Source of the DNA: Hallella colorans
GTDB lineage: Bacteria > Bacteroidota > Bacteroidia > Bacteroidales > Bacteroidaceae
Direction: 5' to 3'
NCBI RefSeq assembly: GCF_003096815.1
Contig: NZ_QENY01000014.1
Coordinates: 5,647 to 69,646, forward strand
Length of the DNA stretch: 64,000 nucleotides
The position numbers and the translations under genes are program-made. Positions within the stretch are counted from its first letter, which is position 1; each line of letters begins with the position of its first letter. Shown one piece after another: positions 1 to 64,000 of the stretch. The notes below the pieces were generated by a model. The model ran no database searches. It saw only the letters and a list, made by a program, of their open reading frames with translations, and was not told the DNA's origin.

Positions 1-1
1 A

Positions 2-191
2 TTTGCTATATTTTAAGGTGGGTATCTATTTGCAAAGATAAAGCATTCGGTGGAGAAAAAGCCAAAGAAGGGAAGGAAACAGAATAAAAGGGAAGAGTTG
101 TCGTTAATTAAATATAAAACTAAGAGATGAAAAATTACAAAAGTACACCTTTCGCATAGTATTGTTACATAGTACACTTTTAGTGCGCTTT
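2..191. repeat. Left copy of the ~190-bp direct repeat bounding the mobile element
   Basis: Positions 2-157 are identical to 19289-19444. From 158 to 191 the copies still align but differ at about four positions (158, 161, 170, 185), after which similarity ends. The copies lie in direct orientation 19,287 bp apart and enclose an integrase, a relaxase and replication genes. Two related subrepeats of the form AAAGTACACYTT lie near the inner end and could be recombinase binding sites. A TAnnTTTG promoter box on the minus strand (33-40) points out of the element. The repeat may extend left of the window, since only one base is visible there. Confidence 0.85.
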
Positions 192-350
192 GATATTCGA
201 AACTTTTTAGTGTCTTTGCAAAATAAGAAAACATTTGAAAATAAACGAGTTAATGATTTTACTCGGTTTGATACGCATTTAGGTACATAACTATCAATTA
301 TGGCAAAGTTAGAGAATAAAGCAAAGGAAAACCCGAAATTGGAATAAAAT

Positions 351-1526
351 ATGCTTGCTGATGGTCGGGTTAGTCTCTATTTGGAGTATTATCTCGGTAG
401 AGAAGAAACGCCTATTTTGGACGATAATGGTAATCCTGTTTTGTATGAAACAGGTAAGATGATAGGCAAACCCAAAGTTCACATCAAACACAACAGACGA
501 AAAGAAAACTTGCAGTTGTATTTAATAGCCAAGCCACGCACTCCTGCCGAGCGACAGCAAAATAAAGAAACGCTTGAATTGGCTGCCAAAATTCGTGCGG
601 AGCGTGAACAGCAGTTTAAGGAGAGTATGCTTGGCTATCGTTTGAAAAAAGATAGAAGTATCAACTTCTTAGACTACTATCAGGCTTACATAGATAGCTA
701 CACGAAGAAAGACCTACGAATGATTAAGATTGCCTTGAATCGTTTTAAGGACTTTCTGAAAGAGCATTATCCGCTCTATGAGTTTAGTATCAAGCCCGAT
801 TTGATAACAAAGGAAATGATGGAACGATTTGTGGAGTATCTGCAATCACGAAGTGTTGGTGAAGGTGCAAAGAGTATCTACCAGCGTTTCAAGAAAGTGG
901 TGCGCTACGCTATTGACCATGAAGTGATGTTGAAAGACCCATGTAAGGGTGTGGTGTGCAAGGTCGATGAGCAGATCTTGCGCAAGAATGTGCTGTCAAT
1001 GGATGAAATCCAATCTCTGATTCAATGCCATTACGACAACGAGAATCCGAATGTTAGACGAGCATTTATTCTATGTCTATATTGCGGTCTGCGCTTCTGC
1101 GATGTGAAAGATCTAACCTATAAGAACATTGATTACACCAATCGCCTATTGAAGTTTGAGCAGAATAAAACCAAAGGACATTCTGCCAATAGTGGTGTCG
1201 TTATCCCTTTGAACGATGGTTTGCTTTCATTGATAGGAGAAGCTCCCGAAGACTTAGAGACCTCCATTTTTAACTTACCCACATACGAGAGTTGTTGCAA
1301 ATCTGTAAAACGGTGGGTAAAGCGTGCAGGCATCAATAAACACATAAGTTGGCATTGTGCCCGCCATAGCTTTGCCGTGAACATACTCAATAATGGTGCC
1401 AATATCAAGACCGTCGCAAGTCTTTTAGGGCATAGCGGATTGAAGCATACCGAGAAATACACTCGTGCTGTGGATAAATTGAAGTCAGAGGCTATCAATA
1501 GTTTGCCAGAATTGACTACTATGTAA
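351..1526 (+). CDS. Tyrosine recombinase, element integrase
   Basis: Phage-integrase family site-specific recombinase, expected to integrate and excise the element. The N-terminal region has the arm-binding-type pattern seen in Bacteroidales integrases, a SAM-like core-binding domain covers about residues 100-195, and the catalytic domain follows. Catalytic residues are visible: Arg in CGLRFCD, the HCARH box, GHSGLKHTE, and the nucleophile Tyr in EKYTR. It sits just inside the left repeat and reads inward, the usual place for an integrase. An upstream ATG at 300 lies in the same frame and encodes MAKLENKAKENPKLE, which resembles the start of other family members, but a TAA at 345-347 interrupts it before the ATG at 351. 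The protein may therefore restart at 351 or be partly damaged. Confidence 0.88.
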   Translation: MLADGRVSLYLEYYLGREETPILDDNGNPVLYETGKMIGKPKVHIKHNRRKENLQLYLIAKPRTPAERQQNKETLELAAKIRAEREQQFKESMLGYRLKKDRSINFLDYYQAYIDSYTKKDLRMIKIALNRFKDFLKEHYPLYEFSIKPDLITKEMMERFVEYLQSRSVGEGAKSIYQRFKKVVRYAIDHEVMLKDPCKGVVCKVDEQILRKNVLSMDEIQSLIQCHYDNENPNVRRAFILCLYCGLRFCDVKDLTYKNIDYTNRLLKFEQNKTKGHSANSGVVIPLNDGLLSLIGEAPEDLETSIFNLPTYESCCKSVKRWVKRAGINKHISWHCARHSFAVNILNNGANIKTVASLLGHSGLKHTEKYTRAVDKLKSEAINSLPELTTM

Positions 1527-1569
1527 GAAAATAATGTTATATTTGCAAGGAATCTTTAAACTTATAAAA

Positions 1570-2643
1570 ATGGAAGACTTTAATTTTTCAGAGAACGAGG
1601 CGGAAGAGGTTGTTAATATAGAATACGATATTACATCTTATCCATCTGATTATACATTGATGGGACTTGTCGAAATGTTTAAAAATGGGGATATCATGAT
1701 TCCTGACTATCAGCGTGGTTATGTTTGGAAAATTCAGCAAGCGTCACTGCTAATAGAGTCATTTTTAATTGGACTACCAGTTCCCCCTATTTTTCTTTAT
1801 ATTGACGATGAGAATAAAAATTTGGTTATTGACGGTCAACAACGTCTATTAAGCATTGTTTATTTCTTTGAAGGATACTTTGGTAAAGAATCCCAAACTG
1901 GGAAACGACAGGTTTTTAAATTGTCTGGATTAAATCCCCAAAACAAGTTTTATAATTGTACTTATAATGATTTAGATGATAAAGATAAAAGGAAATTAAC
2001 TTCTTCTGTTCTGAGAGCAATTAATATAAGACAACTTTCACCAGCAGAAGAAAGTACATGTGTATATCATATTTTTGAACGACTTAATACTGGGGGGACA
2101 CCACTTAAATCACAAGAGATTAGAAATTGCGTGTTTAGGAGCGACTTCTTAAACAAGTTGAAAGAGCTAAATAGGCATCCATCGTGGCGCATAGTGATAA
2201 ACAAAAAAGAACTAGTTAAAAATCAATCAGATGTAGAGTTGATTTTAAGGGTTTATGGACTTGCTTACTATTTAAGTAAATATGAAAAGCCTATGAAAGA
2301 ATTTCTCAACAAAGTAGCCAAGAAGGAGATGAAAGGCTACTCAAATATTGATCATTTTGCTAGTGCTTTTGAAAGGACTGCTGACTACATAAACTCTGAG
2401 CTCCGAGTTAAACCTTTTAATGTGCGCGGTCCTTTCAATGTGTCTTTATTTGATTCTGTATTTTGCAATATCTTATTGCATATAGATAATTTACCAACAA
2501 ATCTGTCTCAGAGATATGAAGATCTTCTTTTAGATCAAAAGTTTACGGATTTAACAACATTAGCAACTACTGATGAAAAAATCCTTAAAGAGAGATTTAG
2601 CTATGTAGAATCCTTTTTGTTTAGCGATGGCATACACCGATAA
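1570..2643 (+). CDS. DUF262 (GmrS/ParB-like) protein, probable defence gene
   Basis: 357-residue protein with the DUF262 fold. PDYQRGYVW lies at about residues 55-63, and DGQQR at 88-92 is the conserved nucleotide-handling motif of this family. In GmrSD-type enzymes DUF262 works with a DUF1524 HNH nuclease; no HNH motif is seen here. Instead the gene overlaps by 17 nt a small HEPN-like gene, which suggests translational coupling and a sensor/effector pair. I chose the ATG at 1570 because the 12 residues before it (from 1534) look non-coding and an A-rich stretch precedes it. It lies between the integrase and the restriction operon, a typical cargo position. Family call is firm; a defence role is inferred. 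Confidence 0.82.
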   Translation: MEDFNFSENEAEEVVNIEYDITSYPSDYTLMGLVEMFKNGDIMIPDYQRGYVWKIQQASLLIESFLIGLPVPPIFLYIDDENKNLVIDGQQRLLSIVYFFEGYFGKESQTGKRQVFKLSGLNPQNKFYNCTYNDLDDKDKRKLTSSVLRAINIRQLSPAEESTCVYHIFERLNTGGTPLKSQEIRNCVFRSDFLNKLKELNRHPSWRIVINKKELVKNQSDVELILRVYGLAYYLSKYEKPMKEFLNKVAKKEMKGYSNIDHFASAFERTADYINSELRVKPFNVRGPFNVSLFDSVFCNILLHIDNLPTNLSQRYEDLLLDQKFTDLTTLATTDEKILKERFSYVESFLFSDGIHR

Positions 2644-3103
2644 GTTTCTGCCTACAGATGAGTTAATTAATGAGATTAATACATTAAAACCTCATATTTC
2701 GCAAGTAGCTTTACCTAAGTTTACAGGCGCAATATCGGTAAGTGCCGTAACTTCATATGAACTTGCTATAAAAGAGATACTTATAGATTATGCTCATAGT
2801 AAGCATAATTTATTTGGCTGTTTTGTTCAAAATTACCTTTCTAGGTTAAATGGTAGAATAGAAATATCTGACTTAAAAAAGGAAATAAAAAAAATCGATA
2901 ATGCTTTAGCTGCGAATTGGGAAGAAAAAATTACAGAAGTAGAACGAGTTGAGCCATCCGTGAGATCCTGTTATCAAAACTTGATTCAAAGTAGGCATTC
3001 GTATGTTCATGCAAACCGAATAAACCTTGATTATGACGAATGTATTAATGATTTTAATATAGGGAAGAAGATAATAGAAGCACTACGTAGTGCCATGGTA
3101 TAA
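2627..3103 (+). CDS. HEPN-domain protein with R-x4-H motif, putative RNase partner
   Basis: 158-residue, mostly alpha-helical protein. R123-HSYV-H128 fits the R-x4-H catalytic motif of HEPN ribonucleases, and the layout resembles HEPN_MAE_28990 or RiboL-PSP-type HEPN proteins, often found beside DUF262 genes. The start overlaps the DUF262 stop by 17 nt in another frame, so the two genes are almost surely co-expressed. A likely role is RNA cleavage during phage or plasmid challenge, controlled by the DUF262 partner; this is inferred from family and neighbourhood. A toxin/antitoxin-like relation to the DUF262 protein is an alternative. No signal peptide or membrane segment is seen. Confidence 0.72.
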   Translation: MAYTDKFLPTDELINEINTLKPHISQVALPKFTGAISVSAVTSYELAIKEILIDYAHSKHNLFGCFVQNYLSRLNGRIEISDLKKEIKKIDNALAANWEEKITEVERVEPSVRSCYQNLIQSRHSYVHANRINLDYDECINDFNIGKKIIEALRSAMV

Positions 3104-3110
3104 TTGATTT

Positions 3111-3257
3111 ATGACAATACAAGAAGTAACACCCCGCAAGGAAGGCCAGACATTTGATCCCAAAAGCATTCAAATAGATCTGAAGGCATTGGCTATCCCC
3201 ATCGTCGCATTTGCAATGCTATTTGTCCTCCCAAGCAGTTCCTATTACTTGTTCTAA
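3111..3257 (+). CDS. Small hydrophobic 48-residue ORF, hypothetical
   Basis: ATG eight bases after the HEPN stop, TAA at 3255-3257. The product has a charged N-terminal half (MTIQEVTPRKEGQTFDPKSI) followed by a hydrophobic stretch, KALAIPIVAFAMLFVLPSSS, long enough for one membrane segment. The short gap puts it in the same transcript as the DUF262/HEPN pair. It could be a small membrane component or the residue of a longer gene. I do not recognise a family. Confidence 0.35.
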   Translation: MTIQEVTPRKEGQTFDPKSIQIDLKALAIPIVAFAMLFVLPSSSYYLF

Positions 3258-3374
3258 TGGCAAACGGAGAGGTTTAACAGAAGACAAATACCTAAATAGC
3301 ATATCGTTTGTTTTATATGAAAGAATCATATTTTTAACTTCTGATAATATAGACTTATAAGAACTATAGAAAAT

Positions 3375-6086
3375 ATGAACCCAGAAGAAAAGGCACGAGT
3401 TATCATAGACAGCATGTTTGAAGAAGCAGGCTGGAAAGTCGTTGATAGGGATAAGTATGCTCCAAATATGACGGCTGTGGCTATCAGGGAAGGATTGATG
3501 GTTGGCAATAGGGAAGCCGATTATTTATTGTTTCTCAATGGAAAAGCAGTAGGGGTATTGGAAGCTAAGCGCATTGAAACAGATATAAATTCTGATATTG
3601 TGCAAGAACAAGCTCGCTTATATACACGTAGTTGTCCTAAGTGGTGTCAAGCATGGTTTCCTAATATACCTTTACCCCTTGCCTATGTTGCTAATAGTAG
3701 AGACCTGATGTTTTATGATACTCGAAAGAGTAATTCTGAATTTGAGTATTGTAAGAAAATTCATACCCCCAAAGAAGTTAAAAAGTTATTAGGCTTGGAG
3801 GATGATTATGTTGGCTTGCCCACATTGAACCCCAAAGGATTGCGTGCGTGCCAATATGAGGCAATCACTCAATTAGAGCAATCGTTTCGTAATGGTGAAA
3901 ATCGTGCTTTGATGGTTTTAGCAACAGGTGCGGGGAAAACTTATACTGCTTGTTTGGCAGCCTATCGTATGTTAGCTTTCACGCCAATGAAGCGCATTTT
4001 GTTTTTGGTGGATAGGAATAATTTGGGTAAGCAGGCTGAAACCGAATTTGGTACATTCCGTTTGACAGAGAATGGCGATCCATTCAATACTATTTTTACG
4101 GTTAATCGCTTGAAGTCTTCAAGTGTACCAACGGATAGCAATGTGGTAATATCCACTATACAACGACTTTTTTCATTGTTAAAGGGTGACGAAATTACCG
4201 ATAATGATGAGGACGATGAAGAAATAGAAGATAAGGAAATGATACTCCCAGAGAATCCTAATCTTCCTTCAGATTTCTTTGATATGATAATTATCGATGA
4301 GTGCCACCGTTCCATTTATGGTAATTGGCAGAAAGTCCTCAATTATTTCTCAAAAGCAAAGTTGATAGGATTAACAGCAACACCTGTTCCTGGGACTAAG
4401 GCTTTCTTCAAAGGCAATATCATCGTAAACTATACGTTGGAGAAGTCTATCGTTGATGGCGTAAATGTTGATTGTCGTGTTTATCGTATCAAAACGCAAG
4501 CAACAGAGAATGGCGGTGCTATTCTCGAAGGTGATAAAGTAAAAAGAGAAACATGCTATACGGGGCAAGTTCAGACTATTAACAACCAAGAAACGAAAAA
4601 TTATACTCGTGAGGAACTTAATCGTAGTATTATCAACCCTGCACAGATTAAGCTGATATTGGAAACCTATCGTGATGCGGTATATACTGAAATGTTTACC
4701 GACCCGAAGCGAAAAGCTAATTTAGATTATTTGCCCAAAACACTTATATTTGCACTCAATGAAAATCATGCAACTAATATCGTGCAAATAGCAAAAGAAG
4801 TGTTTGGACACAACGATAATCGTTTCGTACAAAAAATCACTTATTCGGCAGGTGATAGCAATGAGCTGATACGACAGTTCCGCAACGATAAGGATTTCCG
4901 CATCGCCGTAACTTGCACATTGGTGGCAACAGGTACTGACATTAAACCCCTTGAAGTGGTCATGTTTATGCGTGATGTGGCATCAGAACCGTTATATATT
5001 CAGATGAAAGGACGAGGTGTGCGTACCATAGGAGACGAGCAACTACGAAATGTAACGCCCAATGCTTACAGTAAGGATTGTTTCTTTTTAGTAGATGCCG
5101 TAGGTGTTACAGAGCATGAAAAGTCTATTACTTCTCCCTCTGACAGTGCAACCTCCAAACTAATGTCCTTGAAAGAACTTTTGGAGAAAATAACGCATGG
5201 TAATGTAAATGATAACAATTTGAGATTATTAGCAAGTCGCTTATCTCGTATCAGTCATAAATGTGAAGAAACAGACCGTGAAAAATTTCTTGGTTTGGCT
5301 CATCAAAGCATGATGGATATTGCATCTGACATCTTTGCAGCATTTGAAAACGACTCGCTTCCCGAGTATATTGATGTCAATGCGCCAAACTTAGAGCGCA
5401 AAGCCTTAGTGCGTAATATTGCAAATCACCCGGAAGCAAGAGAATTCCTGTTGATTCTCAATGCAGGTTTTATTGAAACTTTGATGCCAGGCGAGGATAT
5501 GCTTATATCAAAAGGATTCTCACAGGAAGAAGCGCAGGCAACTACTTCTGCTTTTGAAGCCTATTGTGAGGAGCATAAGGATGAAATAGAAGCATTGCGC
5601 ATCATCTACAATAATCAAGGCGAGCCTCTTACTTATGCGATACTAAAAGATTTGGAGAATAAATTGAAATTTGCAAATAGTAAGTTTAATACTTCATTAC
5701 TTTGGAACTCTTATGCCATAATCAATCCCCCAATGGTAAAACATAGTTCTACAAAAGAGGAAAAAGAAGCTCTTACAAACATTATCCAGTTAGTGCGTTA
5801 TACTTTTCACCAGATAGAAAGGCTCGAAAGCTTGTATCCATCTGCCAACCAACGTTTTAATCTGTGGTGTGGACAAAATCAACGACCTCTTACAGAAGAG
5901 CAGATTGGAGTGATGCAACAAGTATTTAGCTATATTGCATCGAATGGTTATTGTACAATTACAGAGATTAAAGACAATGATAAGACACAAGCGGCGCAAC
6001 TTATCCGTGCCTTTGGTGGGAAAAATATAGCAAACGAAGCTTTGGCTTCATTATCACAATTTATCATTTACAGAAAAATAGCTTAA
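3375..6086 (+). CDS. hsdR: Type I restriction enzyme, R subunit
   Basis: 903-residue restriction and translocation subunit of a type I R-M complex. The N-terminal PD-(D/E)xK endonuclease shows READYLLF and EAKR at about residues 46-66. The SF2 motor follows: Walker A ATGAGKTYTA near residue 183, DECH box IIIDECHRSIYG near 312, SAT-like GLTATP, and motif VI around QMKGRGVRT. The C-terminal region would contact HsdM/HsdS. The gene starts 271 nt after the HEPN gene and ends 3 nt before hsdM, so the RM genes form one operon. Length and motif order are normal and no frameshift is visible, so the subunit looks intact. Confidence 0.96.
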   Translation: MNPEEKARVIIDSMFEEAGWKVVDRDKYAPNMTAVAIREGLMVGNREADYLLFLNGKAVGVLEAKRIETDINSDIVQEQARLYTRSCPKWCQAWFPNIPLPLAYVANSRDLMFYDTRKSNSEFEYCKKIHTPKEVKKLLGLEDDYVGLPTLNPKGLRACQYEAITQLEQSFRNGENRALMVLATGAGKTYTACLAAYRMLAFTPMKRILFLVDRNNLGKQAETEFGTFRLTENGDPFNTIFTVNRLKSSSVPTDSNVVISTIQRLFSLLKGDEITDNDEDDEEIEDKEMILPENPNLPSDFFDMIIIDECHRSIYGNWQKVLNYFSKAKLIGLTATPVPGTKAFFKGNIIVNYTLEKSIVDGVNVDCRVYRIKTQATENGGAILEGDKVKRETCYTGQVQTINNQETKNYTREELNRSIINPAQIKLILETYRDAVYTEMFTDPKRKANLDYLPKTLIFALNENHATNIVQIAKEVFGHNDNRFVQKITYSAGDSNELIRQFRNDKDFRIAVTCTLVATGTDIKPLEVVMFMRDVASEPLYIQMKGRGVRTIGDEQLRNVTPNAYSKDCFFLVDAVGVTEHEKSITSPSDSATSKLMSLKELLEKITHGNVNDNNLRLLASRLSRISHKCEETDREKFLGLAHQSMMDIASDIFAAFENDSLPEYIDVNAPNLERKALVRNIANHPEAREFLLILNAGFIETLMPGEDMLISKGFSQEEAQATTSAFEAYCEEHKDEIEALRIIYNNQGEPLTYAILKDLENKLKFANSKFNTSLLWNSYAIINPPMVKHSSTKEEKEALTNIIQLVRYTFHQIERLESLYPSANQRFNLWCGQNQRPLTEEQIGVMQQVFSYIASNGYCTITEIKDNDKTQAAQLIRAFGGKNIANEALASLSQFIIYRKIA

Positions 6087-7511
<1,425 letters not shown>

Positions 7512-7516
7512 ACGGA

Positions 7517-8677
7517 ATGGGTAGTAATATGGTATTAAGTCAAGAGCAGCAATTTGATGAGGTAATCAACATCATTTTGCAGCATCAGAGCCGTGCTTCA
7601 AGGGCGGTGAACGAAGAAACATTGCTTATGGCTTGGAATGTGGGCGGTTATGTTTCCCACAAATTGAAATCGGAAGAATGGGGTAGCAAAGTTGTTACTC
7701 AACTTTCTGAATATATCCGTACCAAACAACCAAAGCTGAGAGGATATAGTAGAAGAAGTATATATAATATGGTGCAGTTCTACGAAGAGTATTCTTCAGA
7801 AAACTTCTTATCTATGGCATCACAATACCTATCTAAAGAATTTGTGCAGCCAAAAATTGCACAAACTAATGATAAGCCTTTGATACAAGATTATCCAGGG
7901 ATTGACACCTTTCCTATGCAAGTTGTCCAGCCACGAATTGGACAATTTCCCAAACTCCTCACACTTACCACTTTAACGAATCATATAGAGATATTATGTC
8001 GTTGTAAAAGTAGTGAAGAACGGTTGTTCTATATTCTGTATGCGCACAAAGAACATTTGGTAAAAAGAGAGCTTCAGCGTAGCATTACCAACCAGACCTA
8101 CACAACATTGTTAGGCGATAAAAAGAATATGTCAAAAGGCTTATTACAGACTTATCCTAATGCTCCTATTGTATTTAAGGACACTTTGTTTGTTGATTTC
8201 CTCGGATTACCTCAAAAACATAGTGAAACAAAGCTCAAAAAAGGGCTGATAGAGCACATGAAGCAATTTATCCTTGAGTTGGGTAAAGATTTTATCTTTA
8301 TGGATCAAGAGTATAATCTCAATGTGGGTGCATCAACTTTCAAAGCTGACTTATTGTTTTTCCATCGTGGGTTACAAGCACTTGTTGCGGTAGAACTGAA
8401 AAAGACAAAGTTTCATCCTCGTGATCTCGGACAGTTGGAGTTTTATCTCGAAGCCCTTGATCGTGATGTAAAGCGAAGCAACGAAAACCCTTCTATTGGT
8501 ATTCTGTTATGTCCTGATGCAGATAAAATGGTGGTAGAATACGCCATGAGCCGTAGTATGAGCCCAACTTTGATAACAGAATACAAACGTATTCTTATTC
8601 CGCAAGAGCGTATGCAAGAGCAGCTCAATGAATATTGTAACCTATTCTTGGAAGAGCAAAACAACACAAATGATTAA
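7517..8677 (+). CDS. DUF1016/YhcG-type PD-(D/E)xK nuclease inside the RM operon
   Basis: 386-residue protein of the YhcG family: a DUF1016 N-terminal helical domain (about residues 10-160, including LRGYSRRSIYNMVQFYEEY) and a C-terminal PDDEXK nuclease domain. The nuclease signature appears as FKADLLFFHRG followed by VAVELKKTKF around residues 275-300. YhcG proteins recur in type I RM operons of Bacteroidales. Here the gene sits between hsdM and hsdS with gaps of 5 and 11 nt, so it is made with the RM subunits. Its biochemical role is unknown: it may be an accessory nuclease of the RM complex or a separate defence activity. ATG 7517 is used; Met5 (7529) is also possible. Confidence 0.85.
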   Translation: MGSNMVLSQEQQFDEVINIILQHQSRASRAVNEETLLMAWNVGGYVSHKLKSEEWGSKVVTQLSEYIRTKQPKLRGYSRRSIYNMVQFYEEYSSENFLSMASQYLSKEFVQPKIAQTNDKPLIQDYPGIDTFPMQVVQPRIGQFPKLLTLTTLTNHIEILCRCKSSEERLFYILYAHKEHLVKRELQRSITNQTYTTLLGDKKNMSKGLLQTYPNAPIVFKDTLFVDFLGLPQKHSETKLKKGLIEHMKQFILELGKDFIFMDQEYNLNVGASTFKADLLFFHRGLQALVAVELKKTKFHPRDLGQLEFYLEALDRDVKRSNENPSIGILLCPDADKMVVEYAMSRSMSPTLITEYKRILIPQERMQEQLNEYCNLFLEEQNNTND

Positions 8678-8688
8678 TTTGGTAGATA

Positions 8689-10068
8689 ATGGACACGAAG
8701 AAATTAAGACAAAAGATATTAGACCTTGCCATTCACGGCAAACTTGTACCACAAGACTCTAACGATGAGCCAGCATCAGTTCTTCTTGAGCGCATCCGTG
8801 CAGAAAAAGAACGCTTAATCTCAGAAGGAAAAATAAAGCGTAGTCGAAAGACCGTGAAAACTTCCGATACGCACCATTATGAGCAGGATGTGCCGAATGG
8901 CTGGTGCAAAACCGCCTTATCAGAGATAATAACTTTACTTTCTGGTAGGGATTTACAGCCGACTCAATACAATTCTTTTGAAAAGGGAATACCTTATATT
9001 ACGGGAGCATCTAACATTGATAACAATACCATCATTATTAACAGGTGGACTACAGCTCCTATTACTATTTCACATAAAGGTGATTTATTAATTACATGTA
9101 AAGGCACAATAGGGAAATTAGCGTTCAATTCGGTTGGGGATTTACATATCGCACGTCAACTTATGTCACTTCAATTTATTGAGCCTTTAGTAAGCAAATA
9201 TCTTTTCTATTGTTTAGAGGAAAGAATAAGCGCCATAAAACAAATGGATAACGGTTTGATTCCTGGTATTGACCGTTCTATCATTCTAAATCAAATTATT
9301 CAACTACCTCCTCTTGCCGAGCAGCATCGCATTGTTGCTGAAATAGAGCGATGGTTTACTCTTGTTGATACAATTGAACAGGGCAAGGAAAATTTGGAAA
9401 CATCAATCAAACAAGCCAAGGGCAAAATCCTTGACCTTGCCATTCATGGCAAACTCGTACCACAGGATGCAAGCGATGAACCCGCGTCGGAATTGCTCAA
9501 ACGCATCAATCCCAAGGCACAAATCACTTGTGATAACGAGCATTATCCAAGTATGTGGCATATCGCTATGTTAGGCGATTTATTTACACACAATACAGGC
9601 AAGGCACTCAATTCGGCTAATAAAGAAGGTAAGCTAAAAGACTATCTAACCACATCTAATGTCTATTGGAATAGATTTGACTTCTCTGTAGTTAAACAAA
9701 TGCCATTTAAAGAAAATGAACTTGATAAATGCACCGTAGCCAAGGGAGATTTGTTGGTATGCGAAGGCGGAGATGTTGGACGTTCTGCAATATGGACTTA
9801 TGATTATAACATTTGCATACAAAACCATATTCATAGATTAAGAAGCAAGGAAGGAGTATACACACCTTTCTATTATTATGTTCTAAAATCATATAAAGCC
9901 CATAACATAATCGGCGGTAAAGGCATTGGACTTTTAGGCTTATCATCTAAAGAGTTACATAAGATATTGTTTCCCGTACCTCCCTTCGCAGAACAAAAGC
10001 GTATAGTTCAGAAAATAGAAGAATTGTTTCCATTACTTGATTGTATAGAACAGACTTTGCAAGCATAG
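8689..10068 (+). CDS. hsdS: Type I RM specificity subunit, expressed copy of the shufflon
   Basis: 459-residue two-TRD specificity subunit. A conserved helix region with ILDLAIHGKLVPQD is at about residues 10-30 and recurs after TRD1 at about 248-265. TRD1 spans about 65-205 and TRD2 about 287-430. The phrase AEQ.RIV closes each half. The TRDs decide which DNA sequence HsdM methylates and HsdR restricts. The DNA encoding HHYEQDVP (8871-8895) and CDNEHY (9527-9546) is repeated in inverted orientation in the silent copy downstream, exactly at the borders of TRD1 and TRD2. This is the copy joined to the operon promoter and so the one expressed in this assembly. Confidence 0.95.
   Translation: MDTKKLRQKILDLAIHGKLVPQDSNDEPASVLLERIRAEKERLISEGKIKRSRKTVKTSDTHHYEQDVPNGWCKTALSEIITLLSGRDLQPTQYNSFEKGIPYITGASNIDNNTIIINRWTTAPITISHKGDLLITCKGTIGKLAFNSVGDLHIARQLMSLQFIEPLVSKYLFYCLEERISAIKQMDNGLIPGIDRSIILNQIIQLPPLAEQHRIVAEIERWFTLVDTIEQGKENLETSIKQAKGKILDLAIHGKLVPQDASDEPASELLKRINPKAQITCDNEHYPSMWHIAMLGDLFTHNTGKALNSANKEGKLKDYLTTSNVYWNRFDFSVVKQMPFKENELDKCTVAKGDLLVCEGGDVGRSAIWTYDYNICIQNHIHRLRSKEGVYTPFYYYVLKSYKAHNIIGGKGIGLLGLSSKELHKILFPVPPFAEQKRIVQKIEELFPLLDCIEQTLQA
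8871..8895 (+). repeat. hsdS inversion site 1 (5' border of TRD1), expressed copy
   Basis: 25-bp sequence whose exact reverse complement is at 12556-12580 in the silent hsdS copy. It encodes HHYEQDVP just before TRD1 (about residues 62-69). Recombination between the two sites would invert about 3.7 kb and swap the whole TRD1-to-C-terminus block into expression. Confidence 0.88.
9527..9546 (+). repeat. hsdS inversion site 2 (5' border of TRD2), expressed copy
   Basis: 20-bp CTTGTGATAACGAGCATTAT encodes the CDNEHY border before TRD2. Its reverse complement is exact at 11902-11921. The 14-bp core ATAACGAGCATTAT recurs in direct orientation at 10943-10956, ahead of the forward silent cassette. 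Inversion here would exchange TRD2 only, and would also flip the recombinase gene lying between the sites. Confidence 0.85.
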
Positions 10069-10095
10069 CCTTGTCGGGTTATGCCTGCAAAGCGA

Positions 10096-10899
10096 TTACC
10101 AATTCACCACTTTATCCACTATCTTTTGTTGCTCACTCGCTGTCCTGCGTAGATAGATGCGAGTGGTCTCTATGCTTTCATGCCCCATAAGGTCGGCTAA
10201 TAGCGCAAGGTCGTTGAAACGGTCAAGGAAATTCTTTGCAAAGCGGTGGCGGAAAGAATGTGGATAAACCACATCACGATTGATGCCATACTTTTCAGCA
10301 AAATGTTTGAGCTGTTGGGCAATACCACGTGTTGTGATTCGATTGCCAAAACGATTGAGGAATATATACCCCGAACTTAATCCCCTCTCTTTAATCCACT
10401 TATTTGCTTCTGTCCGTAAATTCTTAGGAATATATAAACGCCTTATCTTGCCACCTTTACTATAAAGATCGAGATACCCTACTTGTACATGCTCTGCTTT
10501 AATTTGCAACAATTCACTAACACGTGCACCCGTTGCTGCCATAAACCATATTGTGAAGTACCACTCATCAAAGCCATCAGCCTTTAGCTTGGTCTTCAAG
10601 AACTTGTAGTCGGCATCACTTATCACATTTTCCAAGAAGTTCTTTTGCTGTACCTTAACAAACTTCACTTTTAGTTTGTCTTGCTTTGAGTACTCCAAGA
10701 ATTTGTTAATAGCTTGCAAGCGTAGATTGACCGTTTGGGGCTTAAAATTCTCTACAAGAAATCCTTTGTATGCTAAAAGATTCTTTTTGTTCACTTCTTT
10801 GTAATGTTCAAAGAAGTAGTTTACTGTCCACACATACGATGTGATGGTGTTTGGTGCTAAGTTGGTCTTGGCAAGATGTTTCTGAAATGTTGTTACCAT
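10096..10899 (-). CDS. Tyrosine recombinase, probable hsdS invertase
   Basis: About 268-residue XerC/D-type recombinase, shorter than the element integrase and without an arm-binding domain. A SAM-like domain (residues ~5-85) is followed by catalytic residues: Arg in ATGARVSEL, Lys in KGGKIRRL, HSFRHRF, GHESIETT and Tyr in TRIYLRR. It lies between the expressed hsdS and the silent cassettes, as in other type I RM shufflons, so it most likely catalyses inversion at the repeated sites. The start at 10899 (MVTTFQKHL) is preferred because the 18 residues before it look non-genic. The promoter must lie in about 40 bp between this start and the site at 10943. Confidence 0.9.
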   Translation of the reverse strand: MVTTFQKHLAKTNLAPNTITSYVWTVNYFFEHYKEVNKKNLLAYKGFLVENFKPQTVNLRLQAINKFLEYSKQDKLKVKFVKVQQKNFLENVISDADYKFLKTKLKADGFDEWYFTIWFMAATGARVSELLQIKAEHVQVGYLDLYSKGGKIRRLYIPKNLRTEANKWIKERGLSSGYIFLNRFGNRITTRGIAQQLKHFAEKYGINRDVVYPHSFRHRFAKNFLDRFNDLALLADLMGHESIETTRIYLRRTASEQQKIVDKVVNW

Positions 10900-10942
10900 A
10901 TTACATTGATTTATAATGAATAAAGTAACAATATAATAAAGT

Positions 10943-10967
10943 ATAACGAGCATTATGCGCAGTTGCC
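10943..10967 (+). repeat. Inversion site 2 of the forward silent TRD cassette
   Basis: 25-bp ATAACGAGCATTAT plus GCGCAGTTGCC matches the reverse complement of 11891-11915 exactly. It encodes NEHYAQLP in frame with the silent cassette that follows. Recombination with 11891-11915 exchanges the TRD2 segments of the two silent cassettes without touching the expressed gene. Confidence 0.87.
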
Positions 10968-11433
10968 AAAAGGATGGAGTGTAATATCAATGCAAGATGT
11001 TTGTAAACTAAAAGATGGAATAAAGCTGGACAGTACTCCTTTGGTAAATTTGGATGTAAAGTATTTAAGAGGGATTTCAGCAGGAAAAGCCATTAACAGT
11101 GGTAAGTTTGTAACAGCTAATTCCTATATGATTTTAGTAGATGGTGAGAATTCAGGCGAAGTATTTAGAACCCCGATAGATGGTTATCAAGGAAGTACAT
11201 TTAAGCAGTTAGATATAGACCAAAATGTCAATGAGAAATATATTCTCAATGTAATAAACCTACATCGAAAGGCATTAAGAGAGAATAAAGTGGGGTCTGC
11301 AATACCTCACTTGAATAAAAAGTTATTCAAGGCTATTGCCGTCCCTTTGCCACCATATAATGAGCAGATAAGAATAGTAGAAGCGATTAAATCGACATTC
11401 AATATACTTGATGCAATCAAGGAGAATTTATAA
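10963..11433 (+). pseudogene. Silent hsdS half-cassette (TRD2 type), forward
   Basis: Promoterless partial specificity gene, about 156 codons. The frame is open from the inversion site (encoding NEHYAQLPKGW) to the C-terminus ending DAIKENL. It has one target-recognition domain and the terminal conserved helix with NEQIRIVEAI, but no N-terminal half. It can only be expressed after recombination places it behind an N-terminal half. Its stop meets the stop of the inverted cassette at 11428-11433. It is a stored specificity module rather than a decayed gene. Confidence 0.85.
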
Positions 11434-11890
11434 GTTCTCCATGATTGCATCTAACACATTAAATAAATTATCGATTGCTGTAACAATACGCTTCTGTTCT
11501 TCCTTCGGAGGGATAGGAATTGGTAGTTTAGAGTATTCTGAAATCCAATAACGTTTATGAGTATCACCAATTAGTTGTGTGATGCTCATAAATGCAGCAA
11601 CATATTTGATTGATATGTTTTGGTTTACCTGCAAAATCTTCATTGCAGAAGATTTAACCTTAAAAGGAAAAGTTACTAATTTTGAGGCAGTTGTAAAATC
11701 ATCGAAGATAATACAAGGTAATTTAGAATATAGACCTTCTTCTTCATCGGTGTAACCTATTATAAATGATTTACCAGCTGTTAGGACTGGAGTTAGGTAA
11801 CTATCATCATAGTTCGTAGAACTAACAATATAGTCTGTTGGCTGCTCATATTCTATAATATTTTCAAGTAAACAAACACTCCATCCTCTC

Positions 11891-11921
11891 GGCAACTGCG
11901 CATAATGCTCGTTATCACAAG
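11891..11921 (-). repeat. Inversion site 2 of the inverted silent hsdS
   Basis: Reverse complement of both TRD2-border sites. 11902-11921 pairs with 9527-9546 (20 bp) in the expressed gene, and 11891-11915 pairs with 10943-10967 (25 bp) in the forward cassette. It is the hub through which the third TRD2 can reach the expressed locus. Confidence 0.87.
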
Positions 11922-12555
11922 GTATCTGTGCCTTCGGATTGATACGCTTGAGTAGTTCTGATGCTGGCTCATCATTCGGGTCTTGTGGTACGAGTTTGCC
12001 ATGAATAGCGAGGTCGAGGATTTTGTTTTTTGCTTGCTTAATAGCAGTTTCTAAGCCCTCTTTACTTTTCTCGATTGTATCTATCAAAGCGAACCAACGC
12101 TCTATCTCTGCTACTATACGTTGTTGTTCTGCAAAAGGAGGAAGAGGAATGGGGATTCGATTGAGATTATCCTGAGATAATTTGGGTTGTGCGGATCCTG
12201 TAATGTACATTTCTAAATTCATAGAATTTATTACAATAGCTACAAAATCTAATACTTTCTTAGGATAAGAATCTAAAATATGAGCATGGTTATTAACCCA
12301 AAATTTTCCTTCTGCAAAGAATGCATTATTCTTTGCACGAGATAATAAATTAGCTCCATCTTCGCCGACTAATAGCAATCGCTCATTAAAGATATAGTTA
12401 TCAACTTTATCTATAATTCCAGCAGCACCATAATAGTCGTATTTTTTGTTTTGTTGTTTATTTCTAATTGCAGATGCAATAGGTATTCGTTCATTATCAC
12501 GATTTATCGTACAATTTTCCAATGTTGTCCACACCCACCCCCGTGGCACTTCAAA

Positions 12556-12580
12556 CGGCACATCCTGCTCATAATGGTGC
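12556..12580 (-). repeat. Inversion site 1 in the inverted silent hsdS
   Basis: Exact 25-bp reverse complement of 8871-8895. It marks the outer edge of the shufflon; the sequence beyond it (12583 onward) no longer resembles hsdS. Confidence 0.88.
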
Positions 12581-12654
12581 ATATAAGAAGAATTAAGCTA
12601 TTACATGTTTTCAATGGTATGTAATAAGAGAGAAAGATATGAGTTTGACAATAA

Positions 12655-13223
12655 AAGGGGGAAATACTCACAAACAGTCAAGAGGTTATAAGGTTCTTTG
12701 TCCAACCAGCTATCAATAAAAATGCAACTGTAAATGCAACTGTAAATGTAGAAAATGCAACTGTAAGTCCCAATGATACTATTGATAAAATATATCCTTC
12801 CACCTTGATGATTTTATTTTGAAAATCATAGTTCCAAAAGTTATGTCAGAACAAGAAATGTCTGTGAAAGAGAATACAGATAAGGTAGCTGATACCCTCT
12901 CGAAGGTACATAAAAAGGTTACTGATGAGCAGGCAAAGGTATCTGATAGGGTTACTGATAAACAAACTAAGGTTACTGATAAGCGAGAGATGATAGTAGA
13001 AAAAGCAGTGGCTAAAGCATTAGAAAATGGTGATAAATTAACGCAAAATCGTATTACCATTTTGCAGCTAATGACAGAAAATTCCTATATAACCAAGATG
13101 GAACTTGCTTCTGCTGTTGGTTTTAGTGCGACTTCTATTATGTGTAATATCGAATATATGCGTAATAAGTACCTTCGCCGTGTTGGACCAGATAATGGTG
13201 GCTTCTGGGAAATCATAGAATAA
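12655..13223 (+). pseudogene. Remnant of an AlbA_2/AAA_4-type regulator, C-terminal winged helix left
   Basis: Two open stretches in neighbouring frames. 12655-12822 has no start codon and encodes repeats of the type NATVNATVNVENATV. 12819-13223 (best ATG 12843) encodes a repetitive charged linker with repeated VTDKQTKVTDK-like units and a winged-helix end around ILQLMTENSYITKMELASAV and GFWEIIE. Schlafen/AlbA_2-like ATP-binding regulators of Bacteroidales often end in this way, with low-complexity repeats before a wHTH. The main part of the protein is absent, so I read this as the tail of a gene lost during assembly of the RM cargo. The 12843-13223 piece could still make a small DNA-binding protein. 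Confidence 0.5.
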
Positions 13224-13283
13224 TATGGCATTATAGCAAGCCCAACCAAGTTTCCCGTTTGGTTGGACTTGTTCCGTATAGAG

Positions 13284-13931
13284 TTACTTCAATTTTCTTT
13301 GCATCAGACTGTCTGCCTTCTGCTTCAATTCCAAGTCGTACCCATCAGCTTTCTTCTTGATTTTTCCGATTGTGGTTTCGTTACGATGAATGTCAAACAC
13401 ATCGTTGAGCCATAGTATTTCCTTCGGGCTGCAACCTCGCCATACTCTGATAATTCGGAACTTTAAAGCATCGTCATTATATTGCTGTTTGCTTTGCCAC
13501 AACCAGAAGTTGCCAACCAAAGAAGCGAGACACACAACTGCTGTTATAACCACATAGGTAAAGACTTTAGACGATTTGATGTCAAATCTATGCTTGTGGA
13601 TATGTTCTTGCAGTTGTGGCTGCTCTTTCTGCTCCTTCCACTCATGTAACATAGTCAATACGCTTGCCACCAACTTATCAATGGATTTGGCTTCCTCATC
13701 CTTGATACGCATTTGTATGGCTATATACTTATTGAGTATCTCCTTCGTTTTCTGCTCATATTGTTTGAGCAGTTCTTGATCATGCTGTTCATTACTTTGC
13801 GCTGGAATAGTAGGTGTAGGAAGAGAAACAGAACTGATGTCCTTTTCTTTAAGTTCCCTTACTTCCTTGTAAATTATTTCCAACTTGTTCTTGATTTCCT
13901 CAAAGAGGACAAATGTATTATTATCTGCCAT
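13284..13931 (-). CDS. Hypothetical coiled-coil membrane protein of the mobilization module
   Basis: 215 residues. The N-terminal about 110 residues are charged and helical (likely coiled coil), one membrane segment is visible around residues 128-148 (VFTYVVITAVVCLASLVGNF), and a basic C-terminal tail follows. It begins 2 nt after the relaxase stop, so it is co-expressed with the mob genes. Genes of this shape commonly follow MobB-type relaxases in Bacteroidales mobilizable elements. Function is unknown; a link between the relaxosome and the membrane is one possibility. Confidence 0.7.
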   Translation of the reverse strand: MADNNTFVLFEEIKNKLEIIYKEVRELKEKDISSVSLPTPTIPAQSNEQHDQELLKQYEQKTKEILNKYIAIQMRIKDEEAKSIDKLVASVLTMLHEWKEQKEQPQLQEHIHKHRFDIKSSKVFTYVVITAVVCLASLVGNFWLWQSKQQYNDDALKFRIIRVWRGCSPKEILWLNDVFDIHRNETTIGKIKKKADGYDLELKQKADSLMQRKLK

Positions 13932-13933
13932 AG

Positions 13934-14854
13934 TTATAAATGTATTTTACGTTTTTTCTTTTTCTTCTTTTTATCAAGTGTATTATAAACTTCCGCAGGG
14001 ACTGTGCTGTGAGACTGAAACAGGTCTAATCCTCCCTCAATGAAATCATTGACAAGTGTGCTCGTAACATCTGTAACATCTGATATAAGATTGATGGTTC
14101 CTTGTGCCTGTTGACAGTTTTCTTTGTTATTCTGCTTCAAGGCAAAATCAATCTTGAAATAGCTGCAACTCCTGTCCACCTTTGAGCCATTGAAATGATA
14201 GCCGTTCTTCTCAAAGATAATGCCTTGTACTTCTTGTGTATTGCCTTTATACTTAAATCGTACATCAATCTCTTCTTTTCTCAGGTAGGCAAGTAACGTT
14301 TTCCAATCCATGCTTCTGGGAATCTTTTCCCTCAAAGCCAGATAAATCTCATACTTGGTCTTGTCGGGTTCTTTCAAGCGGTGCTCCTTGATTTTCTCCT
14401 TGCCACTGGCAAAGTATAAATCATATTTGGCGGTCAGTTCCTTACAAATCTTCTCACTTCTGAATCTGTCGTTCTTGTCAGAAATGATTTTGCCGTTATT
14501 GTCTATCCTATTGAAAGCAATATGGATATGCGGATGATCCTTGTCAAAATGGCGACCTATGATATACTGCGTATCTTTTATCCCCATTTTCTCCATATAC
14601 TCACGAGCGACTTGTGTCATGAACTCGTTGCTTAATTTGAGAAAATCCTGTGTGGAGAAACTCAAGGAGATATGTCCGACGACCTTACTCACTCTTGGGT
14701 TTAGATTTGTTTGGTCGATGAAGCTCTGAATGATGTGGCTAATATCATCTGTCCTTACACCCGAACTATCTATAAGTTCCGTTCCCTTCTTCGGATCGAG
14801 GATGTAGTTAATAACACCCTTGAAGCCTGAACCTTTCATAAGCTTAGCTATCAT
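13934..14854 (-). CDS. Relaxase / mobilization nuclease (MobB type)
   Basis: 306-residue relaxase domain protein. The start MIAKLMKGSGFKGVINYIL is typical of Bacteroides MobB relaxases. The metal-binding histidine cluster appears in GRHFDKDHPHIHIAFNRID around residues 122-140, and a candidate catalytic Tyr lies in the N-terminal region. It nicks oriT and pilots the strand for transfer, using the conjugation machinery of a helper element, since no type IV secretion genes are in this window. It overlaps mobC by 4 nt, so the two are translationally coupled. Confidence 0.92.
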   Translation of the reverse strand: MIAKLMKGSGFKGVINYILDPKKGTELIDSSGVRTDDISHIIQSFIDQTNLNPRVSKVVGHISLSFSTQDFLKLSNEFMTQVAREYMEKMGIKDTQYIIGRHFDKDHPHIHIAFNRIDNNGKIISDKNDRFRSEKICKELTAKYDLYFASGKEKIKEHRLKEPDKTKYEIYLALREKIPRSMDWKTLLAYLRKEEIDVRFKYKGNTQEVQGIIFEKNGYHFNGSKVDRSCSYFKIDFALKQNNKENCQQAQGTINLISDVTDVTSTLVNDFIEGGLDLFQSHSTVPAEVYNTLDKKKKKKKRKIHL

Positions 14855-15204
14855 CTTCGTATCAAATTTAGGATTTCATCAATCTTGGCAAGGATAAGTT
14901 TATGGAAGGGCGCAATAGCATAGAAGCCGTCCGCATTGGCACGATGTGCCAACTGATTGAGATTGTTTGCCATACCACACAGCTTGCGGATGAAGTCAGC
15001 CTGCTCAATGGTCAAACGTTCAATCACATTCCCTTTATCGAGAACTTTTCTTACAAATTCACTCATGGATATTCCTGCACTCTTAGCTTTGCCTTTGAGG
15101 GTATAGTAATCCTCAGTAGTAAGTTTTACCGTGATGCGGTATTTCTTTTTCTCGGCTGCGCCTTTGGTTGGACGACCGCCTTTGTTGTATTCTGATTTAG
15201 TCAT
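14851..15204 (-). CDS. MobC-like relaxosome accessory protein
   Basis: 117 residues. The basic N-terminus MTKSEYNKGGRPTKGAAEKK is followed by a ribbon-helix-helix-like segment (KYRITVKLTTEDYYTLKGKA) and a MobC region containing ANNLNQLAHRAN. MobC proteins bind oriT and help the relaxase open the nic site. ATG 15204 is preferred over upstream starts because the 48 extra codons would run through the candidate oriT hairpin. It overlaps the relaxase start by 4 nt. Confidence 0.88.
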   Translation of the reverse strand: MTKSEYNKGGRPTKGAAEKKKYRITVKLTTEDYYTLKGKAKSAGISMSEFVRKVLDKGNVIERLTIEQADFIRKLCGMANNLNQLAHRANADGFYAIAPFHKLILAKIDEILNLIRR

Positions 15205-15270
15205 AATTGTTTCTTTAATTGATTGATGGAGACCAGCGGGATGATTCTCTGCAACGACTGTCAGGAGTGG

Positions 15271-15306
15271 GCAAGTGGTTTTGGTATGCCCAAAACATAA
15301 ACTTGC
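15271..15306. other. Candidate oriT: nested inverted repeat upstream of mobC
   Basis: Outer arms GCAAGT (15271-15276) and ACTTGC (15301-15306) enclose inner arms GTTTTGG (15278-15284) and CCAAAAC (15290-15296). It lies in the 140-bp gap between the primase stop and the mobC start, directly upstream of mobC-relaxase, which is where oriT usually sits in such elements. The nick site is not identified. Confidence 0.5.
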
Positions 15307-15344
15307 TCCCCCAGTAAACAGATTATGTAAAACTATTCTTGTAA

Positions 15345-16274
15345 TCATAGCTTAATCCCTTTGGTCTTCTTATTTTCTGCTTTCTCTGAATGCTTGAATT
15401 CAGCACATAAATAGTCGTTTAGATCCTTGAAATCACTATACAAAGAAGATGAATCTAAGACTGAACGACTCAATTCTTTCGATAATTGTTTATAAGCATT
15501 CCTGCCTGCATCGTCATTATCCAAGTAGCATTGGATGCTGTCGTAATGCGACAACTTCTCTGTAACCTTATGAATATTTGATACAGTATTGAGGACTATG
15601 TAATCTTGTTGGTTTAGCCCTGTTCGCTGCGGATTCTTCAATTTTCTTAGTGTCATAAAAGACAAAAAGTCCATAAAACCCTCGAAAAGAAAGCAAATCT
15701 TCTTCGGCTCATTGGCATAGAAAACACTAATATCCTTTGGAGCAATGCAGCCTTTGAAGAATGGGTTGCGTATTTCATACCCACCTGCACTATTGGGAAA
15801 ACCTATCCAGAAATAGTGCTTACCATTAGAGTCGTAATGGAGTTCGTTACACACAGCTGTGACTACCTCCATGTCAATACATCTTTCATGTAAATATCTG
15901 ATAAGGGCAGGATGTGTCAAAGGTAGAATTTTTAAGTTCTCAAAAGATTGTGCATGTTGTTGCGATTCCTTCTTAGTGTAAGGAATAGGCAAGGAATGTA
16001 CACAGCTTGGAACATTGCGTTCTATCTGTCTAATAAGATAGGAAATATCGGAGGACTTATATAGTTCCTCTGCCAGAGCAATGATGTTTCCACCTTTTCC
16101 TACCCCGAAGTCATACCATTGGTTGATTTCTGTATTTACCTTGAATGAAGCTTGGCGTTCAGTACGAAAGGGAGAGAGATACCACAACTTGTTACCTTGT
16201 TGTTTTATAGGTGTATGCCCCAGACTTGCAAGAAAATCTTGCAGCTTTATTGTTTTAATTTTTTGAATGTTCAT
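15345..16274 (-). CDS. DNA primase, CHC2/TOPRIM type, element-encoded
   Basis: 309 residues from ATG 16274 (MNIQKIKTIKLQDFLASLGH). The N-terminal part has the layout of a CHC2 primase domain (LWYLSPFRTERQASFKVN, WYDFGVGKGGNIIALA) but lacks the zinc-binding cysteines, as is common in Bacteroidales mobile primases. The C-terminal part is TOPRIM-like: ICFLFEGFMDFLSF near residue 200 and YLDNDDAGRNAY near 255. It would make primers for copying the transferred single strand or the circular form. The 18 residues upstream of this start look non-coding. Confidence 0.85.
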   Translation of the reverse strand: MNIQKIKTIKLQDFLASLGHTPIKQQGNKLWYLSPFRTERQASFKVNTEINQWYDFGVGKGGNIIALAEELYKSSDISYLIRQIERNVPSCVHSLPIPYTKKESQQHAQSFENLKILPLTHPALIRYLHERCIDMEVVTAVCNELHYDSNGKHYFWIGFPNSAGGYEIRNPFFKGCIAPKDISVFYANEPKKICFLFEGFMDFLSFMTLRKLKNPQRTGLNQQDYIVLNTVSNIHKVTEKLSHYDSIQCYLDNDDAGRNAYKQLSKELSRSVLDSSSLYSDFKDLNDYLCAEFKHSEKAENKKTKGIKL

Positions 16275-16530
16275 ATTACAGTGAAGTTGAATGGTTTGAA
16301 AAATTGATGATTTGATGAAATAAGACATAATATGCTCGTTATAAATGGCTTATATACTCATCGTAACTTCATCACAATGCTTACCAAAGTAGAATATACT
16401 TTTATGCTTCATGAAAGTGCCAAAATCTCGATTTCATGACTTCGTTATTTCCCAATCTCGTTTTTTAACATCTTCCCAAAATACAAAGATTTCTCCGTTG
16501 TTGCATATCTGCCTTTGTTTAGCAAGTTGT

Positions 16531-16638
16531 ACTTTTGTGCGGACAAAAGTGTTCCCGATTTCGCGAAATCGGGAAATGGGGTCGCAACTCACACAAGGGA
16601 GCCAGCCAAAAGAGAAATTTGATGTATTTCTCTTTTGG
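16531..16638. repeat. Cluster of three inverted repeats, candidate origin
   Basis: The 427-bp gap 16330-16756 has no convincing gene. It contains three inverted repeats in a row: 16531-16550 (8-bp arms ACTTTTGT/ACAAAAGT, 4-nt loop), 16552-16575 (perfect 24-bp palindrome centred on TTCGCGAA) and 16606-16638 (13-bp arms CCAAAAGAGAAAT, 7-nt loop). The placement between primase and helicase genes suggests a replication origin or a second transfer-related site. Terminators are an alternative, but no T-tract fits. Confidence 0.6.
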
Positions 16639-16756
16639 ATAGTATAGAATACTTCTTTCATCATTTCTTTATACTGATGAGCAAAAGGATAAATGATAAA
16701 GATGTTGCCAATCAGAATCTTATATGCTTCTTTCATCATTTCATCAAAATAAATGA

Positions 16757-17947
16757 TTAAATGTTTGTGAGTAGTTCTTTGGTCACGGTGTAGTATCTAC
16801 CTGTTCGTTTGATAGGCGAATAGTTTCTGAAGCTATTGTAGTCAATCTGATAGGTAAGATAAGTAAGACTATTGGGAGCAGGCGAGAGCTTCCAAATGTC
16901 CTGCACAATCCTTCGGACTTGGCTTTTGTCAGCCTTGCAGCCTGTGTTGTTTAGCAGGCACACCATATCATTGATACAGAAAGAATACTCGGTAACCACC
17001 ATCTGCTCCATTACCTCTAAGCAGAGTTCAGACATTTCCAACTCTATCTTGTTTCTATTGCTGCGTATTATACGCTGTAGAGCGGGTGTAAAAGTCAGCT
17101 TGGGTGCAAACCACATACGACTTTCTTTTTGGGTAGATAGCGTGCGATGCTGCAGGAAATAAAGAAAGGCAGGAATCTCGACTTTCAGCTTTTGCAGGAA
17201 GTCGGTGTCGTCTCTATCAAGCCTATTTATTTTTCTTACCCAATATCGAGTTTCTCCCACATCAATGATAACTGGGAGTAACTCGTTATTGGAACAGAGC
17301 ACGAACTTGGCAAAGAAGGAGATTTCGTCTCTGTCTTTACCTTTTGCTTCCACCTTATAAGAAAGTGTTGTGCTGAGATTTTTCAACCTCTCACTATCCT
17401 CTCTACGGTTGAGCAATACTTCGTCCACAACGATAAGCAGTTTTCCTGCCCAATCAGCATTGAATTGGCTGCGAAAATCCTCGTTGGTGTTGAAAGTAAC
17501 ATTGTTTTGGAAAACAGCTTTAAGAAAGTTAAGGAACGTACTCTTGCCTGTGTTGCGTTCTTCTGACACCATCAGGAGAATGGGGAGTTTCTGCACGGGT
17601 TGGAGATAGAGCAATTGCAAGTAATCCATGCCCAACTCGTATTGTTCCCCGAAGATATGCCTTATCAGGGATTCGATGTGTAGGAACTCTCCTTCTTTTG
17701 GCTGGTGTCCTATCGGCTCGTAGAGATTCAGAAACTTGTCAACCACTGGTTGATAGTTCACGTGGTTAGGTACGGTACAGAAACCATCGTACTTCGGGAC
17801 AGTGGCAATGAAGTTCTTACCATAGTCCTGCCGTAGCGTCTCATTGTTCCACACGATACGCTTCTTGACAAAACCGCCATTGATGCGTGGTTGGTTCACA
17901 ATCTTATATAAGGTTGTGCCAACACGGATAAAATCTTCGTGTGCCAT
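16757..17947 (-). CDS. Primase-helicase (SF3/DUF5906, VapE-like) replication protein
   Basis: 396-residue P-loop protein. Walker A appears as SEERNTGKSTF around residues 127-137 and Walker B as LLIVVDEVLLNRRED around 170-184, followed by VLCSNNELLPV as sensor region. The C-terminal about 100 residues are likely DNA binding. Such proteins serve as replicative helicases in NBU-like and related elements, acting with the primase downstream. It follows the HTH gene with a 3-nt gap. No truncation is seen. Confidence 0.87.
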   Translation of the reverse strand: MAHEDFIRVGTTLYKIVNQPRINGGFVKKRIVWNNETLRQDYGKNFIATVPKYDGFCTVPNHVNYQPVVDKFLNLYEPIGHQPKEGEFLHIESLIRHIFGEQYELGMDYLQLLYLQPVQKLPILLMVSEERNTGKSTFLNFLKAVFQNNVTFNTNEDFRSQFNADWAGKLLIVVDEVLLNRREDSERLKNLSTTLSYKVEAKGKDRDEISFFAKFVLCSNNELLPVIIDVGETRYWVRKINRLDRDDTDFLQKLKVEIPAFLYFLQHRTLSTQKESRMWFAPKLTFTPALQRIIRSNRNKIELEMSELCLEVMEQMVVTEYSFCINDMVCLLNNTGCKADKSQVRRIVQDIWKLSPAPNSLTYLTYQIDYNSFRNYSPIKRTGRYYTVTKELLTNI

Positions 17948-17950
17948 GAG

Positions 17951-18244
17951 CTATTTCTGCATTAAGGGTTTGTTGCCCATGATATACCTTTGAGCCTCTT
18001 GATTTATCTGTACTGTGGTCTTAATAGGGTTCTGCCGTAGCCACGCTTCAAGTTCTGCCTTCTCAAAATAAAGCATTTTACCTTGTGGCTTGTAATGAGG
18101 TATCAGATTTCCCGATGTGAGTTTGTAGAGATAACTCTTTGAGAGGTTTAAGAACCTGCTGGCTTCTTCAAAACTCAGCACGTTCTTATTCATGAATACC
18201 ATTTGTTCGAGTTCTTCAACTCGCGTTTCTAATGTCTTGTTCAT
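17951..18244 (-). CDS. Excisionase-like helix-turn-helix protein
   Basis: 97 residues. A short coiled coil at the N-terminus is followed by a MerR/HTH_17 domain around residues 20-70 (VLSFEEASRFLNLSKSYLYKLTSGNLIPHYK, then KAELEAWLRQN). This is the shape of the small DNA-binding proteins at the head of replication/excision operons in Bacteroidales elements. It may act as recombination directionality factor with the integrase, or as regulator of the replication genes that follow 3 nt downstream. Confidence 0.85.
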   Translation of the reverse strand: MNKTLETRVEELEQMVFMNKNVLSFEEASRFLNLSKSYLYKLTSGNLIPHYKPQGKMLYFEKAELEAWLRQNPIKTTVQINQEAQRYIMGNKPLMQK

Positions 18245-18368
18245 ATTGAAAACATTTTGAATTAAACAATATGAAGGTGCACCTTCGCTAATTATTCGTT
18301 AACGAGGGCAAAATTAAAAATGATAAAAGTAATTGGCGTTGAGCGATGTTTGAGGTATCAACCTATGC

Positions 18369-19166
18369 TCAACCTTTTTTCAGTTGTTTGATGTATTTAT
18401 CAATGATTTCCCATCCTTTCGGCTGCTTCATATTGATTTGATCTGTTGCTGTGGAAAGGTCGGTGCGTGTCAGTGGTGTATCTTTTGTTTTTCCTAATAC
18501 AAGTTCATTGCGAGCAATGGCCGATTGCCATTCATCTGTAATAAACCCTTTTAGATTAAGACTTTGCATAAGATATGCCAGTTGGCGGTTGTTGTTTGAT
18601 TTCAAGACACCTTTTAGTTTACAAGCAAAAAAGTCTTTGAGTATCTTGGAAGATATGCAAGTCGTGAATAATTGGATTTCGTTGATACAAGTAGTTAGAA
18701 GTACAATTTGCTCTTCTGTAAAAGAGGATTGAAATGGATTTGTTTCTTTGCCAACAATGACAGGTTTCTTTTTCTGTCCACATGGTTCATCGTTTACTAA
18801 AATTGAAGGGTGAAGCTGGACGGTTTGCATCTCTGTCAATTCAATTCGTTCTATTTCTTCCATAAGATATTTTGCGTAGCGTTCATACAAAATAGCATCG
18901 ACAAGGTACGAGAACATTGGCAGGGCATCATTATAGTAGGTATGTGCCTCAATGTACCTTGCATATTCAAATGAAGATACGGAGAAAGAGGTATATTTCT
19001 GTTTTTGTTCTTTGGTTAGCGATTCAAAGAAAGTGCTTTCCCATAAAAAGTCGCATTCATTGTAGTACTCCTCTACACATGCGAGGGCAGGATAATTCAG
19101 ATAAATAGAAGAAAGTTCATCGGTTATTCGGATATATTCTTTCTGCAAAATCTCTTTGAGCTGCAT
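18369..19166 (-). CDS. Hypothetical element protein
   Basis: About 265 residues from Met at 19166 (MQLKEILQKEYIRITDEL); the frame is open to 19241. It is helical and charged, with a polar linker near the middle and a lysine-rich end (KYIKQLKKG). No catalytic motif is recognised. It is the outermost gene on the right side, transcribed inward from the repeat, whose TAnnTTTG box (19320-19327 on the minus strand) could be its promoter. Genes at this place in Bacteroidales elements are usually accessory and poorly characterised. Confidence 0.72.
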   Translation of the reverse strand: MQLKEILQKEYIRITDELSSIYLNYPALACVEEYYNECDFLWESTFFESLTKEQKQKYTSFSVSSFEYARYIEAHTYYNDALPMFSYLVDAILYERYAKYLMEEIERIELTEMQTVQLHPSILVNDEPCGQKKKPVIVGKETNPFQSSFTEEQIVLLTTCINEIQLFTTCISSKILKDFFACKLKGVLKSNNNRQLAYLMQSLNLKGFITDEWQSAIARNELVLGKTKDTPLTRTDLSTATDQINMKQPKGWEIIDKYIKQLKKG

Positions 19167-19288
19167 ATTATTTATGCAGCCTTTCTTCCTCAGAACATTT
19201 CCTACGAGGACATTGTAAGTTTGAGTAATGCAGTAGCTCAATATCTGCTGAATACTATCAAGCTGTATTTTTAGACTATTATCTTCCC

Positions 19289-19478
19289 TTTGCTATATTT
19301 TAAGGTGGGTATCTATTTGCAAAGATAAAGCATTCGGTGGAGAAAAAGCCAAAGAAGGGAAGGAAACAGAATAAAAGGGAAGAGTTGTCGTTAATTAAAT
19401 ATAAAACTAAGAGATGAAAAATTACAAAAGTACACCTTTCGCATTGTTTTGTTACAAAGTACACTTTTAGTACGCTTT
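19289..19478. repeat. Right copy of the ~190-bp direct repeat
   Basis: Matches 2-191; the first 156 bp are identical. It ends 8 bp before the A/T-tract of the tRNA-Leu terminator, so the element joins the chromosome just downstream of the tRNA gene. It holds the same minus-strand promoter box, here reading into the element. No copy of the tRNA 3' end is seen at the left boundary, unlike classic tRNA-targeted integration. Confidence 0.85.
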
Positions 19479-19485
19479 AAGAAAG

Positions 19486-19518
19486 AAAAACCCCTTGTAA
19501 ATCAACAATTTACAAGGG
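19486..19518 (-). terminator. Terminator of tRNA-Leu
   Basis: Arms CCCTTGTAAAT and ATTTACAAGGG around a short loop; on the minus strand a T-tract follows (19486-19490). It lies 5 bp downstream of the tRNA 3' end. Confidence 0.8.
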
Positions 19519-19523
19519 ATTTG

Positions 19524-19608
19524 TGGTACCCAGACCCGGGATCGAACCGGGATGGATTGCTCCACTGGTGTTTGAGACCAGCGCGTCTACCGATTCCGCC
19601 ATCTGGGC
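19524..19608 (-). tRNA. tRNA-Leu (CAA)
   Basis: 85 nt with encoded CCA. The acceptor stem is GCCCAGA/TCTGGGT, the anticodon loop CTCAAAC gives anticodon CAA (codon TTG), the T arm is GGTTCGATCC, and a long variable arm fits leucine. It lies just outside the right repeat of the mobile element; tRNA-Leu is a known target region for Bacteroidales mobilizable elements. Confidence 0.95.
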
Positions 19609-19639
19609 GCATGTGCATTTCGTTATAGAAATGTGAGTG

Positions 19640-19647
19640 CAAAGGTA
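19640..19647 (-). promoter_or_regulatory. Promoter box of tRNA-Leu
   Basis: TACCTTTG on the minus strand, 32 bp upstream of the tRNA 5' end, matches the Bacteroidetes -7 consensus TAnnTTTG. Confidence 0.55.
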
Positions 19648-19822
19648 CGATTTAAAGTCGAAAAGCACAAACTTTTTTCGCAAAATATTTTGCGAAAGGT
19701 TCAATTCCGAAATGTAATGGCTCTTGAAAAGAATGGAAGAAAAGGCTAAACAGACTGTTCTTCTCTATGTTCATTTCCTTGATTTTCTTGATTTTATTTT
19801 ATTTTTTTCCGCAAAATCAATG

Positions 19823-21049
19823 CTATGTCAATAACGCAGCGTATAACATGTATCCCCAATGGGCCACAAGCGCAGCTGCAATGCCTCCGATAGTATGCGA
19901 AAGTATAGCTTTAGAGGTAAGCTCTCGATAGCCAATTGTATCGAGCATGGCAGTATGGGTGCTAAGAAATCCACTCCAACACATTCCGATACCTGTAAAT
20001 ACGGCAATGGCATTGCCGTCCATCCATCCTTGGGATATAAAATTGGGCACCAGGCTCAAGGCTGCTCCTACAGCTCCTAATGCCGTGATAGGGAAGGCTA
20101 TTTGGTGTGGGTCCGAAAAACCAAAAAGAGGATTGAGCAACCAATCTAATTTGTTGGCTATGGCAGGTAAGATGGCAATTCCCTCATAAGCTTTCCCTGT
20201 GAATAGGCCTTGTGTATTTGGTCCGAAAGTGAGTATCATTACCAAAGTGGATATAATGAGTACGCCGGGAATGATAGAAACGCCAACCTCAACGCCAGAT
20301 TTGCCACCATCTAACAGCGAATTGAGCATGCGCAGAAACACAGACTTTTCTTCACGATGTAGCTCTCGGGTGGGTTGTTGACGGAATTTCTCTCCGTCCA
20401 ATGCCTCTTCTGTGCGGTATTGTGGGTAGGCTTTGAGCACAAAGTGTTGCATTAGTCTTGTAGACACCACACATCCAAGGCAGGCTCCTATAAACCCTAT
20501 GGCTGGCTCTGCGAAATAACCATTTCCCAGCATGAAAACGATTACAATAAGTCCCATACCAAATGCGGTACCAAAATTGGTTAGAGAAATATATTGAAAC
20601 TTCTTGAAATAGCTTCCGAAGTGTTTGTCTTGGGCCAACGTGATGATGGCAGGATTGTCTGATAGGAATGTAAGTACTGCTCCGAGAGACGCTACTCCCG
20701 GTAATCTGAACACGGGTTTCATCAGTGGTCTTAACCCTCGTTCTATCAAATCCACCACTCCAAACTCAACAAAAAGCTTGCCCAAAGCTCCTGTTAGCAC
20801 GCAAATAGCCATTAAATAAAAGCACGTATTGAGCAACAAGTCGTGAGCTGTGTGCATAATGGTGTTGAGCATGTTGGCCACTCCCATAACACTCGCAATG
20901 CTTCCGAACAGTCCTACGACAACAAGCAAGCATATAATGCCTTGTGACATTCGGTTTTTAGATTTTTGACAGACATTGCATTCGGTCTGTTGTTGTTGCT
21001 CTTCTCCATGTGTGGAGGTTTGCGCTCCGTTTCGTTTTGTGCGAATCAT
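19823..21049 (-). CDS. Nucleoside-recognition (GATE) domain membrane protein
   Basis: 408 residues with about ten membrane segments and the paired GATE pattern of nucleoside-recognition proteins (TFLSDNPAIITLAQDKHF near residue 140 and a second gate near 250). The family includes YjiH-like and spore-maturation-type transport gates; the substrate is unknown. The N-terminal about 35 residues are polar and glutamine-rich, and a later start (MSQGIICLL) is possible. It follows the DUF2075 gene on the same strand with a 23-nt gap, so the two may be co-transcribed. Confidence 0.75.
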   Translation of the reverse strand: MIRTKRNGAQTSTHGEEQQQQTECNVCQKSKNRMSQGIICLLVVVGLFGSIASVMGVANMLNTIMHTAHDLLLNTCFYLMAICVLTGALGKLFVEFGVVDLIERGLRPLMKPVFRLPGVASLGAVLTFLSDNPAIITLAQDKHFGSYFKKFQYISLTNFGTAFGMGLIVIVFMLGNGYFAEPAIGFIGACLGCVVSTRLMQHFVLKAYPQYRTEEALDGEKFRQQPTRELHREEKSVFLRMLNSLLDGGKSGVEVGVSIIPGVLIISTLVMILTFGPNTQGLFTGKAYEGIAILPAIANKLDWLLNPLFGFSDPHQIAFPITALGAVGAALSLVPNFISQGWMDGNAIAVFTGIGMCWSGFLSTHTAMLDTIGYRELTSKAILSHTIGGIAAALVAHWGYMLYAALLT

Positions 21050-21072
21050 TTTATTTGTTGTTGTGTTATTTA

Positions 21073-23238
21073 TTAAAATATTTCTTTCAATCCCAGTTGT
21101 TTGAAATATTCGTAGGTACCATCATAGTATATGGGTAAGCGAGTAGCATCTTCGGGAAAGCCTTCAGGGTTTTTTCTATCATTGCCTTCGGGCACACAAA
21201 TGATGATGCCTTGTCGAGCTCGTGTCAATAGCACGCGATAAGCGTTTAACATGTAATGCCTGTTTTCCTCATTGGTTTCAGCTATCCATTTTGTTTTCCC
21301 ATTAAATTTATAATATTGCCATTTCCCGTTTTCAAAGCGTACGTCAGCATCCCATAAGATACAAGCATAATCGAGTTCCAATCCTTGCACTTGTATCTCG
21401 GTAGCAGCTTCTTCGAGATAATTAGATGAGCGCACGTCGCCCTTGTCTTCTAAGAACCAATGCACGGCGTTTTCATCGCCCGATGCCAAAACATTTACGG
21501 CTTGTGGTTTGTATCGTGCGGCTACTTTCGAAACGAGTATGCCCGTTTGCTGAGAGCCTCTTGCTTTTGAGCGAAGCCATTGCCGAGCCTTGTCAATATT
21601 TCGTGTCAGAAGTATGGGATATCCTTTTTGTTGCACGTCTTGAAACAGCTTATGCGCTTTATCATCAATGGCGAGCAGTGCATGAACAAACGCTGACAAC
21701 GTCTCTGCCCTAAACGATCGGAGGCTAACAGCCAAATGTAGGCTTTTCGAATAGGTAACATGTTGGTTTGCTTTTAATAATTCATTTACTTTTCCCTCGG
21801 CGTATTCACGTTCTGTTAGTCTATCAGAGATGTACACTTTCCAATGCTTATATTCACTGTTCAACGCTTTAATCCATTCGGAAATTCCTGCTTCGCCCGT
21901 GTTTATCTCTTGTCCTCCACCCACGAGACAGATTATCACCGCCCAGTCTTGGCGCTGATCTATAGACCATATTAGGAAAGAGGCCTCGGAAACAGGAAAG
22001 TTTGGTACCTTCAGTTTGTTTCCATATGTTCCTCCCCGTTTCAAATAGTTAGCCAGACGTTTATGAGTCCACGACCGTTGTGCTTCGTCAAAGATAGCCA
22101 CATGTTCCACCTCTGCATATCCTGCTTGTTTCATTTTCACAGCTTTGGCAGGGTCTATTTCTAACCGTCCGTTCTCTACGGGGTTCTTAATCTTCGCAAG
22201 CATATTGTCGCGATAACGGTGTATGATTTGCAAAAATTCGCTAACCTCTCTGCGCGAGTCTGAAAGTTTTTTCTTTTCACCTCGCTCATCACATTTCTTT
22301 TTGTTGTTTTGAGCCAATGCTTCTGTAAGAACCGCTACCAAAGGTCCATTTCCAGACAGGTACACAGCACCACTCTCTTTGTTTTTATTGTCCTCTTTGT
22401 ATGATTGTTTGATAGCCACATCTAATCCCACGAGCGTTTTTCCTGCTCCCGGTACGCCTGTCACAAAGCATATGCTTTTTTCTCCTTGACGTTTGCTTAG
22501 GTCTATTACGTGCAAGAGATAATCTATGGTCTCATCGGTCGACACCTTATCGGCTTCGTGTCGTGTTATTTCTTCTACAGAGTGATTTTCGTAGAGCGAC
22601 CGCGCGGCTTCAATAATTGTCGGAGTCGGACTATATGGACTTATCAACCAATTAGCGCCCCATTTTTTCAAATCGTATTTTTTTGACCCATGTTCAAGCA
22701 CTTTGGCCATGACCTTTTGAAGAGAGTCTTTGCTGGTGATGATAGGATTGTAAATCTCATCATTGTATGGTGATAATTGGATAAACAACGACTCTTTAGA
22801 ATATTCTGTTGGGATAAGGATTGGAACAATAGGTCTGTCAGCGCTGTAAAGGTGAAAGTTCTTCAAATCGAGCGCATAGTCCAGCACTTGTTCAACATCC
22901 ATTTGTAACGCATCGCGTTTACCTACCTTAAATTCTAAGCAAAATACCATGCCCCCTAACAGTACTACCACATCTATTCGTTTTCCCAATCTCGGTATGT
23001 CATATTCGAAACACACATACGCTTCGTTGTCTGTGGCCCATGGCTGCAACACTTGCTGCATTATCTTTATTTCGCTTTCCCAAGCCTCCAAAGTGGTAGT
23101 TTGGTCTACACCATGAAACGATTTCACGATGTTCCCTAACACATGCGAGGGGTTCATACTGACAAATGTCAATATTTCCGATTTAAATAAGCAACGTGGG
23201 TGTTGTGTCGGACTTGTCATTGTTTTGTCATTTGCCAA
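21073..23238 (-). CDS. DUF2075 helicase-like protein with N-terminal nuclease-like motif
   Basis: 721 residues. An N-terminal segment around residues 95-120 reads GKRIDVVVLLGGMVF then CLEFKVGKRD, matching the D...E-x-K pattern of PD-(D/E)xK nucleases. The DUF2075 P-loop domain follows: Walker A VTGVPGAGKTLVGL near residue 265, AIFDEAQRSW (DEAQ box) near 390, and a C-terminal UvrD-like motif LLTRARQGI near 690. The domain order suggests a DNA nuclease-helicase, similar in plan to schlafen-like or restriction-linked helicases. It lies 1.5 kb outside the element repeat and may be chromosomal repair or defence. The substrate is unknown. Confidence 0.8.
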   Translation of the reverse strand: MANDKTMTSPTQHPRCLFKSEILTFVSMNPSHVLGNIVKSFHGVDQTTTLEAWESEIKIMQQVLQPWATDNEAYVCFEYDIPRLGKRIDVVVLLGGMVFCLEFKVGKRDALQMDVEQVLDYALDLKNFHLYSADRPIVPILIPTEYSKESLFIQLSPYNDEIYNPIITSKDSLQKVMAKVLEHGSKKYDLKKWGANWLISPYSPTPTIIEAARSLYENHSVEEITRHEADKVSTDETIDYLLHVIDLSKRQGEKSICFVTGVPGAGKTLVGLDVAIKQSYKEDNKNKESGAVYLSGNGPLVAVLTEALAQNNKKKCDERGEKKKLSDSRREVSEFLQIIHRYRDNMLAKIKNPVENGRLEIDPAKAVKMKQAGYAEVEHVAIFDEAQRSWTHKRLANYLKRGGTYGNKLKVPNFPVSEASFLIWSIDQRQDWAVIICLVGGGQEINTGEAGISEWIKALNSEYKHWKVYISDRLTEREYAEGKVNELLKANQHVTYSKSLHLAVSLRSFRAETLSAFVHALLAIDDKAHKLFQDVQQKGYPILLTRNIDKARQWLRSKARGSQQTGILVSKVAARYKPQAVNVLASGDENAVHWFLEDKGDVRSSNYLEEAATEIQVQGLELDYACILWDADVRFENGKWQYYKFNGKTKWIAETNEENRHYMLNAYRVLLTRARQGIIICVPEGNDRKNPEGFPEDATRLPIYYDGTYEYFKQLGLKEIF

Positions 23239-23524
23239 GGTTTAGTGTCATTAGCTTTTGAGATAAGTGCATGACAGTATCACGCTTTTATCTCATGTTT
23301 GAGATTATACATGTTTCGATTTTGCAAATTTATACTTTTTATCGCTAATCATCATTTTTTTAGTGCATTTTCTTAAGCTCCCAACTGTTATTTCATTTTT
23401 ATTACCACCAAATCCGTCCCATTACACTATCAATGTATAAGGCGTGGCTTTAAGCGAATGTATCGCAGGGTCTTTGGTACCAATAAAAAGTACAACCAAC
23501 ACGAATATTGTCTAATATTTTTGT

Positions 23525-23532
23525 TAACTTTG
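23525..23532 (+). promoter_or_regulatory. Promoter box upstream of the PfkB kinase
   Basis: TAACTTTG fits TAnnTTTG and lies 22 bp before the ATG. The rest of the 315-bp gap 23239-23553 shows only a short inverted repeat, ATCTCATGTTTGAGAT, near 23290-23305. Confidence 0.5.
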
Positions 23533-23553
23533 TAATCTAACAATCACAATAAT

Positions 23554-24447
23554 ATGACAGATATTTGTAGCATCGGGCATATCACTCGAGATAAGGTGAT
23601 AACACCGCGACACACTATCTATATGGCCGGTGGCACATCTTTCTATATGACGCATGGCATTAGTCGTCTGCCGCACAAGGTAGATTTTCAGTTGGTCACC
23701 AAAGTGGGGCAAGAAGAGATGCTTCAAGTGAATAAATTACGACAAATCTGTTCTGATGTGGTGTGCTATCCCTCCGCACAAAGTGTATATTTTGAAAACA
23801 AATATCATGCGGATGGCAACCGTCGCACTCAGCGTGTCTTGGCCAAAGCTGATCCGTTCACTATCGAGGAGATGCGTCCTTTGCAAGCCAAGGTGTTTCA
23901 TTTAGGTAGTCTTTTGAGCGATGATTTTTCTTCTGATGTGGTGCAATATCTTGCCACCAAGGGGCGTGTATCCATCGACGCCCAAGGCTATTTGCGCGAG
24001 GTGGTCGGGCAAGAGGTGCGTGCCGTAGAATGGAAAGACAAAGAAAAAATTCTTTCTTGCACCGATATTCTCAAGCTCAACGAGCACGAGATGGAGGTTA
24101 TCACCCATTCCAAGGATCCCCGCACGGTAGCCAAGTGTCTTGCAGGGTATGGTGTCAAGGAGGTTATTGTCACTTTAGATCGTTTTGGTTCAATCATTTA
24201 CGCTGAAGGACAGTTTTATAATATACCAGCCTACAAGCCTAAGGAACTTGTCGATGCCACAGGTTGTGGCGATACCTATTCCACGGGTTACTTGTATTGC
24301 CGTCTTCAAGGCATGGGGTATGAAGAGTCTGGCAAGTTCGCCGCAGCTATGTGTACGCTCAAATTAGAGCACAGCGGCCCTTTCGATGGTAGCATCGACG
24401 ACGTCTATGAGGTAATTGAAAACAGAGCGAAAAATTGTGCTTTGTGA
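23554..24447 (+). CDS. PfkB/ribokinase-family sugar kinase
   Basis: 297 residues. An N-terminal glycine pair sits in MAGGTSFYM near residues 27-35. The C-terminal PfkB signature DATGCGDTYSTGYLY around residues 233-247 carries the catalytic Asp and the anion hole. It phosphorylates a sugar or nucleoside with ATP; the substrate cannot be told from the sequence. The length is typical. It converges with the desulfidase gene (4-nt gap between stops) and has its own promoter box. Confidence 0.88.
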   Translation: MTDICSIGHITRDKVITPRHTIYMAGGTSFYMTHGISRLPHKVDFQLVTKVGQEEMLQVNKLRQICSDVVCYPSAQSVYFENKYHADGNRRTQRVLAKADPFTIEEMRPLQAKVFHLGSLLSDDFSSDVVQYLATKGRVSIDAQGYLREVVGQEVRAVEWKDKEKILSCTDILKLNEHEMEVITHSKDPRTVAKCLAGYGVKEVIVTLDRFGSIIYAEGQFYNIPAYKPKELVDATGCGDTYSTGYLYCRLQGMGYEESGKFAAAMCTLKLEHSGPFDGSIDDVYEVIENRAKNCAL

Positions 24448-24451
24448 ATTG

Positions 24452-25744
24452 CTAACACCCTTTATGTGTCATAATTTTTAGCACCATGTCATCTGTTGGG
24501 CACATGGCTTCCTTGCCAATGTTGGTGAGGTTGCGAATGCTTTTGTCCACGTCATCGTCTATGATGCCCTCCGCGGCGGTGACATGCTCGCCCTCCATGC
24601 TTAGCAAAGCCGATAGCAGGGCCGACGAGACACCTGAGCAAATCTTGATAGAGCAGCTTGGTTTGGCTCCGTCGCAAATCATGCCCGTGAGGTTCGCTAT
24701 CATGTTTTTCACGGCATGGCACACGCGTGTGTAGTCGCCTCCCATGAGATACACGATACCACAACTTGACCCGATGCTGGCCACCACACATCCGCATAGC
24801 GCGCTAAGTTTGCCAAGACTTTGTTTGATATAGATGGCTGTCAGGTGTGAGAGCGTGAGTGCCCGTATCAATTCCTCCTCTGTGTTATCATTTTCCTTGG
24901 CGTAGACAGCCACGGGGTTAGTCGCGCAAATGCCCTGATTGCCCGACCCAGAGTTTGACATCACTGGTATCATTGCGCCGCCCATGCGCGCATCGCATGC
25001 CAAAGCGGTTTCTGATATGATGCGCGAATATATCGTCTTGCCAAATATTCCGCTACTTAGGGGGCGCCCCATAGTCTTTCCGAGGTTGTGTCCGTAATTG
25101 CCCTTACGGCTTTCCTCGGCTGCACGTATGTTGTAGTCGCGTGTTTTGATGATAAAGGCCAGTTCCTCCACTGGCGTGGTGGTGGCAAAGTCCCACACCA
25201 TATACATGTTGAGCTGTATGTCGCCCGCCCGCTCACTGTCAGTGGCGGCCGTTCTTTTTTCGAGGAGCGTCTCTCCGTTGCGTTGTTCATAAACAAAATT
25301 GGTGTGTGCGTTGGCAATGATGGCAGATGCCTTGTCGTTGCCATCCTCGCATATCACCTCGATGTAGAGTTTCTCGGTAATATTCTCCTTGAGCTTGATG
25401 GTAATGTGGTTGGGGTCTTGTATGTAGCTCTTAGCCTCGTTTAGCGAATTTTCGTTGAGATCCTTGATTACCTCCAATTTGTACTCGCTCTTGCCTATGA
25501 TAGCTCCGAGGGCTATGGCTATGGGCAGCCCTATCATGCCTGTGCCGGGTATGCCCACTCCCATCGCGTTTTTCAACATGTTCGCGCTGAGCAGCACGGT
25601 TATTTTTTCAGGCCTGCGCCCCAATAGTTCGGTGGCGCGTGCCGTACACAATGCCACAGCCATTGGCTCGGTGCAGCCAACGGCTGGCACCACTTCCTTG
25701 TTGATAAGGTCAATGATTTGTTGTCTCGTTTGCTTTTCTAACAT
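24452..25744 (-). CDS. L-cysteine desulfidase / serine dehydratase alpha-family protein
   Basis: About 430 residues from ATG 25744 (MLEKQTRQQIIDLINKEV). The CyuA/YhaM-type hallmark VPAVGCTEPMAVAL near residue 20 carries the catalytic-type Cys. Conserved cysteines further on, including CGCVVASIGSSCG near 310 and the region near 340-350, fit the [4Fe-4S] cluster of the family. The expected reaction is L-cysteine to pyruvate, sulfide and ammonia, in the cytosol. The ORF opens at 25771, but the first nine residues look unneeded. Confidence 0.87.
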   Translation of the reverse strand: MLEKQTRQQIIDLINKEVVPAVGCTEPMAVALCTARATELLGRRPEKITVLLSANMLKNAMGVGIPGTGMIGLPIAIALGAIIGKSEYKLEVIKDLNENSLNEAKSYIQDPNHITIKLKENITEKLYIEVICEDGNDKASAIIANAHTNFVYEQRNGETLLEKRTAATDSERAGDIQLNMYMVWDFATTTPVEELAFIIKTRDYNIRAAEESRKGNYGHNLGKTMGRPLSSGIFGKTIYSRIISETALACDARMGGAMIPVMSNSGSGNQGICATNPVAVYAKENDNTEEELIRALTLSHLTAIYIKQSLGKLSALCGCVVASIGSSCGIVYLMGGDYTRVCHAVKNMIANLTGMICDGAKPSCSIKICSGVSSALLSALLSMEGEHVTAAEGIIDDDVDKSIRNLTNIGKEAMCPTDDMVLKIMTHKGC

Positions 25745-25861
25745 AGTATTCAAAATAGGTTTTTGTATCATTAGGTAAATCTATCAGAGGGGTAAGGTGG
25801 GGCAGGCAGGCGTACCAGCCCCACCTTTGTTCGATTAAATGTTGTTAATCCGACTGTTGTG

Positions 25862-27952
25862 TCAGTGCCGCTTGTAGGCGTCCAAACCCTTGTTTAAGAA
25901 ATCGAGGTAGGCTGGAACGTCCTCCTTGTAGCCGTATGAGCCTGTCAGAGGCTGGCCATTGTTGTCAAGAGTAACGTAGAATGGTTGCGCATTGGCACCA
26001 AACTTATGGCTTTGCAAGTAGCTCCACTTGTCGCCCACGGTGCGCAGAGTGCGCGGTTGCCCATTCAGTTGTACCTCCATAGGCTCAGCCAATGGTGTCT
26101 TGTCATCCACGTATAGCGATATGAGCACATAGTCTTTTTCCAGCTTTGAGGCTACGATAGGATCGGTCCACACGGCTGCTTCCATCTTGCGACAGTTCAC
26201 ACAACCAAACCCGGTGAAGTCTATCAGCACGGGTTTGCCTTGAGCTTTGGCCGCGGCCATGCCAGCCTCGTAGTCCTTGTAAGTGGCCTCCACAGTCTTA
26301 GTGTTGAGATTAAAGTCTTGCGTATTCATTGGAGGGGCGAATGCGGAGACCGCCTTGCATGGCGCGCCCCAAAGCCCGGGCACCATGTAGATGGCAAAAG
26401 CCAACGAGCACAGTCCGAGCATAATGGCGGGCACCGGCATGGGTTTATTGATATCGCCACCCACCTCGTCTTCCGGAAACTTGAGCCAGCCCACAAGATA
26501 GCAGCCCAAGCCCATAAAGATGACAATCCACAGCGAGAGGAAAACCTCACGGTCAAGCAGGTGCCAACCATAAGCTAAATCGGCCACGCTAAAGAATTTC
26601 AGGGCAAAGGCTAATTCAACGAAGCCCAGAACCACCTTGATTTGTGTCATCCATGAGCCACTTTTGGGGCTCTTTTTCATCAATGTGGGGAATAGGGCAA
26701 ATAGTGTGAACGGTACGGCTAAGGCCAAGGCGAAACCTAACATGCCGATGGCCGGCCCTATCCAGTTGCCCGAGGTTACAGTCTGTACTAACAGTAGGCC
26801 GATGATTGGTGCCGTGCACGAGAAGCTCACCAATACCAGCGTGAACGCCATCAGGAATATAGAGAGCAGGCCAGTGGTCTGCGATGCCTTGTTATCCACG
26901 CTGTTAGCCCAGCTGTCTGGTAGTTTTATCTCGAACCATCCAAAGAAGCTCACCGCAAAAATCACTAACAGCAAGAACAAGAAGATATTAAACACTGCGT
27001 TGGTAGAGAGGGAGTTGAGCGTGCTCGGGCCAAATATTGCCGTTACCCCGATACCCAAAGCGAGATATATAACGATAATGGAAATGCCATAGGTGATGGC
27101 GTCACGCACGCCCTTTTGTCGGTCATCCTTGGAACGTTTCAAAAAGAAGCTTACCGTCATTGGGATAATAGGCCATATGCAGGGCATGACCAGGGCGAGC
27201 AATCCGCCCACGATACCCATAAGGAATATATATAACAAGGAGTGGTTGGCAATATTGTTGTTACCGTCAAACTGCTGCAATTGTTTCACCACTGGTAGCC
27301 ACAGGGCTTGGGCTTCCGTGCCGGAAAGCTGTGCGGTGGCATTGGCGTTGGGCTCGGCCAATGAGTCTGCTTGGAGCGAGGCCGTTGAGTCCATATTCGC
27401 GGCGGTGGCGCTCACTTGCGTGTTGGCTGCTGCGTCCATCTTGTTTTCTTCGCTCATGCCATTGGCCGACTTGGCATCTGTTTTTGCGTTGGCCACTGCC
27501 GGACTTTTGCCCGATTTCTTAATGCTTACCTCTGATGGTGGCAGACAGTTGTTATCGTTGCATGCGCCATATTCCAGATAAGCGTCGATGGTATAGGTGG
27601 GTTTGGTGAACCTTATCTTTTGGACAAACTGAACGCTGTTTTCAAAATAGCGCAGCGTCATTTCGAAAAGCTTGTCATAGTTAGAAATCTCGCGCCCCAC
27701 GGGCTTCAGCCTGCCTACAAGCTCCACGCCATCCAATTTCACTTTGTTGAATGTAGCCGATGTGGGGCCTCCGCTGCCCAATCCGGTAGAGTAGACATGC
27801 CAGCCTTTGTCAATTTTGCCTGAGAACACAATCTCGGCCTCTGCCGTGTTGTTGGTCTTGAGCTGCGAACTGAATTTTACCGGATTTAGCATTTGCCCAT
27901 TGGCTATGAGAGCCACAAGCAGTGTTAACGTTAGTGTTATTAGTTTTTTCAT
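25862..27952 (-). CDS. dsbD: Thiol:disulfide interchange protein DsbD
   Basis: 696 residues. The signal peptide MKKLITLTLTLLVALIANGQ is followed by a periplasmic alpha domain (to about 150), a low-complexity Ala/Ser/Asn linker (~150-210), eight or so membrane segments with redox cysteines in LVMPCIWPIIP and FSCTAPIIG, and a C-terminal thioredoxin domain with CVNC (GFGCVNCRKMEA near residue 590). It passes electrons from cytosolic thioredoxin across the inner membrane to periplasmic targets. A paralog of its N-terminal domain lies just upstream on the same strand. Confidence 0.93.
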   Translation of the reverse strand: MKKLITLTLTLLVALIANGQMLNPVKFSSQLKTNNTAEAEIVFSGKIDKGWHVYSTGLGSGGPTSATFNKVKLDGVELVGRLKPVGREISNYDKLFEMTLRYFENSVQFVQKIRFTKPTYTIDAYLEYGACNDNNCLPPSEVSIKKSGKSPAVANAKTDAKSANGMSEENKMDAAANTQVSATAANMDSTASLQADSLAEPNANATAQLSGTEAQALWLPVVKQLQQFDGNNNIANHSLLYIFLMGIVGGLLALVMPCIWPIIPMTVSFFLKRSKDDRQKGVRDAITYGISIIVIYLALGIGVTAIFGPSTLNSLSTNAVFNIFLFLLLVIFAVSFFGWFEIKLPDSWANSVDNKASQTTGLLSIFLMAFTLVLVSFSCTAPIIGLLLVQTVTSGNWIGPAIGMLGFALALAVPFTLFALFPTLMKKSPKSGSWMTQIKVVLGFVELAFALKFFSVADLAYGWHLLDREVFLSLWIVIFMGLGCYLVGWLKFPEDEVGGDINKPMPVPAIMLGLCSLAFAIYMVPGLWGAPCKAVSAFAPPMNTQDFNLNTKTVEATYKDYEAGMAAAKAQGKPVLIDFTGFGCVNCRKMEAAVWTDPIVASKLEKDYVLISLYVDDKTPLAEPMEVQLNGQPRTLRTVGDKWSYLQSHKFGANAQPFYVTLDNNGQPLTGSYGYKEDVPAYLDFLNKGLDAYKRH

Positions 27953-28175
27953 TTCTTCTTTTCTTTAAAACTTTTTTGCGAGAAGATACTATATATAGGT
28001 TTTTATTTCCAATACGTCTGAATAGCGTTGCTGGTTACTTCTTGTGCGCTTAGTTATTGTTTTTTAACTTAGGCTCATCTTTATGGCGTCATGTCGAGCC
28101 AAACCGTCGCTATACATGCTCGTTAGGCAACGGCTCTCAACTTTTGTGTTTGGGCCGAAGTTTCATAGGCGTGAC

Positions 28176-28724
28176 TTATTTGTTTTTGCACTTGCCACAT
28201 TTGCTGTCTTCTTTTTGCTTGCAACGCTGTTTGTCATTGCACCCTTCCTTGTGGCATGTTTTGCCAGTTATCTTGGGTGCGTTGCCCTGCTGCTTGAAAA
28301 TCACTTGTGCCGGTGGCAGGCATGTCTTGTCATTGCAGCTGCCATAATTGAGGTTGGCCTCAATGCTATAGGTAGGCTTGGTAAAGCGTATCACCTGTAC
28401 AAATTTAACCTCATTCTCAAAATAGCGTACTTGCATCTCAAACATGTTGTCAAATTTGTCAATCTCATGGCCCACGGCCTTAAGTTTGCCCACTAATTCC
28501 ACACCGTCCAACTTGGTGGCTTTAAAAGATGCCGACACCGGTCCTCCCTCCTTCAGATCGGTGGAGTAGACGTGCCAGCCGGGCGCAATGGAGCCTTTAA
28601 AGACGATGGCGGTCTTGCCGCATGGGGTGGTGACGATTTCAGAAGTAAACTTGATAGCGTCGTTCTGGGCCATGACGATGGTGGCCGATACAAGCGTCAG
28701 TATGGTTAAAAACAGTTTTTTCAT
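28176..28724 (-). CDS. Secreted DsbD N-terminal-domain protein with Cys-rich tail
   Basis: 182 residues, paralogous to DsbD residues ~1-150: signal peptide MKKLFLTILTLVSATIVMAQ, then KGSIAPGWHVYSTDLKEGGP and NYGSCNDKTCLPPAQV, which keep both cysteines of the DsbD alpha domain. The membrane and thioredoxin domains are absent. Instead a basic tail carries five cysteines (TCHKEGC, RC, KCGKC). It could accept electrons from DsbD and pass them on, or bind metal through the tail. It lies 223 bp upstream of dsbD with the same direction; that gap holds nothing I recognise. Confidence 0.85.
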   Translation of the reverse strand: MKKLFLTILTLVSATIVMAQNDAIKFTSEIVTTPCGKTAIVFKGSIAPGWHVYSTDLKEGGPVSASFKATKLDGVELVGKLKAVGHEIDKFDNMFEMQVRYFENEVKFVQVIRFTKPTYSIEANLNYGSCNDKTCLPPAQVIFKQQGNAPKITGKTCHKEGCNDKQRCKQKEDSKCGKCKNK

Positions 28725-28830
28725 GATTAATCTGATTTGTCCAATGTAGTCTGTAATTTAGTGCTCTTGTTTGTAATTGAGAAAAATCAAGGAGATACTC
28801 CCGTTTGCGAGGGTATCCCCTTGTTATGGC

Positions 28831-30906
28831 TTATTGCACTTGCGAGCCGGGTTTCACGCCGCGCTCTATGGTTGTCACGGCCAACGTGTCGTCATGGTCC
28901 ACGGCCGAGAGTATCATGCCTTGACTCTCCATGCCCATCATCTTGCGTGGCGCGAGATTGGCTATGAACAGCACGTCTTTGCCCTTGAGCTGTTCGGGCT
29001 GGTAAAATTTGGCTATGCCCGAGAGTATGGTGCGGTCTTGTCCGCTGCCATCATCGATTGTAAATTTGAGCAGTTTGTTGCTCTTCTTCACCTTTTCGCA
29101 GGCTTTGATGTGTCCCACCCTGATGTCCAATTGTTCCCATTGGTCAAACTCGACATTGGGCTTGACAGGCTTGGCCTTGTATTCGGCGCTGGCTTTGGCG
29201 GCCTCGTTGCTGGCTTTGGTGGCGGCTAACTTGTCTAACTGTGCCTGGATGGCGTCGTCTTCAATCTTCTCAAAGAGCAGCTGGGGCTCGTTGATGCGCT
29301 CTCCTGCCTTCAACAGCTCGATGCTGCCCAACTCTGTCCAGTCAAAACGCTCCAATCCAATCATGTCGCGCAGTTTCTTGCTGGAGAATGGCAGGAACGG
29401 CTCAAAGGCTATGGAGAGGTTGGCAACAAGTTGCAACGAGATGTAAAGAATGGTTTCCACGCGTTGGTGGTCAGTCTTCCAAACCTTCCAAGGTTCACAT
29501 TCGGTGATATATTTGTTGCCGATGCGAGCCAGGTTCATGGCTTCTTTTTGTGCCTCGCGAAACTTGAAGACATCGAGACAGTTTTCCAACTTTTCTTTCA
29601 CGTCTTTAAATTCGTCTATAGCTTGTTTGTCCACCTCTTGCAGTTCGCCGCACACGGGTACTATGCCGTCCCAATATTTCTTGGTCAGTTGGAGCGCGCG
29701 GTTTACAAAATTGCCATAGATGGCCACCAACTCAGAGTTGTTGCGCTCTTGAAAATCTTTCCACGTGAAGTTGTTGTCTTTGGTCTCAGGGGCGTTGGCC
29801 GTTAGCACATAGCGCAGCACGTCTTGTTTGCCGGGGAAGTCCTTAAGATATTCATGCAGCCATACGGCCCAGTTCTTGCTGGTCGAAATCTTGTCATTCT
29901 CCAAGTTCAGGAACTCATTGGCCGGCACGTTGTCTGGTAGGATGTAGTCGCCGTGAGCCTTGAGCATAGTGGGGAAAATGAGGCAGTGGAACACGATATT
30001 GTCCTTGCCGATGAAGTGCACCAAGCGCGTCTCAGGGTCTTGCCACCATTTCTGCCATGTGCCCCATTTTTCAGGATGGTTGTCGCACATCTCTTTGGTG
30101 TTGGATATATAGCCTATCGGCGCGTCAAACCACACGTATAGCACCTTGCCTTCGGCTCCCTTCACTGGCACGGGTATGCCCCAGTCCAAGTCGCGTGTCA
30201 TGGCGCGCGGTTGAAGGTCCAAGTCTAACCAGCTCTTGCACTGTCCATAAACATTAGGGCGCCATTCTTTATGCCCCTCAAGAATCCACTGTTTGAGCCA
30301 TTCCTGATAATTGTTCAGGGGCAGATACCAGTTTTTGGTGGCTTTCTTAATAGGTTTGGAGCCGGAGATGGTGGAGTGAGGGTTTATCAGTTCTTCGGGA
30401 CTGAGGGCGGTACCGCATTTCTCGCATTGGTCGCCGTATGCTCCCGTGTTGCCACAGTGGGGGCAGGTGCCCATGATGTAACGATCAGCTAAAAACTGGT
30501 GCGCCTCATCGTCATAGAGTTGCTCGCTCTCTTTTTCCACCAGCTTGCCATCATCGTACAATTTCTTGAAGAAATCGGAGGCAAACTTGTGATGAATGTC
30601 TGACGTGGTGCGACTGTATATGTCAAACGAGATGCCAAACTCCGCAAACGAGTCTTTTATCATCTTGTGGTACCTGTCGCACACATCTTGTGGCGTACAT
30701 CCTTCTTTCTTGGCGCGTATCGTGATGGGTACACCGTGCTCGTCACTGCCGCCGATGAATGCCACCTCTTGCTTTTTCAGCCTGAGATAGCGTGCGTAAA
30801 TGTCCGCGGGAACATATACACCGGCCAAGTGGCCGATGTGCACGCCGCCATTGGCGTAGGGCAGGGCGGCGGTGACAGTGGTGCGTTTATATTTTTTTTC
30901 TTCCAT
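28831..30906 (-). CDS. metG: Methionyl-tRNA synthetase
   Basis: 691 residues, full-length dimeric-type enzyme. HIGH signature [12 protein letters not shown] near residue 20, zinc knuckle [18 protein letters not shown] near 145-162, and KMSKS variant KISTSKNW near 340. The C-terminal EMAP/OB-fold tRNA-binding domain begins near 585 ([20 protein letters not shown]). It charges initiator and elongator tRNA-Met. The start lies just downstream of a promoter box at 30934-30941. Confidence 0.97.
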
Positions 30907-30933
30907 CTTTGGGGATATTTAGTATGTATGATG

Positions 30934-30941
30934 CAAATTTA
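30934..30941 (-). promoter_or_regulatory. metG promoter box
   Basis: TAAATTTG on the minus strand, about 28 bp upstream of the metG ATG. Confidence 0.5.
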
Positions 30942-30949
30942 CAAAAACT

Positions 30950-32079
30950 AATTTATAAATAGCAGCAAGGCTTTCATATTTTTACCACTTTTGCCAAATG
31001 GCAGTGCCAAGTGCAAATTTACGAAATAAGTTTGCAAAACTCTTACTTGGATGTTTTGAAGTTTAGGCATGTCCTGTAAATGGCAGCTGCAACTACATAT
31101 ATGTATTATGTTGGTTGCGTCTTGTCATCATAAGGTTTCTTGGTTTTAAACAAACAGGCAGAGCTCTGCAATTCGAACAAGTCGTATTGCATTCGGTGTG
31201 CGATGTTTTTGGTAAACAGCTTAAACGTGATCGGTCGTGTAAGTCATCGAGCCCTTTTGTTTGTTTACACATGGCCCACAAGTATAAAATCACAAATTGC
31301 GATGTTTGATTTATAGATCCTGCCTATAGCGACTTTCGGCCAATTCTGATTTCATATTCTCCTCTCGACGCCCATAGTGGTCTTTTCGCTTTTTTATAGG
31401 TTGTCAAATATGCAAGTTAGCGTGACGTATGGAGAGTGGCTGCCGGCTATATGTATATGGATTTTTTTTATGCCTTTGCTGATTGACCAATATTTTGGAT
31501 ATGTGATAGATGATGGTTGAGACAGACTGTTAGCTCAAGACATTGGCATGCGACATTCGTCAAAATGTCAACAAGTAAAAATAAAGTCATAAAAAATGAT
31601 GTTTTTGCACTCATCATTCTACAGCGATCATGATGCGTGAGAGTTGCGGTTTTAGTTCAATTTTGCAGGTTGATGGCGTGCTGACTGGCCAAATAGGCAC
31701 TAATGGGGTTGTGTTTAGGCCTTAATGGTCCGGCCATTTGATATTATACGCTCGCCGATTCGAATGCTTTCGCTGGACCATTAGTATCTAAACGTGGAGT
31801 GGTCTAAACCAGTTGATAGCATATTTTTAATGAGAAGGGATGTAAATGATTGAAATATAGCGTTTTGAAAAATACGCGTTTTTTTTGCGTATTTAGAACA
31901 AAAGTTTTTGTTTTTTGCTGTACGCAAAATCTACGCGACCTTTTGTCAAATGATTTGGTGGTAAAATATGCGCGTGGGTATGGGTTTGGCAACCATTCTT
32001 GAGGAATGTGAACGCCATGCGTTCTTGGCGCTATCATTTTACGCGCACAATAAGTGACAGGCTCCGTGAGCGTTTAGGC
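30950..32079. other. Gene-free stretch, about 1.1 kb
   Basis: No ORF here has start, length and composition of a gene. Two structures stand out: an imperfect inverted repeat with 19-nt arms at 31713-31731 and 31775-31793, and a hairpin AAATACGC/GCGTATTT around a T-run near 31868-31892. No tRNA, tmRNA or RNase P signature is seen. It may be decayed sequence or hold an unrecognised RNA. Confidence 0.5.
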
Positions 32080-32146
32080 AAAAAAAAATGGGGCTCCGCC
32101 GAGTCCCAAACGTTACTAACCTTAAATCTAATACTATGAAAAACGT
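32080..32146 (-). ncRNA. Putative small RNA with promoter and intrinsic terminator
   Basis: On the minus strand a TATCTTTG box (32151-32158) is followed about 45 nt later by a GC-rich hairpin, GGGACTC-GGCG-GAGCCCC (32090-32107), and a run of T (32080-32088). Together they would give a transcript of about 65 nt. No ORF fits inside. Antisense overlap with the start of the small ORF at 32136 is possible. No good -33 element is seen. Confidence 0.35.
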
Positions 32147-32288
32147 GCTGCAAAGATACGGCTATTTATTTGCTTCTACCATGCCAATGATGTGCAACTT
32201 GTTCTTTTTCACCTTTTTATTGACTTGTGTCAAGGTGGTGTTTAAAAAAATATTTAAAAATATTGGATATATCAATTATAATCCCTAA
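32136..32288 (+). CDS. Small 50-residue hydrophobic ORF, hypothetical
   Basis: ATG in an A-rich context, MKNVLQRYGYLFASTMPMM then a strongly hydrophobic run CNLFFFTFLLTCVKVVF and a lysine-rich tail. One membrane segment is likely. No promoter box is clear on this strand. It overlaps the head of the predicted minus-strand small RNA, so only one of the two may be real. Confidence 0.3.
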   Translation: MKNVLQRYGYLFASTMPMMCNLFFFTFLLTCVKVVFKKIFKNIGYINYNP

Positions 32289-32293
32289 CTTTG
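32263..32293 (+). promoter_or_regulatory. greA promoter
   Basis: TTG (32263-32265), 20 bp, then TAACTTTG (32286-32293): a close match to the Bacteroidetes promoter. It lies about 118 bp upstream of the greA start. Confidence 0.6.
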
Positions 32294-32325
32294 CAAATAC
32301 TATTTGATAATTAAGCTTTAGAAAA

Positions 32326-32367
32326 CAAGATTCCAACATTTGGATAGATGTTGGAGTCTTGTTTTTT
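32326..32367 (+). terminator. Intrinsic terminator in the greA leader
   Basis: Arms CAAGATTCCAACAT (32326-32339) and ATGTTGGAGTCTTG (32348-32361), 13 of 14 pairs Watson-Crick and one wobble, followed by six T. It lies between the promoter and greA, so it should stop part of the transcripts, either as an attenuator or to make a short leader RNA. Confidence 0.75.
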
Positions 32368-32410
32368 GAAGTTTATGTATAAAAAACTTAAACAATTAAT
32401 AAGAATAACT

Positions 32411-32878
32411 ATGGCATACATGTCACAAGAAGGCTATGACAAGCTCGTGGCCCAACTCCATCAATTGGAGGCGATAGAGCGCCCAAAAGCCTCTGCGGCT
32501 ATAGCTGAGGCGGCTGATAAGGGAGACTTGAGCGAAAATTCTGAGTATGACACCGCCAAAGAAGCGCAAGTGCATCTCGAAAATAAAATTAACGAACTGA
32601 AGATGACCATTGGTCAAGCCAAGATCGTGGATATGAGCAGGCTTTCTACCGATGAGGTACAGATCATGTCGAAGGTAGAAATGACCAATATGATCACCAA
32701 GAAAAAAATGACTTACACCATTGTGAGCGAGAGCGAGGCAAATCTGAAAGAGAACAAAATATCCATACATACGCCCATCGCGCAAGGCTTGCTCAACAAG
32801 AAAGTGGGCGATGTGGCCGAGATAGAGGTACCTCGCGGCATGCTGAAACTGCGTATTGACAACATTACATTGGAATAA
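32411..32878 (+). CDS. greA: Transcription elongation factor GreA
   Basis: 155 residues. The N-terminal coiled coil carries the acidic tip (AAEAADKGDLSENSEYD region, residues ~35-52) that reaches the RNA polymerase active site, and a C-terminal FKBP-like domain ends with GMLKLRIDNI. It rescues backtracked RNA polymerase by stimulating transcript cleavage. The start is 32411 (MAYMSQEGYDKL), since the residues before it lie in the leader. A HIT gene follows after 10 nt. Confidence 0.95.
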   Translation: MAYMSQEGYDKLVAQLHQLEAIERPKASAAIAEAADKGDLSENSEYDTAKEAQVHLENKINELKMTIGQAKIVDMSRLSTDEVQIMSKVEMTNMITKKKMTYTIVSESEANLKENKISIHTPIAQGLLNKKVGDVAEIEVPRGMLKLRIDNITLE

Positions 32879-32888
32879 CAGAATCGTT

Positions 32889-33290
32889 ATGGCTACTATT
32901 TTTTCTAAAATCGCTGCAGGCGATATACCGAGTTATAAATGCGCGGAAAACGAGAAATTCTATGCTTTTCTCGACATTAATCCAGTGGTGAAAGCACATA
33001 CGCTCGTTGTGCCGCGTAAGGAGGTGGATTATATCTTCGACATGAGCGATGATGACTTGGCTGCTTTCGAGGTGTTTGCCAAGCGGGTGGCGCAGGCCAT
33101 TCGCACCGCGTTTCCCTGCAGAAAAGTGGCGCAAGTGGTGTTAGGACTTGAGGTTGACCATGCTCATATACACCTCATGCCCATCAACACGGAGGGAGAC
33201 GTGGACTTTAAGAAACACGTCAAGCTATCAGATGAAGAAATGAAGGAAACGGCAGAACGTATATACGAGGCGTTTCAAAAAATAAAATGA
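32889..33290 (+). CDS. HIT-family nucleotide hydrolase
   Basis: 133 residues. The family start is IFSKIAAGDIPSYK, and the histidine triad DHAHIHLMP lies near residues 95-103. It hydrolyses nucleotide phosphoramidates or similar substrates in the cytosol. The gap of 10 nt to greA implies a shared transcript. The length is normal. Confidence 0.93.
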   Translation: MATIFSKIAAGDIPSYKCAENEKFYAFLDINPVVKAHTLVVPRKEVDYIFDMSDDDLAAFEVFAKRVAQAIRTAFPCRKVAQVVLGLEVDHAHIHLMPINTEGDVDFKKHVKLSDEEMKETAERIYEAFQKIK

Positions 33291-33300
33291 AATAGATAAT

Positions 33301-33382
33301 TTCTAAATTCACCATTCAAAATACATCAATTGTATATGCTGTCACATACCTATGTTATGTATTTTGAATGGTGAATTTAGAA
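33301..33382. repeat. Long inverted repeat between convergent genes
   Basis: Perfect 26-bp arms (33301-33326 and 33357-33382) with a 30-bp centre, filling nearly the whole gap between the HIT gene and manC. It may be a bidirectional terminator, but the arms are long and A/T-rich without clear T-tracts, so a small non-autonomous mobile element is possible. Confidence 0.8.
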
Positions 33383-33388
33383 TTTCCA

Positions 33389-34477
33389 TCACACAAATTT
33401 GTCGCCATTTTTGAGCCTTACCTCATTGACATATTTTCGGATGAGGTCTGACGAGTCTTCCTTGGGACAGATTAGCAGCACATTGTCTTTCTCGGCCACG
33501 ATAAAACCTTCAAGGCCATTGATAACACCAAGCGTGCCTTTGGGCAGCTTGATGACATTGTCACGACAGTTTTCCATCAGCGTGTCTGAGTGTATCACCA
33601 CGTTTTCTTCACTGTCTTTGGGCATGGCCTCGTATATGCCGTGCCACGTGCCTATGTCGGCCCAGCCAAAACCACACTTCATCACGCACACGCCATCGGC
33701 CCCCTCAAGCAATCCTGACTCTACTGACAGGTTGGGGTACGACGGGAAATGTTCTTGTATATAAGCTTCTTCTTGCTCTGGAGTGGCGTAGTAGTTAGTA
33801 TCGTCAAGATGTTTAAGCACAGCGGGAAACATGCGTGTGAAACGCTCGCGCAGGTTTTTCACATTGGAAAGAAACAAGCCGGTGTTCCAATAAAACTCTC
33901 CACTCTCCATGAATGTTCGCGCAAACTCTCGGTTAGGTTTCTCGGTGAAAGTCTTGACCATATACACATTGCCTTCCAAGCGGTTGGCTATCTGAATGTA
34001 ACCGTAACCCGGCTCGGGACGAGTGGGTTTGACGCCCATGGTGAGTAGCATGTTGTGATGACTCACAAAGTGCAGCCCCTCGAGCATATTCTGCTTGAAC
34101 GCCTCCTCGTTCATGATGAGCTGGTCTGACGGTACGGCAACAAACGCGGCATGAGGATTGAGGTGCATGAATCGATGGGCAGCCCAAGCAATGCTTGGGG
34201 CGGTGTTGCGATGGATAGGCTCGGGCATGATATGCGTGCGCGGAAGGTTGGGAAGTTGCTGCATTACCAAGTCTACATAATTAACGTTTGTATTGACAAA
34301 AATGTGCTCGGGTGCCACAACCTTGGACATGCGATCATAGGTTTGTTGCAGAAGCGTGCGCCCACTTCCAAAGAAGTCTATGAACTGCTTGGGATATTTC
34401 TCCCTGCTGAAAGGCCATAGGCGTCGTCCTTTGCCTCCTGCCATTATCAAACAATAAAAACTCTCGGTGTTTGTCAT
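33389..34477 (-). CDS. manC: Mannose-1-phosphate guanylyltransferase
   Basis: 362 residues. The pyrophosphorylase signature is LIMAGGKGRRLWPFSREKYPKQF at residues ~10-32, then VPSDQLI near 118 and FTEKP near 170. It makes GDP-mannose from GTP and mannose-1-phosphate for glycans and GDP-fucose. The C-terminal phosphomannose isomerase domain of longer ManC proteins is missing, as in many Bacteroidales. It converges with the HIT gene. Confidence 0.93.
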   Translation of the reverse strand: MTNTESFYCLIMAGGKGRRLWPFSREKYPKQFIDFFGSGRTLLQQTYDRMSKVVAPEHIFVNTNVNYVDLVMQQLPNLPRTHIMPEPIHRNTAPSIAWAAHRFMHLNPHAAFVAVPSDQLIMNEEAFKQNMLEGLHFVSHHNMLLTMGVKPTRPEPGYGYIQIANRLEGNVYMVKTFTEKPNREFARTFMESGEFYWNTGLFLSNVKNLRERFTRMFPAVLKHLDDTNYYATPEQEEAYIQEHFPSYPNLSVESGLLEGADGVCVMKCGFGWADIGTWHGIYEAMPKDSEENVVIHSDTLMENCRDNVIKLPKGTLGVINGLEGFIVAEKDNVLLICPKEDSSDLIRKYVNEVRLKNGDKFV

Positions 34478-34618
34478 GTTGTATCAATAAAGGTTTAAAC
34501 TGACAATAAAATTACGATTATTCGATGATTTCACAAACTATTTTGGTATCTTTTTCTCTTATTTATGAAATATCCAAGTTTTTTTTTCTTTTTACTTCCC
34601 TACCTTTGTTCTTTTTGC

Positions 34619-34626
34619 TAACTTTG
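34619..34626 (+). promoter_or_regulatory. Promoter box upstream of pyridoxamine kinase
   Basis: TAACTTTG, 20 bp before the ATG; a second box TACCTTTG is at 34602-34609. Confidence 0.5.
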
Positions 34627-34645
34627 CAGCTGATTTCATAAGGTA

Positions 34646-35464
34646 ATGAGCAAGAAACAGGTACTTCTGATAAATGATATAGCTGGATATGGCAAAGTGG
34701 CCACAGCGGCTATGCTGCCCATTCTTTCGTATATGGGCCACCCCACATACAACCTTCCCACGGCTTTGGTATCCAACACGTTGGACTACGGAAAATTCAA
34801 TATTCTCGACACCACGGATTACATGGAGGGAGTTTTTCCGGTTTGGAAAGAGCTGGGCTTCAGGTTTGATGCTATTGCCACTGGCTTTATAGCGAGCACC
34901 CGTCAGGCTAAAATCGTCTCCACTTTTTGTAGAGAGCAGGCTGCCAATGGCACCATCATCTATGTGGACCCTATAATGGGCGATGAAGGAAAATTGTATA
35001 ATGGGGTCACCAAGGAAGCCATCCACAGCATGCGTGAAATGATAGGCGTGGCCGACTTGATATTCCCCAATTATACCGAGGCGTGCTATCTCACAAGCAC
35101 AACTTACTGTGCTGATGGTGTGAATGAGACGGAATCCAAACGTCTGCTCGACGCCCTGCATGATATGTGCGGCAAGTCTGTACTGATAACATCTATACCT
35201 GTGGATGGGCATCCGAGCGTGGTGGGATATAATCATCTTGATAATGGATATTTCATGTTGCGTTACACGGAGATCCCTGTGCACTTTCCCGGTACGGGAG
35301 ATATCTTCTCGGCTGTCTTGATAGGGCACCTACTCGAGGGCGACTCGCTGCGTGAAGCCACGCAGGTGGCCATGAACGCCGTGTTCAACCTCATCGATGC
35401 CAACAAGGAAAACGCTGACAAAAATCGCGGAATACCACTCGAGAACTTTCTGAACACTATATAA
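34646..35464 (+). CDS. Pyridoxamine / pyridoxal kinase
   Basis: 272-residue ribokinase-fold enzyme of the PdxY/PdxK type. VLLINDIAGYGKVATAA is at the N-terminus, VDPIMGDEGKLY near residue 110, and the catalytic GTGD in HFPGTGDIFSAVLIGHLL near 215-232. It phosphorylates B6 vitamers in the salvage route to pyridoxal phosphate. It is followed after 23 nt by a transporter gene. Confidence 0.92.
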   Translation: MSKKQVLLINDIAGYGKVATAAMLPILSYMGHPTYNLPTALVSNTLDYGKFNILDTTDYMEGVFPVWKELGFRFDAIATGFIASTRQAKIVSTFCREQAANGTIIYVDPIMGDEGKLYNGVTKEAIHSMREMIGVADLIFPNYTEACYLTSTTYCADGVNETESKRLLDALHDMCGKSVLITSIPVDGHPSVVGYNHLDNGYFMLRYTEIPVHFPGTGDIFSAVLIGHLLEGDSLREATQVAMNAVFNLIDANKENADKNRGIPLENFLNTI

Positions 35465-35487
35465 TTTTCAGTTTGCACCCTTACATT

Positions 35488-37149
35488 ATGGATTGGGTTA
35501 CATCTCTTTTTAGCACCCACTCGTCTGTACAGACGGTCATTGTGATATCACTGATTATCGCTTTGGGGCTGGCTTTGGGCCGAATTAAGGTGATGGGCAT
35601 ATCGCTTGGTATAGCCTTTGTGTTTTTTATAGGTATTTTAGCAGGTCACATCGGATTGACAGTGAACCTCGAAACACTCGATTTTATTGAGACGTTTGGG
35701 CTTGCCATGTTTGTGTATTGTTTGGGATTGCAGGTCGGTCCAAACTTTATTGGCTCGCTTCGGCATGAGGGCATGGAGCTTAATATGTGGAGCATGCTGG
35801 TCATTTTCGTGGGTACGGCGTTTGCCATGCTGCTTGTTCCACTCACTCATGTGAGTGTACCCAATATGATAGGATTGCTCTGTGGTGCCACCACCAATAC
35901 CCCGGCGCTGGGTGCCGCGACGCAAGCCTTGGAACATATAGGCATTTCAAGTGGTAGCGCTGCGTTGGCCACGGCTGTCACTTATCCCCTCGGTGTAGTG
36001 GGAGTGATATTTGCGATGGTGTTCATGCGAAAGTTTTTTGTCAAACCTCGAGACCTTGAGGTCTGCTCGCAAGATGAGGATAATCATACCCATATAGCCC
36101 AACTCACCGTTATTAATCCAGCTATTGAGGGTATGACAATACTCCAAATTGTGCAAATGTCGCGCTTGCGATTTATCATCTCACGCATATGGCGAAATGG
36201 AGAGGTGATTGTTCCTTTGGCAGACACGGTGATCAAGAAGAACGATTCGCTGCTCGTGGTCATGGAAAGAGACGATGAAAATGCGATAGTTTTGCTTTTT
36301 GGGCAGAAAGAAAAGAAAGACTGGAATGAGGATCAAATAGACTGGAATGCTATCGATTCGAAAGTGGAGAGCAGGGTTTGCGTGGTTACACGTCGTGGTC
36401 TCAATGGCAAACGGTTGGGCGAATTGCATATGCGACAGGTGTGTGGCGTTAATGTCAGCAGGGTGATACGTGGTGATATTAAATTGCTTGCCACCAACAG
36501 CCTACGTCTGCAATATGGTGATCGTGTCGCTGTGGTGGGCAAACATGATGACGTGGATAACGCGGAGCATTTCTTTGGAAACTCTGTCAAGACGCTCGAG
36601 GAACCTAACATCGGTAGTATATTCATAGGTATCATTCTCGGTTTGGCCATCGGAACCATTCCTATTGCTGTCCCGGGCATGAGTATGCCCATCCGTTTGG
36701 GTATAGCAGGAGGTCCGATTATCATGGGCATCATTGTTGGTGCGCTGGGGCCTCGCATGCATTTCATATCTTACACCACGCGCTCGGCGAGCTTGATGCT
36801 GCGCAAACTCGGGTTGTCATTATATCTTGCTTGTCTTGGGCTTGACGCTGGCAAGGACTTTCTCGAGACAGTGGTCAGACCAGAAGGAATGCTTTGGGTA
36901 GGGCTTGGTTTCCTCATTACGGTGGTGCCAATAATTGTTGTAGGCCTCATCATCTTGAAGACTAAGAAGCTCGATTTTGGTAGCATTTGTGGCATTTTGT
37001 GTGGTAGTATGGCCAATCCTATGGCGCTAAGCTATGCCAATGACAGCATTGAGGGCGACACACCGAGTATATCTTACGCTACGGTGTACCCTTTGGGCAT
37101 GTTTGTCCGTGTAGTCGTGGCGCAAATTTTAGTCACTTTTTTTGTTTGA
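35488..37149 (+). CDS. AspT/YidE-like transporter with two TrkA-C domains
   Basis: 553 residues from ATG 35488. Five or so membrane segments, two RCK_C/TrkA-C regulatory domains (about residues 200-275 and 285-370), then a second membrane half starting with GSIFIGIILGLAIG. The repeated halves carry GATTNTPALGAATQALEH and GSMANPMALSYAND, typical of the aspartate-alanine exchanger family. The substrate is unknown. The upstream TTG start at 35473 is less likely. It converges with the pseudouridine synthase, 9 nt between stops. Confidence 0.87.
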   Translation: MDWVTSLFSTHSSVQTVIVISLIIALGLALGRIKVMGISLGIAFVFFIGILAGHIGLTVNLETLDFIETFGLAMFVYCLGLQVGPNFIGSLRHEGMELNMWSMLVIFVGTAFAMLLVPLTHVSVPNMIGLLCGATTNTPALGAATQALEHIGISSGSAALATAVTYPLGVVGVIFAMVFMRKFFVKPRDLEVCSQDEDNHTHIAQLTVINPAIEGMTILQIVQMSRLRFIISRIWRNGEVIVPLADTVIKKNDSLLVVMERDDENAIVLLFGQKEKKDWNEDQIDWNAIDSKVESRVCVVTRRGLNGKRLGELHMRQVCGVNVSRVIRGDIKLLATNSLRLQYGDRVAVVGKHDDVDNAEHFFGNSVKTLEEPNIGSIFIGIILGLAIGTIPIAVPGMSMPIRLGIAGGPIIMGIIVGALGPRMHFISYTTRSASLMLRKLGLSLYLACLGLDAGKDFLETVVRPEGMLWVGLGFLITVVPIIVVGLIILKTKKLDFGSICGILCGSMANPMALSYANDSIEGDTPSISYATVYPLGMFVRVVVAQILVTFFV

Positions 37150-37158
37150 TTTTCTGGT

Positions 37159-38798
37159 TTAGAATGGAGCCGGAATGGAAAATACCATCCGTCTTCCAGT
37201 GCTTGGATGCTTGAAAACAAGGCGCTCAGCATGTAGGTACAGGCGATTTGCATGTTGCCCATAAAGATCATCTCCCTTGATAGGATTGTTCAATCCATCA
37301 CGATGGGCGCAGTGCACGCGAAGCTGATGGGTTCGACCGGTTAGGGGATATAAGGCCACACGATAGCTGTCGATGCGTTCGAAATGGGTTGTGGCTGCCT
37401 TGCCGTGTTGCCAATCTACTATTTGTCTGGGACGATCCATAAGGTCGGGACGCAGCGGAAGGCTTATTTTTCCTGTGGCTTGGGTCAAGGGTTTGCTTAG
37501 TATGGCTACATATCGCTTACTAATCTGTCGTTTGGCAAATTGCGCTTGAAGGTTCAAATAGGCTTGCATGCTTTTGGCAACCACCATCAATCCGCTCGTG
37601 GCCATATCCAATCTATGTGCGATGAGAGGGCCAGTGGTGTCAGGGTAGCGTTGTCTTATCAAGTTATAGACATTCTCTTGTTGGCTTTTTCCCGGTACGG
37701 CGAGCATGCCGGCCGGCTTGTTTACCACGCAAATGTCTTCATCATCATAAATTGTTTCTAAGCTGTGGTGCCTTTCCTCTTCCAATGCGTTAGGTGCCAC
37801 CTCGATGCCTTGAAGCATCCAGTGTAGCAAGGGTTTGCACTTGCCATGACATGCCGGATAGCATCCCAAATGATGGCGAACCTCGCCACGTAGGCTCTTT
37901 CCCCACCAAAACATAGCCATGCTAATGGGGATCAGACCGTGCTTAAAAGCGTATTGTAAAAGTTTGGGCTCGCAACACTCGCCGGTTCCGGCAGGTGGGA
38001 GGGTGTTTTTAGAATTTGATGTGCTGTCAATGGTGCCCGAAAGCTGACATTTTTGGAATATCTCTATCAAGTCTTGCTTTTCTCCTCTTCCATTCTGCAT
38101 TACGAATTGGCGAAACAACCATGTCTGCAAAGCGTCGCTCTTTTGCCTGCGTAAAGTCTTCAATGAGGCTATTTTTTTAGCTTTTTGACTTTCGTAGGCC
38201 TCAAACTTTTCACGCTTTAGTCGCATCTTCAGCTTCCAGCGATGTAGCTCGGCGTTCTCAAATTGACGACGACGAATGTACGCCTCCTCATCCTCGTCTG
38301 CCTTTCGCCCCTTGAAATATACGGGCTGGTGGGCATTCTCCAACATTTCTTCCCACTTAAGGGGCGTGGCATCGCGTCTATGTCATGGCTTAAACTTACA
38401 ATTTCAGCCTCTTCACGCTTGAAAAATCCATCCGGTTCAAGATAATCAAACACTGCCGGCACAAATTCGTCCCAATCGCTTCGCCCACATATTTGTCCGC
38501 TATATCCCGCAAGATAATACAGTTTTTTGTCGCCGCGAACGTTGCTTGTTGTTGCTGTGGTAGTGGAATTTTTGACAACAAGCACGCCGAACATCTTGCC
38601 TTGAGCTATTTCTTGCTTAAAATCAGGATTGACCTGATGAGACGCGAAGCGTTGGTTTTCGGTATCTGAAAGATAGGCGGCCAACTCATCTATCGCTTTT
38701 TGGCTTAATGGATCGGGCTGATAATAAAAAGGGTTGTTCAAGCATTTGGGCACCTCACCATCATAATGCAGACGATGTAACAATGAATTGTTTTTCAA
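37159..38798 (-). pseudogene. RluA-family pseudouridine synthase split by a frameshift
   Basis: Two overlapping frames together give the usual about 545-residue Bacteroidales enzyme. The N-terminal part (38798 down to about 38370) starts MKNNSLLHRLHYDGEVP. The C-terminal part (from about 38385 down to 37159) has the coiled-coil linker and the catalytic domain with HRLDMATSGLMVVAK (catalytic Asp) and RTHQLRVH. One base more in the C run at 38361-38364 (GGGG on the plus strand) would join them as DAMPRPLKWEEM. It may be a real mutation, a phase-variable run or an assembly error. The C-terminal half alone could still be made from ATG 38346. Confidence 0.8.
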
Positions 38799-38868
38799 TG
38801 TAATATGGTAATAATTGGAAAGTATGACTTAAAAAGCCCATAAAAGGTGTTTTTATTTCCATCGAAGA

Positions 38869-39792
38869 CTATTCATCGTCTATCAATCCAAGTTGAATAA
38901 ACTCATCCATCAGTGGCTGGGCTAATACTTTTGCGTCAGGATGCGGCACGCCTGTGACACCTAAAGAGCGTAGCTCGAAGAAGTGTTTCCAGTCTGATAC
39001 GAATGCCGTGTGCACCAATTCGGTGTTGGTGTCAAGAGGCAATATGGCCCTTGCTTCCTGAGGTTTACAGCCTGCGGCGGTCAGGTTCATATATGCTTTT
39101 TCAGCGGCAAGGTTAGCGAAAGTCCAATTTTCAAGTTTTGTCGCGGTGCCACTGTAAACTTTCTCGAAGAGCGAAGGCAATTGTTCCGTCGAACAATTCG
39201 GTGTGGAAAGATCTTGTTCTTTGATGAGTTCGGCTATCCACACTGGAATGTTGACAGTGATTTCGTTGCCAAATTTGTCTTTGGCGTAGTTGCAATAGCG
39301 GGTGCTTTGTTCTGCCATCGAATTGGCTCTGTGACGGTTAAACTCTCTCGTTGTGCCAATTTGAGTGGTAAAATGTACTGTCACGCGACGTTCGTGATAA
39401 GTTTGCGGCTCACTCAAGAACTCAAGGTCGCCCATCCAATCATTTTCCGAGAGCACACGTAGATTGGTTGTCACGTAATATTTGCCATCTTTGGCCACCA
39501 CCCTTGAAAATGCGTTTTTTTCGTAGCGAAGCCAAGGTTTGGGGCTCGTTGACCGCCGGGCGTGTGGCATTTCATTGTCAAATTCTTGAAAAAACAGATA
39601 TACTGTGCCATGCTCTAACATGGCCGTATGTTTGCTTTTGATCATTTTTTCCACAAATGGGCGAGCTGATTTCTCATTGGCATGGCTTTCACTCTTGTAG
39701 CAAACACGCCCCGCGCGCTCTATTTGACGATATATACCGTCGGCTCCACTGTCTTGAAGCCATATCTCAAAAGATGGATTTTCTATTTTCAT
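38869..39792 (-). CDS. thyX: Flavin-dependent thymidylate synthase
   Basis: 307 residues. The ThyX motif RHRANSMAEQSTR near residue 153 matches RHRxxSxxxxSxR, which binds FAD and dUMP. It makes dTMP from dUMP with methylene-tetrahydrofolate and NADPH. It is longer than many ThyX proteins (about 220-250), as in Bacteroidales, with a C-terminal extension HPDAKVLAQPLMDEFI. A promoter box lies at 39821-39828 on the minus strand, divergent from fur. Confidence 0.94.
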   Translation of the reverse strand: MKIENPSFEIWLQDSGADGIYRQIERAGRVCYKSESHANEKSARPFVEKMIKSKHTAMLEHGTVYLFFQEFDNEMPHARRSTSPKPWLRYEKNAFSRVVAKDGKYYVTTNLRVLSENDWMGDLEFLSEPQTYHERRVTVHFTTQIGTTREFNRHRANSMAEQSTRYCNYAKDKFGNEITVNIPVWIAELIKEQDLSTPNCSTEQLPSLFEKVYSGTATKLENWTFANLAAEKAYMNLTAAGCKPQEARAILPLDTNTELVHTAFVSDWKHFFELRSLGVTGVPHPDAKVLAQPLMDEFIQLGLIDDE

Positions 39793-39820
39793 AGAATGGA
39801 TTATTCAGAGGTTTGTAATG

Positions 39821-39880
39821 CAAAGATAGCTATTTTAACGTGACGAAATGGTCTAAAAAGTTTTTTTATTCGTATTTTTG
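39821..39880. promoter_or_regulatory. Divergent promoters of thyX and fur
   Basis: TATCTTTG on the minus strand (39821-39828) faces thyX; TATTTTTG on the plus strand (39873-39880) faces fur, 9 bp before its ATG. The 96-bp gap between the genes holds both. Confidence 0.55.
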
Positions 39881-39888
39881 CATTTGTT

Positions 39889-40320
39889 ATGAACGAATCT
39901 GCATGCGTTGAACTATTACAGAAACATGCCATCAAGCCCACCAGCAACCGCATCGTGGTGCTCAAGGCACTGGCCCATGAGGAACGCCCCGTGTCTGTTT
40001 CCGAATTGGAAAATACCATTTTGACGATTGATAAAAGTGGTATTTTTCGTACGCTCATGCTTTTCAAGGAGCGCCATTTGGTACATTCGTTAGAGGATGG
40101 GAATGGTGGTGTGAGGTACGAGTTGTGCTTAAGCCACGACGAAGACGAGGACGACGATGTGCATGTACATTTTTTTTGCGAGCGCTGCGGACAAGTATAT
40201 TGCCTGCACGACATTCCTATTCCTGCCGTCGAATTGCCCGATGGCTTCTCTGTTGCAACCATCAACTACATGGTCAAGGGCGTTTGCCCATCCTGTGCGC
40301 GTGAGGAGGATAGCTTGTAG
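39889..40320 (+). CDS. Fur-family metal-dependent regulator
   Basis: 143 residues. An N-terminal winged helix (NRIVVLKALAHEERPVSVSELENTI, KSGIFRTLMLFKERHLV) is followed by a dimer domain with the histidine-rich run DEDEDDDVHVHFFCERCGQVYC and CPSC, which form the structural zinc site. Which metal or signal it senses (iron, zinc or peroxide) is not clear. Its stop codon directly abuts the mutY start. Confidence 0.88.
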   Translation: MNESACVELLQKHAIKPTSNRIVVLKALAHEERPVSVSELENTILTIDKSGIFRTLMLFKERHLVHSLEDGNGGVRYELCLSHDEDEDDDVHVHFFCERCGQVYCLHDIPIPAVELPDGFSVATINYMVKGVCPSCAREEDSL

Positions 40321-41406
40321 ATGGCTCCTTCCCAATTTGCCCAAGTGTTGCTCGATTGGTATTCACGGCACGGTCGCGACCTGCCGTGGCGTCAAACGCG
40401 CGACCCATACGCCATTTGGCTGAGCGAAATCATTCTTCAACAGACGCGTATTAGCCAAGGTACGGCTTATTGGGAACGTTTCATGAGCGAGTATCCCACG
40501 GTCGAGGCGTTAGCGTCTGCGTCTGAAGACGAGGTGTTGAAGTTGTGGCAAGGTTTGGGTTATTACAGTAGGGCGCGCAATTTGCACCATGCTGCCAAGC
40601 AGTTAGTACACTTGGGCTATTTCCCAAAATCGTTAGACGAGATAAGAAAACTCAAGGGAGTGGGCGAATATACGGCTGCGGCCATTGCCGCTTTTGCGTT
40701 TGACAATCCTGTGGCAGCCGTCGATGGCAATTTCTATCGTGTGTTGGCGCGTGTGTTTGGCATAGATACGCCTATCAACTCCACGGCTGGAAAAAAGCTT
40801 TTTAAGGCGTTGGCTGAACAGGTTGTCACTCATCCCGAGGTCAACGCGGCTATCATGGACTTTGGTGCCATGCAATGCACGCCACAAAATCCGGACTGCG
40901 TTACATGCCCAATTGTAGACCAATGCGATGCCGTTCGGCAGGGACGGGTGGACGAGTTGCCCGTGAAGCTCAAGACGGTAAAGGTGAGAACGCGCCGCAT
41001 GACCTATGTTTACATACGTTGCAATGGGCAAACAGCCATTCGTCAGCGTGGCAAAGGCGATATATGGCAAGGATTGTGGGAACCCTATTTGTATGCTGAC
41101 GTTATGACTGCCAATGGGGATGACGACAAAAAACGTAAATGCTTGTCTAAAGAAAAGGTGTTTTCCATATCTTCAATGGGTTTTAATTCCGCTTGGAAAC
41201 CCATTGCCCTGTCTGTCAAGCATGTGCTGACACATCGTATTATTCTGTCCGATTTTTATCTTTGGGAGCCAGAACGACGCCCCGTTTTGCCGGCAGAATA
41301 TGTTTGGATAGATGAGCAAAATCTTGACAACTATGCCATTTCACGCTTGTTCCAACTATTATTAGAACGTCTATCAATCCGTGATAGCGCCACCGATGCA
41401 TCATGA
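40321..41406 (+). CDS. mutY: A/G-specific adenine DNA glycosylase
   Basis: 361 residues. The helix-hairpin-helix motif is LKGVGEYTAAAI near 110 with catalytic Asp in AAVDGN, the ILQQTR helix near 38, and the [4Fe-4S] ligands CTPQNPDCVTCPIVDQC near 184-200. The C-terminal NUDT-like domain recognises 8-oxoG. It removes A paired with 8-oxoguanine. ATG immediately follows the fur stop, so both come from one transcript, which would link repair to the signal sensed by Fur. Confidence 0.94.
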   Translation: MAPSQFAQVLLDWYSRHGRDLPWRQTRDPYAIWLSEIILQQTRISQGTAYWERFMSEYPTVEALASASEDEVLKLWQGLGYYSRARNLHHAAKQLVHLGYFPKSLDEIRKLKGVGEYTAAAIAAFAFDNPVAAVDGNFYRVLARVFGIDTPINSTAGKKLFKALAEQVVTHPEVNAAIMDFGAMQCTPQNPDCVTCPIVDQCDAVRQGRVDELPVKLKTVKVRTRRMTYVYIRCNGQTAIRQRGKGDIWQGLWEPYLYADVMTANGDDDKKRKCLSKEKVFSISSMGFNSAWKPIALSVKHVLTHRIILSDFYLWEPERRPVLPAEYVWIDEQNLDNYAISRLFQLLLERLSIRDSATDAS

Positions 41407-41468
41407 CCGTGTCCTGATTTTCTTTTTTATGTGTAAATTATTGATACCAAACGATACCAAATAAATAA

Positions 41469-41503
41469 GAAAGCCTGAGACTGACATGCAGTCTCAGGCT
41501 TTC
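41469..41503. terminator. Bidirectional terminator between mutY and the beta-barrel gene
   Basis: Perfect 15-bp arms GAAAGCCTGAGACTG (41469-41483) and its complement (41489-41503) around a 5-nt loop, between convergent genes. Confidence 0.8.
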
Positions 41504-41547
41504 CGCTATATGTTTAACAACGGTTTGTTGTCTTTGTCTCGTAGGAC

Positions 41548-42147
41548 TTATAGCTCAAATTTATAACCCAATGTGAACTGGAATACGCTGTTTTTAGTGT
41601 CTGAGTTTTCAAACACTTTGGTTACACCGAAGTTGTAACGAGCGTCAAGAACAAAGTTGCTATACTCATAAGAGAGACCTACCGGAATTGAGACGTCTAC
41701 GCTTTTGGCTTTCATGTCAAAAGATTTAGAGGCGTCGCCCAGTACGGTATTTGCCTTGAAGTCGTTCTTGCTGTTCACTTTGAAACCCGGTTGCACACCT
41801 AATTTAACGGCCAAACCATTTACTACATATACATTGCACATAATAGGCACGTTCACATAATCCACCTTGTTAGTGTTGGTTATGCTATTTTTGCCTTGTG
41901 TTACAGTGGTTTTGTTGCCTTGCATAGAGTAAAGAGCGCCAGCCGAAAGTGACACAATGTCTGTGAGCTGATACTCAAGTTCTGCGCCAGCTGCCACGCC
42001 ATAACGTGGGTCGGCTTTGTCATAATTAGTCAATGCGGCCACATTCAAACCCACTTTAGGCTGAATGGTAACGGTTCCTACTTCATGTTGAGCATAGCCT
42101 GCAACAGAAGCGAGCATGACTACAGCTGATAAAATAATTTTTTTCAT
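41548..42147 (-). CDS. Outer-membrane beta-barrel protein
   Basis: About 199 residues from ATG 42147. Signal peptide MKKIILSAVVMLASVAGYAQ, then alternating hydrophobic strands with aromatic ends and a C-terminal strand ending FQFTLGYKFEL, typical of PorT/OmpA-like barrels. The function (structural or small-molecule porin) is not known. A promoter box TACATTTG (minus strand, 42187-42194) precedes it. Confidence 0.85.
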   Translation of the reverse strand: MKKIILSAVVMLASVAGYAQHEVGTVTIQPKVGLNVAALTNYDKADPRYGVAAGAELEYQLTDIVSLSAGALYSMQGNKTTVTQGKNSITNTNKVDYVNVPIMCNVYVVNGLAVKLGVQPGFKVNSKNDFKANTVLGDASKSFDMKAKSVDVSIPVGLSYEYSNFVLDARYNFGVTKVFENSDTKNSVFQFTLGYKFEL

Positions 42148-42186
42148 AATGTAACGGTTTAAAAATACCTTAATGATTTTTCCTTG

Positions 42187-42194
42187 CAAATGTA
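42187..42194 (-). promoter_or_regulatory. Promoter box of the beta-barrel gene
   Basis: TACATTTG on the minus strand, 40 bp upstream of the ATG. Confidence 0.5.
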
Positions 42195-42222
42195 AGTGTT
42201 TTTCCGCAATGGCCGTTTATTT

Positions 42223-45200
42223 TTAAATAATTTTTTCCGAAATTGTAGGTTTATACTCCCTTATATAACATTTTTTTTGTTTTGAATAGTCTATTATTCG
42301 CTTAAAAACTACATTCTCGCCAAGGATGCTTGGATTGCCTACAAGCACCAATTGTTTGCGCGCTCGCGTCAGCGCCACGTTTAGCTTTCGGTCTATGGTA
42401 TGTCCGTTTTCTTCAAAAACATTAGCTGTGAGAAAGTCCAGTTGATAACGTTGCTGTATTGTGAAAGAGTAGATTATAACATCTCGCTGTGAGCCTTGGT
42501 AGCGTTCCACGGTGTCAATGCTTATTTTTTCCAAATCGGCTATACCCATTTTTTCTATCTCTCTGCGTATCATCGCTATCTGGTTGCGGTAAGGAACGAT
42601 CACGCCCACCGTCTTGTCAGGGTCAAAACCTGTATCCGCAAATCGGTGTATGCGTCTTAGCAGGTCGGCCACGATGTGCGCTTCTATTGTGTTCACTTTG
42701 TCGGAGATGTCAGGTCGCCTGCAAAAACCAGAAGCAATGAACAACACCCGATGCTGCTTCAGCATGTCGTCTACGCTATCTTCGGATGGCAATTTATAAT
42801 CGATTGTTGTGGCTAATTGATGCCTTAAAGGCACAGGCCGCAGCTGTTCGTCAAAGTAAAACTCCTTGGTTGGGAACTCGGCTATGTCCGGGTGCATGCG
42901 CCCTTGCAACTGTAGCACACCCATAAATGCCGTCCGCCCACTCTTCTTCTCTATATTTATGAGCCTTTCGAATAGGCTGTTCTTGCAGTTTGTCAGGCAT
43001 ATCTCATGCAGCTCCGGTTCACTTACGGTAGCTTGTACATCGTTTTGCCGCACCACGGCCGGCAGCTGTTTGTAGTCGCCGACGAGTACAAATTTGTCAA
43101 TGTCGCAAATGTCGCTTGCCGTTTTGCCGGTCGTCCCGCCGTGCCCGGCTAACAATCCGATGATGTTTGGTTCCAAAATCTGCGAGCTTTCGTCTACCAA
43201 TGCCAGCGTAAAATGTTTCAAGCCGAAAATGAACGGCCTGGCCTGAAGCGTTGATGTCGTGCCCACCACCACGCGCGCGTTTACCAAAGTGGCCTTCATC
43301 TCGTTTAATAGAGGTTTCTCGCCCACGGCATTGGGAATGAGGTGAGCCTCGAATTGCGGCGCGCAGCTCAACTCGCTGCCAACGCGAAGAAAATCGATGC
43401 CTGCGTCCACAAGCATGTCGCAAATCTCGTCCACGGCGCGATTTGTATATGCAAGTAGCAACACTGCGCTCGATTTGTTGGCCAGTTCCTCCTCAACCAT
43501 GAATCTTAACGCTCTGCTTGTCTTGCCTGTGCCGGGTGGGCCCACCAACAAAAAATAGTCTTGCGCCTGCTTCACTTTGAGCAATAGGGGGTCGAGTATA
43601 GGGTCGTAGCTACGCGACAGCGACAGCGAGGTGTCGCGTCGGGGTTCGCGTTGCCCCAACAGCAAAGCCTTGCGGTGGTCGGCCGAGGTTACAAACTCGT
43701 ATAGCGCGCGTATGGCCGAGCTGCTGCCAACGTCGCTGTTGCCATGCTCTATGCACCATGCGAAGCGTTGTTCAGGCCGGGCATCCTCTTCGTTGGAGAG
43801 TGTCAGGTCGGAATAAGGCAGGTGGTTAAAGATGTGTTTGTTCTGCTGTCCGTCGCTCAATTTTACTGTTAGCTTGTTAGCATGTATGTCAGCCAGCCCA
43901 CCTTTGAAAACCAATGCCTTCCGGATGTCTGGCTCTTCGTTTTGTGGATAGGCATAGAGCCATACCATATCACCGCGTCTAAAATTGGGCAGAAAGCCCT
44001 CGTCTTGTTCGGGTATGGCCAAAGTGATAAGGTCGTAGCTGTCGTTGCCTTTAGGTTGTCCACTCTTCACCTTGTTTATAACAGTAAGGTTGGTATAGAT
44101 ATTTCCAGTTTCTTTTTTCTCCGCGAGTGGCATGTTCCACAAGTTGGCCACGCTGTTGCCCGAGCCTTCACATACGCCCACTTTGGATAACAGGCTTTCG
44201 AGAATTACAAATTGCATCATCCTGCAAAAATAAGCGTGTTCCAATGGTTGCATTTGTTGCAGTGGCAACAGTGTATTTTCAAGTTGTGGCCGTAGGTATC
44301 TGTCATAGAAAAAGTCTTGCCTGCCTGCTGTGTTCAGGTTGTCTACGCTAAGCGTTGGCAATATGTGCCGCATGCCGTTATGAGCGATGTCAAACTCCAG
44401 TGCCACGGCCTCATTGCGAAAGCGTACGGCCTTGTAGAACAGTTCCATGAGGTTTTTCACTTTTATCAACCCGTTCGGCAACTCAAATTTAGAGTAAAGC
44501 AGTTGTATATCGCGTTTCGAGTTGGGAGATATGGTATAGAGAATGCTGTTGTAGAGTAGCAGCTGTACGTAATGTTTCTCAATATGTTGACCTCCGTATT
44601 GGTTTTTGGTGCCACGTTCCAAAAAGATGTTTCGCCCCGACTTCTGCTCCACCAACAGTTTCAGGTCAGTGGTCATGAGGTCCACTCGTCCTTGCAATCC
44701 AAACTTTTCACAGATAAGCGAAGGCTCAAGGATGGCTTTCTTGAGGTTGTGTCTATTTTCTATCTCTGCCACTATCTGTTTTAGGTTACGCATTTGCGTC
44801 ATGGCGTCCTGTTTGAATTTTGTGGCCTTAAAATCTTGGCAGATACTGTATTCCACGGCGTTTTTCGTAAAATTTTTCACCAAAGTGCTGGCGAAGTCAG
44901 CTTCTCGGTTACTGATAATGTCGTCAAGCGCGTTGCTGGCAAAATTGCCCAACAAGATGGGTTGGCTGACAAGGCGTGGTTTCAATCGGTTTATCAGATA
45001 GAGCAATGGGTGGTGTCCATAATCCTCAAAGCATGCCGCGATGCTGCTGATGTCTATCAGGCAGTCGGGTTCCATCACGATTAGTTGTGGCGTGATGGCG
45101 TCTCCATCCACGTGGCATCCTATCAAATTGAGCTGCATGTGCTTTCGCAGTATGTCACGCAGGTACTGCATGTTGGCGTATTGCGTCTCTTTGGTGTAAA

Positions 45201-45684
45201 AAACTTTTTTCCATTCCCTCGCGTCGTCCTCGTCCACTCTTACCGTGATGGTCGTGTCATCCCATGCCATCACCGTGCAACGCTTGTCGGGGGAGTTGGC
45301 TCGGTTCCTGCCGCGTGTGTCGTTCATGTTTCGCGGCAATTTTGACGTTAGCCCCTTGGGTATGTCAACGTCGAACACCTGCGCGATAAACGTGGCCAAG
45401 GCGTGTGCGTCATGTAGCAGCTCTTCTGGCAACAAGGCGTCGCTTCTGTTGCTGTCTCGCCGCATTTTATGTATGGCGTTGGCCATCGTTTGAGAGATAT
45501 GGTGTCGCTGTACCAGTTGTTCCACTTGTGCGTTGAGGTCTCCAAACCCATACTTGCAATTTTTCAGGCCGTAGGTACAAGTCTGTACCAACGTCTCGTG
45601 CATAATCTTGTTTTGTATGGCCGGCTCAAGGTCTTGTGTGGTGAGCAGTTGCGACACGCGGTCAAAAAGTTCAGAACAATCCAT
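42223..45684 (-). CDS. Dna2-like nuclease-helicase (SF1, UPF1-like)
   Basis: 1153 residues. A nuclease-like segment near 325-360 reads GLQGRVDLMTTDLKLLVEQKSGR, the D...E-x-K pattern of Cas4/Dna2-type PD-(D/E)xK nucleases. The SF1B helicase follows in the second half: Walker A LLVGPPGTGKTSRAL near 720, LVDESSQILEP near 820, DYKQLPAV near 860, and C-terminal VERYQGSQRDVIIYS and NVALTRARKQLVLVG. It probably processes DNA ends or flaps in repair. Its N-terminus overlaps the ogt stop by 14 nt, so the two are coupled. Confidence 0.85.
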   Translation of the reverse strand: MDCSELFDRVSQLLTTQDLEPAIQNKIMHETLVQTCTYGLKNCKYGFGDLNAQVEQLVQRHHISQTMANAIHKMRRDSNRSDALLPEELLHDAHALATFIAQVFDVDIPKGLTSKLPRNMNDTRGRNRANSPDKRCTVMAWDDTTITVRVDEDDAREWKKVFYTKETQYANMQYLRDILRKHMQLNLIGCHVDGDAITPQLIVMEPDCLIDISSIAACFEDYGHHPLLYLINRLKPRLVSQPILLGNFASNALDDIISNREADFASTLVKNFTKNAVEYSICQDFKATKFKQDAMTQMRNLKQIVAEIENRHNLKKAILEPSLICEKFGLQGRVDLMTTDLKLLVEQKSGRNIFLERGTKNQYGGQHIEKHYVQLLLYNSILYTISPNSKRDIQLLYSKFELPNGLIKVKNLMELFYKAVRFRNEAVALEFDIAHNGMRHILPTLSVDNLNTAGRQDFFYDRYLRPQLENTLLPLQQMQPLEHAYFCRMMQFVILESLLSKVGVCEGSGNSVANLWNMPLAEKKETGNIYTNLTVINKVKSGQPKGNDSYDLITLAIPEQDEGFLPNFRRGDMVWLYAYPQNEEPDIRKALVFKGGLADIHANKLTVKLSDGQQNKHIFNHLPYSDLTLSNEEDARPEQRFAWCIEHGNSDVGSSSAIRALYEFVTSADHRKALLLGQREPRRDTSLSLSRSYDPILDPLLLKVKQAQDYFLLVGPPGTGKTSRALRFMVEEELANKSSAVLLLAYTNRAVDEICDMLVDAGIDFLRVGSELSCAPQFEAHLIPNAVGEKPLLNEMKATLVNARVVVGTTSTLQARPFIFGLKHFTLALVDESSQILEPNIIGLLAGHGGTTGKTASDICDIDKFVLVGDYKQLPAVVRQNDVQATVSEPELHEICLTNCKNSLFERLINIEKKSGRTAFMGVLQLQGRMHPDIAEFPTKEFYFDEQLRPVPLRHQLATTIDYKLPSEDSVDDMLKQHRVLFIASGFCRRPDISDKVNTIEAHIVADLLRRIHRFADTGFDPDKTVGVIVPYRNQIAMIRREIEKMGIADLEKISIDTVERYQGSQRDVIIYSFTIQQRYQLDFLTANVFEENGHTIDRKLNVALTRARKQLVLVGNPSILGENVVFKRIIDYSKQKKCYIREYKPTISEKII

Positions 45685-46291
45685 CCAAATCTCCTTTAAA
45701 CATGTCTTGCGAGAGTTCTTCCACCAACGGCACGTTGCTGCAGTGTATGTCTATCAGCTGGTTTAGGTTTGTCGCCATGCCGTTTTTTGGCTGGGCGGTA
45801 ACGGTCTCGGCTTCCCATTTCAACAGTTTTCGTTTCAAATCCCGTCCCCATCGGTAGTCGCCGGTGTCTCCATCGCTGCGCACCACCCTGTGGCACGGTA
45901 TGAGCAGCGACACCGGATTTTGTGCCACGGCCGTTGCCGCTGCGCGCGCGGCCTTTTCGTTACCGGCTGCCCTGGCCATGTCTTGATAGGTGGCAGTCTG
46001 CCCAAATGGAATAGCGCGCACGGCTTTCCACACCGCTATCTGAAAGTCGGTGCCTCGCAGGTCGACGGTAATTTTGCGCCGTTTGCCCCCGAACACCACG
46101 CTGGCTACCATCTCAGCCATTTCGTTATCAAGCGTAATAGGAGTGTAGACACCCCACCGTTGTCCCAAATCGTGAATGGTCTCCAACTTGTTATATTCCA
46201 AAAATTGCAAGTCGCAAATGCCCTTCTTTGTTGCGGCCACAATAATTTCGCCAAATGGCGTGTCGCAGAAACCGTATGTTATAGTGCCCAT
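45671..46291 (-). CDS. ogt: Methylated-DNA-protein cysteine methyltransferase
   Basis: 206 residues. The active site PCHRVVRSDGDTGDYRWG has the acceptor Cys near residue 133, and the DNA-binding helix is FGQTATYQDMARAAGNEKAAR near 95-115. It reverses O6-methylguanine by suicide transfer. It carries about 35 extra residues at the C-terminus (MATNLNQLIDIH to LDGLF) compared with usual Ogt proteins. It is followed by and overlaps the nuclease-helicase gene, forming a small repair operon. A promoter box TACATTTG lies at 46299-46306. Confidence 0.93.
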   Translation of the reverse strand: MGTITYGFCDTPFGEIIVAATKKGICDLQFLEYNKLETIHDLGQRWGVYTPITLDNEMAEMVASVVFGGKRRKITVDLRGTDFQIAVWKAVRAIPFGQTATYQDMARAAGNEKAARAAATAVAQNPVSLLIPCHRVVRSDGDTGDYRWGRDLKRKLLKWEAETVTAQPKNGMATNLNQLIDIHCSNVPLVEELSQDMFKGDLDGLF

Positions 46292-46298
46292 GATGTTG

Positions 46299-46306
46299 CA
46301 AATGTA
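46299..46306 (-). promoter_or_regulatory. ogt promoter box
   Basis: TACATTTG on the minus strand, 8 bp before the ATG; a leader this short would leave almost no untranslated region. Confidence 0.4.
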
Positions 46307-46446
46307 AGTATAATTTCCTGATATATCGCACCAATGGCCAGAAAAAGTGAGTGCGCGTGGGCACTATGGTAGCGACAAAAAACAGGAAAAAAGTTTTTTC
46401 GATGTTAAAAGATTGGTAAAGGCACGGCATGCCTTGATAAAATGTT

Positions 46447-46454
46447 TACCTTTG
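46447..46454 (+). promoter_or_regulatory. Promoter box of the nucleoside deaminase
   Basis: TACCTTTG, 45 bp before the ATG. Confidence 0.5.
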
Positions 46455-46499
46455 TGTCACTATTTGTTTATTGTCACGAAACTAAAAAAAATATATATA

Positions 46500-46967
46500 A
46501 TGAATAACGAGTCTTTGATGCGTAGGGCCATTGCCTTGAGCGAAGAGAGTGTGGGGACCGGTGGCGGCCCATTTGGAGCCGTCATCGCCAAGGACGGCGT
46601 GGTGATAGCCGAAGCTTCCAACAGTGTCACCATAGACAACGACCCTACGGCCCATGCCGAGGTCAACGCCATACGCGCGGCTTGCGCGCGGCTCAGGAGT
46701 TTTGACCTCTCGGGTTGCGAGATATATTGCTCGTGCGAGCCGTGCCCCATGTGTCTCGGCGCCATATACTGGGCTCGCCTTGGCCACATCTATTTTGCCA
46801 ACGACCGCAAGGCTGCCGGCGCCATCGGCTTTAGCGACGACCTTATCTATAACGACATACCGTTAGACCTCGATAAGCGATCCATTCCCATTGACGTCTT
46901 GCTGCCTACAGAGGGGGCCAAAGCCTTTGACATGTGGCGCGACAAGACCGACAAGACCGAGTATTAG
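46500..46967 (+). CDS. Nucleoside/guanine deaminase family protein
   Basis: 155 residues of the cytidine-deaminase fold. Zinc-binding HAE in PTAHAEVNAI near residues 54-63 and PCPMC in CEPCPMCLGAIYW near 85-97 supply the ligands and catalytic Glu. The length and the C-terminal EGAKAFDMW resemble GuaD-type guanine deaminases more than TadA. It converges with the hydrolase gene, 9 nt apart. Confidence 0.9.
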   Translation: MNNESLMRRAIALSEESVGTGGGPFGAVIAKDGVVIAEASNSVTIDNDPTAHAEVNAIRAACARLRSFDLSGCEIYCSCEPCPMCLGAIYWARLGHIYFANDRKAAGAIGFSDDLIYNDIPLDLDKRSIPIDVLLPTEGAKAFDMWRDKTDKTEY

Positions 46968-46976
46968 CCTTGTGCC

Positions 46977-47993
46977 TCATTGGCCACCAAGTCGTTCGAA
47001 AAAGGTTATCACCTCTTCCCATGTCTTGAACTTGTCGCTGCCAAAGGCGATGGTGGTGCCCATGAAGTTGGCGCAAGGGTTGGCGTCTATGTAATAGTCG
47101 CCATAGAGTTGTTGTTTTTGGTTGCAATATATCACTCTGTCGTGGGCGGGGGTGGACAGGTGTCGCTCTACCCATGCGCCCATGTCGGCTAAATCCTCGC
47201 GATCGTTGGTGGGCGCCGGTGCCACGATGTACACTGCGTAACGCTCTATGAGCATGTCGAAAGCTTTGTTCAGGCTCGATTTGGGTTTGCCGTAAGCGTC
47301 ACGCAGTGTGCTGCTGTCTATGAGCGCGACGGGTCGCTCGCGCTTTTCTTGCCGGTCGTCAATCCATCTTATCACCGGCACCACGCCGTTCATGAACGAC
47401 CTGTCGTCCATGCGGTGCTCGCCATGAAAGCGGGCCGCTTGCGGGTAATGGTCGCGATATAGGTCGAACGTGTGCACGATTGGGTCCTCGTCGCCGAACA
47501 GTCCCCACACACGAGCCTGCTCTTCGGCTTTGCCCTTGGCTGGCATACTCTCCAATTCAACGAAGCATCGCTCGGTCATTTCTTTGTATTCTTTCTCCAG
47601 AGCCTTGGTCACGAGAAATGTTCGCTCGCCATCTTGCCGTGGGTTTTGCCATGTCTGTTTGCCTGTCATGCCATGTTCTTTCATGGTTTGACCCATCTCA
47701 AAGGCCGGGTTTACCAATATACGGTCATACCCGTAGAGCATCTCCGTGTACATGCCGCCCATCGACGTGCCGATGATGAGGTCGGGTTTTTCTTGCGCCA
47801 CTTTCTCTTTCAGGAATGTCATGGCCTCGGTGGGGTGCAACGGAATGTCGAAAGCCACCACTCGAGCGTTGGGAAAAGTTTGCTGAATGCGGCCCACGGT
47901 GCCCGACGCGGCCGACGAGCCGAAGCCGTGGTTGTACATGATGGTCTTGCCGTCCATCAAGTCTGGATATTGTTTGATATATGGATTGTCCAT
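46977..47993 (-). CDS. YqiA-type alpha/beta hydrolase fused to a HAD-like domain
   Basis: 338 residues from ATG 47993 (MDNPYIKQYPDL). The N-terminal half is an esterase of the YqiA/YcfP type: MYNHGFGSSAASG near residue 20 (oxyanion region), nucleophile in GTSMGGMYTEM near 80, and a likely His in FHGEHRMDD near 190. The C-terminal about 120 residues start PVALIDSSTLRDAYG and include YYIDANPCANFMGTTIAFGSDKFKTWEEV, similar to 5'-nucleotidase-like HAD proteins but with a changed DxD motif. The substrate of either half is unknown. Confidence 0.72.
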   Translation of the reverse strand: MDNPYIKQYPDLMDGKTIMYNHGFGSSAASGTVGRIQQTFPNARVVAFDIPLHPTEAMTFLKEKVAQEKPDLIIGTSMGGMYTEMLYGYDRILVNPAFEMGQTMKEHGMTGKQTWQNPRQDGERTFLVTKALEKEYKEMTERCFVELESMPAKGKAEEQARVWGLFGDEDPIVHTFDLYRDHYPQAARFHGEHRMDDRSFMNGVVPVIRWIDDRQEKRERPVALIDSSTLRDAYGKPKSSLNKAFDMLIERYAVYIVAPAPTNDREDLADMGAWVERHLSTPAHDRVIYCNQKQQLYGDYYIDANPCANFMGTTIAFGSDKFKTWEEVITFFERLGGQ

Positions 47994-48018
47994 GAATAAC
48001 TGTGTTTTGTTGTTATTG

Positions 48019-48026
48019 CAAAGATA
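48019..48026 (-). promoter_or_regulatory. Promoter box of the fused hydrolase gene
   Basis: TATCTTTG on the minus strand, 26 bp upstream of the ATG at 47993. Confidence 0.5.
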
Positions 48027-48029
48027 CAC

Positions 48030-48660
48030 ATTTATACGCAAAACGGCTTTTTATAACTGCGATAATATTGGGTTCTTTTCGCGGGTGTTAACCTTGACTA
48101 TTTGCGTTTGGTACTTGAAAACATTTGACAAGACCCCTCGCATGCTTCGTTTTTTTGAAAAATAAAATCCATTGGCTGAAAATACGGCCTTATTTCAAGT
48201 TTTCCACAATGGTTTGATAGACACGTGTTTGCGCTCTTTTTGCACCTATGTGGCTTGACAAAGTTTTCCGGAGGCTCTGCCTTTAGTGCTTATTCGGTTT
48301 GCCTTTAAGGCTTAAGCACAAGGCGAATAGACCCCATTCGACGTGCGTCGAGGCCTTATTCACCGTGCCAATAGGTGCTAATGGCACGCCGATAGTTGGT
48401 TTGGGGGCGAGGCGATGGCCAAAAAACATCCTGATTTTATCTTTTCATCTTCTAAAAACCAAGATTTTGCGCAGTTTGTTTTGCATCCATTTTTTTGACA
48501 TATTCTGGTTTCTCTTATGCCTTTCGCGACAGTTTTTTGGGGATATCGCAAACAAAGGGGAGTGCCATTGCCGTTTATAATGTCACTTTTTACACCTTAA
48601 AAATTGTTTAATCCATAGCCAGTAGTCAAAATTGTTGTATCTTTGTAGTTAAGGATGGAT
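48030..48660. other. Gene-free stretch before the decayed lipoprotein gene
   Basis: No credible ORF. It holds an inverted repeat CGTGCCA/TGGCACG near 48364-48388 and a short hairpin-prone stretch around GCCTTTAAGGC (48301-48311). A motif AATAGGTGCTAATGG at 48370-48384 is close to one at 31692-31706. A TATCTTTG box near 48638-48645 could be the promoter for the downstream pseudogene. Confidence 0.5.
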
Positions 48661-48715
48661 ATTTCAGCCGACTATCCACCCTTGTCGTACAGAGACTTCA
48701 CAAAACCTAAACATC

Positions 48716-49120
48716 ATGAATAAATTGTCAATCAAAGTTTTGACAGTGGCTTTTGCGCGTGCGCTCCCGGCATGTGCCATAACGACTAAAAGGCATGTGC
48801 CATAACCGACCGTGCCTATTGGTGCCGGCATGCTTGCGAGATGGCTCGCCCAGTGTAGGAAAACATGTCTAAGGTGGAGTTGCAAAAGAACATGCAAACA
48901 GAGGTTAGCCCATCGTGGGACGGGCGCAACAAGAAAGTGGCCTGTAAGGAATGTTTCGGCCGACCAATGGCTGGCATGGCTCCGTGTCTGTCGCCGCCCT
49001 ATGACAATGCGCCAGAGGGTAAGCTGCGACAACAACTGCGCGGTTGAGCGTAGGAGGCCTATAAAAATGTCGTAGCCCCACAGAGTGCCGACTATTTGGC
49101 TTGGCGTGGGCATGGACGAG
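48716..49120 (+). pseudogene. Decayed secreted lipoprotein-like gene
   Basis: A short ORF from 48716 encodes MNKLSIKVLTVAFARALPAC, a plausible lipoprotein signal peptide with lipobox LPAC, then stops at about 48805. A second open piece in another frame (48865-49047) encodes MSKVELQKNMQTEVSPSWDG to LRQQLRG, and after two stops the same frame continues EAYKNVVAPQSADYLAWRG. The order fits one gene broken by a frameshift and stops. A 15-bp direct repeat (GGCATGTGCCATAAC, twice between 48769 and 48806) lies at the break. No family is recognised. Confidence 0.4.
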
Positions 49121-49227
49121 CGTAGGTCGACGCGCCACGCGATGAGTTTAGGGTTTAGACATGCCGCAAGATCACCTTCTCTTACATGCTTGTGAATATG
49201 ATAGAAACCTACAAAAATTAAAAATAA

Positions 49228-52452
<3,225 letters not shown>

Positions 52453-52655
52453 TCATCAAGGCGTGTGTGGAAACGCAGTGCTGTGTACGACAAAAATGGG
52501 AAGAGCTATATTGTGAATATTGTTAATAACAATGACCAAGCCATGGAAACTCAAGGTTGTAGGGCCATCGTTAACATACTTGTCAAGGCGTTTGTGGTGG
52601 TTAAGTTTTAAACTGGCTCAACCCTGACGTTCGCTCATTGGCGTATATTCGACAC

Positions 52656-52702
52656 AAAAATAACGGGAGATGCCATTTCGTAGAAAGAAGGCTTCTCCCG
52701 TT
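52656..52702 (-). terminator. glnN terminator
   Basis: Arms AACGGGAGA-TGCC (52662-52674) and GGC-TTCTCCCGTT (52690-52702), with a T-tract on the minus strand at 52656-52660. Confidence 0.75.
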
Positions 52703-52718
52703 AAATAGTTTGTGACAT

Positions 52719-54908
52719 TTAGCGTATGAAAAGTAGTTCGCGATATTTGGGTAGTGTCCAAAGCTCGTCAGAGACTATCAATTCCAACTTGTCAATCTGA
52801 TAGCGTATCTCCGTCATTTTCGTTTCCACGGTGTCATGGTAAGCGATGGCACGCTCGCGCATATTTTCTATTTTGTTGGCTACTTTGCGGGCGTTGATCA
52901 AATTGACAACTCCTGTTTCTATTTTTTGTGTGCGTTCGGCTATCTCGCGTATCAATTCTTTGTTGCGAGCGGTGAGCGACGTGGCCTCGTTTTGGTCGAA
53001 AATGGCGAACATGTGCTGCACGTTCTCGGCCAACTGGCTCTGGTAATGCGTGGCGACAGGTATGATGTGGTTCATGCTTAGGTCGCCCATGACACGTGCC
53101 TCAATTTGTATTTTCTTGATATAAGTTTCCCATTTCACCTCGTTTCGAGCGTACAACTCGTTCTCTTGCATCACGTTCATGTTTTCAAACATGGCGATAG
53201 ACGCTCGGTCTAAATAACGGTCGTAGGTAAGTGGGCATGAGTTTTCGGTGTCGAGACCACGTTTTTTTGCCTCTTCTATCCATTCCTCGCTGTAGCCATT
53301 GCCCTCAAAGTGGATGGGTTTGCACGTTCTTATATCTTCGCGTATTACGTCAATGACGGCGTTGGAGCAGTCTTCTCCTTGGGCCATGAGGGCGTCCACT
53401 CGAGCTTTGAAGTCGGTTAGAGCTTCGGCTACGGTGGTGTTTAGTACGATGAGGGCACATGCGCAGTTGGCCTCCGAACCCACTGCACGAAACTCAAAAC
53501 GGTTGCCCGTAAAGGCAAAGGGCGACGTGCGATTGCGGTCTGTATTGTCAATGAATAGTTCTGGTATCTCTGGTATGTCGAGTACCATGCCTTTTTTGCT
53601 CGAGAAGGTGAACAAATCCTCCTTGTCCGCTTTCTCAATGTGGTCAAGAAGGTCGGATAGTTGCTTGCCGAGAAACGAGGAAATGATGGCTGGTGGAGCC
53701 TCATTGGCACCCAGACGATGGGAGTTTGTGGCCGACATGATGGACGCTTTGAGCAGTCCGTTGTGTTTGTATACAGCCATGAGCGTCTCGACAATGAACA
53801 CTACGAAGCGCAGGTTGTCCACCGAATTTTTACCCGGAGCGTATAACTGTATACCGTTGTCGGTGGACAAACTCCAGTTGTTGTGCTTGCCGCTGCCATT
53901 GATTCCTTTGAAAGGTTTCTCATGGAGGAGCACCCTGAAGCTGTGCTTGTGAGCTACTTTTTTCATCAATCCCATGAGTGCCATGTTGTGGTCCACGGCC
54001 AAGTTGCACTCCTCGAATATAGGTGCCAGCTCAAACTGGTTGGGAGCTACCTCGTTGTGGCGCGTCTTGCAAGGTATGCCCAATTCCAAAGCCTGTACCT
54101 CAAGGTCTTTCATAAAGGCCTGCACGCGTTCGGGTATGGCTCCGAAATAGTGGTCATCCATCTGTTGGTTTTTGGCCGAGTCGTGCCCCATGAGTGTGCG
54201 TCCGGTAAGCATGAGGTCGGGGCGGGCGAGATAAAGGTCTTCGTCTACTAAAAAATATTCTTGTTCCCAACCAAGATTGGTTTGCACTTCTTTTACCTCC
54301 GGATAGAACAGTTGGGCCACATTGGCGGCCGCCTTGTTCACGGCGCGCAACGAACGTAGCAGCGGCGCTTTGTAATCGAGGGCCTCGCCGGTGTATGAGA
54401 TGAAAATAGTGGGAATGCAAAGGGTGTCATCCATGATGAAGACTGGCGACGTGGGGTCCCATGCCGAATAGCCACGCGCCTCGAAAGTATTGCGAATACC
54501 GCCTGACGGAAAGCTCGAGGCGTCTGGCTCTTGCTGCATGAGCAGTTTGCCAGAAAACTCTTCTATCATGCCCCCCTCACCGTCATGCTCCACAAAAGCG
54601 TCGTGTTTTTCGGCCGTTCCCTCTGTCAATGGTTGGAACCAATGGGTGTAATGTGTCACGCCATTCTCCTCTGCCCATTGTTTCATGCCTTTGGCCACAG
54701 CGTCGGCTATGCCCCTGTCTAATCGCTCATGATTGTCGATGACATTGACAAGTTTGTGGTAAACATCCGAAGGAAGGTACTTGTACATTTTGCGTCGGTT
54801 GAACACTTTTTGCGCAAAATATTCGGAAGGACGCTCTAATGGCGCGACCGTTTCTAAGGGTCGCTTATGAAAAGCCGCAGTAACGGCTGCTAATCTTAAA
54901 TTTGACAT
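52719..54908 (-). CDS. glnN: Glutamine synthetase type III
   Basis: 729 residues, the long GSIII form common in Bacteroidales. The N-terminal domain includes FPSGGIRNTFEARGYSAWDP. Catalytic regions are WEQEYFLVDEDLY near 225, KTRHNEVAPNQFELAP near 282, the ATP loop HEKPFKGINGSGKHNNWS near 330, and NRTSPFAFTGNRFEFR near 455. It assimilates ammonia as glutamine in the cytosol. A promoter box TAAATTTG is at 54937-54944 on the minus strand. Confidence 0.95.
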   Translation of the reverse strand: MSNLRLAAVTAAFHKRPLETVAPLERPSEYFAQKVFNRRKMYKYLPSDVYHKLVNVIDNHERLDRGIADAVAKGMKQWAEENGVTHYTHWFQPLTEGTAEKHDAFVEHDGEGGMIEEFSGKLLMQQEPDASSFPSGGIRNTFEARGYSAWDPTSPVFIMDDTLCIPTIFISYTGEALDYKAPLLRSLRAVNKAAANVAQLFYPEVKEVQTNLGWEQEYFLVDEDLYLARPDLMLTGRTLMGHDSAKNQQMDDHYFGAIPERVQAFMKDLEVQALELGIPCKTRHNEVAPNQFELAPIFEECNLAVDHNMALMGLMKKVAHKHSFRVLLHEKPFKGINGSGKHNNWSLSTDNGIQLYAPGKNSVDNLRFVVFIVETLMAVYKHNGLLKASIMSATNSHRLGANEAPPAIISSFLGKQLSDLLDHIEKADKEDLFTFSSKKGMVLDIPEIPELFIDNTDRNRTSPFAFTGNRFEFRAVGSEANCACALIVLNTTVAEALTDFKARVDALMAQGEDCSNAVIDVIREDIRTCKPIHFEGNGYSEEWIEEAKKRGLDTENSCPLTYDRYLDRASIAMFENMNVMQENELYARNEVKWETYIKKIQIEARVMGDLSMNHIIPVATHYQSQLAENVQHMFAIFDQNEATSLTARNKELIREIAERTQKIETGVVNLINARKVANKIENMRERAIAYHDTVETKMTEIRYQIDKLELIVSDELWTLPKYRELLFIR

Positions 54909-54936
54909 TAACTTGCACTTAATATTAAATCAATTG

Positions 54937-54944
54937 CAAATTTA
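54937..54944 (-). promoter_or_regulatory. glnN promoter box
   Basis: TAAATTTG on the minus strand, 29 bp before the ATG. The rest of the gap to 55213 shows no gene and no clear structure. Confidence 0.5.
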
Positions 54945-55213
54945 AGCTATTCTGCTCAAAATAACGAAACAATAGGTATTAAAATGTTATGTAATATGGT
55001 ATATTGCCATCAATATGATTAAATTGACGCGCGTATAAAAATGAACCGTGTCTTACGATACCGGTATGTGGGCGTAAGTATGGGGTATATTGGCGATTTT
55101 AAATAACGGTGTTTACGAGCGATTTGACGAGTGGATTGTCAATGCCATGTAAAACTCTAAAACAGTATGCGCAATTGTAAATGAGGGCATTGGGAACGCT
55201 GGCCGTGGTAGGA

Positions 55214-56104
55214 TTACTTTCTCTTTTTGATTTTTTTCAACACTTCCTCCAAGCTCTCCCGTTTCTTTAAGTTTACGTATGCGATATTATGATGAGGGTG
55301 TCTCTCGTTTTCGGGAGGCAACTGCGTGTAGTCTTTAAAATAGTTGTTGAGCCAGCGGGTGTAGTCTTTGGGGATGGCAACCTGCAAGTCTTCATAGGGT
55401 AGGAGCGTGCTTTCCTCGATCCACTCTTTGGGGATAACCTCACTTGCTCCATATCCCGGAGGATATTTCACGATAAGTTCCATGTCATCATAATTGTATG
55501 CGTGAGTTATATCGTATAGCTTTTTTAGGAACTTTTTGCGGTATCCGTTACGATTGAGGCTCAAAAGAAAATAATGAACGAGGTCCTTGATTTGTCCACG
55601 CTTCAGTTTTTCCATTATTCTCTCCCATGAATAAAAAGAAGAAGCTACTGTAAAGCGGTTCCAATATTTGACATATTTGTGACGTAAATGGTCAGAGATA
55701 CTTTTGTCAGAGACCATCCCGTCATAGACAAAGATATCTATATACATACCCATGACACACTTAAAATCTTCGTTTTCCAACAAGGTGGTTTCCTTGTTGC
55801 ACATTTTATAAAACGGAAGGTAATAATTGGGGGTGTTGAAAGGCGACACAATCTCATATTTCCCCATGTCTTCATGCTTGCATATTTCGAGCAGCTTTTC
55901 AAAATCAGGACGGGGCATTACAACGTCAATATCGTCGTCCCATGGTATTATACCGTGATGGCGAGCTGCTCCAATGGCAGAACCGTAGGCTATAAAATAG
56001 CGTAGATGATATTTTTCACACAGTTGTATATAGTATTTTAATATGTCTGTGATACATTTGCACCATTGCTCTCTCAATTCGCCTTTTACTTCTATCCGAT
56101 TCAT
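55214..56104 (-). CDS. LicD-family phosphotransferase
   Basis: 296 residues. The LicD signature AYGSAIGAARHHGIIPWDDDIDVVMPR lies around residues 40-66, with the DDDID metal site. LicD enzymes transfer phosphorylcholine or a related phospho-alcohol from a CDP-linked donor to a surface glycan. The C-terminus is lysine-rich. It follows the asparagine-synthetase-like gene after 57 nt on the same strand. With the cytidylyltransferase upstream it suggests a CDP-activated decoration of the glycan made by the genes at 58-61 kb. Confidence 0.87.
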   Translation of the reverse strand: MNRIEVKGELREQWCKCITDILKYYIQLCEKYHLRYFIAYGSAIGAARHHGIIPWDDDIDVVMPRPDFEKLLEICKHEDMGKYEIVSPFNTPNYYLPFYKMCNKETTLLENEDFKCVMGMYIDIFVYDGMVSDKSISDHLRHKYVKYWNRFTVASSFYSWERIMEKLKRGQIKDLVHYFLLSLNRNGYRKKFLKKLYDITHAYNYDDMELIVKYPPGYGASEVIPKEWIEESTLLPYEDLQVAIPKDYTRWLNNYFKDYTQLPPENERHPHHNIAYVNLKKRESLEEVLKKIKKRK

Positions 56105-56161
56105 TTTTGAGGATTTATGTATTTGTTTTGTCGCCTTTGCCTTGGTGATGCTTTGCCTTTT

Positions 56162-57223
56162 TCAGTCTTTTTCAGACTCGTAAATGTTTAGGAAGGTCTC
56201 TGCGCACCACAGTTGCCACTTCTGATTACCTGTTAAAGCGTTCATGTCTATATTATTTTTGAACTCTTTTCGTTTTGGGCCTTTCCAATCTTTAAAAATC
56301 ATATCTACGGGTCTTGGCATTGGAATTTTATTGGGAATAGGAGTCTCGAGGTATTTCAAAGCGTAAAGATTACGAATAAGATATTTGGGTTCTCCGTTCC
56401 TAACACGTTTTAAGTCTAATTGGTCTGTCATTACAAGGCGTGCGTATGGGTCGTAATAATCCAAGTCTGCTGCGCCAAATGCATTCAGGTAAGAGCCGGA
56501 ACTCTCTATAGAGAACACCTCATCCATGAATTTGAGATAATCTATTTTGTTATCAGGCAAGCGATAACTTTCGTACAAATCTTTTACGCTCTCGTCAGGA
56601 TTTGTCAGCACTGACGCTGGTTCGAGAAATGTATAGCGCTTGGCAAAGGCGTCAAAAGTCCAATCGCGTGATATCAATTGGTCCATGCCGCCAAAGATGA
56701 GGTCAGCGCTCTCGCCTACAATCATCATCGTCACACCATCGGATTTGGCTGCCAATGCGGCTTTATATATTTGTGGTTCGATGGAATGTACGGGTGCGCA
56801 CTTACGTTTCATCACGATAGGAACTATCTGTTGATAGTCTTCAAGGGAAATGTCTATGTAATGATGAATTAGTCCATACTTCTCGCAATAATGGTCCGAG
56901 CGCGCGGCATCTTGGTTGAACACATCTGTTCCATGTGCTGTAAATGTATAGGCATGGCTTCCTGGACGAAGGTATGAAGCAAGAATTGCGCTGTCCATGC
57001 CGCCGGAAAGCAGAATGCCGATATTGGAATGGCGAGAGTACAAGTTGTCGAATTGCTTTTGTATCTCCCTGTCTATATCCTCGGGTGTTTTTACTCCAAT
57101 TTTTTGGTCGTCGCTTATTGGTTTGAAATGCTTGTGTTCCATACCTTGATAGAAGTTTATTCCTTCTTTGAAAATGTATCTATAAGCTATGTATGAACTC
57201 AAACAAAAGTCTTTATTTATCAT
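56162..57223 (-). CDS. Asparagine-synthetase-like ATP pyrophosphatase without glutaminase domain
   Basis: 353 residues. The PP-loop GILLSGGMDSAILASYL near residues 68-84 and GESADLIFGGMD near 170 match the synthetase domain of AsnB, but the N-terminal glutaminase domain with its catalytic Cys is absent. It should adenylate a carboxylate and join it to an amine or ammonia from elsewhere, or serve a different amide chemistry. Such truncated AsnB-like proteins occur in surface-polysaccharide loci. It lies between the LicD and cytidylyltransferase genes. The substrate is unknown. Confidence 0.8.
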   Translation of the reverse strand: MINKDFCLSSYIAYRYIFKEGINFYQGMEHKHFKPISDDQKIGVKTPEDIDREIQKQFDNLYSRHSNIGILLSGGMDSAILASYLRPGSHAYTFTAHGTDVFNQDAARSDHYCEKYGLIHHYIDISLEDYQQIVPIVMKRKCAPVHSIEPQIYKAALAAKSDGVTMMIVGESADLIFGGMDQLISRDWTFDAFAKRYTFLEPASVLTNPDESVKDLYESYRLPDNKIDYLKFMDEVFSIESSGSYLNAFGAADLDYYDPYARLVMTDQLDLKRVRNGEPKYLIRNLYALKYLETPIPNKIPMPRPVDMIFKDWKGPKRKEFKNNIDMNALTGNQKWQLWCAETFLNIYESEKD

Positions 57224-57406
57224 ATTTTTTATATTAAGTATTGTATAAACACTCTTAAAGTGGGGTAAATTTATGTGGCGAAAATCATTAATATTTTGTT
57301 TCTAAGCCTCTTTGGGCAACTTTGACAAGAGCACTTGTCCTCATACTAATGGTTTTGATACTTTGAACCTTACGATTTTTCGGAATTTGTAAAAGACAGT
57401 AATTTT

Positions 57407-57841
57407 TTATTTTAAATCTTCTAAATTATCTCCTCTGATAGCATCGAGAGCTTTGCGAATCTGTGTGGAGGAAGTGCCTTGAGTATATGGAAAATAAATG
57501 ATACGAATACCGGCCTCATCAAATTGCTTCTCATATTCCTGCCATTTAGGCGTGGCATACCAGTCGTCGCCAACAAAGAGCATAGACGCTCCTAATTTTT
57601 TGCAAGCTTCAAATTTGTCCATATCGTATTGTGGGACTGCCGCATCGACATATTTGCAACTGCGAATGATCTCGATACGGTCCTCAAATGGTATCATCGC
57701 TTTTTTCCCTTTGTAAGCAACAAGTTCGTCAACCGTAACTCCTACAATTAGTTTGTCGCACATCCCTTTTGCATTTTTCAAGAGGTTTAAATGCCCAATG
57801 TGGAAAAGATCGTATACTCCTGTTGTATATCCTATAACCAT
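57407..57841 (-). CDS. TagD/GCT-like cytidylyltransferase
   Basis: 144 residues, close to the length of glycerol-3-phosphate cytidylyltransferases. TTGVYDLFHIGHLNLLKNAK carries the HxGH site at residues ~14-17, and the C-terminal signature is TQGTSSTQIRKAL (RTxGISTT-like). It would form a CDP-alcohol (CDP-glycerol, CDP-ethanolamine or similar) that a LicD enzyme could use. It heads the minus-strand group; a promoter box TACTTTTG is at 57942-57949. The 183-bp gap to the next gene (57224-57406) holds nothing recognised. Confidence 0.85.
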   Translation of the reverse strand: MVIGYTTGVYDLFHIGHLNLLKNAKGMCDKLIVGVTVDELVAYKGKKAMIPFEDRIEIIRSCKYVDAAVPQYDMDKFEACKKLGASMLFVGDDWYATPKWQEYEKQFDEAGIRIIYFPYTQGTSSTQIRKALDAIRGDNLEDLK

Positions 57842-57941
57842 TTATTTAATTTTATCGTTATTTTATGAAAATTCCAATAAGATTATTTCCTATCGCCCAA
57901 AGGCACCAAACCTTTTGAGGAATTGGTTGAATTGTAAGTTA

Positions 57942-57989
57942 CAAAAGTAGTGTTTTATTTTGAGAATTAAACAATTCATGCTATATTTG
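57942..57989. promoter_or_regulatory. Divergent promoters of the surface-glycan locus
   Basis: On the plus strand TTTTG (57957-57961), 20 bp, then TATATTTG (57982-57989): a near-perfect Bacteroidetes promoter, 23 bp before the flippase gene. On the minus strand TACTTTTG (57942-57949) faces the cytidylyltransferase gene. Confidence 0.65.
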
Positions 57990-58011
57990 TTGTTTAAAAG
58001 TGTTGACGTAG

Positions 58012-59454
58012 ATGGCAAAATCATTAAAAGAGAAAACGGCAAACGGTCTGTTTTGGGGCACGGTGAACAGTGGCGCGACCCAGATGCTCAACATTATCAT
58101 CGGTGTTTTCTTGGCCCGACTGCTCTCGCCGGCCGATTATGGGGTGGTGGGCATGCTGGCCATCTTTATTGTTATTGCTGGTAATTTGCAGAGTAGCGGG
58201 TTTTCCAACGCCCTAATCAATCTCAAAAATGCCACCCATTCCGACTATAACGCGGTGTTTTGGTTTAACATCCTGACCAGTGTAGCCATTTATGCGATAC
58301 TTTTTGCGGGTGCCCCCCTTATTGCCGCATTCTTTCACGAGCCCACTTTGCTACCGCTGTCACGCTTTATATTTCTCACTTTTGTCGCCAGCGCTTTTGG
58401 CATTGTGCCCAATGTGATACTTACCAAAGAACTCAAGATTAAGCAATTGGCTATCGCTGGAAACGTGGCTCTCATCGTTGCGGGTGCCACCGGATTAGTG
58501 CTAGCGGTGCGCGGGCATGGCTGTTGGAGCTTAGCTTGGCAACAATTGGTCTATATCTTGGTGCTCAACCTGTTCAGATACTATTATTGTGCGTGGCGAC
58601 CCACATGGCGTTTCAGCTTTGAACCCATCAAAAGGATGTTTGGTTTCAGCGTAAAAATACTTATAACTATGATTCTCAACACGTTGAACAACAATATACT
58701 GACCTTTGTTTTCGGTCGGCTCTTCACGGCAAAAGTGGTTGGCAATTTCTCCCAGGCGTATAAATGGAACACCATGGCCTATTCTTTTGTGGGCAATGCG
58801 GTGCAGCAAGTGGCTCAACCTGTGTTGTCATCGCTCACGGATGACGATGCCAGCAGAGAGCGGCGAGCGTTTCGAAAAATGATGCGTTTTGTGGCTTTGC
58901 TCTCATTTCCTTGCCTGTTTGGGTTGGCCCTTATTGCCCACGAGTTTATCATTACGCTTTTGGGTGCCAAGTGGAGCGATGCCGTGCCATTGATGCAGAT
59001 ACTCTGTGTGGGTGGCGCTTTTATGCCTTTCTACACCCTTTATCAAAATCTTGCCATCAGTCACCAGCGCAGTGACATCTACATGTGGTGCAATTTCTTT
59101 CAGATTGTCACCCAAATGGCACTCATCTTTCTATGTTACAAGCAGGGCGTGCAGTTCATGGTTGCCGCCTTTACGGCGCTCAATATAACATGGTTGATAG
59201 TGTGGTTTATGGCCACGCGCCGTCTTGTCAATATTCGTTTTGGCGAGTTTGTGCTTGACATTGCGCCCTTTATGCTCATTGCCGCGGGTGTCATGGCTTT
59301 GGCATATATGGTGAGTGTGCCCATAAATTCGCTTGTTTTATCGATGTTGGTCAAGATGGTGACGACAATAGCGCTCTATATTGTCATGATGAAGGTGTGC
59401 AGAGTGAAGATTTTTGATGAGTGCCTGAACTTTTTTTTAAAACGCAACAAATGA
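58012..59454 (+). CDS. Wzx-like polysaccharide flippase (MOP superfamily)
   Basis: 480 residues, about 12-14 membrane segments in the polysaccharide-export (Wzx/MATE-like) pattern: GLFWGTVNSGATQMLNIIIG and FLARLLSPADYGVVGMLAIF at the N-terminus. It moves lipid-linked oligosaccharide units across the inner membrane. Its last codons overlap the next gene by ATGA, so the two glycosyltransferases are coupled to it. Confidence 0.88.
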   Translation: MAKSLKEKTANGLFWGTVNSGATQMLNIIIGVFLARLLSPADYGVVGMLAIFIVIAGNLQSSGFSNALINLKNATHSDYNAVFWFNILTSVAIYAILFAGAPLIAAFFHEPTLLPLSRFIFLTFVASAFGIVPNVILTKELKIKQLAIAGNVALIVAGATGLVLAVRGHGCWSLAWQQLVYILVLNLFRYYYCAWRPTWRFSFEPIKRMFGFSVKILITMILNTLNNNILTFVFGRLFTAKVVGNFSQAYKWNTMAYSFVGNAVQQVAQPVLSSLTDDDASRERRAFRKMMRFVALLSFPCLFGLALIAHEFIITLLGAKWSDAVPLMQILCVGGAFMPFYTLYQNLAISHQRSDIYMWCNFFQIVTQMALIFLCYKQGVQFMVAAFTALNITWLIVWFMATRRLVNIRFGEFVLDIAPFMLIAAGVMALAYMVSVPINSLVLSMLVKMVTTIALYIVMMKVCRVKIFDECLNFFLKRNK

Positions 59455-60356
59455 AAATATCCATCATTATCCCGGTATACAACAAGGCTGAATATATAGA
59501 AAAGTGTGTGGCAAGTTGTCTTGCCCAAACCTTTGCCGACTTTGAGATTATCGCTGTTGACGACGGAAGTAAGGACAATGGTGGCCAGTTGCTGGATGCC
59601 ATGGCTCGCGAAGATCATCGCTTGCGCGTCATCCATACTGCCAATGGCGGTGTGACAGCCGCCCGAAAGGTGGGATGGGAGCAAGCGCAAGGGAAGTGTG
59701 TCAGCTTCGTAGACGCAGATGACGAACTATTGCCCGACGCCCTGCAACGACTGTATGACGCCATGGCAGAAAGCGGAGCCGACGAGGTGATTGGCACGTA
59801 TGTCAATCAATACGGCCGGCTGTTCTCCACCCATCGCAAGGGATGGGTGGGGCACGACTTGTTGTTGAAGGAGATATTGGCCAATAGCTCGCGTTTCTGC
59901 GTGCTGTGGGGCATTCTTTTCAAGCGCGAGTTGCTCGCGGGATGCCTTGACACGCCACGCGTTATCAGGACGGGCGAGGATCGCCTCATGCAGGTGATGG
60001 TGTTGATGAAGGAGCCTCGAGTGTATTTCATAGACGAGCCGGTGTATTACTACAATATGGACATTCCCAACGATCGCACGCTCAATATTCCGGAGGAGCA
60101 GGCCTATGACAGGTTGCTCCGCGAGGTGTTGGCACCTAAATGGGATAGGTATAAAGACTATTATGTGTTGAGACAGCTCAAGCAATACGAAAAATTTGTG
60201 GACCAAAGACGTTTTGGCGAGTTTGAGGATTATTACCAATCGCAACTTGACGGCAAACTCAATGGCGACATTCCGTTGGCAGACCGCATGGCCTATATGT
60301 TGCCGCCGCGGTTGGCCTATTACCCCATACATTGGAGAAAACATTTAAATGACTGA
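59451..60356 (+). CDS. Family 2 glycosyltransferase
   Basis: 301 residues from ATG 59451. GT-A fold: ISIIIPVYNKAEYIEKCV at the N-terminus, AVDDGSKDN near 35 (nucleotide binding), and the DxD-type FVDADDE near 86. It adds a sugar to the lipid-linked unit on the cytosolic side. ATG overlaps the flippase stop by 4 nt. Confidence 0.9.
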   Translation: MKISIIIPVYNKAEYIEKCVASCLAQTFADFEIIAVDDGSKDNGGQLLDAMAREDHRLRVIHTANGGVTAARKVGWEQAQGKCVSFVDADDELLPDALQRLYDAMAESGADEVIGTYVNQYGRLFSTHRKGWVGHDLLLKEILANSSRFCVLWGILFKRELLAGCLDTPRVIRTGEDRLMQVMVLMKEPRVYFIDEPVYYYNMDIPNDRTLNIPEEQAYDRLLREVLAPKWDRYKDYYVLRQLKQYEKFVDQRRFGEFEDYYQSQLDGKLNGDIPLADRMAYMLPPRLAYYPIHWRKHLND

Positions 60357-61380
60357 TATTATGAGACATCCTGCCAAAATAGACATTGCCGTGTTAATGT
60401 TGTTTTTCAATCGCCCGGATACCTTCGGACAGGTTTTTGCCGAGGTGAAAAAGGCTCGTCCGTCGCGCCTGTTCTTGTATCAGGACGGACCTCGGGACGA
60501 CAAAGACATGGATGGTATCATGGCTTGCCGACGCATTGCCGAGGATATCGATTGGGAATGTGATGTGCGTCAATGTTTTCAAGAGCGCAACTACGGTTGC
60601 GACCCATCTGGCTACATGTCGCAAAAGTGGGCTTTCTCTTTGGCCTCCAAGTGCATGGTGCTCGAGGATGACGTGGTGCCGTCGCAGTCTTTCTTCCCGT
60701 TTTGCAAGGAGATGCTTGACAGATACGAGCATGATGAGCGCATAACGATGATTGCCGGGTTTAATGTTGACGAGGTGTCGGCGGCCGTTCCGTATGACTA
60801 TTTCTTTACGTCGGCGTTCTCTATATGGGGCTGGGCGTCGTGGAGAAGAGTTGTTGACCAATGGGACGCTACTTATAGTTTTCTTGACGACAGTTTCAAC
60901 ATGCTCCAATTGCGGGCGGTGCTGAGGCAAAGAGGTTTTAGGCGCGATTTCATCAAGATGTGCCGAGACCATCGGCAGGCTGGAAAGCCATTCTTCGAGA
61001 GTGTTTTTTGGTCAGCGATGCTATTCGGTTCGGGGCTCGCTATCATGCCGTCAAAAAATCTTGTGAGCAATATCGGGCTGACGGAGAACTCCACTCATTA
61101 TGCTTCTGATATGCGAACCACGCCACATGGATTGCGTCGCATATTCACAATGGGGCGTCACGAGATTGTTTTTCCGCTTCGTCACCCCAAATATGTCATA
61201 GAGTACGTTGACTATAAAGACCGTCTTTATCGGGTCAACGCATGGGGACATCCACTCGTCAAGGCGGGACGGTCGGTGGAAGAGCTGCTCTTGAGCCTGC
61301 GATATGGACAGTTCGGCAAGATAGGCAAGGCCATCAGGCTACGTGTCTCTAAATGGATGGGTAGGGCCAAGCATGTTTGA
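60349..61380 (+). CDS. Glycosyltransferase, GT-A fold (GNT-I-like)
   Basis: 343 residues. IDIAVLMLFFNRPDTFGQVF at the start, LVLEDDVVPSQSFF-type metal site near residue 103, and FTSAFSIWGWASWRR near 147. The pattern resembles the family of glycosyltransferases related to N-acetylglucosaminyltransferase I found in Bacteroidales glycan loci. It overlaps the previous gene by 8 nt. The donor sugar is unknown. Confidence 0.78.
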   Translation: MTDIMRHPAKIDIAVLMLFFNRPDTFGQVFAEVKKARPSRLFLYQDGPRDDKDMDGIMACRRIAEDIDWECDVRQCFQERNYGCDPSGYMSQKWAFSLASKCMVLEDDVVPSQSFFPFCKEMLDRYEHDERITMIAGFNVDEVSAAVPYDYFFTSAFSIWGWASWRRVVDQWDATYSFLDDSFNMLQLRAVLRQRGFRRDFIKMCRDHRQAGKPFFESVFWSAMLFGSGLAIMPSKNLVSNIGLTENSTHYASDMRTTPHGLRRIFTMGRHEIVFPLRHPKYVIEYVDYKDRLYRVNAWGHPLVKAGRSVEELLLSLRYGQFGKIGKAIRLRVSKWMGRAKHV

Positions 61381-61409
61381 GGCTTAACCTGTGGTACGGG
61401 TTAAGCCTC
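61379..61409. terminator. Hairpin at the end of the glycan operon
   Basis: Arms GAGGCTTAACC (61379-61389) and GGTTAAGCCTC (61399-61409), 9-nt loop, overlapping the last gene's stop and lying between convergent genes. No strong T-tract follows. Confidence 0.6.
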
Positions 61410-61461
61410 CATGCGGTTATAATTTGATGGCGCAACGCTCGCTCGTTCTGCGCTCACGTCA

Positions 61462-62115
61462 CTATTCAAACGACAGCTCGCCAAAGTAGTCGGGGCGATG
61501 AAAATCGGGCTTGGCTATCTCAATGGCGTTCCAAGACAAGAAGTGAGGCTTTTCTAAAGCATCGCCACACTTGTAAAAGTTGGCGCGATAATTCTGCCCA
61601 CTCACAGTGCCAATTTGATGGTTAAAGAAGGTAGAGGTAGGAATGATGAGAGCTAACTGCCACTCGCATCTACCCTTTCGCTCTTCAAAGGGCGCCCTGC
61701 CCAATGTTGTCCACCTGTCAATCTGCCTTAAAACATGTTTAGAGGCCAATGCTCGCTTTTCCCTTCCTTGGCCACAACCCACCAATAACGTGCCCGCGCA
61801 GTTGCATTCCACGTTGTAATAGGGGCCGTCCGGGGTGGGCTGGAAGAAAAATTCACAACAAGAGTCTTCCCATACATGCCCGTTATCTTGAGCGGCCAAA
61901 GCTCTAACGCTGTCTTCAGACACACGATAGTGCAGGTATATGGTGTCGTTGTGATGCCCCATCCTGAACGATGCCTTCGGTGTATAGGGGTAGTCCGCGG
62001 CCCAATTGGCGTTGTCGATCAGCTCGAATGGAATTTGCTCAGCATCCATGATGGCTGGTATGTCGGCGGCAGCAAGGGGCTGCTGCGATATTTTTTTTAT
62101 GGTTAGGCGTTTCAT
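61462..62115 (-). CDS. CBM9-like carbohydrate-binding protein
   Basis: About 217 residues from ATG 62115. The layout (KASFRMGHHNDTIYLHYRVSED, VWEDSCCEFFFQP, YYNVECNCAG, WNAIEIAKPDFHRPDYFGEL) matches the CBM9-like family found in Bacteroidales. There is no signal peptide. It begins just after the stop of the kinase gene, so they form an operon. The role in sugar sensing or processing is unknown. Confidence 0.8.
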   Translation of the reverse strand: MKRLTIKKISQQPLAAADIPAIMDAEQIPFELIDNANWAADYPYTPKASFRMGHHNDTIYLHYRVSEDSVRALAAQDNGHVWEDSCCEFFFQPTPDGPYYNVECNCAGTLLVGCGQGREKRALASKHVLRQIDRWTTLGRAPFEERKGRCEWQLALIIPTSTFFNHQIGTVSGQNYRANFYKCGDALEKPHFLSWNAIEIAKPDFHRPDYFGELSFE

Positions 62116-62117
62116 AT

Positions 62118-63209
62118 CTATAAACATTGTTTGATATAAGCGTTCATCTCAGGCTCGTGTTCGCATACATTGCGGAATAAACACAATTGGTTTTTAGCTC
62201 GCACAAGATTGTGGTTGTCGTACGATGTCTTATAATAGGTGTCGCCATTGATATAGTCGGCAAGAAATCTTACGCACTGCATGTAGGGGAAAAGTTTGGC
62301 CGCGTAGGGCAAGTTTTCTATCTCGATGGGTTCCAAGAACTCTTTGGCCGATTCAAGATATCCTTTTGTGAAGGCCTCGAAAATATCCATCCGAAAAGCG
62401 ATTTTGTCGTATTCGGGGGAGTCTTCAGCAACGGTGTTGGCAGCCGTTCGCAGGAAATCGCCATAGTCTGAGAATATAAAGCTTGGCATGACGGTATCCA
62501 AATCGATAACGCAGAGCACCTTGCCATCCTTGTCAAACATCATGTTGTTCACCTTTGTGTCGCAGTGACAGATGCGCTTTTTGAGTTTTCCGTCCCGATA
62601 ATAGCGCTCGGCTTTGCACATTTCTGCCTCGTGTTCTTTCAGTTCGGCCAAGATATCGCGCACCTCTTTCACCCTGCCCACGGCGTCATTGTCTACGGCT
62701 TGGCGCAGCTGTCTTGCTCTAAGCTCCATGTTGTGGAAGTCGGGGATGGTCTCGCCCAATTTTTCGGGCACGTCAACTAACATTGACTGGAATTTGCCGA
62801 AAGCTTTGCCCGCATCATAAGAATATGCCGGATTGACGGTCTCGTGTGTTTCGGCGTCGGGTATGAACAATGATATGCGCCAGTATTTGTTATCAGAATC
62901 TTTGAAGTATGTCTTGCCATTATCGGCCGTGACAAATCTCAACACCTTGCGATCAATATCCGTTTCACCTTTGCTTTTTAGTTTCTTGCGTATATGGTTG
63001 GTTACGGTTTCTATATTGTGTTGTAATAAATCAACGTCTGTAAATATCTCGTTGTTAATGCGTTGCAACACATAGCTTGGCGCGTCTTGCTCCCTTGTCT
63101 TTACCAAAAAGGTGTCGTTGATCAGGCCGTTGCCAAGTGGCGCAATGCTTTCAACAGTGCCTTTGATGTTGAAATGAGCGATAACTTTCGATAATTTGTT
63201 ATTTTCCAT
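62118..63209 (-). CDS. N-acetylhexosamine-kinase-like phosphotransferase
   Basis: 363 residues of the aminoglycoside-phosphotransferase/choline-kinase fold. ICHCDTKVNNMMFD near residue 212 is the catalytic loop, and VIDLDTVMPSFIFSDYGDFLR near 233-253 the metal site. The second motif is close to that of N-acetylhexosamine 1-kinase (NahK), so GlcNAc/GalNAc-1-phosphate formation is the best guess. It is co-transcribed with the CBM9-like gene. Confidence 0.8.
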   Translation of the reverse strand: MENNKLSKVIAHFNIKGTVESIAPLGNGLINDTFLVKTREQDAPSYVLQRINNEIFTDVDLLQHNIETVTNHIRKKLKSKGETDIDRKVLRFVTADNGKTYFKDSDNKYWRISLFIPDAETHETVNPAYSYDAGKAFGKFQSMLVDVPEKLGETIPDFHNMELRARQLRQAVDNDAVGRVKEVRDILAELKEHEAEMCKAERYYRDGKLKKRICHCDTKVNNMMFDKDGKVLCVIDLDTVMPSFIFSDYGDFLRTAANTVAEDSPEYDKIAFRMDIFEAFTKGYLESAKEFLEPIEIENLPYAAKLFPYMQCVRFLADYINGDTYYKTSYDNHNLVRAKNQLCLFRNVCEHEPEMNAYIKQCL

Positions 63210-63339
63210 GAAATATATTTTTAGTGATTAGTATTGGGTATAGGTTTAAAACAATGATACAAAAATAACGAATAAGGCTGAAATAACAAAACATGTACTC
63301 GGTAATTTTGTTTTTCAGCCTTCATCTTTGTTTTGGGGT

Positions 63340-64000
63340 CTATGTGAAATATTGTACAACAAGCGTCGCATTGTAACTCCATAGGTATATCGTGAGTAGG
63401 GTCAATATGACTAACAGCGCATGTCGTGCCACCCCCTGAGAGCGTTTGAGCAGGCAAGACGTGGCTATGGGGATGGCGTAAATCCAATGGGCTGACATGA
63501 TGTAAACCTCGTTGATGCCAAATCCCAAACCCATGTGGAGCAACATGTCAAATCCAAAAAAAGACATCACAAGCCATAAGAAGCGTGATCGGGCACCCGC
63601 GATGATGCCGCAAACGAATAGCAATACCACGATAAGCTCTATGCAATAAAAATACCACGCGCCATATTTCACGATGAGCGGACGCTGCACTAACGTGTCT
63701 TCCAACAGGTGCTTGCTGTGCAATTGTATAGACTCTCCGAAGAGATTTTCAACAATAGTCTCCCAACGAGAGGTTGTTTTGTCTGTCCAACTCATAAACT
63801 CGCCTTTAGCGATAGGCTTTCCTTTGTTCACCATCCACGCTTTTTGATGATCTCGTTTATATTTCGCGCTAATTTTTTGGTTGATGTATTGGTTCACGTT
63901 CGCCCTTATTTGTGCCGTGTCTGTGAGCTTGGTGGTATCCCTGTACTGTGTGTACACCTTGTCTCTCCATGCTTTGTCTTTCTTCATCTTGGCCTCTTTT
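63340..64000 (-). CDS. Membrane protein, cut by the window edge
   Basis: Frame open to the end of the window; the visible ATG at 63987 is probably internal, because the same frame continues upstream. The N-terminal visible part is polar (about 110 residues), then four or five membrane segments (YFYCIELIVVLLFVCGIIAG and others). No family is recognised with certainty. Confidence 0.6.
   Translation of the reverse strand, partial: KEAKMKKDKAWRDKVYTQYRDTTKLTDTAQIRANVNQYINQKISAKYKRDHQKAWMVNKGKPIAKGEFMSWTDKTTSRWETIVENLFGESIQLHSKHLLEDTLVQRPLIVKYGAWYFYCIELIVVLLFVCGIIAGARSRFLWLVMSFFGFDMLLHMGLGFGINEVYIMSAHWIYAIPIATSCLLKRSQGVARHALLVILTLLTIYLWSYNATLVVQYFT

Follow-up and report, generated by a model that had tools for sequence, protein, structure and literature searches.

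We found that a stretch of the Hallella colorans genome, analysed here as a window of 64,000 nucleotides, carries what we consider, with a probability of about 0.88, to be a PsrA/CreX-type hsdS inverton on a mobilizable integrative element. Such an inverton is a known kind of switch, already described in streptococci, Bacteroides fragilis and Prevotella intermedia, and the present locus adds a Prevotella-group case on a mobilizable element. Its value lies in comparison, which makes the minimal recombination site readable and allows a simple address rule to be proposed; what the sequences suggest as new is a six-letter core code that would decide which swaps are permitted.

The locus begins with a complete type I RM operon, in which hsdR (restriction subunit, 3375–6086; Pfam ResIII, EcoEI_R_C and HSDR_N), hsdM (N6-adenine methyltransferase subunit, 6090–7511; N6_Mtase and HsdM_N) and one complete hsdS (8689–10068; TRD1a-TRD2a, 459 aa, Methylase_S in two stretches) are consecutive on the plus strand, with a YhcG/DUF1016 PDDEXK nuclease gene (7517–8677, plus strand; PF06250 and PF17761) inside the operon. 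Behind it follow a tyrosine recombinase and two truncated hsdS donor copies, namely a lone TRD2 cassette (TRD2c; 10957–11433, plus strand, Methylase_S) and an inverted two-TRD copy (TRD1b-TRD2b; 11428–12582, minus strand, Methylase_S in two stretches), which lacks the N-terminal conserved region and, judging from this missing 5' part, is presumably silent.

In accordance with the earlier note, which had placed the RM system on a mobile element, we delimited an element of ~19.3 kb with integrase and relaxase genes beside a tRNA-Leu gene. It has its own integrase (351–1526, plus strand; Phage_integrase, Phage_int_SAM_5 and Arm-DNA-bind_5), a relaxase together with a NikA/MobC-type mobilization protein (13934–15348, minus strand; PF03432, PF21983 and PF05713) and terminal direct repeats at 2–191 and 19289–19478 (both plus strand, 98% identical), of which the right one lies 45 bp from tRNA-Leu(CAA) (19524–19608, minus strand) and the left one borders an assembly gap, with a run of N just upstream. 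A related element occurs as near-identical copies in two genera, which implies transfer, and in Hoylesella marshii the same element is found at this tRNA gene together with additional element pieces. Neither a joined empty integration site nor a homologue of the left-flank kinase was found in 12 tRNA-Leu-side loci (L069–L080, own genome included; 56 of 60 genomes matched the flank).

The recombinase lies at 10096–10953 on the minus strand (PF00589; likely start ATG near 10899), between the hsdS copies as had been claimed, and shares 63.9% identity over 263 aa with the annotated PsrA of a Streptococcus dysgalactiae plasmid. By this similarity it is assigned to the pneumococcal PsrA/CreX family of hsdS-inverting enzymes, and, since the element has a separate integrase with different domains, we rejected the idea that it is the integrase of the mobile element. 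Its catalytic residues R-K-HxxR-H-Y were recognised by eye and set beside Xer alignments, and the enzyme is presumably active in this strain. A loose search of the own genome for the chromosomal dif site was uninformative (two matches versus one in the reversed control).

The repeats described in the earlier note are indeed present: an exact 25-bp inverted repeat at the TRD1 border (8871–8895/12556–12580), an exact 20-bp one at the TRD2 border (9527–9546/11902–11921) and, for the third TRD2 cassette, the 14-bp core ATAACGAGCATTAT, which occurs at 9533–9546 and 10943–10956 in direct orientation. We also found an additional exact 25-bp inverted match between the third cassette and the silent gene (10943–10967/11891–11915). 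Among inverted matches whose arms are separated by over 300 bp, the longest exact one in 8689–12590 measures 25 bp, compared with 10–16 bp in 100 dinucleotide-preserving shuffles, which rules out a chance origin. As the copies at 9527 and 10943 are equally oriented, recombination between them would excise TRD2a and the recombinase and give no inversion.

Inverted repeats with an IR1-like core border both TRDs, and five sites can be defined by their 6-bp cores. The A-class sites at the TRD1 borders share the core GCACCA (A1, 8871–8876, plus strand; A2, 12575–12580, minus strand), and the B-class sites at the TRD2 borders share CGAGCA (B1, 9537–9542, plus strand; B2, 10947–10952, plus strand, immediately upstream of the recombinase; B3, 11906–11911, minus strand). 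Comparison of loci suggested the site consensus ATA(A)-N6-TTAT, of which the right arm is poor at some TRD2 sites (AGT in place of TAT).

We propose that the locus-encoded recombinase would pair inverted partner sites and flip the DNA between them, with A-class sites swapping TRD1 and B-class sites swapping TRD2. The copy behind hsdM would be the sole hsdS read on from the operon, and because only this copy has the N-terminal region, flipping would choose one of six HsdS proteins, which presumably sets the target for methylation and cutting; allele switching would then probably change both the methylome and the restriction barrier. Strand exchange would take place inside N6, and because N6 differs between the TRD1 and the TRD2 sites, one enzyme could serve both borders without joining TRD1 to TRD2. 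The two first and three second TRDs claimed for this locus were borne out. So were the six HsdS alleles: simulated inversions yielded 8 arrangements, all with an intact recombinase, and among them 6 open alleles of 443–460 aa.

Related loci were found in opposite states. Between L029 (Hoylesella nanceiensis) and L030 (Hallella seregens), 8,063 colinear bp (99.8%) are followed by an alignment block in reverse orientation (2,867 bp, 96.8%), which extends into the central regions, and then by 4,571 colinear bp (99.2%); the B cores themselves enclose ~2.4 kb, and the exchange can be placed between L029 positions 7999 and 8050, the right end of which is the B core. In L058/L059, 2,086 bp are reversed at 100% identity between colinear stretches of 99.1% and 99.7%, and TRD1 plus central blocks occupy swapped places in L047/L062 (718 bp, 98.2%) and L035/L038 (704 bp, 99.9%). 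Compared with the window, H. marshii has the recombinase block reversed and a relative of TRD2c (94.5%) behind TRD1a. All these reversed segments were seen between genomes or MAGs, none of them within one culture. Relative to hsdM, the recombinase points in the same direction in 16 and in the opposite direction in 17 of the 33 loci in which hsdM could be reached (both members of the near-duplicate pairs L029/L030, L043/L045 and L058/L059 were kept and entered one by one; five loci without hsdM stand outside this count). The genus search scored only two candidates per genome, and its count is a lower bound.

These relatives also bear on whether the switch has decayed or become locked in this strain, with its parts kept and inversion lost. 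The right flank of B1, TATCCAAG, is indeed unlike that of B2 and B3, TATGCGCAG, which would fit such a loss. However, the recombinase frame is open with its catalytic residues in place, the core is the same at all three B sites and likewise at both A sites, all six simulated alleles are open and close relatives of the element stand in opposite states, so we regard a locked switch as unlikely. We give still less credence to the idea that the locus is rearranged by general homologous recombination across the central region which the hsdS copies share, with the recombinase as a bystander. The hsdS copies have a 249-bp central region in common, the L029/L030 exchange is resolvable only to a 50-bp identical stretch, and the available text of a pneumococcal study reports that long repeats recombine even without CreX (PMC6620402). 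But the central copies in the window are only 75% alike and the longest exact inverted run is that of 25 bp, no long repeat is present at the TRD1 borders (35 bp, 91%), and the stretch common to the three TRD2 sites narrows from 14 bp in the window to ~6 bp over the loci. The same text also reports that losing recA did not significantly affect hsdS switching in pneumococcus (PMC6620402).

To return to site-specific inversion by the locus recombinase, the six core positions were compared in 37 loci of one scan and in plasmid records, and near-duplicates L030, L059 and L045 were dropped before cores were counted. The B1 and B3 cores were identical in 25 of 26 loci with embedded TRD2 pairs (permuted mean 8.0; 0 of 20,000 permutations as high), the one discordant pair being in L038. 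B1 and B2 agreed in 22 of 27 loci (permuted mean 7.5; 0 of 20,000 as high), with one discordant B2 in L033, while L034, L052, L054 and L055 show none that matches at the fixed place; outside these 27, no TA-anchored B2 was found at the fixed place in L043, L048, L050, L053, L056, L057, L058 and L060. Because the position profile of B1/B2 (n = 23) was conditioned on the TA anchor and on agreement of the last two core letters, the columns fixed in this way are no evidence. For TRD1 pairs with a flank match of at least 15/17, the core was identical in 17 of 17 loci, and in all 17 the A and B cores were unlike at 2–5 of 6 positions. The other 13 of the 30 TRD1 sites had a best partner-flank match of 11–13/17 (12 sites) or 9/17 (one), and an identical core in 0 of 13; for L051 it was a B site that matched best. 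At the low flank threshold the TRD1-pair test covered 29 loci, with 17 identical and 12 in which the best match is not a recognisable A site. A pattern-based listing gave like A cores in several of these 12 (for example L029, L031 and L033), but it selects on the core and was left out of the counts.

From these data we infer that N6 may be the strand-exchange overlap, serving as an address by which TRD1 swaps are kept separate from TRD2 swaps. More broadly, it seems fairly probable that in hsdS invertons of the PsrA family, in different phyla, a single recombinase works with two 6-bp overlaps that are incompatible with each other, one the address for TRD1 borders and the other for TRD2 borders. 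Their letters would drift between loci and stay identical among partners, and the correct domain order would be secured by matching overlaps, with no need for separate enzymes. The concordance could instead reflect mere recent duplication or coding constraint without any overlap requirement, since the sites lie within a coding motif (D-N-x-H-Y / D-T-x-H-Y) and the hsdS copies are paralogous. We consider this improbable, though less so than a locked switch: the variable codon is unlike between loci (G, E, R, V, A), synonymous letters included, and alike within them, B2 has the same core beside an unrelated left flank, and the rule is kept with other letters in Ruminococcus albus, Segatella hominis and S. 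dysgalactiae plasmid loci (three of four plasmid records), while no partner pair was found in an Enterococcus faecalis plasmid stretch (L096). Five relatives of the recombinase from an IMG/VR scan were also examined for repeats and sites; A-class pairs occur in L083 and L084 and a CTCTTA pair in L086, and no comparable site pair was seen in L085 and L087. Of 99 matching phage records, one had 60–80% identity and 98 had less.

The separation of TRD1 and TRD2 is not strict at the level of families. With near-duplicates L030, L059 and L045 kept in, the two positions were mixed in 6 of 23 shared TRD clusters at 40% identity, in 4 of 26 at 60%, in 2 of 30 at 80% and in 0 of 22 at 90%; the mixed clusters at 40–80% rule out strict family separation, which implies that separation is not absolute over long times.

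The likeness drawn earlier to Streptococcus is close in gene order, recombinase family and site type, whereas that to B. fragilis is only functional. The pneumococcal cod/SpnD39III/Spn556II locus with PsrA (CreX) has, as far as the published descriptions available to us go, the same hsdR-hsdM-hsdS order, along with a partial hsdS of one TRD, the recombinase and another hsdS with two TRDs; it likewise has six HsdS alleles (cod/SpnIII) and inverted repeats at the TRD borders, and the purified PsrA of pneumococcus can invert hsdS repeats in vitro, according to the portion of the report consulted (PMC7096588). The printed pneumococcal core, ATTATGGGAA preceded by either CTCTT or GAAAC, agrees with N6-TTATGGGAA and gives two classes of N6. 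The pneumococcal repeats are of 15, 85 and ~300 bp, compared with the 25-bp run in H. colorans. If the address reading is true, the pneumococcal 85-bp repeat would just be a member of the other class of address. This would recast the published suggestion that its differing 5 bp explain its indifference to CreX loss, and it touches a printed disagreement on whether PsrA/CreX acts on this repeat.

The B. fragilis hsdS shufflon (BF1839-1842 in NCTC 9343; in 638R a version on the acquired island ICE2) is, in the accessible text, likewise a Bacteroidales type I RM system whose TRDs rearrange and which has a tyrosine integrase next to it, but differs in having eight alleles and four repeat sets (PMC3090145). 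The 38-bp repeat printed there has no match in the window with up to 3 mismatches allowed, which by that repeat speaks against a BF1839-type shufflon. The oral Bacteroidales P. intermedia and Porphyromonas gingivalis have a pneumococcus-like pv-RMS (PMC5690328), likened here by the description in an announcement that gives no site or recombinase detail. In the hCom2 gut community, inverton group 145 overlaps hsdS, has tyrosine recombinase and relaxase/MobC genes enriched nearby and, in the text seen, is hosted by Bacteroidota and Firmicutes_A (PMC11892184); its site type is likely identical to the ATA(A)-N6-TTAT type.

A restriction barrier that changes specificity and crosses genera would bear on transformability and on phage encounters. 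Unlike the pneumococcal locus, that of H. colorans, a member of the Bacteroidota, is carried by a mobilizable element and includes the YhcG gene in its operon. With the same three near-duplicates kept in, we found no YhcG gene in 10 of 37 related loci (some contigs being short), a version of 23–29% in 11 and one of 71–96% in 16.

The window carries a plus-strand type I restriction-modification (RM) operon comprising hsdR (3375-6086), hsdM (6090-7511), a YhcG/DUF1016 PDDEXK gene (7517-8677) between hsdM and hsdS, and a complete hsdS (TRD1a-TRD2a; 8689-10068). On the 3' side of hsdS lie a tyrosine recombinase gene (10096-10953, minus strand), a lone cassette with a single TRD (TRD2c; 10957-11433, plus strand) and an inverted two-TRD hsdS copy (TRD1b-TRD2b; 11428-12582, minus strand) that lacks the N-terminal conserved region and, judged from its sequence, is putatively silent. 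The host of this locus belongs to the Prevotella group. The earlier note had claimed exact inverted repeats at the hsdS TRD borders, and we indeed found them; the longest exact inverted match spans 25 bp, against 10-16 bp reached in 100 dinucleotide shuffles. The observed arrangement is confirmed, and its interpretation as a type I RM shufflon, a known kind of system, is supported. Our analysis goes beyond that note in assigning the recombinase to PsrA, in finding reversed segments at both TRD borders and, by inference, in a two-address model of the recombination sites. Short repeats (AATGCAACTGTA) also occur in the window at 12707-13223, as does a protein that contains KVTDK/KVSDR-like repeat units and has no Pfam match.

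The recombinase has an open frame and is Xer-like, with NCBIfam Xer matches that score below the curated cut-offs and with similarity to Xer structures. Its closest relatives in the plasmid collection are recombinases adjoining hsdS genes. It is 69.8% identical to a relative on Ruminococcus albus pRUMAL02, 65.8% to one on a Segatella hominis plasmid and 63.9% to a Streptococcus dysgalactiae gene annotated psrA, "tyrosine-type DNA invertase PsrA". PsrA, also called CreX, is the recombinase of the pneumococcal cod/SpnIII hsdS locus, and the window order of complete hsdS, one-TRD cassette, recombinase and two-TRD copy is that of cod/SpnIII, except that the middle block is inverted. Inversion at the 15-bp pneumococcal hsdS repeats is reported to require PsrA strictly, the two longer repeats inverting much less without it, and purified PsrA inverted all three repeat pairs in vitro (PMC7096588). 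A requirement was found for the 15-bp repeat only in PMC4948785, and CreX dependence is described as strict for the 15-bp, partial for the 333-bp and absent for the 85-bp repeat in PMC6620402.

To define the recombination sites, we compared the TRD1 borders (A1 and A2; 8871, plus, and 12575, minus) and TRD2 borders (B1, B2 and B3; 9537, plus, 10947, plus, and 11906, minus) of the window with those of related loci. A listing of partner sites gave a recurrent (GA)TA-N8-TAT, and the proposed site is ATA(A)-N6-TTAT with a 6-bp core (N6). B1 and B3 were placed blind to the core through the end of the central region (tblastn), and B2 through a fixed distance from the recombinase plus a TA anchor. 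B1 agrees with B3 in the left flank, the right flanks diverging, and with B2 in the right flank, the left flanks being unrelated; all three have ~6 bp in common over the loci (CGAGCA in the window) and 14 bp within the window alone. The B1 and B3 cores were identical in 25 of 26 loci (permuted mean 8.0) and the B1 and B2 cores in 22 of 27 (permuted mean 7.5), neither count being reached in 20,000 permutations. Where B1 carried a core other than the commonest, agreement was 12/12 with B3 and 9/13 with B2. The discordant cores are B3 of locus L038 and B2 of L033; no matching B2 was found in L034, L052, L054 and L055. Eight more loci gave no TA-anchored B2 at the fixed place, although the pattern listing contains a site with a like core for two of them, L043 and L060. 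At the TRD1 borders, cores were identical in all 17 loci whose partner flanks matched at 15 or more of 17 positions (GCACCA in the window). Best matches of 11-13/17 (12 loci) or 9/17 (one locus) did not fall on a recognisable A partner, and the cores there were not identical. A and B cores differ from each other at 2-5 of 6 positions (17 loci). The same layout was seen, with different core letters, in R. albus (TTTGCA at A, CTCTTA at B), S. hominis (TTCCTA, CAAGTA) and S. dysgalactiae (GAAACC, CTCTCC); the fourth stretch examined, from an E. faecalis plasmid (L096), had single sites TTTACA and CGCCTA whose partners were not found. In R. albus, the PsrA-like locus occupies 5717-10331 of the L094 stretch of pRUMAL02, a plasmid typed as conjugative, and contains two sites of TRD1 type and the TRD2-type core three times.

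In Xer/dif sites, arms of 11 bp flank a 6-bp centre, and recombination by tyrosine recombinases depends on matching overlaps. From these features together with the core concordance, we infer that N6 would be the strand-exchange overlap and act as an address, one for each TRD border. In pneumococcus, the 15- and 333-bp repeats have CTCTT directly before the core ATTATGGGAA, the 85-bp repeat has GAAAC there, and a role is assigned to the 5 bp upstream of the core (PMC6620402); in the site scheme of the window these repeats can be read as CTCTTA-TTATGGGAA and GAAACA-TTATGGGAA. In a partial literature search of titles and abstract starts, we found no statement of an address role for N6.

When in silico inversion was restricted to pairs of like cores with opposite orientations, the locus gave eight arrangements and six expressed alleles (TRD1a/b x TRD2a/b/c), in agreement with the six HsdS alleles proposed earlier. 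All six are open (443-460 aa), and the recombinase stays intact in 8/8 arrangements; recombination of 9537 with 10947 would delete TRD2a together with the recombinase by excision. The pneumococcal system likewise has six alleles (PMC7394358). Among 60 TRD1 and 83 TRD2 stretches drawn from the loci, cross-locus clusters mixing both positions fell from 6/23 at 40% identity through 4/26 (60%) and 2/30 (80%) to 0/22 at 90%. These sequence comparisons indicate that TRDs hold their position over short time scales, as the address idea predicts, and have moved over long ones.

Reversed segments were found between close relatives. The elements of Hoylesella nanceiensis DSM 19126 (L029) and Hallella seregens ATCC 51272 (L030) are 99.8% identical over 8,063 bp; next comes a block in reverse orientation, aligned over 2,867 bp at 96.8% and reaching into the central regions, and then 4,571 colinear bp at 99.2%. 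The segment between their B cores is ~2.4 kb. By letter comparison, the L030 operon hsdS matches the B1 side of L029 up to 8049 and differs from 8050, and it differs from the B3 side from 7999 towards the left. This confines the exchange to 8000-8049, an interval that has the L029 B core (8042-8049) at its right end. L058 and L059 are MAG contigs, both assigned to Bacilli bins and almost identical to each other (recombinase 57% identical to that of the window); 2,086 bp (L058 8392-10477) are reversed at 100% between colinear flanks of 99.1% and 99.7%. Among 10 compared pairs, picked from loci sharing alike TRDs, L047 and L062 have exchanged places of a TRD1-plus-central block (718 bp, 98.2%) and a TRD2 cassette (511 bp, 98.6%), L035 and L038 of a 704-bp TRD1 block (99.9%), and L049 and L062 differ by a 2.84-kb reversal (92.6%); other pairs, for instance L043 and L045, showed no reversal. 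Compared with Hoylesella marshii, the recombinase block of the window is reversed, and a TRD2c relative (94.5%) stands behind TRD1a in that species. TRD1a itself (8896-9297) is 99.75% identical between the two, against 93.4% for the adjoining N-terminal part and 79.5% for the central part; this pattern suggests that the cassette was exchanged or transferred recently. Over 33 loci with hsdM in reach (window included, near-duplicates counted once), recombinase and hsdM share a strand in 16 and are opposed in 17.

A single scan of genome_contigs with the recombinase yielded 37 loci, the majority titled Bacteroidales or Bacteroidia. hsdM is within reach in 32, being only 26% alike in L058/L059. 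The YhcG gene after hsdM is 71-96% identical in 16 loci and 23-29% in 11, and was not found in 10, some of them short contigs, as if position, more than sequence, were conserved. Within the same GTDB genus, DNA matching the region to some extent was found in at least 75 of 398 genomes (a lower bound, as two candidates per genome were scored), many with hsdS pieces only; matches include genomes taken as Hoylesella marshii DSM 16973 (G076) and Prevotella veroralis DSM 19559 (G026). Order-wide, the recombinase was matched at E <= 1e-60 in 5/295 genomes, its own included. An 85% relative lies on a 3.4-kb contig binned as Oscillospiraceae (L037), which may be a wrong bin or a transferred element. 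Phocaeicola coprocola (L035) has a 1,442-bp perfect inverted repeat (6582-8023 and 8959-10400) with two full recombinase copies; this is either a true duplication or an artefact of assembling mixed arrangements.

The locus sits in a ~19.3-kb element delimited by 190-bp direct repeats (98%; 2-191 and 19289-19478), with tRNA-Leu(CAA) at 19524-19608; Hoylesella marshii has the same element (integrase 98%) in the same tRNA-Leu neighbourhood. Two features make the left boundary less sure: an assembly gap directly next to the left repeat and, further to the left, an incomplete right end from a related element (84% over 782 bp). Upstream of the window (L065, 5549-5646), an N run has a 97-bp identical stretch on either side and is a scaffold join inside repeated element ends. 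The element encodes an integrase, a GmrSD-type and HEPN pair, the RM locus, a relaxase, a NikA/MobC-type protein, a Toprim primase-like protein, a DUF5906 protein and an HTH_17 protein. Searches with the element proteins, several of which had no match, named no conjugation apparatus, so mobilizable is a safer description than self-transmissible. Between the integrase and hsdR, adjacent GmrSD_N (DUF262) and RiboL-PSP-HEPN proteins (1534-3103) possibly form a second defence system on the element; PADLOC gave no match for the latter, and its best matches for the former were NsnA and PD-T4-2_A.
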